Notes under the pieces: generated by a model | Database searches by the model: none | The model's input: only the letters and a program-made list of their open reading frames with translations | What the model was told of the DNA's origin: nothing | Part shown: in pieces, positions 1 to 38,729 of the stretch | Position numbering within the stretch: position 1 is the stretch's first letter | Layout of the letters: each line of letters starts with the position of its first letter | Position numbers and translations under genes: made by a program | Source of the DNA: Flavobacteriaceae bacterium | GTDB lineage: Bacteria > Bacteroidota > Bacteroidia > Flavobacteriales > Flavobacteriaceae | Reading direction: 5' to 3' | DNA: 38,729 nucleotides | NCBI GenBank assembly: GCA_029939235.1 | Contig: JAOZTG010000004.1 | Location: 13,223 to 51,951, forward strand

Positions 1-608
1 ACTCCATAAAGATAAAATCTTACAAAACGTAACAATCCGAAAAGCAAGTAATTAGTAAATTTATAATGAATGATTCCGGCAGCAATACTTGTCATTGAAA
101 AAGGAATAGGTAATAAAGCTCCAACTACAATTAAAAATCCACCCCATTTTTTAGTGTTTTTCAAATGCTTTTTCATTTTCACTTCCATATATGATTTAAC
201 AGAAGGTGTTTTTGAAATAGCTTTTCCAATAAAAAAAGAAACAATTCCTCCCATATAGGAAATCAATGCCAACAGGGATAAAAATAAAATTGGTGCTGCA
301 CTTTTGTCCGCCCAGGCAATGAATATTTCTGGAGGTATCAAGCCTAAAAATGATTCCGATGCAAAAAACAATGCAAATATTTGTACAGGTGAATAGGTAT
401 TCGTTATGGAAGTAAAAAGCACATTAAAGTCAACTAGATACCTATCAGTCATGAATATAGCCATTACAATAAAAGTTATTGGCAAAATGGCTTTCTTCAA
501 ACTGTTCAACACAAAAGAATAGAACCCCGTATAACTATAATATTGATGCAATAGTCTTATTCTTGATTTTTTTGCATTTATTCTTACAGAGTTATTCAAA
601 GTTGGCAT
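1..608 (-). CDS. DedA/YqaA-like (VTT domain) inner-membrane protein, partial
   Basis: This reading frame is open from the ATG at 608 to the window edge, so the C-terminus is missing; about 202 residues are visible. It begins MPTLNNSVRINAK, followed by a basic stretch and several hydrophobic segments (ILPITFIVMAIFM, a segment containing FALFFASESFLGLIPPE, and PILFLSLLALISYMGG). Later come a lysine-rich loop, a GALLPIPFSMTSIAAG segment and FGLLRFVRFYLYG. The acidic/proline FxxSExxxGxIPPE region and the GxxxPIPFxxxSxxAG segment are typical of the SNARE-associated/VTT (DedA, YqaA) family of polytopic inner-membrane proteins, which are linked to lipid scrambling and envelope homeostasis. The substrate cannot be told from sequence. 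It is transcribed away from the HtrA pseudogene, with a 261-bp spacer that holds no other gene I can see. Confidence 0.75.
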   Translation of the reverse strand, partial: MPTLNNSVRINAKKSRIRLLHQYYSYTGFYSFVLNSLKKAILPITFIVMAIFMTDRYLVDFNVLFTSITNTYSPVQIFALFFASESFLGLIPPEIFIAWADKSAAPILFLSLLALISYMGGIVSFFIGKAISKTPSVKSYMEVKMKKHLKNTKKWGGFLIVVGALLPIPFSMTSIAAGIIHYKFTNYLLFGLLRFVRFYLYG

Positions 609-869
609 GAAAAAGTTTAAAGTTTATGGATTACTACTAAAAATATTTTTTGAATTGCGAATATACATTTTAAGCAAAAAAAATAAGTAATGTAAATAGC
701 ATAAAAGGGTTAATTTTTTGTTAAATAATTCATCTGATTCCTGTGTTAGTATCAATATATTATGAAATAAAATTTTTGAATGTTTCTTTGAAACCTGATT
801 TATAACCTGATTTGAAATAATAATAAACTAATGATCGATTAATGCTTTATTTCTATATTTCTGCAATCT

Positions 870-1904
870 TTAAAACGAAAAATTATAAAAAGTATTGTTG
901 CATTATCTATCCTATTATTGATAAATATTTCTGTAAAAGCACAGGATTTAACCAAATTGTATGAAAGAGTAGATCCTGCTGTTGTAGTGATCATCACAGA
1001 GGTAAAAGATGTTGTAAATGTTGGTTCAGCAACAAAAATAGTTAGTTCAGAAGGATTGGGATCTGGATTTTTAATCTCTGATAAACAAATTATTACTGCC
1101 GCTCATGTTGTGCAGTTTGCTGAAAAGCTAAATGTAAAGTTTGATGATGGTGAAATTATCCCCGCAAAGGTTATTTCTTCCTTCAATACTGCTGACCTTG
1201 CACTCTTAGAACTTATCTGGCCTAGAAAAAATGCAGTAACAGTAAAGTTAGGAGATTCAGATAAGGCAAAAATAGGTTCAAAAGTATTTGTCGTAGGTGC
1301 ACCATATGGACTGAGTCATTCACTTTCTTCAGATTATGTTAGTGGTATAATAAAAGATGAACAAACTAAAAATCCTTTTACAATATCTGAATTTATTCAA
1401 ACAGATACTGCTATCAATACCGGAAATTCAGGTGGACCTATGTTTAACATGCAGGGAGAAGTTATTGGTATTGTAAGTAAGATTCTGACAGAATCAGGTG
1501 GATTTCAAGGGATTGGGTTCGCAGCAACTTAAAATCTTGCTAAAAAGTTATTATTAGAAAAAAATAAATTTTAGAGTGGTATTGAAGCAAAGCCTATTTC
1601 CGGCAGGTTAGCAGAAATATTTAACTTGCCTCAAGAAAGTGGTCTATTTGTACAAAAAGTTGTTAAAACCTCCCCTCTTGGAATTATAGGTTTAAAAGGT
1701 GGGGATATCGAAATGATCCTGGATAGTCAAAAAGTATTGGCTGGTGGTGATATTATTTTAGAATTTAATGGAGTCAAAATTGAGTCTTCAGATGAAGCCC
1801 TTGTTAAACTTGGAAAAATTATAGAAGCAAGAGATGCAGATGACCCTATTGAACTTACAGTATTAAGAGCTGGTAAGGTTATTACTTTGGGAAGGAGAAA
1901 ATAA
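870..1904 (+). pseudogene. Trypsin-like serine protease with PDZ domain (HtrA/DegP-like), two in-frame stops and no ATG
   Basis: One continuous frame encodes a signal-peptide-like segment (KRKIIKSIVALSILLLIN then VKAQD), a trypsin-like domain and a C-terminal PDZ-like domain. The catalytic triad is intact: His in TAAHVV (codon 1104), Asp in TADLAL (1194) and Ser in GNSGGP (1428). The frame is interrupted by TAA at 1530-1532 (just after GFAAT) and TAG at 1572-1574 (just before SGIEAKP). Both lie in the linker between protease and PDZ domains and no frameshift is needed. No ATG precedes the signal peptide; the codon where a start is expected (870) is TTA. The first in-frame TTG, at 918, would cut the signal peptide in half. 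I infer a recently inactivated periplasmic protease, perhaps still making a PDZ-less fragment. Related enzymes degrade or sense misfolded envelope proteins. Confidence 0.8.
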
Positions 1905-1913
1905 GGGTTTATG

Positions 1914-1937
1914 GAATGAGATAAGTTTTTATCATTC
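1914..1937. terminator. Bidirectional stem-loop between convergent genes
   Basis: GAAT (1914-1917) plus GATAA (1920-1924) pairs with TTATC (1929-1933) plus ATTC (1934-1937), around a GTTT loop with a two-base bulge. It sits in the 36-bp gap between the protease pseudogene and the convergent NTF2-like gene, so it could end transcription from both sides. AT-rich, so moderate support only. Confidence 0.45.
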
Positions 1938-1940
1938 TTA

Positions 1941-2426
1941 TTATTTATTTGTAATACAGTCTTCTACCCTTCTTGTATCGATCAAATTAATAATTTGCCA
2001 TTTCATATTTTTGTCTTTTATCAATTGAAAAGCATCTACACCGCAATGACTAAATTTATCACCGATAAAAAAGGAATAATATGTCCAGACTTGTGCTAAA
2101 CTGCCATCAATTTGAATGATAGTATTGCTTATTTTTTCATCCCAAACATTTGCATGTGGTGTTCCAACTGCTTTTAAAAAATCATCTAATTTTCCTTCTT
2201 CTAATAACTGTACTTCATTTTTTGATCGAAACGATGTATACATTCTGGCTTTATCATGAAAAACAGTATGTACTTTGCAACTATCTCCTTTCCTCATACC
2301 ATCAAATAAAGTAATAATTACTTTATGAACCTTGATGCTATCACTCTTAAAACTGTTTTGCGAGTTTACCTGCATAAAAGATAGAAATAGTAAAATGAAA
2401 ACTGTCGAAAATTTAAAATAGGTCAT
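1941..2426 (-). CDS. Secreted NTF2-like / Lumazine_bd_2-type protein
   Basis: 161 residues with a clear N-terminal signal peptide (MTYFKFSTVFILLFLSFMQVNSQ region), so probably periplasmic or exported. The rest looks like the NTF2-like/SnoaL fold group annotated in Bacteroidota as putative lumazine-binding or nuclear transport factor 2 family. Supporting features are LFDGMRKGDS near the start, a KAVG segment with HANVWDEK, IQIDGSLAQVWTYYSF, and a late VDAFQLIKDKNMKWQI strand pair followed by DTRR. In this family such proteins are usually small ligand-binding or unknown-function proteins; no catalytic residue set is obvious. It is a single gene reading toward the pseudogene, and its start ATG at 2426 directly precedes the signal peptide. 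Confidence 0.75.
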   Translation of the reverse strand: MTYFKFSTVFILLFLSFMQVNSQNSFKSDSIKVHKVIITLFDGMRKGDSCKVHTVFHDKARMYTSFRSKNEVQLLEEGKLDDFLKAVGTPHANVWDEKISNTIIQIDGSLAQVWTYYSFFIGDKFSHCGVDAFQLIKDKNMKWQIINLIDTRRVEDCITNK

Positions 2427-2567
2427 TCTTAAAAATTATTTTTACAGATTTTGAAATTAACCAAATAAAACAGGGATGCTATCATTGTAATGAACATACA
2501 ATACTTATTAATTTATGTCCCTCCTTCCACTTGTTATAAATCATTTGTATGTTAAATTATTGTTAAT

Positions 2568-2603
2568 ATAGTACTTTGTTTAGCATAGTACTGTAACAAA
2601 GTA
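2568..2603. promoter_or_regulatory. Inverted and direct repeats upstream of the small-ORF pair
   Basis: TACTTTGTT (2572-2580) and AACAAAGTA (2595-2603) form a perfect 9-bp inverted repeat with a 14-bp spacer. Overlapping it, ATAGTACT occurs twice in direct orientation (2568-2575 and 2585-2592), 17 bp apart. The block lies 45 bp before the first small ORF. TACTTTG resembles a Bacteroidota -7 box, but no well-spaced TTTG element lies 18-20 bp upstream. It could be an operator or a 5'-UTR hairpin; its function is inferred from position only. Confidence 0.35.
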
Positions 2604-2647
2604 ATAAATGATACGTCTACTAAGTATAACCATTAAATATTTATACA

Positions 2648-2764
2648 ATGAAAACTTTATTAAACATCTCAACAGAATCAAGATCAAGAAAATATATTCA
2701 ATTTTCTAATTTTAAAAATACAAAAAGAATACAATGGTCAGCTTATAGAAACTATTGTCAATAA
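2648..2764 (+). CDS. Unrecognised 38-residue basic small protein, copy 1
   Basis: The ATG at 2648 opens a 38-codon frame ending TAA at 2762-2764. The N-terminus is MKTLLNISTESRSR. The C-terminal half reads KYIQFSNFKNTKRIQWS followed by AYRNYCQ, and is basic and aromatic. I do not recognise the family. Support for coding is the neighbouring paralogue at 2806: over about 60 nt the two share roughly 88% identity, half of the changed codons are synonymous, and the frame is kept, while the first 15 or so codons are unrelated. No signal peptide or membrane segment is seen. The pair is bounded upstream by repeats at 2568-2603 and downstream by a strong terminator, so it looks like its own short transcript. 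Confidence 0.6.
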   Translation: MKTLLNISTESRSRKYIQFSNFKNTKRIQWSAYRNYCQ

Positions 2765-2805
2765 AACACCATAACCTAATAAATAAAACTAAAAAACCTA
2801 TTATT

Positions 2806-2919
2806 ATGAAAGCTACAGTTATTGCACCTCCGCTAGAATCTAGAAAACACATTCAATTTTCAAAATTCAAAAATGCAAAAAGAATACAATGGTCAGAATA
2901 TAGAAATTATGGCTATTAA
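2806..2919 (+). CDS. Unrecognised 37-residue basic small protein, copy 2
   Basis: The ATG at 2806 opens a 37-codon frame ending TAA at 2917-2919. The N-terminus is MKATVIAPPLESR. The C-terminal half reads KHIQFSKFKNAKRIQWS followed by EYRNYGY. It is a paralogue of the ORF at 2648 (shared pattern IQFSxFKNxKRIQWSxYRNY) with an unrelated N-terminus, and a 21-nt block coding for the centre of the motif is identical in both. The 41-bp gap between the two ORFs has no terminator, so they are probably co-transcribed. The stop codon lies 9 bp before the terminator stem. Function unknown. Possible readings are a nucleic-acid- or ribosome-binding peptide (basic and aromatic), a peptide toxin or a modified peptide; none is supported by more than composition. 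Confidence 0.6.
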   Translation: MKATVIAPPLESRKHIQFSKFKNAKRIQWSEYRNYGY

Positions 2920-2928
2920 AAAGCATAG

Positions 2929-2965
2929 AAAACCTATTCATCAATCATTTGAATAGGTTTTTTAA
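2929..2965. terminator. Rho-independent terminator, shared by the small-ORF pair and the DEAD-box gene
   Basis: AAAACCTATTCA (2929-2940) pairs perfectly with TGAATAGGTTTT (2950-2961) around a 9-nt loop, and a T-run follows on the plus strand. On the minus strand the stem begins right at the helicase stop codon (2962-2964) and overlaps it by no more than the T-run. The sequence AAAACCTATT also occurs just upstream of the second small ORF (2793-2802), and could in principle compete for pairing. Confidence 0.75.
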
Positions 2966-4080
2966 ATTTTCACTTCTCTGAATTTAATTCCTAATTTATT
3001 CTCAATTTCTCTTACGTTATCAATTTCATGGGGTAGCACCAAGGCAATAGAAAATCCTCTTTTACCGGCTCTGGCCGTTCTTCCACTTCTGTGTGTGTAA
3101 TAATCTAATTGTTCCGGTAGCTGGTGATGGATCACAAATGCCAGACTGCTAACGTCAATTCCACGAGCAGAAATATCGGTAGAGATCAAAACCTGCAAAC
3201 TCTTATTTTTAAAGGCCCTCATTACTTTATCACGTTCTTTTTGCTGCATGTCACCCTCTAAGGCATTAACTGAAAACCCCTCCTCTTTAAGAGCTTCTGC
3301 TAAATTTTGAGTTCCTCTTTTAGTTCTGCAAAAAATAATTCCCCTATCATTTGGATGACTTTCCAAAAAATCAACAATAATGTTAACTTTTTCTTTTATA
3401 GAAGTTTTAATAAACTGATGTGTGATATTTGCATTGACCATTGCATTTTTATTCACTTCTATTTTAATTGCTTTTGGCGACATATATTTTTTGATGATCT
3501 GTAAGATCTCCTCAGGCATGGTAGCTGAAAACAACCATGTTCTTTTAGCCTTACCTGTATATTTTAATATTCGGTTCAACTCCTGTTTAAAACCCATGCT
3601 TAGCATTTCATCTGCTTCATCTAATACCAAGATTTTTAGGTTTTTTATGTTGACATCTCCTCTTTCGATCAGATCTATCAATCTACCAGGCGTTGCAACA
3701 ACAATATGTGTGGTTCTTTTTAAATTATTGATTTGTCGGTCTATTTTTTCACCTCCATAAACAGCTTCAACAAAAATTTTATCATCAATATATTTAGTTA
3801 ATTTAAATAACTGTTTTTTGATCTGTTGAGCCAACTCTCTTGTTGGAGCTAATATCAAAGCCTGAATCACAGGATCGTTAGCATCAATTTGATGTAAAAT
3901 TGGCAATCCAAAGGCAGCAGTTTTTCCTGTTCCGGTTTGAGCAAGACCTATAAAATCTGTTTGATCTTGCAGCAATATCGGAATTGTCTTTTCCTGAATT
4001 TCAGTGGGAACACTTATTTCTAATTCTTTTAATGCTTTTATAAAAGGTTTTTCAATTCCTAATTCGGTAAAAGTTGCCAT
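2962..4080 (-). CDS. DEAD-box ATP-dependent RNA helicase (RhlE/CshA-like, short form)
   Basis: 372 residues covering the two RecA-like domains of an SF2 RNA helicase with almost no C-terminal extension. Visible motifs in order: Q-motif region (FTELGIEKPFIKAL...PTEIQ), Walker A AQTGTGKT near residue 50, PTRELAQQ, TPGR, DEAD at 154-157 (VLDEADEML), SAT, IIFCRTKRG, STDISARGID and HRSGRTARAGKRG. The enzyme unwinds short RNA duplexes using ATP, in the cytoplasm, typically in ribosome assembly or RNA decay and often under cold stress. It starts at an ATG 21 bp downstream of a good -7 box (TATCTTTG). It stands alone on this strand and diverges from the HAD gene. The exact orthologue (RhlE, DeaD, SrmB) cannot be assigned from these motifs. 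Confidence 0.93.
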   Translation of the reverse strand: MATFTELGIEKPFIKALKELEISVPTEIQEKTIPILLQDQTDFIGLAQTGTGKTAAFGLPILHQIDANDPVIQALILAPTRELAQQIKKQLFKLTKYIDDKIFVEAVYGGEKIDRQINNLKRTTHIVVATPGRLIDLIERGDVNIKNLKILVLDEADEMLSMGFKQELNRILKYTGKAKRTWLFSATMPEEILQIIKKYMSPKAIKIEVNKNAMVNANITHQFIKTSIKEKVNIIVDFLESHPNDRGIIFCRTKRGTQNLAEALKEEGFSVNALEGDMQQKERDKVMRAFKNKSLQVLISTDISARGIDVSSLAFVIHHQLPEQLDYYTHRSGRTARAGKRGFSIALVLPHEIDNVREIENKLGIKFREVKI

Positions 4081-4100
4081 GTTTATCTTTTTTTGGATTG

Positions 4101-4108
4101 CAAAGATA
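4101..4108 (-). promoter_or_regulatory. -7 promoter element for the DEAD-box helicase
   Basis: On the minus strand TATCTTTG matches the Bacteroidota -7 consensus TAnnTTTG and lies 21 bp before the helicase ATG. The -33 region contains only TTTCG, about 21 bp upstream, a weak match. The predicted leader is short. Confidence 0.45.
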
Positions 4109-4188
4109 GCATTTGAATTACTATTTTAGCGAAATTGATTGTGATAAAGGCTAAAAAGTCCTTAAAATTGCAACCTTAAAAAAAATTA

Positions 4189-4991
4189 ATGCACGTAAAA
4201 CTCATTTGTTCTGATATTGATGGAACTCTTTTAAATAAAGAAAAAGAACTTTCTGATAAAACCATAGCAGAAATAATACGGATTGCTCCTACTCCATTTA
4301 TATTGATCTCATCAAGAATGCCATATGCTTTAACTCACTTACAGAAGGAATTAGACATTCTGCCATTGCCACTAATAGCTTATAATGGTGGTTTGATCAT
4401 TTCCGATGGTGAAATTATTTCATCTACTGAAATTTCTAACGATTCTACACAAAAGATTTATGAATTTTGTAAAAAAACATCCTTACACTTAAGTTTATAC
4501 TATCATAATGAATGGTATGTTCCTTCAATGGATTTTTGGGCGCAGCGAGAATCAAACAATACTAAGGTGAAACCTACTATCCAAAAGGTTAAAGAAACTT
4601 TAAAAAACTGGAAATCAAAAAGCATAGGTGCGCACAAAATAATGGTAATGGGAGATCCGGAAGAAATTAATGCTTTGGTTGACTATTTGGATAAGAATTT
4701 TACCAATGAAATAGTATTTTACCGGTCAAAGCCTGAATATCTGGAGATTGCACATCAATCCATTTCAAAAAAACAGCTATTGATACATTATTAACAGAGA
4801 AATATCCACAAATAAAAATGGAGAATGTGTTAGCATTTGGTGATAATTATAATGATATTGAAATGCTTCAGTCTGTTGGTGTAGGCGTTGCAGTGTCAAA
4901 TGCTATTGATGATGTATTGACTATTGCAGATTTTGTTACATCTGCAAATGTAGAAGATGGTGTGGCAAATTATTTGGAATCTTTTTTGTAA
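4189..4991 (+). pseudogene. HAD-superfamily Cof-type phosphatase, frameshifted at an A7 run
   Basis: The first 201 codons give a Cof/YbiV-type HAD hydrolase: DIDGTLL (nucleophile D9, D11), ILISSRMP, YNGGLI in the cap region and a cap domain. The frame then stops at 4792-4794. Reading one base back after the seven A at 4767-4773 gives SKKTAIDTLL, then VLAFGDNYNDIEML (the conserved Mg-binding GDxxND motif), then VAVSNA and a natural end at TAA 4989-4991. The full product would be about 267 residues, normal for the family. Such enzymes dephosphorylate small sugar or nucleotide phosphates in the cytoplasm. TCA AAA AAA followed by C is also a plausible -1 ribosomal or transcriptional slippage site, so the gene may be phase-variable, recoded, broken, or the victim of a sequencing indel. 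Confidence 0.8.
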
Positions 4992-5028
4992 TTACAGATC
5001 ACCATATCACTCAACTTTATTCCTCCTT

Positions 5029-5703
5029 TTATTTAATCAATGATTCTCCGTTTAGATCAGTAGTTAACACCTCACTCATATAGTCAAAAAACGGACGAAG
5101 TGCTATAAATGAATCATTTACAATTTGAATAAGGTCTTTGGAAAGTATTTCTTTATCGGATAAATTCCGTACTGCAACAAATCCTTTTTTTCGTATCAGA
5201 TCAACATCAGGATGATCTTTTCCAAACCCTCGTGGAGCAGTTTTTAATTCTTCCCCTTCCAATTTTGCTCCGAAAACAGATCTAAAAGGCTCATTATTTA
5301 TTATTTCCCGTATTTCAGAAGCGCTATATTCAAATTCTTTTCTAATTCTAAAAAGATCTTCTTTGTTAGGTTGCCAGAAACCACCTGCCAAAAATGATTC
5401 TCCTGGTCGGATTCGCAAATAATACCCTCCACGTAAGTGCTCCCCTTTACGGGAAAAAGATCCTGCAAAATGTGGATTATAAGGTGTTTTATCTTTTGAA
5501 AAACGAACATCCCGATAAATTCGGTACAACTTAAAAACATCTATATCATCATGCTTTTCAAGGTCATTTCTTATCGTTTGGAAAAGGTCTTTGGCATTTC
5601 CTTGCGCTAACTGAAACTCACTTTTGTGCTCCTTAAACCATTCTCTCTGATTATTCTTTTTAAGATCATTTAAATACTCTAGTGTTCGTTTTTCTAATTG
5701 CAT
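5029..5703 (-). CDS. DUF2461 family protein
   Basis: 224 residues, matching the DUF2461/TIGR02453 family in length and motifs: LNDLKKNNQREWFKEHK near the start, FKLYRIYRDVRFSKDKTPY, a GGYYLRI segment followed by FLAGGFW, LKTAPRGFGKDHPD and the late FVAVRNLSDKE. The family is widespread in bacteria and fungi and its biochemical activity is not established; no signal peptide is present, so it is probably cytoplasmic. It is a single gene whose start lies 69 bp from the divergent YfiM-like gene. Confidence 0.88.
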   Translation of the reverse strand: MQLEKRTLEYLNDLKKNNQREWFKEHKSEFQLAQGNAKDLFQTIRNDLEKHDDIDVFKLYRIYRDVRFSKDKTPYNPHFAGSFSRKGEHLRGGYYLRIRPGESFLAGGFWQPNKEDLFRIRKEFEYSASEIREIINNEPFRSVFGAKLEGEELKTAPRGFGKDHPDVDLIRKKGFVAVRNLSDKEILSKDLIQIVNDSFIALRPFFDYMSEVLTTDLNGESLIK

Positions 5704-5772
5704 TGTTCTTGATTATTGTGTTTCTCCCAAAATACAAATAATTATGTAGAATAAAATGATTAACTTTATTGT

Positions 5773-6117
5773 ATGAAATTCTTTCTATCTGTTTTAATGG
5801 TTTGTTTTTGTTTCAATTTAAATGCACAAGGTGATCCCGGTAAAGGCCATCCACAGCATTTTGTTGCAGGATTTGTTATAGCAGGTGCGACTTCTTTCCT
5901 AGTATACAAGAAAACAGATAACAAATTAAAATCATGGCTTATTGGTGCAGGTTCAGCCGTTGTGATTGGACTAGCAAAAGAAGCAATCGATCCGTTAATT
6001 GGTAAGGAAAGATCTTTCGAGGATTTTGCATATACATTTTTAGGAGGAGTTGTTGGTGCTAGTATTATTATTCCCTTAAAAAAATCAAAACCAAAAAAAA
6101 CTACTTATCTATTTTAA
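5773..6117 (+). CDS. Small YfiM-like membrane protein
   Basis: 114 residues with an N-terminal signal peptide (MKFFLSVLMVCFCFNLNAQ). A glycine-rich body follows: HFVAGFVIAGATSFLVYK, then KSWLIGAGSAVVIGLAKEAID, then SFEDFAYTFLGGVVGASIII and a lysine-rich tail. The HFxAGxxI ... KExxD ... DxxYxxxGGxxG layout resembles YfiM/DUF2279-type small envelope proteins with glycine-zipper-like hydrophobic segments. The fit is by pattern only and the function is unknown. The gene lies 72 bp before topoisomerase III but has its own upstream gap, and the next gene has its own promoter-like element. Confidence 0.6.
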   Translation: MKFFLSVLMVCFCFNLNAQGDPGKGHPQHFVAGFVIAGATSFLVYKKTDNKLKSWLIGAGSAVVIGLAKEAIDPLIGKERSFEDFAYTFLGGVVGASIIIPLKKSKPKKTTYLF

Positions 6118-6135
6118 ATACTTCGTACAAAAAAA

Positions 6136-6165
6136 TTTGATAAACAATCCAATTTATGTACTTTG
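6136..6165 (+). promoter_or_regulatory. Promoter for the topB-rluE-glycosyltransferase operon
   Basis: TTTG (6136-6139), 19 bp, then TACTTTG (6159-6165), 24 bp before the topB ATG. The -7 box is one base shorter than the TAnnTTTG consensus, but the spacing and the short leader fit the Bacteroidota sigma-ABfr pattern. Confidence 0.45.
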
Positions 6166-6189
6166 CAATCAAAGAAAATTTAGAGATTA

Positions 6190-8529
6190 ATGAAAGTATG
6201 TATTGCCGAAAAACCAAGTGTTGCCCGTGAAATTGCCAATATTTTAGGAGCAAATACCAGACATGATGGTTATTTTGAAGGCAACGGATATGCTGTTACG
6301 TATACTTTTGGCCATTTATGTACTTTATTTGAGCCACATGACTATAAACCTTACTGGAAAAGCTGGGACTTGAATAATTTACCCATGCTTCCTGATAAAT
6401 TTAAAACCAAAGTAGTTTCTAATTCTGGAATTAAAAAACAATTCAATATTGTTAAAGGTTTATTTAATAAAGCTACCGAAGTCATTAATTGTGGTGATGC
6501 AGGGCAGGAAGGAGAATTGATTCAAAGATGGGTAATCCATCAGGCAGGATACAAAGGAGAAGTGAAAAGACTTTGGATCTCCTCTTTGACTACTGAAGCG
6601 ATTAAAGAAGGTTTTGATAATCTAAAGCCATCAGAACAATATGACAATTTGTATTATGCAGGATTTTCAAGGGCAATTGGTGATTGGCTTTTAGGAATGA
6701 ACGCAACAAGATTATATACCGTAAAACATGGTGGTTACAAGCAGGTTTTGTCAGTAGGAAGAGTACAAACTCCCACTTTAGCCATGCTCGTTGATCGTTT
6801 TAAAGAAATTCAAAATTTCAAACCCCAACCCTATTGGGAATTACAGACTTTATACCGAAAAATCCTTTTTAATTGTGAAGAAGGTCGATTCTTAAAAAAA
6901 GAAGAAGGTGAAACTTTTGCTGAAAGAGTAAAAAAAAGTGATTTTGAAATTGTTTCTGTCACAAAAAAAAATGGTAAAGAATACGCTCCAAAGCTATTTG
7001 ATCTAACCGGATTACAAGTTTATTGCAATAGTAAATTTGGCTTTACAGCGGATGAAACACTAAAAATTGTTCAAAAATTATACGAGCAAAAAGTAGTAAC
7101 TTATCCAAGAGTAGATACTACTTTTTTACCAAATGATGTCTACCCTAAAGTTAAAGGAATCCTTTCAAAATTAAAAAGTTACAATTCTTTAGTTCAACCA
7201 TTACTGCAAAGTAAAATTAAAAAATCCTCCAAGGTATTTAATGATAAAAAAGTAACTGATCACCATGCGATTATTCCAACAGGAGTACAAATAAAATTAC
7301 AATATAACCAACAACAGGTGTATGATATTATCACACGTCGTTTTATTGCAGTTTTTTATGATGATTGTAAAGTTTCGAATACTGCAGTAATCGGTAAAGC
7401 CGAAACGGTTACCTTTAAAACAACCGGAAAAGAGATCATAGAAAAAGGCTGGCGAGTGGTTTTTGACACCTCGACTTCGCTCGGTGCAGGCAAGACTTCA
7501 CCAGGTACAAATACTAAAAAGGAAGAAAAAGGAATTTTACCCACTTTTGTAAAAGGAGAAAAAGGTCCACATGAACCTTCTTTTTTAGAAAAAGAAACCA
7601 AAGCTCCAAAATATTTTACCGAAGCAACTCTTTTACGAGCAATGGAAACTGCTGGCAAACAGGTAGATGATGATGAAATGAGAGAATTGATGAAAGAAAA
7701 TGGCATCGGCCGACCTTCTACCCGGGCAAATATTATTGAAACACTTTTTAGGCGAAAATATATTGTCCGTAAAAAGAAACAGATCATTCCAACCGATACC
7801 GGCATTCGGCTAATTGATACTATTCAAAATAAATTATTAAAATCAGCTGAATTAACCGGAAGATGGGAAAAGCAATTGAAAGAGATTGAAAAGGGAGATT
7901 TCAATGCAGGAACTTTTATCAGGAACATGAAAAAAATGGTAGATGATCTGGTGTATGAGGTTAGAACCGAAAAAAGAGCCAACATTTCATCCGTTTCTGC
8001 TAAAAACACTAAGATTCCCGTTTCCACGGAAATGACAAAAAGTATAATAACCCAAAAATGTCCAAAGTGTAAAAAAGGAACTATTTTAAAGGGGAAAACT
8101 GCTTATGGTTGCAGTGAATATAAAAATGGTTGTGATTTCAGACTTCCATTTCTTATTAAGAATAAGAAAATATCAGAAAATCAATTTATTAGATTATTAA
8201 AAAAAGGGTGTACGGTAAATTTAAAGGGTTTTAGAACAAATGCTGGAGTTGTGGAAGGTTTGGTCAGATTTGATGATAATTATAAATTGATCTTTGAAGA
8301 AAAGAAAAGTTCCGTGACAACGGAAAGAAAAGAAAAAGACAATAATGTTGAGTTGATCTGTCCGAAGTGCAAAAAAGGCAAAATTCTAAAAGGGAAAAAA
8401 GCTTATGGTTGCAGCGAGTACAAAAATGGTTGTGATTTTGTTTTTAGTTTTGAAAAAATACGAGAGATTGCCAATGGTAAAGAACTTACAAGATCATTGG
8501 TCTATGCAATATTGAATGGAAAAGACTAA
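6190..8529 (+). CDS. topB: DNA topoisomerase III (type IA)
   Basis: 779 residues. An N-terminal TOPRIM domain (MKVCIAEKPSVAREIANILG; NCGDAGQEGELI) is followed by the type IA core with FSRAIGDWLLGMNATRLYT, the QVLSVGRVQTPTLAML segment, the catalytic Tyr305 in TYPRVDT, DHHAIIPT, and the NGIGRPSTRA motif. The C-terminus holds two tandem zinc-ribbon repeats (each CPKCKKG, then AYGCSEYKNGCDF), at about residues 624-655 and 722-753. The enzyme relaxes and decatenates DNA through a transient 5'-phosphotyrosine. An odd, GC-richer stretch around 7467-7510 encodes TSTSLGAGKTSPGTN, an insertion in a variable loop after GWRVVFD that resembles a dispersed repeat. The 3' end overlaps the next gene by 14 bp. 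Confidence 0.95.
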   Translation: MKVCIAEKPSVAREIANILGANTRHDGYFEGNGYAVTYTFGHLCTLFEPHDYKPYWKSWDLNNLPMLPDKFKTKVVSNSGIKKQFNIVKGLFNKATEVINCGDAGQEGELIQRWVIHQAGYKGEVKRLWISSLTTEAIKEGFDNLKPSEQYDNLYYAGFSRAIGDWLLGMNATRLYTVKHGGYKQVLSVGRVQTPTLAMLVDRFKEIQNFKPQPYWELQTLYRKILFNCEEGRFLKKEEGETFAERVKKSDFEIVSVTKKNGKEYAPKLFDLTGLQVYCNSKFGFTADETLKIVQKLYEQKVVTYPRVDTTFLPNDVYPKVKGILSKLKSYNSLVQPLLQSKIKKSSKVFNDKKVTDHHAIIPTGVQIKLQYNQQQVYDIITRRFIAVFYDDCKVSNTAVIGKAETVTFKTTGKEIIEKGWRVVFDTSTSLGAGKTSPGTNTKKEEKGILPTFVKGEKGPHEPSFLEKETKAPKYFTEATLLRAMETAGKQVDDDEMRELMKENGIGRPSTRANIIETLFRRKYIVRKKKQIIPTDTGIRLIDTIQNKLLKSAELTGRWEKQLKEIEKGDFNAGTFIRNMKKMVDDLVYEVRTEKRANISSVSAKNTKIPVSTEMTKSIITQKCPKCKKGTILKGKTAYGCSEYKNGCDFRLPFLIKNKKISENQFIRLLKKGCTVNLKGFRTNAGVVEGLVRFDDNYKLIFEEKKSSVTTERKEKDNNVELICPKCKKGKILKGKKAYGCSEYKNGCDFVFSFEKIREIANGKELTRSLVYAILNGKD
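7467..7491. repeat. Short dispersed-repeat-like insertion inside topB
   Basis: Reading CACCTCGACTTCGCTCGG then TGCAGGC, this stretch is conspicuously GC-richer than its surroundings and can fold with a CAC/GTG plus CGA/TCG stem. It resembles the dispersed GAGCGAAGTCGA-type repeats known from Bacteroidota genomes. It stays in frame, adding a Ser/Thr/Gly-rich loop. A degenerate copy is at 23425-23449. The identification is by memory of the repeat type and has not been searched. Confidence 0.4.
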
Positions 8530-9100
8530 AGAACACTGGCATTTTATCATTAATAAACCTTATGGTTATTTGAGTCAGTTTGTTAATAATCAGACTAAAA
8601 GGAAGAATAAAAAATTATTAGGAACATTATATGATTTTCCTGATAACACTATGGCCATTGGTAGATTGGATGAAGATTCAGAAGGATTATTATTTTTAAC
8701 GACAGATGGTAAAATCAGTGAATTAGTTAGAAGTAAAATAGTAGAAAAAGAGTATTATGCTCAGGTAGATGGTGTGATCACAAAGAAAGCTGTTGATAGA
8801 ATGAGTGCAGGAGTTGAGATTGGAATAAATGGTAAAAAATATCTTACAAAGGCATGCAAAGTGTTTAATCTGCTTCCATCCCCTATTTTCTCCGAAAGGA
8901 GTAAAAAGATCAGGGATGAGCGTCATGGACCAACCAGTTGGGTTTCTATCACTTTAACAGAAGGAAAATTCAGGCAGGTAAGAAAAATGACGGCAGCTGT
9001 TGGCTTTCCTACTTTAAGATTGATCAGAGTACGAATCGGAAATATAGAACTTGGTGAAATGAAAGCCGGAGAAGTTAAAGAAGTAGATCAATTATTGTAA
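8516..9100 (+). CDS. rluE: rRNA large-subunit pseudouridine synthase, RluE-type
   Basis: 194 residues of the RsuA/RluB/E/F pseudouridine synthase family, without the N-terminal S4 domain, as in RluE. Visible motifs: INKPYGYLSQF at the start, the catalytic motif GRLDEDSEGLL with Asp52, KEYYAQVDG, and the C-terminal LTEGKFRQVRKM segment followed by LRLIRVRIG. In E. coli RluE isomerises a uridine of 23S rRNA domain V; assignment to the same site here rests on family similarity. Its ATG lies inside the last codons of topB (14-bp overlap), pointing to translational coupling, and it ends 3 bp before the glycosyltransferase. Confidence 0.88.
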   Translation: MEKTKEHWHFIINKPYGYLSQFVNNQTKRKNKKLLGTLYDFPDNTMAIGRLDEDSEGLLFLTTDGKISELVRSKIVEKEYYAQVDGVITKKAVDRMSAGVEIGINGKKYLTKACKVFNLLPSPIFSERSKKIRDERHGPTSWVSITLTEGKFRQVRKMTAAVGFPTLRLIRVRIGNIELGEMKAGEVKEVDQLL

Positions 9101-9103
9101 ACA

Positions 9104-10363
9104 ATGAATGATAGAAGTTTTAAAATGAGAAAATTATTAATTATCGGATTTGTTTGGCCGGAACCAGATTCTACAGCTGCAGGAGGCAGAATGTTACAAC
9201 TGATATCTTTTTTTCAAAAAAACAATTTTAAAATTACTTTTGTTAGTACTGCTGCAAAAACAGACAAGTCCTTTATTTTAGAAGACCTAGATATTCAAAC
9301 ACATCAAATTGAATTGAACGATGTAAGTTTTGATAAACTGTTGAAAGAAGTAGATCCGGAAATTGTTTTGTTTGATCGATTTCTAACAGAAGAACAATTT
9401 GGCTGGCGAGTTACAGAAACCTGCCCAAATGCACTGCGAATTCTGGATACAGAAGACCTGCATTTTTTAAGACATGCCCGTCATCAGGCTTTTAAAAATA
9501 AAGAAAAAATATCTTTAGAATATCTTGTTAATGATTTAACCAAAAGGGAATTAGGGAGTGTTTATCGCTGTGATCTGTCATTGATCATTTCAAAATTTGA
9601 AATCGAACTTTTGACCAATACTTTTAAGATAGATGATTCTCTTTTACTATATCTTCCATTTTTGATAGAGCATACAGATCTCAAAATTATTGAATCTTAC
9701 CCATCTTTTGAATATCGAAATAATTTTATGACCATAGGTAATTTCAGGCATGAGCCAAACTGGAATGCAGTTCTTTACTTAAAAAAAACTATTTGGCCAC
9801 TGATTAGAGAAAATCTACCCGAAACAGAACTACATATTTATGGTGCTTATGCAAGTGATAAAGTGAAACAATTACATAATAAAAAGGAAGGATTTATTAT
9901 CAAAGGCTGGGCTGAAAACTCAAAAGATGTATTTATCAATACCAGAGTTTGTCTTGCTCCCTTACAATTTGGAGCCGGACTTAAAGGAAAACTTTTGGAT
10001 GCAATGATTTATGGAACACCCAGTGTAACAACTAAAATTGGTGCAGAAGCCATGCATGCTGATCTTCCCTGGAACGGGTTCATTACAGATGATCCTTTGG
10101 AATTTGCAAAAAGATCTATAGAATTATATCAAAATAAAAAGATATGGATAGATGCTCAAAAAAAAGGTGTTGATATAGTCAATCAATGTTATGATAAATC
10201 AAAATATGAAGATATTTTAATTCAAACTATTTATCTTATTCTTGATCAGTTAAAAGAACATCGTTTGAAAAACTTTACAGGAGCTATGTTACAGCATCAT
10301 ACATTGAAAAGCACTAAATACTTATCAAAATGGATCGAAGAAAAGAATAAGAAGAACCTATGA
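9104..10363 (+). CDS. GT-B fold glycosyltransferase (GT4-like)
   Basis: 419 residues. The N-terminal Rossmann half starts with KLLIIGFVWPEPDSTAAGGR and includes a DRFLTEEQFGWR loop and RILDTEDLHFLRHAR. The C-terminal half has MTIGNFRHEPNWNAVLYL, TELHIYGAY, IIKGWAE and the donor-binding region LQFGAGLKGKLLDAM followed by GTPSVTTKIGAEAM. This is the layout of GT4-type transferases that use nucleotide sugars for surface polysaccharide or glycolipid synthesis; acceptor and sugar are unknown. No signal peptide, so cytoplasmic or membrane-associated. The start is either 9104 or the second Met at 9125 (MRKLLIIG), which looks more conventional. It is the third gene of the topB operon, with no functional link obvious, and it ends 1 bp from the convergent S9 peptidase stop. 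Confidence 0.8.
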   Translation: MNDRSFKMRKLLIIGFVWPEPDSTAAGGRMLQLISFFQKNNFKITFVSTAAKTDKSFILEDLDIQTHQIELNDVSFDKLLKEVDPEIVLFDRFLTEEQFGWRVTETCPNALRILDTEDLHFLRHARHQAFKNKEKISLEYLVNDLTKRELGSVYRCDLSLIISKFEIELLTNTFKIDDSLLLYLPFLIEHTDLKIIESYPSFEYRNNFMTIGNFRHEPNWNAVLYLKKTIWPLIRENLPETELHIYGAYASDKVKQLHNKKEGFIIKGWAENSKDVFINTRVCLAPLQFGAGLKGKLLDAMIYGTPSVTTKIGAEAMHADLPWNGFITDDPLEFAKRSIELYQNKKIWIDAQKKGVDIVNQCYDKSKYEDILIQTIYLILDQLKEHRLKNFTGAMLQHHTLKSTKYLSKWIEEKNKKNL

Positions 10364-10364
10364 T

Positions 10365-12395
10365 CTATTCCTTTTTATACTTTTCAAACCATGCCAGGAT
10401 ATTTGCTACTTTTGTAATTAAATTACTTGGCCTTGCTGCTATTCCATGACCTGCACCTGGTATTTCAACTAAAACAGACTCTATTTTACGTAACTTTAAA
10501 GCATGATATAACTGTTTTGCTTCACTTGGTGGTGTGCGCAGATCATCCATTCCTACCATGACCATGGTGGGAGTTTCTACATTTCCAACAAGAGATAAGG
10601 GAGAAAATTTCCAGTAATTTTCAAAATTCTCCCATGGCTGTCCGGGATATCTTGAATTAGCATAAACAAAATAATTATCTGCAACTAAAGTTTTACTTAT
10701 CCAGTTTACAACAGGTTTGATAACAGCAGCAGCCTCAAAACGATTATTCTTTCCTATGATCCATGCTGTCATAATTCCTCCGGCACTACCTCCGGTAACA
10801 AAAAGCTGTTCTTCATGAGCAATTCCTTTTTTGATCAAAGCATCCACGCCATCCATCACATCATTATAATCCTCACCGGGATAATTGTTTAATAATAAAT
10901 TTGCAAATTCTTCTCCATAACTGGTACTACCCCTAGGGTTTGGATAAAACACAATGTACCCGGCAGCAGCAAACAACTGTATCTCAGCAGAAAATCGGTC
11001 ACCATAATTTAGTATGGGTCCACCGTGATTTTCCACTAAAAGTGGATATTTTTTTGAAGCATTATAATTTGGCGGATAAACGATCCAACCCTGGATATCA
11101 CGTTGATCAAAACTACTTTTATACCAGATCTCCTCTACTTCACCCAAAGTTCTATAGTTTAGCAGATCTGCATTTAGGTTGGTAATCGTTTGTAATGATT
11201 TGGCTTTTTTAATGGCCAGTTCAGCCGGAAACTCTGGAGTGGAGTATGTATAGGCAATTGTCCCATTATTGGAAACAGAAAATGAACCACCTGCATAAGG
11301 ACGACCAATAGAAGTTCCTCCTAAATTATCAGCCAGTTTTTTAATTATCCCAGTCAGATTTACATGAGCAATTTTTGTATTTCCTTTATCATCGTAAGAA
11401 AAGTACAAGCCTTCACTTTTATCATCCCAAATAATATTGGAAACATTTCTATCAAGTGTGGTTGTCAGCACTTTTTTTGAAGAACCATCTATATGCATGA
11501 TACTTAATTGATGGGTTTGATGTGCCTGTTTTTTATCTTCAAAGCCGCTATAAGCAATATATTTACCGTTTGGTGAAACCTTTGGAGATTGATCCGGACC
11601 TTTTGCTGTGGTCAGTTGGATGATCTTACCTGAATTTATTTCAACACTATAAACTTCTGAATTTCTAAAATCATATTCCCAGTCTTCATTTCTGTTCGCC
11701 GAAAAATAAATTTTATCACTTTTTGGTGACCAGGACAAAGATCCACGATGGTGAAAATTATCTTTTGTAATTTGTCTGGCAGCACCTCCATCAGCAGAAA
11801 TTACAAAAATATGTTGAAATCCAGGATCGAGATAACCTTTACCATCGGCTTCATGTTTTAATCTATTGGTGATTCTGGGAGTTTCTGCCCATTTAGCTCC
11901 TTTTGGTTTTGCTGGTAATTTTGCTGCTACCGGTGGCTTTTCGGGTACATGCATGCTAAAAGCCAGTTGTAAACCATTGGGTGACCATGTAAGAGAGCCC
12001 GGACTAAAAGGCAATTGTGATATTTTTGCAATTTTACCTGTTTTGACCCAATACATATAAATTTCTGATCCTTCAATTGTACTGCTCACAAATGCAATTC
12101 TATTTCCTGAAGGTGACCAACTTGCCGAGGATTCACTTACTTCTCTTGAAGTTAATTTTTGATGGTCAGTACCATTTGTTCTAACCATCCATAAATTACT
12201 TCTTTTTTTATCTTTCATGATGTCAAACCCCATACGTTGATATACAACCCATTCGCCATTAGGTGAAATTTGTGGATTGGAAACATATTCCAGATCAAAA
12301 ACATCCAAATAAGAAAAATTTGATTTTGTGTTTTGAGAAATTCCATTTGGAATGAAAATATACAGGAACAGGATAATAAATGCTATTTTTTGCAT
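10365..12395 (-). CDS. S9 family peptidase (dipeptidyl/acylaminoacyl peptidase)
   Basis: 676 residues with a signal peptide (MQKIAFIILFLYIFIPNGISQ), so probably periplasmic. Residues about 30-400 are PD40/WD40-like beta-propeller repeats (VSNPQISPNGEWVVY, SASWSPSGNRIAFVSS, SLTWSPNGLQLAFS, SPKVSPNGKYIAYSG). The C-terminal alpha/beta hydrolase has Ser537 in GGSAGG, Asp618 in MDDLRTP and His650 in GAGHG, the expected triad order of prolyl oligopeptidase-like enzymes. The propeller restricts entry to small peptides; the enzyme would release dipeptides or acylated residues from oligopeptides. A proline/alanine/lysine-rich insertion (VPEKPPVAAKLPAKPKGAK) lies within the propeller. Single gene, with stop codons of the two convergent genes only one base apart. 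Confidence 0.9.
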   Translation of the reverse strand: MQKIAFIILFLYIFIPNGISQNTKSNFSYLDVFDLEYVSNPQISPNGEWVVYQRMGFDIMKDKKRSNLWMVRTNGTDHQKLTSREVSESSASWSPSGNRIAFVSSTIEGSEIYMYWVKTGKIAKISQLPFSPGSLTWSPNGLQLAFSMHVPEKPPVAAKLPAKPKGAKWAETPRITNRLKHEADGKGYLDPGFQHIFVISADGGAARQITKDNFHHRGSLSWSPKSDKIYFSANRNEDWEYDFRNSEVYSVEINSGKIIQLTTAKGPDQSPKVSPNGKYIAYSGFEDKKQAHQTHQLSIMHIDGSSKKVLTTTLDRNVSNIIWDDKSEGLYFSYDDKGNTKIAHVNLTGIIKKLADNLGGTSIGRPYAGGSFSVSNNGTIAYTYSTPEFPAELAIKKAKSLQTITNLNADLLNYRTLGEVEEIWYKSSFDQRDIQGWIVYPPNYNASKKYPLLVENHGGPILNYGDRFSAEIQLFAAAGYIVFYPNPRGSTSYGEEFANLLLNNYPGEDYNDVMDGVDALIKKGIAHEEQLFVTGGSAGGIMTAWIIGKNNRFEAAAVIKPVVNWISKTLVADNYFVYANSRYPGQPWENFENYWKFSPLSLVGNVETPTMVMVGMDDLRTPPSEAKQLYHALKLRKIESVLVEIPGAGHGIAARPSNLITKVANILAWFEKYKKE

Positions 12396-12443
12396 AATAA
12401 ATAGTTTTTTATAATTTCTAAGATAGAATAAAATTCAATAAAA

Positions 12444-13060
12444 TTAGAACGCTTCGGTCATATTAAAATAAAATAAGGTTTGTCCGCTAAGAGGGTCATG
12501 CCCCCAACATCTATTCTAAAATTCATCCTGGGCTGTACTTCTATTCTCAATTCTGCTCCAAAATTTGGCATTATTTCACTCCAGTTTTTAAAATCAGGGC
12601 CAATCGTTCCCATACCTGCCCAGGCAGTAAATCCTAGTTTTGATAGAATTTTTTTGAATTTGGTTTCATCTCCTGCATTGATCATTTGCCGATATTCAAC
12701 CAATGCATAAAATGCGTTATCATCACGGTACACCGTAATAGTTATCAAAGCTACTTTTAAAAAGCATTCTAACAAATACTCTAAATCTATTACTATTAAA
12801 GAATAATTGCGGACGAACCATAACGAGTCCCCCACCTGAAAACATATATGAAAAAGCCAAAGGAAGAACTGATCGCTTCAAAATAGAATCCGTTTTTTTT
12901 GTTGAAAATGTGAATAATGCACTACCACCTATAAGAGCACCGTAATCAGGTGTATATCCGGAGCCTTCCAAAATACTAAAACGAAAATTCTTTTTTGCCT
13001 TTTTTTCTTTTCTAATTTTTTTACAGATATCAACAAGCTAATAATTTTGAAATAAGATGA
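12444..13060 (-). pseudogene. Decayed BamA/surface-antigen-like outer-membrane protein
   Basis: Two pieces of one outer-membrane beta-barrel gene remain. The N-terminal piece (roughly 13013-12725) reads KKNFRFSILEGSGYTPDYG, IGGSALFTFS, VLPLAFSYMFSGGG, VRPQLFFNSNRFR and ends DNYYGV. The C-terminal piece (about 12735-12444) reads AFYALVEYRQMINAGDE, GFTAWAGMGTIGP, MPNFGAELRIEVQPRMN and ends YFNMTEAF if one T is restored near 12475. This is the order of the Bacteroidota BamA/TamA-type outer-membrane proteins I know, but the roughly 180-200 residues that normally separate the pieces are missing. There is a frame change between them, a second one near the end, and a TAG upstream of the first piece. 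No ATG or signal peptide remains. A -7 box-like TATCTTTG survives at 13073-13080. Confidence 0.7.
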
Positions 13061-13090
13061 TTTTAAAAAAAGGCAAAGATATAGTAATTT

Positions 13091-13957
13091 TTATTTATTA
13101 TTCTTGTGCTGATTATTGTGATAATATTCACTCAATTCTTTGGCATTTTGCATGATCTTTTTATGTTTGGTCCTATCAATTCCTGCTTCGGTCAGAATAT
13201 TTGGATTGTTACAAATATCTTTGCACAAAACATATCCTTTTTCTAATAATTTTTCAATATCTTTTTTAGACAAGGTAGTTAAAGTGGTTATTGGAAACAA
13301 ACCATGTTTATTAATTTCAACACTAAGACTATTATTATGAGGATAATCCCAACTTACAAGTTTCAATCCGGCGCATTCTCCATATTTAATCGCTTCTGAT
13401 GAAAATCGTGTATTGGTATAGATCCATTGTTCATGTATAAAATGATTTCCTTCTTCTTTTTTATGTTCTTTCTCAATGTCTAAAAAACGTGATTGAATGT
13501 ATAATGGAATTTTAACATCATTTACCCTACCCTGCTGGTTGTGATATTTACATTCAACCATGATATGTTTGTGATCATTTTTAACTACAACATCTACCTC
13601 GTGGGTTACACAATGTCCCTCAACTATTACCCCAACCTCTGTTTCATAACCTTCTTCTTTGATGATTGCAGCAACAAATTTTTCAAATGGAAACCCGGAA
13701 GGTCCCAATTCCATGATGGCTTTTTTAAGTTTGTATCTTGAGGCATTTGATCGTGATCTGCTTTTATTCAACATTTTAAAAGCCATTTGATAAATTTCTT
13801 TGGTTGTAATTCCATCATATAACCTGCTATTAACGGTATTGACAATATTTTGGATAAGCTCTTCTCCTGCTTTCGTTCTTCTAAGGGAAGCTTTTAATTT
13901 TTCAATATTAAAATCAACCAGTTCACCTGAAAACTTTTTAACCTTTATTTTACCCAT
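13091..13957 (-). CDS. ATP-cone domain plus Mrr-like PD-(D/E)XK nuclease
   Basis: 288 residues. Residues 1 to about 90 form an ATP-cone (KVKKFSGELVDFNIEKLKASLRRTKAG then the YDGITTKEIYQMAF helix and SRSNASRYKLKKA), the nucleotide-binding domain best known from ribonucleotide reductases and NrdR. The C-terminal part is an Mrr-like restriction endonuclease fold with Asp122 in HEVDVVV and E135-C-K137 in VECKYHNQ, the PD-(D/E)XK core, followed by a segment containing WIYTNTRFSSEAIKY. Family knowledge suggests a DNA-cleaving enzyme gated by (d)ATP binding. No methyltransferase is adjacent, so a classical restriction-modification role is unlikely, and a modification-dependent or nucleotide-sensing nuclease is possible. 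A -7 box (TATATTTG, 13986-13993 on the minus strand) lies just upstream. Confidence 0.82.
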   Translation of the reverse strand: MGKIKVKKFSGELVDFNIEKLKASLRRTKAGEELIQNIVNTVNSRLYDGITTKEIYQMAFKMLNKSRSRSNASRYKLKKAIMELGPSGFPFEKFVAAIIKEEGYETEVGVIVEGHCVTHEVDVVVKNDHKHIMVECKYHNQQGRVNDVKIPLYIQSRFLDIEKEHKKEEGNHFIHEQWIYTNTRFSSEAIKYGECAGLKLVSWDYPHNNSLSVEINKHGLFPITTLTTLSKKDIEKLLEKGYVLCKDICNNPNILTEAGIDRTKHKKIMQNAKELSEYYHNNQHKNNK

Positions 13958-14108
13958 TTATTTGTCTTTAATATTATTTATCATTCAAATATAGGAATTT
14001 ACAAATTATGAAGATTAAATATATTCATTTGTAAGAATCTATAAAATGAGTATATCAAAAAAAAAAATTTGTTTCTTTTGTGATAGTTGAATTAACTTGA
14101 TGCCGAAA

Positions 14109-15284
14109 CTAATGACTATGTCCTTGTGATGCCCCTTCTTCAGATATTAAATTAAATCCTCCCAGTAAAAACTGATCACCATCTTTAGAAGGATCATCTT
14201 TTATTTCAGTAAAACCATTGTATGTTTTACCTGTAATTATTTCTTTTTTAACAAAGGAATAGCTTTCGTTATCTTCTGATTGTAAGATCAATACATAACT
14301 CTTGCCATCTACATCAACGAGTGTATCTTCCGATAAGGCTTTGGCATTATTATTTTCAATCACAATATCTGCTTCAACAAACATACCTACAATAAAATTT
14401 TGTTCAATAGCATGATCAATATGTGCATGTACCTGAACAGTTCTGTTTTTATCAATTGATTTTCCTATCAAATGAATATGCCCAATAAAACTTTTATCCG
14501 TAGATTCTGGTATTCTAAAAATCACTTTCTGTTCTTTTTTTAGTTTTAACACATCTTTTTCAAACACTCTTAATTCCAGATGAATATGATCCGTATTAAC
14601 GATTTCCATAATTTTATCAGCGGGAGAAACATAAATACCTGTACTAATATTTACATTGGTAATGCTTCCACTTATTGGAGAATAAATGGTAGATACAGAA
14701 GTTAAGTTTCCTTTCTCTACGGAAGCAGGATTGATATTTAACATTTGTAATTTTTTACGTAAACCATGGTACATGGCATTTGTTTTTTTATAATCACTTT
14801 CAGCTTTTAGAAAGCTTTTTTTAGAAGATATTTTTTCAGCAAATAATTCTTCCTGTCGATCATACTCTGATTTTAGAAAAGTCAACTGTTCTGAAATTTC
14901 TAAATATTCTTGCTGCAATTCAACAAATTCAAGATTTTCAATAGTCACCAGCAATTGCCTTTTTTTTACTTTATCGCCAATTAACAAAGGTGAATTTTTG
15001 ATATAGCCTCCCGTAAAAGCACTGATAACCGCTTTACTGTTTGGAGGAACATCGATCATTCCTGTAGTTTTAATATAAGTAGGGAAAGGTTTTTCCGCTA
15101 TACTTACCAATTTCATATTTTCACCTTCAAATTGTGTTTTTGATATACGGATGATATCCTTATTGATAGAAATCTCCTGATCATCAGAGGATACTTTTTT
15201 AATTTCTGAATTACTTTCTGATCTGCCACAACTTATTGCCAAAAATGCAATTAAAAGGATAGCTATATTTTTTATAATTTTCAT
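14109..15284 (-). CDS. RND efflux periplasmic adaptor (CzcB/CusB-type lipoprotein)
   Basis: 391 residues, starting with a lipoprotein signal (IAILLIAFLAISC, lipid-modified Cys19). It has the membrane-fusion-protein layout: a beta-barrel/lipoyl half (VPPNSKAVISAFTGGYI ... LLVTIENLEFVELQQEYLEI), a helical hairpin with EQLTFLKSEYDRQEELFAEKI, the returning lipoyl half (SVSTIYSPISGSITNVNIS) and a C-terminal barrel. It ends with a Gly/His-rich tail (EEGASQGHSH) that could bind metal. It bridges the inner-membrane pump and outer-membrane channel and may chaperone the ion. It lies 10 bp downstream of the pump gene, last in the efflux operon. Confidence 0.9.
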   Translation of the reverse strand: MKIIKNIAILLIAFLAISCGRSESNSEIKKVSSDDQEISINKDIIRISKTQFEGENMKLVSIAEKPFPTYIKTTGMIDVPPNSKAVISAFTGGYIKNSPLLIGDKVKKRQLLVTIENLEFVELQQEYLEISEQLTFLKSEYDRQEELFAEKISSKKSFLKAESDYKKTNAMYHGLRKKLQMLNINPASVEKGNLTSVSTIYSPISGSITNVNISTGIYVSPADKIMEIVNTDHIHLELRVFEKDVLKLKKEQKVIFRIPESTDKSFIGHIHLIGKSIDKNRTVQVHAHIDHAIEQNFIVGMFVEADIVIENNNAKALSEDTLVDVDGKSYVLILQSEDNESYSFVKKEIITGKTYNGFTEIKDDPSKDGDQFLLGGFNLISEEGASQGHSH

Positions 15285-15294
15285 TTTCAGATTT

Positions 15295-18200
15295 TTATAA
15301 TGTTAAATAATTGATTTTGATAACGGTTTGATTATATAAATTCAGATTATCCAGATAAATAAGTAATATTCCAAAGGCATTTTCTAAACTTTGTATATAC
15401 TGGAAAAAGTTAATTTCTCCGTTTTTATAACTAAATTTTGCTGTATCAAAAATTTCTTCTGAAAGATTTTTTCCTTCATTATCATAATAACTTAGGGCTT
15501 CTTCATATTTTCTTAATTGTGACAACAATTGAGCTTGTTTAGAACTTAACTCTATTTTGTAATCTTCAGCTTGTTGTTGTACAATTTCCTGGGCTATTTT
15601 TGAAGCCTTTATTTTGGAGGCATTTCCACTAAAAAGCAATGGTATTTTTAATCCGATCTGGTATCCGGATAAATTATAGTTTAGATCTGAATTAGTTCCC
15701 TGAAAATAATTAAGGCTTATATCTGGTAACAACCGCTGTTTTTCAAAACTGTTCTTTGCCTGAAATAATGACTTTTTATTTTCGAAATAGGTCATTCCCA
15801 TATTTTCGTTCAGGTTTAGAATATTTAGATCTAGCTTTTTTATTTTTTCCGGTTTGATAGTAAATTCATCTTCACTTTGAACTATTTTCTGTACATAGAC
15901 CAATGCAGAATTCACATCTTCCTGTGACTGAATATATAAGGTTTGCAATTGCTTTTGTTTCGCCTGAGATGTAATTTTTTCTAAATAATTAGTTTCACCT
16001 GTTTCAAATCTTCGTTTAGCAGCATAAGCAAAGGTTTTATAAAAACTATCCATTTTTTTATAAACACTTTCTTTTTCAATTTCATATTGCATCTGATAGT
16101 ATGCAGATGTAATATCACGTTCTAATATTTTTCTTTTAATTTTATGTGAACTTGACTCTAAATGATAGGTAGCCTCGTTTAGTTTTTTGCCTGCAAAATA
16201 AAGAGTAGGAAACAAAAAATCCTGTTGTATACCAAATACCTTCAGAGGTATATCATTTACAGCCATATTGTTTTCATCATAATTATAATAGATCTCTGTT
16301 TTATCAAAGTCAAAAGCATTTCCAATTAGTGCATTCGCTTCCTCTACTTTTAAAGAAGAAGCTTTAAGACCGGCATTGTTTTCCATTGCTAAATTATAAA
16401 CTTCATCAAGATCTAATTGTTTTGTTTGAGCATTACTTTGCATGGTAACAGTTAGCAGAATTGCTAAAAACCCTATTATTTTAATATTTGCTTTTTTGTG
16501 ACTATTTTTTTCCTTCTTTTTATCAAAAATGGAGTATAAAACCGGTAATACTAACATGGTTAATAATGTTGCAGAAACCAGACCGCCAATAACCACTGTG
16601 GCCAACGGACGTTGTACTTCTGCACCCGCATTGGTTGAAATAGCCATTGGCAAAAAACCAAGAGCCGCTGCTGCTGCTGTTAATATCACAGGTCGGAGAC
16701 GTTCTTTTGCTCCTTTAATAACTCTTTCATTTATATCATCCATTCCTTCTCGTTTTAATTCTTTAAAATGTTCAACCAATACAATACCATTTAATACAGC
16801 AATACCAAACAGCGCAATAAAACCTACACCTGCCGAAATACTAAAAGGCATATCTCTTATCCATAATAAAACAACTCCGCCAACAGCTGAAAGCGGAATA
16901 GCAGAATAGATCATTAATGCTTCTTTGGCTGAACCAAATGCAAAATAAAGTAATATGAAAATGAGTACCAGTGCAATAGGAACAGCAACCTTTAATCGGG
17001 CTTTGGCATTTTGTAAATTTTCAAACTGTCCTCCGTAAGTAACACTGTATCCAACAGGAAGTTTAATATTTGTTTCTATCAAACTTTGAACATCATCAAC
17101 AACCGATTGCAGATCCCTGTTTCTAACATTGATTCCAATTACGATTCTTCTTTTGGTATCATCTCTTGATATCTTTGCCGGCCCTTTAGAATAAGAAATA
17201 GTAGCTAATTCATGCAATGGAATTTTAACTCCTGAAGGAGAATCAATATATAAATTTTCTAAATTCGATATACCAGATCTGTTCTTCTTATCTAACCGAA
17301 TAACCAGATCAAAACGTTTTTCGCCCTCATACACACTACCTACTACTGCTCCGGAGAAACCAGACGATATCATCATATTAATATCTTCGATATCCAATCC
17401 ATATCTGGCCACTTTCTTTCGATCATAAACCACACTCATTTGCGGCAATCCAGCTGTTTTCTCAACAATAATATCAGAAGCACCTTTTACATCACTGATC
17501 AATTTTTTAATTTCATTTGCTTTTTCACTTAAAACATTTAGATCTTCACCAAATATTTTAACAGCAATATCTGCTCTTACACCGGTTATCAATTCGTTAA
17601 AACGCATTTCAATGGGTTGGGTAAACTCAACTTCCATTCCTGGGATTATGGCTAATGCTTCTTTAAATTTATCTGCCAACTCATCTTTTGAACTTGCTGA
17701 AACCCATTCATTTTTAGGTTTTAATTTGATAATAACATCACTTTCTTCCATGGACATTGGGTCTGTTGGGATTTCTGCAGCTCCTATCCTACTCACTACC
17801 TGATCCACTTCCGGAAAATTATCCAATAAGATATTTTCAATTTTAGTAGTTGTTTCAATCGTTTTACTTAATGAAGTACCTGTTTTAAGAACAGGTTGAA
17901 TCACAAAATCACCTTCATCCAGTGTTGGAACAAATTCACCTCCCATGGTTGCAAAAAGATAAATGGAAAAGATCAATAAAACTGACGATAGGCCTAAGAC
18001 AATTTTTTTACTTTTTAATGCCCATCGTATCGTTGGTTCATAGGCATCACTTAAAAATTTCATCAACCTGACAGAAATATTTTTTGAAGAAACTTTTGTA
18101 GGTTTTAAAAATATGGATGACATGGCTGGTACGTATGTCAAACCAAAGATCATAGCTCCAACCAAAGCAAAACTAAAAGTTAAAGCCATAGGTTTAAACA

Positions 18201-19629
18201 TTTTTCCTTCTACACCCGTTAAAGTAAGAATTGGGATAAATACGATCAATATGATCAACTGACCAAATACAGCTGAATTCATCATTTTAGATGAACTTTG
18301 AAAAGTTATTTGATCAATTGCTTCCTGCTTTTCATCAGGATCGAGCTTTAAAAGTTCTTTCCTGTTCGAGGTAATCTGAAATGCAATATATTCTACAATG
18401 ATTACAGATCCATCAATGATAATTCCAAAATCAATTGCTCCTAAACTCATTAAATTGGCATCCACTCCAAACAGGTACATCAAAGACAAAGCAAATAGTA
18501 AGGTCAGGGGAATAACGGATGCAACAACAAATCCCGAACGTAGATTTCCTAAAATTAAAACCACAATAAAGATCACGATCAAACATCCTAAAATTAAATT
18601 TTCTGCAACCGTATATGTAGTTTTTGCAATCAATTCACTGCGTTCCAGAAAACCATTGATATAAACACCTTCAGGAAGAGTTTTAGAAATAATTGCAACA
18701 CGATCTTTAACGGCTTCAATTACTTTTTTAGAATTGCCATTCTTCAACATCATTACCTGTCCCAAAACTTTTTCACCCTCTCCGTTACCGGTTATGGCAC
18801 CAAATCTTGGAGCACTTCCAAATCCAACTTCAGCAACATCTTTGATATAAATTGAAAAACCATCAATTGTTTTAACTTTAATATTTTTTATATCATCTAT
18901 GGATTTTATCAAACCTTCCGCACGAATAAAATATGCTTTATTTGATTTCTCAATATACCCACCACCGGCAATGCTGTTATTCTTTTCCAAAGCATTGAAA
19001 ATATCAACTGTTGAAATATTCATAGCTTTTAATCTTTCTGTATTCGTAGCTACTTCATATTGTTTTAAGTAACCTCCCCAGGTGTTTACTTCAACCACAC
19101 CTGGTATTCCAGAAAGTTGACGTTTTACGATCCAATCCTGGATAGTTCTTAGATCTGTTACAGAATATTTGTCTTTATACCCCGGTTCGGTATCGAGAAT
19201 ATACTGGTAAATTTCTCCTAAACCTGTTGTAATTGGTCCCATTTCAGGAGCTCCAAAACCTTTTGGTATTTTTTCACTTGCTGATTTAATTTTTTCAGCG
19301 ATCAATTGCCTTGGAAGATATGTTCCCATATCATCTTTAAAAACGATAGTAACAACAGATAATCCGAATTTTGAAACAGATCTTATTTCAACAACTCCCG
19401 GTAAATTCGCCATTTCCAATTCAATGGGATAGGTAATAAACTGTTCAATATCCTGCGTTGATAAATTCTTTGAAGTAGTTATCACCTGCACTTGATTATT
19501 AGTAATATCTGGAACAGCACCAATTGGAATTTGAGTTAGTGAATAAATTCCAAAACCAATGATAAAAGCGGTAAATAAAAATACTATAAGTTTATTCTTT
19601 AAGCTGAGTTTAATGATTTTGGTCAACAT
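15295..19629 (-). CDS. CzcA-type heavy-metal RND permease fused to a TolC/CzcC-like channel domain
   Basis: 1444 residues. Residues 1 to about 1040 are an HME-RND proton/metal antiporter (LSLKNKLIVFLFTAFIIG start, QVQVITTSKNLSTQDIEQFI, twelve TM segments). The TM4 motif AIDFGIIIDGSVIIVE (Asp400, Asp406, Glu413) matches the divalent-cation (Co/Zn/Cd/Ni, CzcA/CnrA) class rather than the Cu/Ag class. Residues about 1068-1444 form an outer-membrane efflux protein with coiled-coil helices (LDEVYNLAMENNAGLKASS, LEKITSQAKQKQLQTLYIQS). The junction, about 1046-1068, contains a lysine-rich stretch, a hydrophobic segment (IIGFLAILLTVTM) and QSNAQ, just like a signal peptide. This fusion layout is known in Bacteroidota. 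It pumps metal from periplasm or cytosol out of the cell together with the downstream adaptor. Confidence 0.93.
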   Translation of the reverse strand: MLTKIIKLSLKNKLIVFLFTAFIIGFGIYSLTQIPIGAVPDITNNQVQVITTSKNLSTQDIEQFITYPIELEMANLPGVVEIRSVSKFGLSVVTIVFKDDMGTYLPRQLIAEKIKSASEKIPKGFGAPEMGPITTGLGEIYQYILDTEPGYKDKYSVTDLRTIQDWIVKRQLSGIPGVVEVNTWGGYLKQYEVATNTERLKAMNISTVDIFNALEKNNSIAGGGYIEKSNKAYFIRAEGLIKSIDDIKNIKVKTIDGFSIYIKDVAEVGFGSAPRFGAITGNGEGEKVLGQVMMLKNGNSKKVIEAVKDRVAIISKTLPEGVYINGFLERSELIAKTTYTVAENLILGCLIVIFIVVLILGNLRSGFVVASVIPLTLLFALSLMYLFGVDANLMSLGAIDFGIIIDGSVIIVEYIAFQITSNRKELLKLDPDEKQEAIDQITFQSSSKMMNSAVFGQLIILIVFIPILTLTGVEGKMFKPMALTFSFALVGAMIFGLTYVPAMSSIFLKPTKVSSKNISVRLMKFLSDAYEPTIRWALKSKKIVLGLSSVLLIFSIYLFATMGGEFVPTLDEGDFVIQPVLKTGTSLSKTIETTTKIENILLDNFPEVDQVVSRIGAAEIPTDPMSMEESDVIIKLKPKNEWVSASSKDELADKFKEALAIIPGMEVEFTQPIEMRFNELITGVRADIAVKIFGEDLNVLSEKANEIKKLISDVKGASDIIVEKTAGLPQMSVVYDRKKVARYGLDIEDINMMISSGFSGAVVGSVYEGEKRFDLVIRLDKKNRSGISNLENLYIDSPSGVKIPLHELATISYSKGPAKISRDDTKRRIVIGINVRNRDLQSVVDDVQSLIETNIKLPVGYSVTYGGQFENLQNAKARLKVAVPIALVLIFILLYFAFGSAKEALMIYSAIPLSAVGGVVLLWIRDMPFSISAGVGFIALFGIAVLNGIVLVEHFKELKREGMDDINERVIKGAKERLRPVILTAAAAALGFLPMAISTNAGAEVQRPLATVVIGGLVSATLLTMLVLPVLYSIFDKKKEKNSHKKANIKIIGFLAILLTVTMQSNAQTKQLDLDEVYNLAMENNAGLKASSLKVEEANALIGNAFDFDKTEIYYNYDENNMAVNDIPLKVFGIQQDFLFPTLYFAGKKLNEATYHLESSSHKIKRKILERDITSAYYQMQYEIEKESVYKKMDSFYKTFAYAAKRRFETGETNYLEKITSQAKQKQLQTLYIQSQEDVNSALVYVQKIVQSEDEFTIKPEKIKKLDLNILNLNENMGMTYFENKKSLFQAKNSFEKQRLLPDISLNYFQGTNSDLNYNLSGYQIGLKIPLLFSGNASKIKASKIAQEIVQQQAEDYKIELSSKQAQLLSQLRKYEEALSYYDNEGKNLSEEIFDTAKFSYKNGEINFFQYIQSLENAFGILLIYLDNLNLYNQTVIKINYLTL

Positions 19630-19768
19630 AATTCATTAAATGTTTTATTAAGTTAGACCCCTGTTTTATAAAAGGGTTTAAGAAGTTTACAACTTTATAA
19701 GCACTTTATACCAAGCGCTTAACAGATTGATGTTAAAATTGTTATAAGCAATTTTAAACCTTAATAAA

Positions 19769-20167
19769 TTATGCTAATTGAGGTGGTTGAAATATTTCTT
19801 GTTCTTCAAATGAAGAGAATTTATCCTGGTAATAATAGTTGATGGAAGATTCTGCAGCACACGGAATGTCAATGCTAAAAGAGATGATATCTATTATAAA
19901 AGAAGCTTGAATATGAGAGCTGCATTCATGATTTATTGGCAGATGTGAATGATCTTTTTCTTCTTCTTGTTGCTGCTGTTTGTGAGATTGTTTAAGATCA
20001 CCATAATGCTTTGACAAAAACACTAAAAAATTATCATCATATTTATTCTTATGCATTTTAGCATGTTCCATCAATTCATCCAGTTTTAAAACATCCGCTA
20101 TATGGATGTTAAAACTTTGAACAAGAATTATACTTGAAATGAATATGGAAAATAATTTAGTAACCAT
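19769..20167 (-). CDS. Small His-rich exported protein preceding the metal-efflux genes
   Basis: 132 residues. An N-terminal signal or anchor (LFSIFISSIILVQSF) is followed by NIHIADVLKLDELMEHAKMH, a conserved-looking FLVFLSKHYGDLK segment, a glutamine/glutamate run (QQQQEEEKD) and then a histidine-rich stretch (HSHLPINHECSSHIQ). A strand-rich end (INYYYQDKFSSFEEQEIFQPPQLA) closes it. Similar small proteins are found in front of CzcA-type genes in Bacteroidota; the function is not established. The histidines, the two Cys and the position suggest periplasmic metal binding or sensing. It has its own promoter and is separated from czcA by 139 bp that contain an imperfect hairpin (ACCC...GGGT, about 19655-19676), so expression of the two may be differentially set. 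Confidence 0.65.
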   Translation of the reverse strand: MVTKLFSIFISSIILVQSFNIHIADVLKLDELMEHAKMHKNKYDDNFLVFLSKHYGDLKQSHKQQQQEEEKDHSHLPINHECSSHIQASFIIDIISFSIDIPCAAESSINYYYQDKFSSFEEQEIFQPPQLA

Positions 20168-20175
20168 TTGCTTTG

Positions 20176-20205
20176 TAAAAATACTTAATAAATCAACAAT
20201 ACAAA
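20176..20205 (-). promoter_or_regulatory. Promoter of the metal-efflux operon
   Basis: On the minus strand, TTTG (20205-20202), 18 bp, then TATTTTTA (20183-20176), one mismatch from TAnnTTTG. It sits 8 bp before the ATG of the His-rich protein, so the transcript would be nearly leaderless. The spacing equals that of the divergent mscS promoter. Confidence 0.45.
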
Positions 20206-20270
20206 ATTGTTTGTATTCATTTTATTGATAATGGTATAGCAATTTATAATACTATTAACTTAATTCTAGT

Positions 20271-20300
20271 TTTGTATTATCAATAATCAATGTACTTTTG
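20271..20300 (+). promoter_or_regulatory. Promoter of the MscS-type channel gene
   Basis: TTTG (20271-20274), 18 bp, then TACTTTTG (20293-20300), a full match to the Bacteroidota TTTG/TAnnTTTG pattern. A start site near 20305 leaves room for the ATG at 20327 but not for the in-frame TTG at 20312, so it decides the start of the gene. Confidence 0.65.
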
Positions 20301-20326
20301 TGATAAATTAATTGTATCTATTAATT

Positions 20327-21574
20327 ATGGAAAATTCATATCATTTATTATATAACTATTTCATTGATTTAGGTTTATCTGAATTATGGGCAAAATATTT
20401 AAATATGCTTGTTCTGTTGATCGTTACACTTATTATCATTTATTTGATTGATTTAACAATTAAAAAATTACTACATAATTTTATCAATAAGATTGCAGAA
20501 AAAACAAAGTCGGATATTGATGATATTTTAAATCACAACCATGTTTTTCATAGAATAGCCCATATTATTCCATTTTATATTGCGCTGTATCAGGTACCAA
20601 TAATTTTTACTGATTTTGATACCATTGAAAACCTCATCAGTAAAGTTCTACAAGTAATATTTGTGCTGCTGATTATTTATATAATAAAAAGCGTTTTAAA
20701 TTCTGTTAGGGATTATATTAGGACTTTACCAAGGTTGAAAGATAAACCTATAGAAAGTTTCGTTCAGGTGATCATGATATTTGTTTGGATTGCTGGTCTT
20801 ATATCAATTATTGCGATCATTAATGGAGCTGAGATCTGGAAATTCTTCACTGCTTTAGGTGCGGCATCGGCTGTATTACTTTTGATCTTTAAGGATACTA
20901 TCTTAGGATTTGTAGCAAGTATTCAGGTTTCTATCAATGATATGGTTAGAATCGGCGATTGGATAACTTTTGAAAAATTTGGAGCAGATGGTAATGTTAC
21001 TGAAATTACTTTGGCAACGGTAAAAGTGCAGAATTTTGATAAAACCATTACTACAATTCCTACGTATGCTTTGATCTCTGATTCGTTTAAAAACTGGAGA
21101 GGTATGGAAAATTCAGGAGGAAGAAGAATTAAAAGAGCTGTAATAATCAAATTAAATAGTGTTAAGTATCTTTCTGGAAATGAAATTAATAAATTAAAAG
21201 ATATTGAATTATTATCTGATTATTTAGAAAAAAAATCAGGTGATATAGATAACTATAATGCAAAAAATAATATCAATAAAGAATTACTGATCAATGGTAG
21301 AAATTTAACCAATATCGGGATATTTCGAAAATATGTAGAAACTTATATTGAAAATCATTCAGCCATCAATAAGGATATGATGATCATGACCAGACAACTG
21401 GCACCAACTACGCAAGGTTTACCTATCGAGATATATGCGTTTAGCAGTGATAAAAGGTGGCAGAACTACGAATACATCATGGCTGATATATTTGATCATG
21501 TTATTGCAGCAGTACCTTATTTTAGCTTGAAAATTTTTGAGTTACCTACTGATTTATCTTCAATAAAAGAATAA
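20327..21574 (+). CDS. MscS-family mechanosensitive ion channel
   Basis: 415 residues from the ATG at 20327 (MENSYHLLYNYF). Four hydrophobic segments: YLNMLVLLIVTLIIIYLID, the IIPFYIALYQVPII region, ISKVLQVIFVLLIIYIIK and VQVIMIFVWIAGLISIIAI. The MscS pore helix and beta domain follow: LGAASAVLLLIFKDTILGFV, SIQVSINDMVRIGDWI, VTEITLATVKVQNFDKTITT, ALISDSFKNWRG. The Ala/Gly-rich pore helix and the adjacent IGDWI motif are diagnostic. It would open on membrane tension to release solutes during osmotic downshock. The C-terminus is of the longer YbdG-like type (RQLAPTTQGLPIEIYAFSS). It stands alone, diverges from the metal-efflux operon, and has a weak stem (21574-21611) downstream. Confidence 0.9.
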   Translation: MENSYHLLYNYFIDLGLSELWAKYLNMLVLLIVTLIIIYLIDLTIKKLLHNFINKIAEKTKSDIDDILNHNHVFHRIAHIIPFYIALYQVPIIFTDFDTIENLISKVLQVIFVLLIIYIIKSVLNSVRDYIRTLPRLKDKPIESFVQVIMIFVWIAGLISIIAIINGAEIWKFFTALGAASAVLLLIFKDTILGFVASIQVSINDMVRIGDWITFEKFGADGNVTEITLATVKVQNFDKTITTIPTYALISDSFKNWRGMENSGGRRIKRAVIIKLNSVKYLSGNEINKLKDIELLSDYLEKKSGDIDNYNAKNNINKELLINGRNLTNIGIFRKYVETYIENHSAINKDMMIMTRQLAPTTQGLPIEIYAFSSDKRWQNYEYIMADIFDHVIAAVPYFSLKIFELPTDLSSIKE

Positions 21575-21611
21575 AAATTACTAATATACACTACCTTATC
21601 TAAGTAATTTT
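21574..21611. terminator. Weak stem-loop between convergent mscS-type and helicase genes
   Basis: AAAATTACT (21574-21582) and AGTAATTTT (21603-21611) form a 9-bp AT-rich stem with a 20-nt loop in the 80-bp convergent gap. There is no strong T-run, so it is only a possible terminator. Confidence 0.3.
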
Positions 21612-21654
21612 CATTTGTTCATTGATACATTCAATCACTAACAACATTTATTTG

Positions 21655-23172
21655 TTACTGAAATAACTGGCTGATCTTCACTCTTAACTGACGTTTGTAA
21701 TCTTCTTCCAGCCATTTGATATAATTATTGGAACTTTTTAATATACAATAAGAATATTGTTTTATCCTATATTCAATATCATCATTTAATTCACGTGACA
21801 AAATATGAGCATCAAAAACATCTTCACTATTTTCAGCACAAATTTTGGCATGTTGCTCAATAGATTTCATCAATACAGCTTTTGATTTCAATCCGGCATT
21901 GACAGCTATGTTATATTCATCTTTCACATCAAAATCAAAATCATCTGAATTAGCGAACATTTCCCTTATGGAATCCGGCATTACATACCTGAAATTACGC
22001 TCTATTTCATCATCACTAATAAGGTTCTCTAAGAAGAAGTTAGGATTTTTAAATATTAAATGCCAATCTATATCATCTGTCCAAAGTCCAAACCTTGAAA
22101 CATTATTACCCAGATCGATAACAGAAAATTCTTTTTTTGAACCAAAAATTCTTGATCCCCTTCCAATCATTTGAAAATATAATGCCAAAGATTTAGTAGC
22201 TCTGTTAATAATGATAGACTCAATGGTAGGTTCATCAAAACCTGTTGTTAAAATACCAACCGATGTTAAAATTGCATCCGGCGTATTTTTAAACCATGAC
22301 AAAATTCCTTTTCTTTCTTCTTTGGTATTGGTGTTATCAATATACTTTATTTTATAACCGGCACTTTTAAAAACTTCGTGTACGTGTCTTGAAGTTTGAA
22401 TACCATTATTAAAGATCAGTGTTTTTTTACCTTTGGAAGTGCTTTCATAGGCATTTACCAATTTGGTTTGCATGGTGTTTTTAGAGTACAGTTCTTCCGA
22501 TGATTTTACCGTATAATCTCCATTTGCTCCAATTTTCAAAGAACTTAAGTTTATATTGAAACTATAAGTGGTTGCTTCAGCCAAAAAACCTTTTTCAATA
22601 AGAGATGATATGTTCTCACCAACAATAAGATCATTATAAATCTCTTTCATTGGTAAATTGATATTTGAGCTTAAAGGAGTTGCAGTTACACCTAAAATAA
22701 AACACTTTTCAAAATATTTAAAAAGCTTTCTAAATGAATTATAATGAGCCTCATCAACAATTACTAATCCAATATCATTGATATCTGCTTTTTCTTCTTT
22801 GATACGGTTGTTTAAAGTTTCAACCATCGCCACATAGCATGTAATTTCATTATCATTATGAACTTCTTTAACGCTACTGTCAATTATTTTATTTGTGACA
22901 CGAAATTCAGTTAGCATATTAGATGTTTGCCTACTCAATTCTATTCTGTGTGTAAGAATTAAAACTTTTTGATTGGTCTGTTTGATGTATCTTCTCGCTA
23001 TTTCAGAAAATATTACAGTTTTACCACCACCCGTTGGTAATTGATACAACAAATTATAATTTGTTGGAAACTCATTTATTTTTTCAAAAATTTTATCAAT
23101 TGCACCATGCTGGTAATCATAAAGTTTTTTACCAATAACCTTTTCCTCTTTATCAAGCTTTGTAAGTACCAT
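21655..23172 (-). CDS. SF2 DEAD/DEAH-box helicase (Type III Res/SSL2-like)
   Basis: 505 residues. Motifs in order: LYDYQHGAIDKI (Q-tip), Walker A QLPTGGGKT near residue 45, ILTHRIELSRQT, VDEAH, GVTATP, TLIFNNGIQTSRHV, DAILTSVGILTTGFDEP, and motif VI YFQMIGRGSR. The C-terminal 130 residues have no motif I recognise. Family members translocate on or remodel nucleic acid with ATP; a stand-alone 505-residue form is common in Bacteroidota and its role is not established. There is no nuclease or methylase beside it, so I do not call it a restriction subunit. A good -7 box (TACTTTTG) lies 23-30 bp before its ATG. Confidence 0.85.
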   Translation of the reverse strand: MVLTKLDKEEKVIGKKLYDYQHGAIDKIFEKINEFPTNYNLLYQLPTGGGKTVIFSEIARRYIKQTNQKVLILTHRIELSRQTSNMLTEFRVTNKIIDSSVKEVHNDNEITCYVAMVETLNNRIKEEKADINDIGLVIVDEAHYNSFRKLFKYFEKCFILGVTATPLSSNINLPMKEIYNDLIVGENISSLIEKGFLAEATTYSFNINLSSLKIGANGDYTVKSSEELYSKNTMQTKLVNAYESTSKGKKTLIFNNGIQTSRHVHEVFKSAGYKIKYIDNTNTKEERKGILSWFKNTPDAILTSVGILTTGFDEPTIESIIINRATKSLALYFQMIGRGSRIFGSKKEFSVIDLGNNVSRFGLWTDDIDWHLIFKNPNFFLENLISDDEIERNFRYVMPDSIREMFANSDDFDFDVKDEYNIAVNAGLKSKAVLMKSIEQHAKICAENSEDVFDAHILSRELNDDIEYRIKQYSYCILKSSNNYIKWLEEDYKRQLRVKISQLFQ

Positions 23173-23194
23173 AAATCTATTAAGTATATCTTTG

Positions 23195-23202
23195 CAAAAG
23201 TA
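23195..23202 (-). promoter_or_regulatory. -7 promoter element for the SF2 helicase
   Basis: TACTTTTG on the minus strand fully matches TAnnTTTG, 22 bp before the ATG at 23172. The nearest TTTG upstream is 23 bp away, longer than the usual 18-20, so the -33 element is uncertain. Confidence 0.4.
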
Positions 23203-23424
23203 CTCAATAATATAAGTTATTAAGACAAACTTCTTGTGATTTTTTTAGTTTTCTGATTACAAGCTACTTATCTATTGAAATTTAAACGGGTAAATGAGTG
23301 ATACATTCTTATGAAAAAACAGTCCGTTAATTTAATCTGATTCGTTCATTTATACAATGGAAATACAAAAATTTCTTTATTATTTAGATCTACTTCAGGC
23401 CTGCTATTTTGTAGACAGGGATGA

Positions 23425-23449
23425 CAATTCGACTTTGCCAAGTGCAGTA
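23425..23449. repeat. Degenerate copy of the topB-type short repeat
   Basis: CAATTCGACTTTGCC then AAGTGCAGTA aligns at 17 of 25 positions with the GC-rich element at 7467-7491, in the same orientation. The shared TTCGACTT/TCGACTT core and TGCAG end suggest common origin. Confidence 0.3.
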
Positions 23450-23688
23450 TTTGATGCAAATACCAACATGTAATAGCTTTTACATATCAACATATTATAT
23501 TGTAACACATTATATTATACATGTCATTTAAATATTTTTTAATAGTAAGATTTTCTTAAACGATAAAGTAATAATTTATAGAAAGAGAAATAGAACGATA
23601 TTAGGAATCATGAAATCAGAAAAATTGTGTAAATTGAATTTTTATTTGTGAGACTCTAAAAAATTAATTTCATTTTTTTAGTTAGTCG

Positions 23689-23732
23689 TCCCAATAATTA
23701 TCGGGATAATCCCGTTTTTTTTTCAGCGGGAT
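23689..23732. repeat. Overlapping palindromes (TCCCxATAATTATCGGGA type)
   Basis: A near-perfect 18-bp palindrome (23689-23706) overlaps CGGGAT/ATCCCG (23702-23714). ATCCCG (23709-23714) can also pair with CGGGAT at 23727-23732 across a T9 run. The stems are mutually exclusive. The first matches a palindrome type dispersed in many Flavobacteriia; it may also act as a terminator or barrier upstream of the GH island. Confidence 0.4.
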
Positions 23733-23862
23733 CTTGGTTAATACCTTTTATTTTTTTGAAGATTTTGCCTTTTTGAAATGCATTAATTTTTATAGTTGTC
23801 AGAAGTAAATCTTTAACTATTTATTATGTCCATCAATTGAACTAAACCAGATTACAACAACA

Positions 23863-26607
23863 ATGATCAGACTTATTTTTCTACTAACTTTCCTGACAAG
23901 TTACAGTTCTCAAAATCAAATAGCACAAATATCACCTACACAACTTACTTGTGAGTATCTTCAAAATCCATCTATAATTGATGTAAAGAACCCTCGTCTT
24001 TCTTGGATAAATATCGCTGAAAATGGTGAACGCAATCAGTTTCAATCTGCCTGGCAAATTAGAGTTTCAAGTACAAAAGAAAAACTTGCCCAACCTGACT
24101 TATGGAATAGTGAAAAAGTAAATTCTAACCAATCGACTAGAATAAAATATGCTGGAAAAGACTTAACTTCCCGACAAGAATGTTGGTGGCAGGTTCGTAC
24201 TTGGGATAAAGATGGGAATGTTTCAAAATGGAGTAAAGAAGCTAAGTGGAATATGGGACTTTTACACACAAATGACTGGCAGGCCAAATGGATTGGAGCA
24301 CCATGGCAAGGAGAAGAAGCTTTACCAATACCTAAAGGAAAAAGAGCGGCAAAACTTAAAGAACCAGGTCCTCCTGCTCCGTTATTTAGAAAAGAATTTC
24401 AAATTAAAAAAGAGATAACTAATGCTGTAGCTTATGTAACAGGACTTGGTTATTTTGAACTCTACGTAAATGGTAAAAAGATTGGTGATGATGTACTTGT
24501 TCCTAATCAAACAAATTATAGTAAGCGTCCGGAATTGCCTAATAGATTTATAGCTCTTGATGATAATTTCAAAGAATACAAGGTAATGTACCTTCGTTAT
24601 GAAATTACAAATCAACTTATTCAGGGTAAAAATGTGATTGGAAGTATTTTGGGGAATGGGTTTTACAATCCGGCTAAAGGCTGGGCAGAAGCTTATGGAT
24701 CTCCCAGGTTTATCGGACAAGTTCATATCACATATGCTGATGGTACAGAAGATATTATTGTAAGCGATGAATCCTGGAAAGCATCAAAAAGTGCCATATT
24801 AATGAACATGGTTTACTATGGAGAACATTATGATGCCCGAAAAGAACAACCTGGATGGAATACTTCTACTTTTAATGATACAGATTGGGAAAATGTTATC
24901 ATCAGAAAAGCTCCTTATGGAAAGTTAGTTGCTCATACTTCTCATACAGATAAAATTTCAGAAAGAATTTCTCCTGTTTCAATTAAAAAACTTAAAAACG
25001 GAAATTATCTGGTTGACTTCGGAGTGGAAATCTCTGGTTGGCTTAAACTAAATAAAGTGGAAGCTCCTTCAGGCCATAAAATTGATATAAAATATAATAA
25101 TGGCAGTGATTTCTCCGGTAATAATTCCTATATTTTTAAAGGAAATGGTACTGAATCTTATGCTGCCCGATTCAATTGGTTTGTATTTAGTAGTGTAGAA
25201 ATTTCCAATTGGTATGGAGAATTAAAACCTTCTCAATTAACTGCCGAAGCAGTAAATACCTACATTAAGGAATCTGCAAAATTTGAAACTTCCAATCAAT
25301 TGCTTAATGATATCAATAAAATTTGGAGAAGAAGTCAGATTGATAATATGCATGGAGGAATTGCTAGTGATTGCCCTCATAGAGAACGCTCTGCCTATAC
25401 GGGTGATGGTCAAGCTGCCTGCGTTACAGTAATGCACAATTATGATGCACAAAACTTTTATCAAAAATGGGTGCAAGATATGTTGGGTGCACAAAATGTA
25501 GAAACTGGTTACGTACCTAACAGCGCTCCTTGGCAGCCTGGATGTGGTGGCGGAGTAGCTTGGGGAGCAGCTATCTGTATTATTCCCTGGGAATTTTATA
25601 CGCATTATGGTGCTTTAGATATGCTGGAAGATAATTATGAAGGTATGAAAGAATATATTCGATACATGAAAACATGGGTAAATAAAGATGGTATCATGTT
25701 TTCTCAACGAAAAGGAAGTGATGGGAAAATTCTTAAATGGTTTAATCTTGGCGATTGGGTAGGTCCTGGAGAAATGGCTTCTGATGAAATGGTTCACACA
25801 TTCTATTATTGGAGATGTGCAGATTTGACTGCTCAATCGGCGGAAGCCCTAAACAAACACGAAGAAGCAAAAATATATGCCAATCTTGCTGATAAAACAA
25901 AGAAAGCTTTTCATAAACTATTTTATGATGCAAAAAATGGAACATATGGAAATGGAGGTGGAAATATATTTGCCTTAAAAATGGGAGTTCCAAACAATCA
26001 AAAAGATAAAGTGATCACTTCCCTAAAAGCTAATATCAAAGCCAATGACGGGCATTTTGATACTGGTATTTTCGGAACACAATTCTTCTTTGAAGTACTC
26101 TCCGAAAATGGAATGCATGATTTAGCTTATGAAGCTTTAACAAAAAGAACAGAACCAAGTTTTGGTCACTGGCTTGAGCTTGGAGCTACTACAACCTGGG
26201 AACAATGGAATGGAGCCAATTCAAGGAATCACCCAATGTTTGGAGGAGGCTTGGTTTGGCTATACAGAAAACTTGCGGGTATGAATGCAGACCCGAAACA
26301 ACCTGGGTATAGGCATATAATTTTTAAACCACAAACTATTGATGCTCTTGATTTTGTAACATACACAAATAACACACCTTATGGTAAAGCTGGAATCACA
26401 TGGGAAAAGAAAGAAGAAAAATATACAATGGAAATTACTGTACCCGTTGGTAGTAATGCAACAATCTATATCCCTATTAATGATATTAGCAAGTTAAAAG
26501 AAGGTGGTAATTCAATCAAACAGGTTAAAGAGATTCAGATTAAATCTACAGATAATAAGCAAGTTGTTCTGCATGTGTCATCCGGGGTTTATCACTTTGA
26601 ATTTTAG
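23863..26607 (+). CDS. GH78 alpha-L-rhamnosidase
   Basis: 914 residues with a signal peptide (MIRLIFLLTFLTSYSSQ), so exported to the periplasm or surface. N-terminal beta-sandwich domains (TCEYLQNPSIIDVKNPRLSW, KWIGAPWQG, FRKEFQIKKEITNAVAYVTGLGYFEL and YVNGKKIGDDVL) precede the (alpha/alpha)6 catalytic barrel. Acidic residues align with the known GH78 set: Asp503, Glu508 and Asp515 in SDCPHRERSAYTGD, and Glu780 in TTWEQWNG. The C-terminal beta domain (GYRHIIFKPQ, YGKAGITWEKK) is present, so the enzyme appears complete. It would remove terminal alpha-L-rhamnose from plant, algal or bacterial glycans. It is first of three plus-strand glycan genes, with 121 bp to the sialidase gene. Confidence 0.92.
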   Translation: MIRLIFLLTFLTSYSSQNQIAQISPTQLTCEYLQNPSIIDVKNPRLSWINIAENGERNQFQSAWQIRVSSTKEKLAQPDLWNSEKVNSNQSTRIKYAGKDLTSRQECWWQVRTWDKDGNVSKWSKEAKWNMGLLHTNDWQAKWIGAPWQGEEALPIPKGKRAAKLKEPGPPAPLFRKEFQIKKEITNAVAYVTGLGYFELYVNGKKIGDDVLVPNQTNYSKRPELPNRFIALDDNFKEYKVMYLRYEITNQLIQGKNVIGSILGNGFYNPAKGWAEAYGSPRFIGQVHITYADGTEDIIVSDESWKASKSAILMNMVYYGEHYDARKEQPGWNTSTFNDTDWENVIIRKAPYGKLVAHTSHTDKISERISPVSIKKLKNGNYLVDFGVEISGWLKLNKVEAPSGHKIDIKYNNGSDFSGNNSYIFKGNGTESYAARFNWFVFSSVEISNWYGELKPSQLTAEAVNTYIKESAKFETSNQLLNDINKIWRRSQIDNMHGGIASDCPHRERSAYTGDGQAACVTVMHNYDAQNFYQKWVQDMLGAQNVETGYVPNSAPWQPGCGGGVAWGAAICIIPWEFYTHYGALDMLEDNYEGMKEYIRYMKTWVNKDGIMFSQRKGSDGKILKWFNLGDWVGPGEMASDEMVHTFYYWRCADLTAQSAEALNKHEEAKIYANLADKTKKAFHKLFYDAKNGTYGNGGGNIFALKMGVPNNQKDKVITSLKANIKANDGHFDTGIFGTQFFFEVLSENGMHDLAYEALTKRTEPSFGHWLELGATTTWEQWNGANSRNHPMFGGGLVWLYRKLAGMNADPKQPGYRHIIFKPQTIDALDFVTYTNNTPYGKAGITWEKKEEKYTMEITVPVGSNATIYIPINDISKLKEGGNSIKQVKEIQIKSTDNKQVVLHVSSGVYHFEF

Positions 26608-26728
26608 AACTATTCTAAAAAAGAGTTGAATTTAGCATGAAATATGAAGCACAAATCTAGTATATTTCACAACCACAAAGGAAGGTCGTATTATTAAAGG
26701 TATTATTTAAATAAATCGTTATAAATAA

Positions 26729-28384
26729 ATGAATTTGAAATTATTAATATTTATAATTTTCATTGATATTTTATTCGTTTGCTTTAAACCTAACGATCAA
26801 AAGGATTTTATCCACTTAAAGCAATTCAATTATCCTATATTGAAAGGAAAAGAAAATAATCCTGTTTTAAGGATCTGCTATGTCAACAATTCTAATAATA
26901 AAATACTGAAGAGAATAAAGATCAATTTATCAGATACACAACTCAAAGATCTTGATTCTATAAGAATATTTCAAAGAAAAAAGGATTCTGTTTTTAGACC
27001 TAAAAATCAATTTGGCAGAACATTGGCAGCCGCTGATGATTTAATTTTCAATGACTCCATTATATTAAATAAAGGAAAGAATTATTTATGGGTTAGTTAT
27101 CAGTTATCCAATGATTGTGACCTTGAAAGTAAAATTGATGCAGGTTTGGACTATTTGGTAATTGATAAAAATAAGGTATTCCCCAACGAAACAAGTCCTG
27201 AAGGAAAACTTAGGACAGGAATAGCTTTACGAAAGCATTGGGATGATAAAGTCCATACCTACAGAATTCCGGGATTGGTTACTTGCAACAAAGGTACTTT
27301 GTTGGCAGTATATGATGTTCGAAGAGATTTTGGAAGAGATCTTCAAGGCAATATAGATATTGGTTTGAGTCGGTCTACCAATCATGGAGCAACATGGGAA
27401 CCTATGCAAATTGTTCTCGATATGAAAACATGGGGAGATTTACCCGAAAAATTTAATGGAGTAAGTGATGCATCCATTTTGGTTGATAGAAATTCGAATA
27501 CCATTTTTGTTGCTGGTTTATGGATGCACGGTGTGATCAACTCTGAAGGAAAATGGATGGAGGGTTTGAATGAAAAAAGCAGAGACTGGAATCACCAATG
27601 GAGAAATAAAGGTTCTCAACCTGGTTTGGATGTAAAACAAACAAGCCAGTTCTTAATTGTAAAAAGCACAGATGATGGAAAAACATGGAGTAAGCCCATA
27701 AATCTGACCAAAATGTGTAAAGACCCAAAATGGTGGCTATGGGCTCCCGCTCCAGGACATGGCATAACTTTAAGGGATGGTACACTAGTATTTCCAACCC
27801 AAGGACGTGATGAAAATGGAAAACCTTTTTCAAATATTACATTTAGTAAGGATAATGGTAACACATGGCAAACCAGTAATTTTGCTTATCAAAACACAAC
27901 AGAATCTATGGCAGTAGAATTATCGGATGGCTCTATCATGCTAAATATGCGTGACAATAAAAATCGTAAAGAAAAAGGAGATAGAAATGGCAGGGCAATT
28001 TGCACAACAAACGATCTTGGAAAAACCTGGAAAGAACACCTTACTTCTCACGAAACTTTGATTGAGCCGGTTTGTATGGCTTCAATTCACAAACATACTT
28101 TTAAAGATAAAAATGGAGGTCAAAGATCCATTTTATTATTCTCCAACCCAAATGATAAAAGAAAAAGGATCAAACAAACTATCAAAGTAAGTTTTGATGA
28201 TGGAAATACCTGGCCAAAAAAATACTGGTTAGAACTTGACGAAGGAAAAGCTGCAGGATATTCATGCTTAACTTCTATTGATGAAAATAATATTGGAATT
28301 CTTTATGAAGGGAGTCAGTCACAAATCACCTTTCAAAAGATTCCGTTGAACGAATTGATAAAGGACGATCAAACAGATTATTAA
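26729..28384 (+). CDS. GH33 exo-alpha-sialidase
   Basis: 551 residues. An N-terminal hydrophobic segment (MNLKLLIFIIFIDILFVC) acts as a signal; the Cys at 18 lacks a good lipobox. Residues about 30-160 form a beta-rich N-terminal domain seen in Bacteroidota sialidases. The six-bladed propeller follows, with the RIP motif YRIPG (Arg179 of the Arg triad), catalytic-region RRDFGRDLQGNIDIG, and five Asp-box-like repeats (STNHGATW, STDDGKTW, SKDNGNTW, TNDLGKTW, SFDDGNTW). The late GYSCLTSIDENNIGILYE region carries the expected Tyr and Glu. It would release terminal sialic (or related nonulosonic) acids. No sialate transporter or lyase is nearby, so the released acid is used elsewhere or removed only to expose the underlying sugars. 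Confidence 0.92.
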   Translation: MNLKLLIFIIFIDILFVCFKPNDQKDFIHLKQFNYPILKGKENNPVLRICYVNNSNNKILKRIKINLSDTQLKDLDSIRIFQRKKDSVFRPKNQFGRTLAAADDLIFNDSIILNKGKNYLWVSYQLSNDCDLESKIDAGLDYLVIDKNKVFPNETSPEGKLRTGIALRKHWDDKVHTYRIPGLVTCNKGTLLAVYDVRRDFGRDLQGNIDIGLSRSTNHGATWEPMQIVLDMKTWGDLPEKFNGVSDASILVDRNSNTIFVAGLWMHGVINSEGKWMEGLNEKSRDWNHQWRNKGSQPGLDVKQTSQFLIVKSTDDGKTWSKPINLTKMCKDPKWWLWAPAPGHGITLRDGTLVFPTQGRDENGKPFSNITFSKDNGNTWQTSNFAYQNTTESMAVELSDGSIMLNMRDNKNRKEKGDRNGRAICTTNDLGKTWKEHLTSHETLIEPVCMASIHKHTFKDKNGGQRSILLFSNPNDKRKRIKQTIKVSFDDGNTWPKKYWLELDEGKAAGYSCLTSIDENNIGILYEGSQSQITFQKIPLNELIKDDQTDY

Positions 28385-28433
28385 ATCCTTAATTGTTAAG
28401 TGAATTTTTAAATAATTTTTAGTTTTAGTACTT

Positions 28434-28476
28434 ATTTTTAAAAATCTATGATTGTATTAAAATATTTTTAAAAATC
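28434..28476. promoter_or_regulatory. Twin 12-bp palindromes upstream of the GH109-type gene
   Basis: ATTTTTAAAAATC occurs at 28434-28446 and again at 28464-28476, exactly 30 bp apart. Each contains the perfect palindrome ATTTTTAAAAAT. They lie in the 176-bp gap between the sialidase and GH109-type genes, 85 bp before the ATG. The three-helical-turn spacing would suit a dimeric regulator; in such AT-rich DNA chance is also possible. Confidence 0.3.
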
Positions 28477-28560
28477 ACTTTTAGAGAAAAGATTATTACG
28501 TATTTTTATCCATGAATTTATAATATGAATCATTTATAACGAACTTACAATTATTAAAAT

Positions 28561-29937
28561 ATGGAGCTTCAAAGAAGAGATTTTTTAAAGAAAATTACTG
28601 TTGCCGGAGCAGGAATGGCACTTGCACCCAATTTAATTTCAGCAAATGAAACAAAAGAAGCAATTGGCTTCAAGAAAAAGAAAAATAATGGTAGAATCAA
28701 TATAGCATTTATTGGTGTTGGAGGAAGAGGAAGAGGCCATGTAAGTCTTGTATCAAAATATAAAAACATTGATATTACTGCAATTTGTGATGTGGATCCA
28801 AAAGCAATTAAAGCAACCCAAAAGATCTTAAGAGATCATTCAAGAAAGGAAGCTACTGTTTATACAGGTGATGACCATGCATATCTTAAAATGTTGGAAC
28901 GTGATGATATTGATGGTGTAATTATTGCTTCCCCCTGGTTATGGCATACACCAATGGCTGTAGCTGCAATGAAAGCTGGTATATATGCAGGTGTTGAAGT
29001 GAGTGCAGCAAACACTATTGAGGAATGCTGGGATCTGGTAAATACTTCGGAAGAAACTGGAGTCCCTTGTATGATATTAGAAAATGTTTGTTATGCACGT
29101 GAAGCAATGTCCGTATTAAAAATGGTTCGTGAAGGAGTTTTTGGAGAAATAGTTCATGCAACTTGCGGGTATAAACATGATCTGCGTGGTGTAAAATTTA
29201 ATCCAGGAGTGGAATTTGGAAAAGATGCCCGAGGAGAAGCCAGATGGCGAACCGAACATTCTTTAAAAAGAAATGGAGATATCTATCCAACGCATGGTAT
29301 TGGTCCGGTAGCAACCTGGTTTGATATCAATAGAGGAAACAGATTTGTTACACTAACTTCAGTTGCAACAAAATCAACTGGCTTACACAAATATATTGTT
29401 GATCATCCAAAAGGAGGAAAAGAGCATCCAAATGCAAAATTAAAATGGAAATTAGGTGATATTGTTACAACAACCATATCAACGGCAAATGGTGAAACGA
29501 TAATTCTGAGTCATGATACCAATTTACCCAGACCTTATTCATGGGGATTTGAATTGCATGGCAATAAAGGTGTTTGGGGTGGTCAGTATGAAGGAAAAAG
29601 AATTTATATAGAAGGTGAATCTGAACCTCATAAATGGAGTACAGGTGAATCTTATGATAAATATTTTAACAAATATGATCATAAATTATGGAAAGAAGAG
29701 GCTGCAAAAGCAGAAGGTGCCGGTCATGGAGGTATTGATTATTTTACGATCAAACAATTTGTTGATAGTGTACAAAATGAAGTACAACCACCAATTGATG
29801 TGTATGATGCTGCTGCATGGAGCGCAATCACTCCATTATCAGAGGCGTCAATAGCTAGTGGTGGATCTCCTCAGTTTTTCCCTGATTTTACCAGAGGAAA
29901 ATGGATGACTAATAAACCTGTTTTTGGACTGGAATAA
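28561..29937 (+). CDS. Gfo/Idh/MocA family, GH109-type (alpha-N-acetylgalactosaminidase-like), Tat-exported
   Basis: 458 residues with a twin-arginine signal (RRDFLKKITVAGAGMAL), so exported folded with its cofactor. A Rossmann NAD-binding motif follows (FIGVGGRGRGHV; ITAICDVDP). Then come a GVIIASPWLWHTPMA segment, AGVEVSAANTIEE, VCYAREAMSVLKMV, THGIGPVATWFDINRG, and the GH109-like C-terminal half: DIVTTTISTANGETIILSHD, LPRPYSWGFELHG, GHGGIDYFTIKQFVDSVQN, VYDAAAWSAITPLSE and FPDFTRGKW. GH109 enzymes cleave alpha-GalNAc by an NAD-dependent oxidation/elimination cycle, famously from blood group A antigen. Assignment to that specificity is inference; other Gfo/Idh/MocA enzymes with the same ending act on different sugars. 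Confidence 0.85.
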   Translation: MELQRRDFLKKITVAGAGMALAPNLISANETKEAIGFKKKKNNGRINIAFIGVGGRGRGHVSLVSKYKNIDITAICDVDPKAIKATQKILRDHSRKEATVYTGDDHAYLKMLERDDIDGVIIASPWLWHTPMAVAAMKAGIYAGVEVSAANTIEECWDLVNTSEETGVPCMILENVCYAREAMSVLKMVREGVFGEIVHATCGYKHDLRGVKFNPGVEFGKDARGEARWRTEHSLKRNGDIYPTHGIGPVATWFDINRGNRFVTLTSVATKSTGLHKYIVDHPKGGKEHPNAKLKWKLGDIVTTTISTANGETIILSHDTNLPRPYSWGFELHGNKGVWGGQYEGKRIYIEGESEPHKWSTGESYDKYFNKYDHKLWKEEAAKAEGAGHGGIDYFTIKQFVDSVQNEVQPPIDVYDAAAWSAITPLSEASIASGGSPQFFPDFTRGKWMTNKPVFGLE

Positions 29938-29964
29938 TCTTGTTATATATATTTCTAAAAAGAA

Positions 29965-30112
29965 GCTATCTCAAAAGTTATTTTTTTGAGTTTTTTGATA
30001 TCATAAAAACTTTGTGATACTTTGCGAAATCTTCGTGAGCCTTTGCGTAACGGCTTTTTAATATTATATCGCAAAGGAAACAAGAAGGGCCTCAAAGAGC
30101 TATTGAGATAGC
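29965..30112. mobile_element. MITE-like element with 10-bp perfect inverted termini
   Basis: GCTATCTCAA (29965-29974) and TTGAGATAGC (30103-30112) are perfect inverted repeats, extendable to about 14 bp with one mismatch. The 148-bp unit they enclose has no coding potential. The termini recall the GGCTGTCxCAAAAG-type ends of some IS families. Inside is ACTTTGTGATACTTTGCG followed by similar CTTTGCG phrases, a phrase type dispersed in some Bacteroidota genomes. No clear target duplication was seen. It fills the gap between the convergent GH109-type and GH3 genes. Confidence 0.4.
29970..29996 (+). terminator. Terminator downstream of the GH109-type gene
   Basis: CTCAAAA (29970-29976) pairs with TTTTGAG (29984-29990) around a 7-nt loop and is followed by TTTTTTG, 33 bp after the stop codon. 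It is formed partly by the left end of the MITE-like element. Confidence 0.5.
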
Positions 30113-30131
30113 CATTTTTTTAGTTGGAAAA

Positions 30132-32747
30132 TTAATTATATACTGTTAGATTCACTTTATTATTGGTTTCTGAGTTCTCTCCAACAAATATCTCAAATGA
30201 ACCGGGTTCTACAAAAGGGTTTCCATCATTATCAAAAATGAATAGATCTTCCGAACTAATTTCAAAAACTACTTTTTTAGATGTTCCTTTTTTAAGGAAT
30301 ACTTTTTTAAATTTTCGCAATGATCTTATTGGGGTTGGAACACTTGCTTCCATATCATGCATATACAATTGCACAACTGTATTTCCATCATATTTTCCAT
30401 TATTACTAACTGTTACAGTTACTTTTGTTATTTGAGTTTTTGATATATTAGTTTTTTCCAGTTTTGGTAGAGAAAAATCAAATTTAGTATAACTCAACCC
30501 ATAACCAAACGGATATAGAACATCACCTTCAAAATAACGATAAGTACGACCTTTCATACGATAATCCTCAAAAGGAGGCAGATCATTTATAGATTTATAA
30601 TAAGTTATCGGTAATTTACCTGAAGGATTATAATCACCAAATAACACATCTGAAACAGCATCACCCCCTCCTTGTCCGGGATACCAAATATTTAAAATAG
30701 CAGGTAAGTTATTTTGTTCCCAATTAATAGCCATTGCACTACCTCCAGTCATCACAAAAACAACTGGTTTACCTGTATTTTTTAATTCTTGCAAAAGATC
30801 ATGCTGAACTTTAGGTAGTTTTAAATTAGTTCTGTCGCCTTTGTCAAACCCTTCAATTTTTACAGGCATCTCCTCCCCTTCCAATCGGGCTGATATTCCA
30901 CCAACATATATGATTACATCACTTTCTTTCACTATATTCATCAGATGATCCCTTCCTTTGATCTCTTCTTTATTCCATACCAATTGAACAGAAGCCATCC
31001 ATTCATTTGTACATAAATACTCTAGTCTAAATTTATACTTTTTGTTCTTTTCAAATTTAACCTTTGCAGATAAAGCAAAAGTTCCATTTCCACTTGACCC
31101 GTTTAAAACTTCTTTATCATCAATGAATAAACGATAAGATCCTCCACTTTCCAACACACCAAGTAATACATCTCCTGTAAAATCAGGTTTTAAAACTCCT
31201 GTATATTTGATGGAGAATTTGCCTGGGGTCAATAAATCGATAGGTGCAGCACCACCCCATTCAAAATCAATAAAAGATTGATTATTTTTAAGAATGGGTT
31301 TCCCTTTCAATTTTGAGTTATTATAATACTCTGTTACTATTTGTCCGTGAAAAGATGCCGGTTCTATCACATCAAAAATAGTATCGTTGTTGGTAAGATT
31401 TGTTCCTTTAAAATAATGAACTGTGGTTTTTTTTGAAACTTTTTCCTTAATCCCTTCCAAAATGGTTTTCCGATAGGTTGGTGTACCAAAATAATTTCCC
31501 AAAACAAAATGCCTATCATTGGCATTAGGGCCAATAACTGCAATAGACTTAATATCTTTTGAAATAGGTAATGTATTATCTTTATTTTTTAGTAGAACTA
31601 TAGATTCTCTGGCTGTTTGAAGAGCCAGTTTTTTTGAAGTATCAGATTCGATAAAGCTATCGTCATACTTTAAAAAAGGAGCCTGATCTTGCGGATTCAA
31701 CAAACCTAATTTAATACGTGCTATGATGAGCCTTTTCAACGATTTATCAATTTCTTCTTCACTGATTAATCCTTTTTTTACAGATTCTACCAAGTGCTTA
31801 TAACTGGAACCACAATTAAGATCACATCCAGCCTTTACAGCCAATGCAGATGCCTCTTCTGCAGTTGGAACAATCTTATGAAACTTATAAATATCATAAA
31901 CAGCACCACAGTCAGAAACCACATAACCTTTAAAACCCCATTTGTCTCTTAATATATCGTTTAATAATAAAGTGCTTGCTGTTGCTGATTCACCCAAATA
32001 TCTATTGTAGGCAGACATTACAGAAAATGCTTTTCCTTCGATAATGGTCGCTTTAAATGCAGGTAAATACGTTTCCCATAGATCTCTTTTGTCGGTATAG
32101 GCATCAAAACTATGCCTATTATGTTCCGGACCGCTATGAACTGCATAGTGTTTTGGAGTTGCAATTACCTTATAATAATCGGGGTCATCACCTTGTAATC
32201 CTTTTACAAAGGCAACTCCCATTTTAGAAGTTAGGTAAGGATCTTCCCCATAGGTTTCCTGACCACGTCCCCATCTTGGATCTCTAAAAATATTGATGTT
32301 TGGACTCCACATTGTCAATCCCTGATATCTGTTTCTTTGACCTAGTTTTATACTGTGATTAAATTTTGCTCTTGCTTCCGTACTTATCGCATCTGCCACT
32401 TTATGAATCAAATCTGGATTCCAGGTTGCTGCCATACCAATTGCCTGAGGATAGGAAGTTGCAGCACCGGCTCTTGCAACTCCGTGCAAACTTTCGTTCC
32501 ACCAGTTGTACTCGGGTATTCCTAAACGATCAATAGCAGGTGCTACATCCTGCATTTGAGCTACTTTTTCATCAAGTGAAAGTCTCTTTAACAGATCATC
32601 AGCCCTTAATTCTGTATCAAGTTTTACATCCTGAAAAGGATAAGAAACATCCTGAGAATGTATTGTAAATGAAGAGATTAAAATTAAAAAACTAAAAATC
32701 CATAAGTTTGAATTTTTCAAATAAATACTTTTTAGAATGTCCATCAT
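30132..32747 (-). CDS. GH3 beta-glycosidase with PA14 domain
   Basis: 871 residues with a signal peptide (LWIFSFLILISSFTIHSQ). The GH3 N-terminal barrel includes LSLDEKVAQMQDVAPAIDRL, NWWNESLHGVAR, FRDPRWGRGQETYGEDP, KHYAVHSGPEHNRH and the nucleophile Asp279 in GYVVSDCGAV. The GH3 C domain (ESIVLLKNKDNTLPI ... VIGPNAND) is interrupted by a PA14 module (about 470-590; IVTEYYNNSKLKGKPIL, YRLFIDDKEVL, YLCTNEWMASVQLVW) before resuming (VIYVGGISARLEGEEM). A C-terminal fibronectin-III-like domain follows. The PA14-bearing group is typically beta-glucosidase or beta-xylosidase and the PA14 shapes the substrate pocket. The ATG overlaps the TGA of the upstream chimeric relic (ATGA), so its original partner was the now-lost second GH92 gene. 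Confidence 0.92.
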   Translation of the reverse strand: MMDILKSIYLKNSNLWIFSFLILISSFTIHSQDVSYPFQDVKLDTELRADDLLKRLSLDEKVAQMQDVAPAIDRLGIPEYNWWNESLHGVARAGAATSYPQAIGMAATWNPDLIHKVADAISTEARAKFNHSIKLGQRNRYQGLTMWSPNINIFRDPRWGRGQETYGEDPYLTSKMGVAFVKGLQGDDPDYYKVIATPKHYAVHSGPEHNRHSFDAYTDKRDLWETYLPAFKATIIEGKAFSVMSAYNRYLGESATASTLLLNDILRDKWGFKGYVVSDCGAVYDIYKFHKIVPTAEEASALAVKAGCDLNCGSSYKHLVESVKKGLISEEEIDKSLKRLIIARIKLGLLNPQDQAPFLKYDDSFIESDTSKKLALQTARESIVLLKNKDNTLPISKDIKSIAVIGPNANDRHFVLGNYFGTPTYRKTILEGIKEKVSKKTTVHYFKGTNLTNNDTIFDVIEPASFHGQIVTEYYNNSKLKGKPILKNNQSFIDFEWGGAAPIDLLTPGKFSIKYTGVLKPDFTGDVLLGVLESGGSYRLFIDDKEVLNGSSGNGTFALSAKVKFEKNKKYKFRLEYLCTNEWMASVQLVWNKEEIKGRDHLMNIVKESDVIIYVGGISARLEGEEMPVKIEGFDKGDRTNLKLPKVQHDLLQELKNTGKPVVFVMTGGSAMAINWEQNNLPAILNIWYPGQGGGDAVSDVLFGDYNPSGKLPITYYKSINDLPPFEDYRMKGRTYRYFEGDVLYPFGYGLSYTKFDFSLPKLEKTNISKTQITKVTVTVSNNGKYDGNTVVQLYMHDMEASVPTPIRSLRKFKKVFLKKGTSKKVVFEISSEDLFIFDNDGNPFVEPGSFEIFVGENSETNNKVNLTVYN

Positions 32748-33031
32748 TTTAATATATTTAAATTTACCTTAGGGATATTATTCATTATAATTTTTAAACT
32801 ACTTCCATTTTTCATATCCTTATAGCTAAAAAATAAGCCATCCATTTTTTGATCATTCAGATGTGCCACTTTAAGTTTCCATAAGGATTCATCGTAAAAC
32901 CTCTCTCCACTTGTCAGAGCATTTTTATATTGTGGATCAGCAATCAATCCAATCTTTAAAATTGGTTTGAATTACGAGTATAAACCCAGAACGAGTATGA
33001 TTAAAATTGATGTAAATACTAAATTTTTCAT
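32744..33031 (-). pseudogene. Chimeric relic: metallophosphoesterase N-terminus joined to GH92 C-terminus
   Basis: From ATG at 33031 the frame reads a signal peptide (MKNLVFTSILIILVLGLYS), a TAA at 32974-32972, then FKPILKIGLIADPQYKNALT and SGERFYDESLWKLK. This is the start of a calcineurin-like metallophosphoesterase with its D-x-Q/H metal motif (IADPQY). At about 32870-32860 it switches without a frame break to AHLNDQKMDGLFFSYKD and MKNGSSLKIIMNNIPK. That stretch is about two-thirds identical over 35 residues to the last part of the intact GH92 protein in this window (AYLNDKKMDSLFFSHKD...). A deletion evidently fused the first gene to the end of a second GH92 gene. The product would be non-functional as an enzyme. 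Confidence 0.7.
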
Positions 33032-33111
33032 TGGATCTGCACTGTGTATTATACTGGTTTTTATCTGTAAATTAGCATCTTTTTTTTAAGTAACTAAACA
33101 AAATAATTTTT

Positions 33112-36087
33112 TTAATCCGTATTAATTTTAAAAACAACCTTATCAGAATACATTTTATTTAAAACTATATTTCGCTGAAAATTTCCCCAGCTCAGATCAA
33201 TATAATCCATTTTATTATTTGCAAATAGTTGAATGCTGTTTTCTCTTTTTTCAATTCGACAAGCAATATCTCTCTGACCTAAAACCGATAATATTTCTCG
33301 TCCTTTATTATAAAGATTATATGTCATAATATTTTCTTTTGTTGATCTGGAAATATTTGTAAGCTGATCCCCAAATGACTCATCCTTAGTTCCTTCATAA
33401 TAGAAACTTTTTGAATCATTTTCCCATTCTTTAGTTGGTTCTATCCGATATTTTTTTAAAATGTTTGAATACAAAGAAACATTCCCTTTTTGAGCTGACA
33501 GATGCTCTTCGGGGTAATAAGACCAGTAAGGATTTCTTAGCCATGAGAGTGAATCAATTATATTATCCAGTTCAAATCTAATTCCAATTTCACGAATGTC
33601 TGATTTAGGAATATTTTTTATCTGATATCGTATTGTAATCTCTCCTGTAGAAATTATTCTCATCTCAAAATCTACCTTTTTAACATCTTCATATTTACCT
33701 TTTGTTAAAATCACAACTTCATTGTTTTCTCTTTTAAAAGTAAATTTCATCAAGCTCCAATTCTCCCCATGATCATCAATTTCGTGATTAGAATACATTT
33801 TTGAATCTCCTTTGGTTCGTAAATTTAAATATGGACCTGAGAAATTTGTCCTTGTAGTTGAATTTTGAATTTCACGGATCAAACCGGTTCTTTTATTAAA
33901 AATAATTTTTGTATTGTTCTTGCAGTTAACTGTCAGTTGGTCTTTTTCATCTTTGACACTTATCTCCCCATAAGAATCATTTCCTTTTGGAATATTAAAA
34001 TCTACTTTTAAATGAAGAATATATTTATCAATCAATCTGTTTCTATTATCAAAAATTTCGACGGTAACCGGATCCTGTTGCTTCAAATTCTTTATAGGAA
34101 AATCCAGTACCCCTCTTGAATGCGGTTGAATATCTGTGGGTTTTAAGATCTCATTATAACCCTGATAAGAATATTTGATAGTTAGTTCATTGATATTGGT
34201 GTGATCAAATCGATTGTATACCGGAACCGACAAATTTCTTCCAGAATAATTTTCAAAAGTAGTTTGAAGAAATTTAACCGGAGAATATGCCTTTTTAGTA
34301 TTCCAAAATTCAGGTTTTTTTCTACGCCAGGTGTCTACAATACCCCATTCACCATAACCAATTGTGTTTCCGGTATATTCGGCCGGAATTACTTTTTTAT
34401 CAATTTTTCCCCACCATTCATTAAATCCGGGTAAAGATCTGGGCAGCATAAAAGTTTCATCTATCATACCCCAGATAGCTCCTCCTAAACCACCATCTGC
34501 TTCAAATACATTCGACCACATCCTATCGAGACTTTGCCCCCAAAAATCTCTGATATTTGGATCCTCTTTTACCGTAAAATTATTATAACAAGCTACATGG
34601 GCCCATTCGTCAAAAATAACCGGCATTTCTTTATAGCCAAAGTCTTTTGTTACCATATCGTGCTGACTTAAATTTCCTGTTATATCAGGATAATGCATAC
34701 TTAATATATCATAAGATTTCTCATTTTCAGGAACATTTCCCGGATAACTAAAGATTACAGGTCTTGTTTTGTCATTTTCTTTAACCCAATCATAGGATTT
34801 CTTGAAATTTTCTCCATAAGAATTTTCATTTCCTATAGACCATATAATAACGGAAGGGTGATTTTTATGATTATTCACCATTTCTTCAAGCTGTGATAAA
34901 TACTTTCCCCTATAATTTGGATCACCTTCAGATGCTCCCGGGGCATATTCTTCTGTTCGATGTGAGCCAACAAAACAAACTGCTGTTTCATCCTCCACAT
35001 ACAGACCGTATTCATCGCAAAGGCGCAAAAAGTTTTCTGTGGGTGGATAATGAGATGTACGAATGAAATTCATATTGGCCTCTTTGGCCAGTTTTACATC
35101 TTTCAATTCAAATTCAGGAGTAGATACCCTTCCGAGTAAGGGGTGAATATCATGCCTGCAGGCACCTCTGAGTTTTACTTCTTTTCCGTTTACCAACAAT
35201 TTATTACCTCTGACTTCGATTTCCCTAAACCCAACCTGATAGATCTTTTGAAATATTAATTGATCCTTTTCAAAATAATTTACAGTTAACTGATACAAAT
35301 CAGGATGCTCAGCATCCCATTTGTTGGGTGATTGCACCGTGTTTTCAATATTAAATGAATCATTCCCATTTAATTCAACACTACTTTTCTGAAGAGTGAT
35401 CTTTTTATTCTCTTTATTTCTTAATTCAATTTGAATTTTTGCGTTTTTCACCTTTCTCTTAAAATCACCCCTTATATGGAGTGCTGCATTTTTGTATTTA
35501 CTGTCAAAATCTGTAATGATACTTATATTATCCGGATTGTTTGTTGGTAAGGCAAGTAATTTAACATCTCTTAGAATTCCCCCGATCTGATGTTTAGCAT
35601 ATCCGCTTCCATAGGAAATATCATCTGCTTTATCAGTAACTTCCACGGTAAGCATTGCTCTTTCACCTGGTTTAACAAAAGGAGTGATATTACAATCCCA
35701 TTGTGTAAAACCTCCTGAGTGATCCCGCAAAAAGTTCCCATTGATCCAAACCCTTGCATAACTATAAACACCTTCGAACCGGAGTTTTATTTCTTTTCCA
35801 GCAAAATCCAAAGGGATCTCAATATGCTTCTTATAAACAAACGGTTGATCATGTTTTATTGGGAATCCTTGCATCATACACTCTCCCGGAACCTGAATAT
35901 CTTTCCATTCTTCATTAAGGATCTCCTCTTTCCAAAAATTACCGGAAGGATCCAAATTTATTTTCCAGATACCGTTTAAATTAATAATTGGATTTAACTC
36001 ACTAAAAGTACTATTTTCAATAGACTCATATTCAACCAAATTGATCCAGGGCACAATTAACCAAAGTGTGAAAAGTATTTTTATCAT
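33112..36087 (-). CDS. GH2 beta-galactosidase/beta-glycosidase
   Basis: 991 residues with a signal peptide (MIKILFTLWLIVPWINL). N-terminal jelly-roll (LNGIWKINLDPSGNFW, VPGECMMQGFP, KLRFEGVYSYARVWINGNFL) and immunoglobulin-like domains lead to the TIM barrel. The barrel contains LRGACRHDIHPLLGR, NFIRTSHYPPTENFL, the acid/base Glu421 in IIWSIGNEN and the nucleophile Glu494 in VIFDEWAH. A long C-terminal region (about 620-991, beta-rich) follows. The barrel motif CRHDIHP and the NENSYG loop fit beta-galactosidase-like members, but beta-glucuronidase or beta-mannosidase activity cannot be excluded. It lies between two relics, 81 bp upstream of the chimera, and a 16-bp palindrome sits 38 bp before its start. 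Confidence 0.9.
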   Translation of the reverse strand: MIKILFTLWLIVPWINLVEYESIENSTFSELNPIINLNGIWKINLDPSGNFWKEEILNEEWKDIQVPGECMMQGFPIKHDQPFVYKKHIEIPLDFAGKEIKLRFEGVYSYARVWINGNFLRDHSGGFTQWDCNITPFVKPGERAMLTVEVTDKADDISYGSGYAKHQIGGILRDVKLLALPTNNPDNISIITDFDSKYKNAALHIRGDFKRKVKNAKIQIELRNKENKKITLQKSSVELNGNDSFNIENTVQSPNKWDAEHPDLYQLTVNYFEKDQLIFQKIYQVGFREIEVRGNKLLVNGKEVKLRGACRHDIHPLLGRVSTPEFELKDVKLAKEANMNFIRTSHYPPTENFLRLCDEYGLYVEDETAVCFVGSHRTEEYAPGASEGDPNYRGKYLSQLEEMVNNHKNHPSVIIWSIGNENSYGENFKKSYDWVKENDKTRPVIFSYPGNVPENEKSYDILSMHYPDITGNLSQHDMVTKDFGYKEMPVIFDEWAHVACYNNFTVKEDPNIRDFWGQSLDRMWSNVFEADGGLGGAIWGMIDETFMLPRSLPGFNEWWGKIDKKVIPAEYTGNTIGYGEWGIVDTWRRKKPEFWNTKKAYSPVKFLQTTFENYSGRNLSVPVYNRFDHTNINELTIKYSYQGYNEILKPTDIQPHSRGVLDFPIKNLKQQDPVTVEIFDNRNRLIDKYILHLKVDFNIPKGNDSYGEISVKDEKDQLTVNCKNNTKIIFNKRTGLIREIQNSTTRTNFSGPYLNLRTKGDSKMYSNHEIDDHGENWSLMKFTFKRENNEVVILTKGKYEDVKKVDFEMRIISTGEITIRYQIKNIPKSDIREIGIRFELDNIIDSLSWLRNPYWSYYPEEHLSAQKGNVSLYSNILKKYRIEPTKEWENDSKSFYYEGTKDESFGDQLTNISRSTKENIMTYNLYNKGREILSVLGQRDIACRIEKRENSIQLFANNKMDYIDLSWGNFQRNIVLNKMYSDKVVFKINTD

Positions 36088-36124
36088 GATGTTGTGAATT
36101 GAAAGTTGTACAAAATTTTATTGA

Positions 36125-36140
36125 AAAAGACATGTCTTTT
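36125..36140. promoter_or_regulatory. Perfect 16-bp palindrome upstream of GH2
   Basis: AAAAGACATGTCTTTT reads the same on both strands and ends 38 bp before the GH2 ATG at 36087. Position and symmetry fit an operator; no regulator gene is in the window. Confidence 0.35.
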
Positions 36141-36221
36141 CGTCTTAAACCGATTAATATAAAGGGATTTAAAACTACCCTCTTCAATTGTTTGTTCCAA
36201 TACATTATTTGCCGATAATTT

Positions 36222-36360
36222 TTACTTGTATCTCAGCAGATATTTTTTTCCTAAAAAGAATCTTATTTTTTCATAAGTAAGCATACCATCAGTCCAACTC
36301 AACTCAATTTCAAATCTACCCCCTTGTGAGAAGACCTTTTATCTCTCTTAAACTATTCAT
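36222..36360 (-). pseudogene. C-terminal relic of a GH95-like gene (alpha-L-fucosidase/galactosidase family)
   Basis: Minus-strand codons read EIKGLLTRG, then after a one-base shift at the G5 run (36319-36323) RFEIELSWTDGMLTYEKI, then LGKKYLLRYK and TAA at 36224-36222. This matches the characteristic end of GH95 enzymes as I know it (L-x-A-RGGF-E-x-x-x-W-K-DG-L ... LGGxCxxRY). Nothing upstream of 36360 continues the protein, since the GH92 stop is at 36384, so over 95% of the gene is gone. It shows that a fucosidase-like gene once sat between GH92 and GH2. Confidence 0.55.
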
Positions 36361-36383
36361 CTAAACAACTCTCTGATAAAGAA

Positions 36384-38657
36384 CTAATTAGTTTTTGGAG
36401 TTTTCCCCATTACAATTTTAAGAGTACTTCCATTTTTGATATCCTTATGGCTGAAAAATAAAGAATCCATCTTTTTATCATTCAAATAGGCTTCTTGTAT
36501 ATATTTGTTCTCCTTGCTATTATTTTCAGTAATAATCGTAAATGTTTTACCGTTTTCCAATGGAATTTCAACTTTATCAAAAATAGGTCTTCCTATAGTA
36601 TAGGTTGGATTTCCCGGAGCTACCTGATAAAAACCCATGGCACTTAAAATATACCAGGCCGACATTTGGCCACAATCCTCATTACCAATAATCCCATCTG
36701 GTTTGGATGAGTAAAACTCTTTTAAGATCTGATCCACCAATTTTTGCGTTTTCCATGGTTGATCTGCATAATTGTACAAATAAGCAATGTGATGACTTGG
36801 TTCATTTCCATGCGCATATTGTCCAATCAAACCTGTAATATCAGCACTTGCAGTTTCACCAACAATTTCAGAAGATGTTGAAAATAAAGTATCTAATTTT
36901 GTGGTGAAAGCTTTTTCTCCACCATATAAATTGATCAATCCTTTCACATCATGTGGCACAAACCAGGTCCATTGCCATGCATTTCCTTCTATATATTGTG
37001 ATTTTTCATGACTGGAATGTTTAGGGTTAAAAGGCTTTACCCAGCTTCCATTTTCATTTTTTCCTCTCATAAATCCGGTTACCTTATCAAAATAGAGTTC
37101 ATAATTATTTGCTCTTTTTTCAAACACTTTTTCAACAGAATCATTCTTATTTAACTTTGCGATCTCTGCTATACACCAATCATAATAAGCCATTTCTAAA
37201 CCAAAAGAAACCGATTTGATAATTTTATCAGCAGGAATATGTTTTCCTTCATTTACATATTTATTATATAAAGGCATTAGTGCTTTTTTTCTTTCATTCT
37301 TTGTGTCAGCTACCAGTTCTGGTTTATAGGATGCACTGTTTATGGATGCTTCTAAAGCAAGTTTTTGATCAATTCCAGGAATACCTTTGCTCAATGCATC
37401 AGCAATATTTGCAACTGCTGGATAACCAACCATCGTGGCGGTATAATTAGAAGCCAGCGGCCACATCGGGAGAATGCCTCCTTCTTTATATTTTAGCAAC
37501 AAATTATTCACCCAACCTGCTGATTTTTTTTCATCAATAATGGTCATCAAAGGATGAAGCGCTCTGAATGTATCCCATAAAGAATACACGGTGTAATTTG
37601 TTTCCCTGTCTCTAGCTTTACGGATTAATTTATCCATTCCTCTATATCTTCCATCCACATCCTGATAAATCATTGGTGCGATCATACTATGATACAAAGC
37701 CGTATAAAAAATTACAAGATCATCTTTATTTTGTGTCGTTATTTTAATTTTTTGTAGTTCTTTAGCCCATGCTTCTTCATTTTCTACTCTTACTTTATTG
37801 AATTCCCAGTGATCCAGTTCGACTTTCATGTTCTTTTGTGCTCCATCTGTATCAATAGGTGAAATACCTACTTTTATCAATAAGGGATCATTATTTTCTA
37901 AACTCTTAAAAGTCAATTTAGCATAGACATTTTTCCCTTTATATATATTTGAATTACTTGCTTTCTTTTTATCAACCATTACAGAATCAACCTTGAATGG
38001 GCTGGAAAACTCCGCATAGAAATAAACTTTGTGATTATTTGCCCAACCTTTCGATTGTTTTAAACCTCTGATAGTTTTATTATCAATAATTTCCAGTTCG
38101 TTGTAAACATTGCTATGCCCCCAGGTACGTTGTAAAATATGGCCAATATCAATCAGTAATTTTTTTTGGGAGTCTGTTCCATACTGGTATTTATGCATTC
38201 CTACTCTGTTAGTGGCAGTCAATTCAGCTTTCACGTCGTAATTATTGAATTTAACAGAGTAAAAACCAACTTTTGCCTGTTCATCATTTTTATCAAAAGT
38301 TGCAATAGGTTTACCCGAACTTTTTTCAGTATAAGGCAGTAATAAAATGTCGCCCAGATCACCTATTCCGGTACCACTTAAATGTGTGTGAGAAAACCCA
38401 TAGATAGTATCATCATCATAATGATATCCGCTCGATGCATCCCATCCGTTTAGTTTAGTGTCAGGACTCAATTGTAACATACCATACGGCATTACCGGTC
38501 CGGGGAAAGTATGACCATGAAAACCAGTTCCAATAAATGGATCCACATATTGTAAAATATCTGTATTTTGTTTTTTAGAAACATTTTCTTTTTGAGAACA
38601 ACTAGTCAAAAACAACAGACTAAGCAGTATTACTAAGGTGTAAGATATATTTTTCAA
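36384..38657 (-). CDS. GH92 alpha-mannosidase (lipoprotein)
   Basis: 757 residues. It starts with a lipoprotein signal (LVILLSLLFLTSC, Cys20), so it is membrane-anchored, probably outer membrane. Family features are VDPFIGTGFHGHTFPGPVMP, YGMLQLSPDT, SGYHYDDDTIYGFSHTHLSG, TVYSLWDTFRALHPL, SHHIAYLYNY and the GNEDCGQMSAWYILSAMGFY motif with the general acid Glu660. GH92 enzymes are calcium-dependent exo-alpha-mannosidases acting on alpha-1,2/1,3/1,4/1,6 mannose of N-glycans and yeast mannan; the exact linkage cannot be read here. The start codon is TTG at 38657, chosen because it gives an ordinary lipoprotein signal and no in-frame ATG lies upstream. The last 35 residues are paralogous to the tail of the chimeric relic. 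Confidence 0.92.
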   Translation of the reverse strand: MKNISYTLVILLSLLFLTSCSQKENVSKKQNTDILQYVDPFIGTGFHGHTFPGPVMPYGMLQLSPDTKLNGWDASSGYHYDDDTIYGFSHTHLSGTGIGDLGDILLLPYTEKSSGKPIATFDKNDEQAKVGFYSVKFNNYDVKAELTATNRVGMHKYQYGTDSQKKLLIDIGHILQRTWGHSNVYNELEIIDNKTIRGLKQSKGWANNHKVYFYAEFSSPFKVDSVMVDKKKASNSNIYKGKNVYAKLTFKSLENNDPLLIKVGISPIDTDGAQKNMKVELDHWEFNKVRVENEEAWAKELQKIKITTQNKDDLVIFYTALYHSMIAPMIYQDVDGRYRGMDKLIRKARDRETNYTVYSLWDTFRALHPLMTIIDEKKSAGWVNNLLLKYKEGGILPMWPLASNYTATMVGYPAVANIADALSKGIPGIDQKLALEASINSASYKPELVADTKNERKKALMPLYNKYVNEGKHIPADKIIKSVSFGLEMAYYDWCIAEIAKLNKNDSVEKVFEKRANNYELYFDKVTGFMRGKNENGSWVKPFNPKHSSHEKSQYIEGNAWQWTWFVPHDVKGLINLYGGEKAFTTKLDTLFSTSSEIVGETASADITGLIGQYAHGNEPSHHIAYLYNYADQPWKTQKLVDQILKEFYSSKPDGIIGNEDCGQMSAWYILSAMGFYQVAPGNPTYTIGRPIFDKVEIPLENGKTFTIITENNSKENKYIQEAYLNDKKMDSLFFSHKDIKNGSTLKIVMGKTPKTN

Positions 38658-38729
38658 AGAATAATAATTTAGGATGCTAAAATATAATATTCTAACACAA
38701 TAAATTGGAGTTGAAGGTAGAATATTTCA

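Follow-up and report, generated by a model that had tools for sequence, protein, structure and literature searches.

The window analysed here is the whole stretch of 38,729 nucleotides taken from a contig of a Flavobacteriaceae bacterium, whose assembly is a fragmented draft of 303 contigs. On its minus strand lie, in the order in which they are read, an intact GH92 gene (36384-38657; 757 aa, TTG start), a putative decayed remnant of a GH95 C-terminus (36126-36320), an intact GH2 gene (33112-36087; 991 aa), the N-terminal stub of a secreted metallophosphoesterase, or MPE (32864-33031), a further copy of the 3' end of GH92 (32744-32863) and a GH3 gene (30132-32747). A GH109-type gene on the plus strand (28561-29937) is convergent with GH3 and serves as a synteny marker. 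Compared with related genomes, the extra DNA in the window runs from 36383 to 32864, about 3.5 kb, to which the second GH92 end is added. GH2, open over 991 codons, is the only long frame within this insert; besides GH2 and a chimera frame of 67 aa, there are four insert frames of at least 60 aa (66-86 aa), all of which overlie GH2, and the family searches covered GH2, the MPE stub and the GH95 remnant. Elsewhere in the window (15295-19629), a frame of 1444 aa has a translation that presumably represents an RND metal-efflux pump fused to a part resembling an outer-membrane channel.

The initial annotation described 33031-32744 as a phosphoesterase start running into a GH92 tail with no frame break. 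Two gene pieces, the MPE-like start of one protein and the GH92 end of another, do meet there in one frame, at about 32866-32863, but the frame is interrupted: read from 33031 on the minus strand it gives MKNLVFTSILIILVLGLYS and then a TAA at 32974-32972 (codon 20), ahead of the phosphoesterase motif. The complete translation of 33031-32744 consists of a signal peptide, the TAA, an MPE-like stretch (FKPILKIGLIADPQY...SLWKLK) and the GH92 tail (HLNDQKMDGLFFS...), which ends at 32744. Because of the TAA, no single open frame leads from the MPE start to the GH92 stop, and the listed open frame of the chimera is just 32744-32947, with a TTG start. An Ala stands in all three MPE relatives at the position of the stub's last MPE-like residue, and the window GH92 likewise has Ala there, which places the joint at the Ala codon 32866-32864; this codon fits both parents, and the next one, from 32863, fits GH92. 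The joint falls where it had been expected, near 32870-32860, and a reported likeness between tail and GH92 of 24 residues in 35 was recovered by eye (23 of 34 identical, or 24 of 35 when the shared Ala is counted). The overlap of the GH3 ATG (32747) with the tail's stop as ATGA is likewise present, and arises because the GH92 stop was lost in the spare tail, which no longer has a stop where the intact GH92 genes have theirs and continues into the GH3 start.

The MPE relatives used for comparison (G979, G1081 and G274) are full-length genes from other genomes of the same class, and their proteins are Metallophos by Pfam, above the cut-off. In a direct comparison with these three proteins, the stub was 66% identical to that of G979, a Metallophos protein of 303 aa, over 35 aa (E 2.7e-13), 50% identical to that of G1081 over 50 and 43% identical to that of G274 over 60; a genome search gave 69% over 32 aa (E 2.5e-10). 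Unlike the three full-length relatives, the stub has no match in Pfam, PF00149 included, and a PDB search with it returned nothing. Of what we take to be the metal-site motifs of these enzymes, the first motif region alone remains. Searches for intact Metallophos genes in the genome to which the window belongs gave 16 matches.

The tail matched the protein of the window GH92 at 63% over residues 720-757 (E 2.5e-9) in a genome search with that protein; on its own it has no Pfam match (PF07971), and its homology is by comparison with GH92 genes only. Over the first 28 codons (84 bases) the tail DNA is 80% identical to the window GH92, 71% to the GH92 of G006 and 69% to that of G021, two genomes of the same genus, and over the same bases the window GH92 is 75% identical to G006 and 73% to G021. 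Three sites group the tail with the window GH92 alone, two with that of another genus genome, G009, alone, and one each with G006 alone and G021 alone. As the tail is nearly as far from the window GH92 as the window GH92 is from G006, and only three sites group the two, the duplication would be old, or the copies would come from different lineages. Along the intact gene, the identity of the window GH92 to G021 and G006 is 0.75-0.88 per 50 codons and 0.69 in the short last one. A hybrid GH92 derived in part from a donor, that is, a left homologous arm, was considered and rejected, since the sliding identity reveals no donor block. A remnant of the GH3 start left of the insert, by which the duplication might have been sized, was rejected too: in four local alignments, 322 to 423 of 500 shuffles scored equally well or better. 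The GH92 TTG start is at the same place in three species (window 38657; G021, 11549 of L011; G006, 5399 of L012), with 757 aa in each.

A search for GH92 at a threshold of 70% identity covered 22 genomes of the genus, own genome included, mostly drafts and many of them 61-90% complete. Four other genomes carry such a gene (G021 87%, G006 86%, G003 75% and G009 71%), and in each the place is occupied by a single such gene. In G021, G006 and G009, GH92 is followed directly by GH3, with no GH2 or MPE in between; the two genes are separated by 22 bases in G021 and overlap by 10 bases in G009 if the first Met of GH3 is used, and in G006 the listed GH3 frame begins 151 bases on. In G003, GH92 is present with no GH3 beside it. 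The order phosphoesterase-GH92-GH3, which had been predicted for relatives, was thus absent, with both full genes, from the four genus genomes with a GH92 of at least 70%: three have GH92-GH3 alone, and in the fourth, G003, GH92 stands without a neighbouring GH3. GH92 follows, in G021 and G006, a run of genes that from their translations are presumably of the leu type (leuB alone was searched), and GH3 faces a convergent GH109-type gene, just as it does in the window. These two genomes, with leuB ahead of GH92, share the upstream sequence of the window GH92. The only leuB match in the window's own genome is on contig C186, which ends 288 bases past leuB; by eye, its last 9 bases equal those with which the reverse strand of the window begins and the sequence order agrees with the G006 intergenic stretch, and a scripted search for an end overlap of at least 11 bases between C186 and the window found none. 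Near this assembly break (L041 about 2600-2770, C186 end), the gap between leuB and GH92 seemingly has, by eye, extra sequence with hairpin-like repeats relative to G021 and G006.

From the GH92-GH3 order of the relatives and the common upstream flank, the intact GH92 and GH3 are most likely both in their ancestral places, with 36383 to 32864 and the second GH92 end being extra. The locus thus resembles the same-genus GH92-GH3-GH109 locus (L011 of G021 and L012 of G006) in genes, order and orientation outside the insert; that locus lacks the insert and has a single GH92 end. A real small gene at the chimera is rejected, given the stop in the frame and the three GH92-GH3 relatives that lack the insert.

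The other edge of the insert lies between the GH92 stop and the GH2 start, and here the evidence for a decayed GH95 C-terminus is good but weaker than that for the MPE stub. The candidate remnant (36126-36320) matched residues 743-810 of the 811-residue GH95 of L027, a sequence titled as a Bacteroidetes MAG, at 44.3 bits with one internal stop, against a best of 22.3 among 500 letter shuffles; a possible preceding piece of nine residues lies in another frame, to about 36345, and is weak (E 2.0). With the L027 GH95 as query, the remnant scored highest (E 3.5e-8) of all places in a set of 63 sequences (407 kb) that left out L027 and six other own-genome loci, and the next place scored 27.3 bits. 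These BLAST scores were obtained without composition adjustment, and under the default adjustment the window gave no match to the GH95 query at E <= 1e-3. Among six L027 proteins tested on the remnant, GH95 alone matched well (next, 18.5 bits), and GH95_C was the sole Pfam family, at E 0.0087 and 17 bits, below the curated cut-off of 27.6 bits. A 34-aa piece of the remnant, searched in 299 family genomes at E <= 0.001, found the window itself only. In L027, GH95 is directly upstream of GH2; in L062 (G753), in L065 (G875) and in the 997 bases before GH2 of G420, no GH95 match was found at E <= 1e-3, so that GH95 was seen before GH2 in one of four GH2 relatives examined. Truncated genes thus appear at both ends of the insert, with GH95 the weaker of the two.

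The closest GH2 relative found is that of L027 (65%), which is the one confirmed by a scan of genome contigs. The best match in the other 21 genus genomes was 38% (G003). In samples drawn from the family and the class, GH2 was found in 5 of 397 family genomes at E <= 1e-120, own included (best other, G420 at 53%), and in 2 of 375 class genomes at E <= 1e-180, own included, the other being G875 at 43%. The MPE stub at E <= 0.01 had matches in 2 of 395 order genomes and 3 of 395 class genomes, own included each time, and in seven chosen genomes at E <= 1 it matched weakly in two. The L027 genome had no MPE match at E <= 1. A donor with GH95-GH2-MPE in a row was not found: MPE was not seen beside GH2 in L027, G420 and G753, nor GH2 beside MPE in G979, G1081 and G274. 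GH2 (GC 0.332, GC3 0.264) hardly differs in composition from GH92 (0.338 and 0.26), which gives no sign of foreign origin; given this unremarkable composition, we infer the foreign origin of the insert from the patchy occurrence of GH2 and from its truncated neighbours.

We consider it probable that the chimera is the edge of an insertion scar, at which a foreign fragment, GH95'-GH2-'MPE, came to lie between GH92 and GH3 and the end of GH92 was duplicated. The reading follows from ragged gene ends placed around an intact gene, between genes that are neighbours in relatives; because the other edge also seems truncated, in GH95, the MPE stub resembles the ragged edge of inserted DNA. In the ancestor, GH92 would have been followed directly by GH3, as in the three relatives. 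DNA from another member of the Bacteroidota, cut inside a GH95 gene and inside an MPE gene and with a whole GH2 between them, would then have been inserted past the GH92 stop codon, by illegitimate recombination or template switching involving little microhomology. Its MPE end would have become attached to an additional copy of the final 35 or so GH92 codons, leaving GH92 whole and GH3 preceded by a short GH92 tail, after which the GH95 stub, the MPE stub and the spare tail would have decayed and GH2 would have stayed open.

We infer both that the insertion took place in one event and how it was joined. The GH92 end may have been copied by a template switch, by a single cross-over of a circularised piece or by an older tandem duplication; simple end joining would not usually duplicate a flank of about 100 bases. 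A tentative and rather doubtful proposal is that GH2, a gene for polysaccharide use, was captured in one step and with no mobile element involved, through a template switch that left GH92 and then returned to that same gene. If it were true, the resident operon would have gained a gene with no resident gene lost, and both switch points would be recorded in the pair of stubs and the leftover GH92 end.

The initial annotation had taken the chimera for the record of a deletion in which most of two genes were lost. That two gene pieces are joined stands, but the loss is not the best reading, given the GH92-GH3 order of the relatives and the apparent truncation of the other edge as well. A fuller version of it would begin with a tandem duplication of GH92, with GH95-GH2-MPE between the copies, followed by deletions that left only small parts of GH95, MPE and the second GH92. 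The tail is indeed paralogous to the neighbouring GH92 and placed where a second GH92 would end, and a difference of 20% between the copies over 84 bases could reflect an old duplication; however, such a history requires a duplication, an insertion and at least two deletions, where the insertion model requires a single event in which the end of GH92 is copied as well, and the single GH92 in each of the four other genus genomes speaks against it. We regard it as unlikely.

An assembly artefact has to be kept in mind in so fragmented an assembly, but the tail differs by about 20% from the GH92 on the same contig, the stubs carry stops, and no other own-genome match at E <= 1e-3 spans the junction, all of which makes this very improbable. 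A gene 3' end duplicated around foreign DNA is also the layout left by integrative elements, which could have integrated site-specifically at the GH92 3' end, restored the gene end, left the duplicate and later lost the integrase. Such an origin is extremely improbable here, as the insert ends resemble broken enzyme genes and not element modules, and the four small frames listed beside GH2 and the 67-aa chimera frame overlie GH2.

An insertion scar is a known kind of event and a fairly ordinary, if instructive, genome fossil. In outline, PMC522871 treats prokaryotic pseudogenes as decaying genes thought to be left by failed horizontal transfer; the present stubs are like these, but here two of them enclose an intact cargo gene, and the end of a host gene is duplicated. 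Homology-facilitated illegitimate recombination, as sketched in PMC3240628, brings linear DNA into a chromosome with one illegitimate joint. The entry of linear DNA and the illegitimate joint would be shared with our locus; here, however, no homologous arm was identified, GH92 having no donor block, and the resident flank is duplicated. With both edges still readable, the insertion scar would represent a ragged insertion that added a glycan-degradation gene to a resident GH92-GH3 pair. It would also change the count of resident genes lost, since none is needed, and a chimera of two gene ends that looks in frame can mark the edge of an insertion and not necessarily a deletion.

GH92, GH2 and GH3 are on one strand, and GH2 and GH3 may be read from GH92, with read-through from GH92 to GH3. 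The suggestion that GH3 uses the phosphoesterase promoter found no support. The Bacteroidota promoter consensus is TTTG-N17-21-TANNTTTG; this pattern has 5 matches in the window, against a chance mean of 3.26, and none at 32750-33111. A sigma-70-like scan found 18 matches where 20.2 were expected, a total at chance, and the nearest on the minus strand (33181-33152 and 33345-33316) are both in the GH2 3' end. Neither promoter scan was clearly above chance. A terminator scan of 32500-36600 gave 6 sites where 1.7 were expected; a single site, at 35319 within GH2, is on the minus strand.

The GH3 gene itself has a mosaic appearance when L012 7824-10310 (G006), window 30132-32747 and L011 13845-16445 (G021) are compared by codons of the alignment. 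Over codons 250-350 the identity between window and G006 is 97% and 92%, with G021 at 77-82% to either, and over codons 750-866 G006 and G021 are 93-95% identical with the window at 65-79%. This mosaic suggests between-species recombination at the locus. The listed GH3 frame of G006 has a TTG start and lacks the signal peptide of the window and G021 genes (L012 7673-7823 region); given a long T run upstream, a frame shift or an assembly error at the G006 GH3 start is likely.
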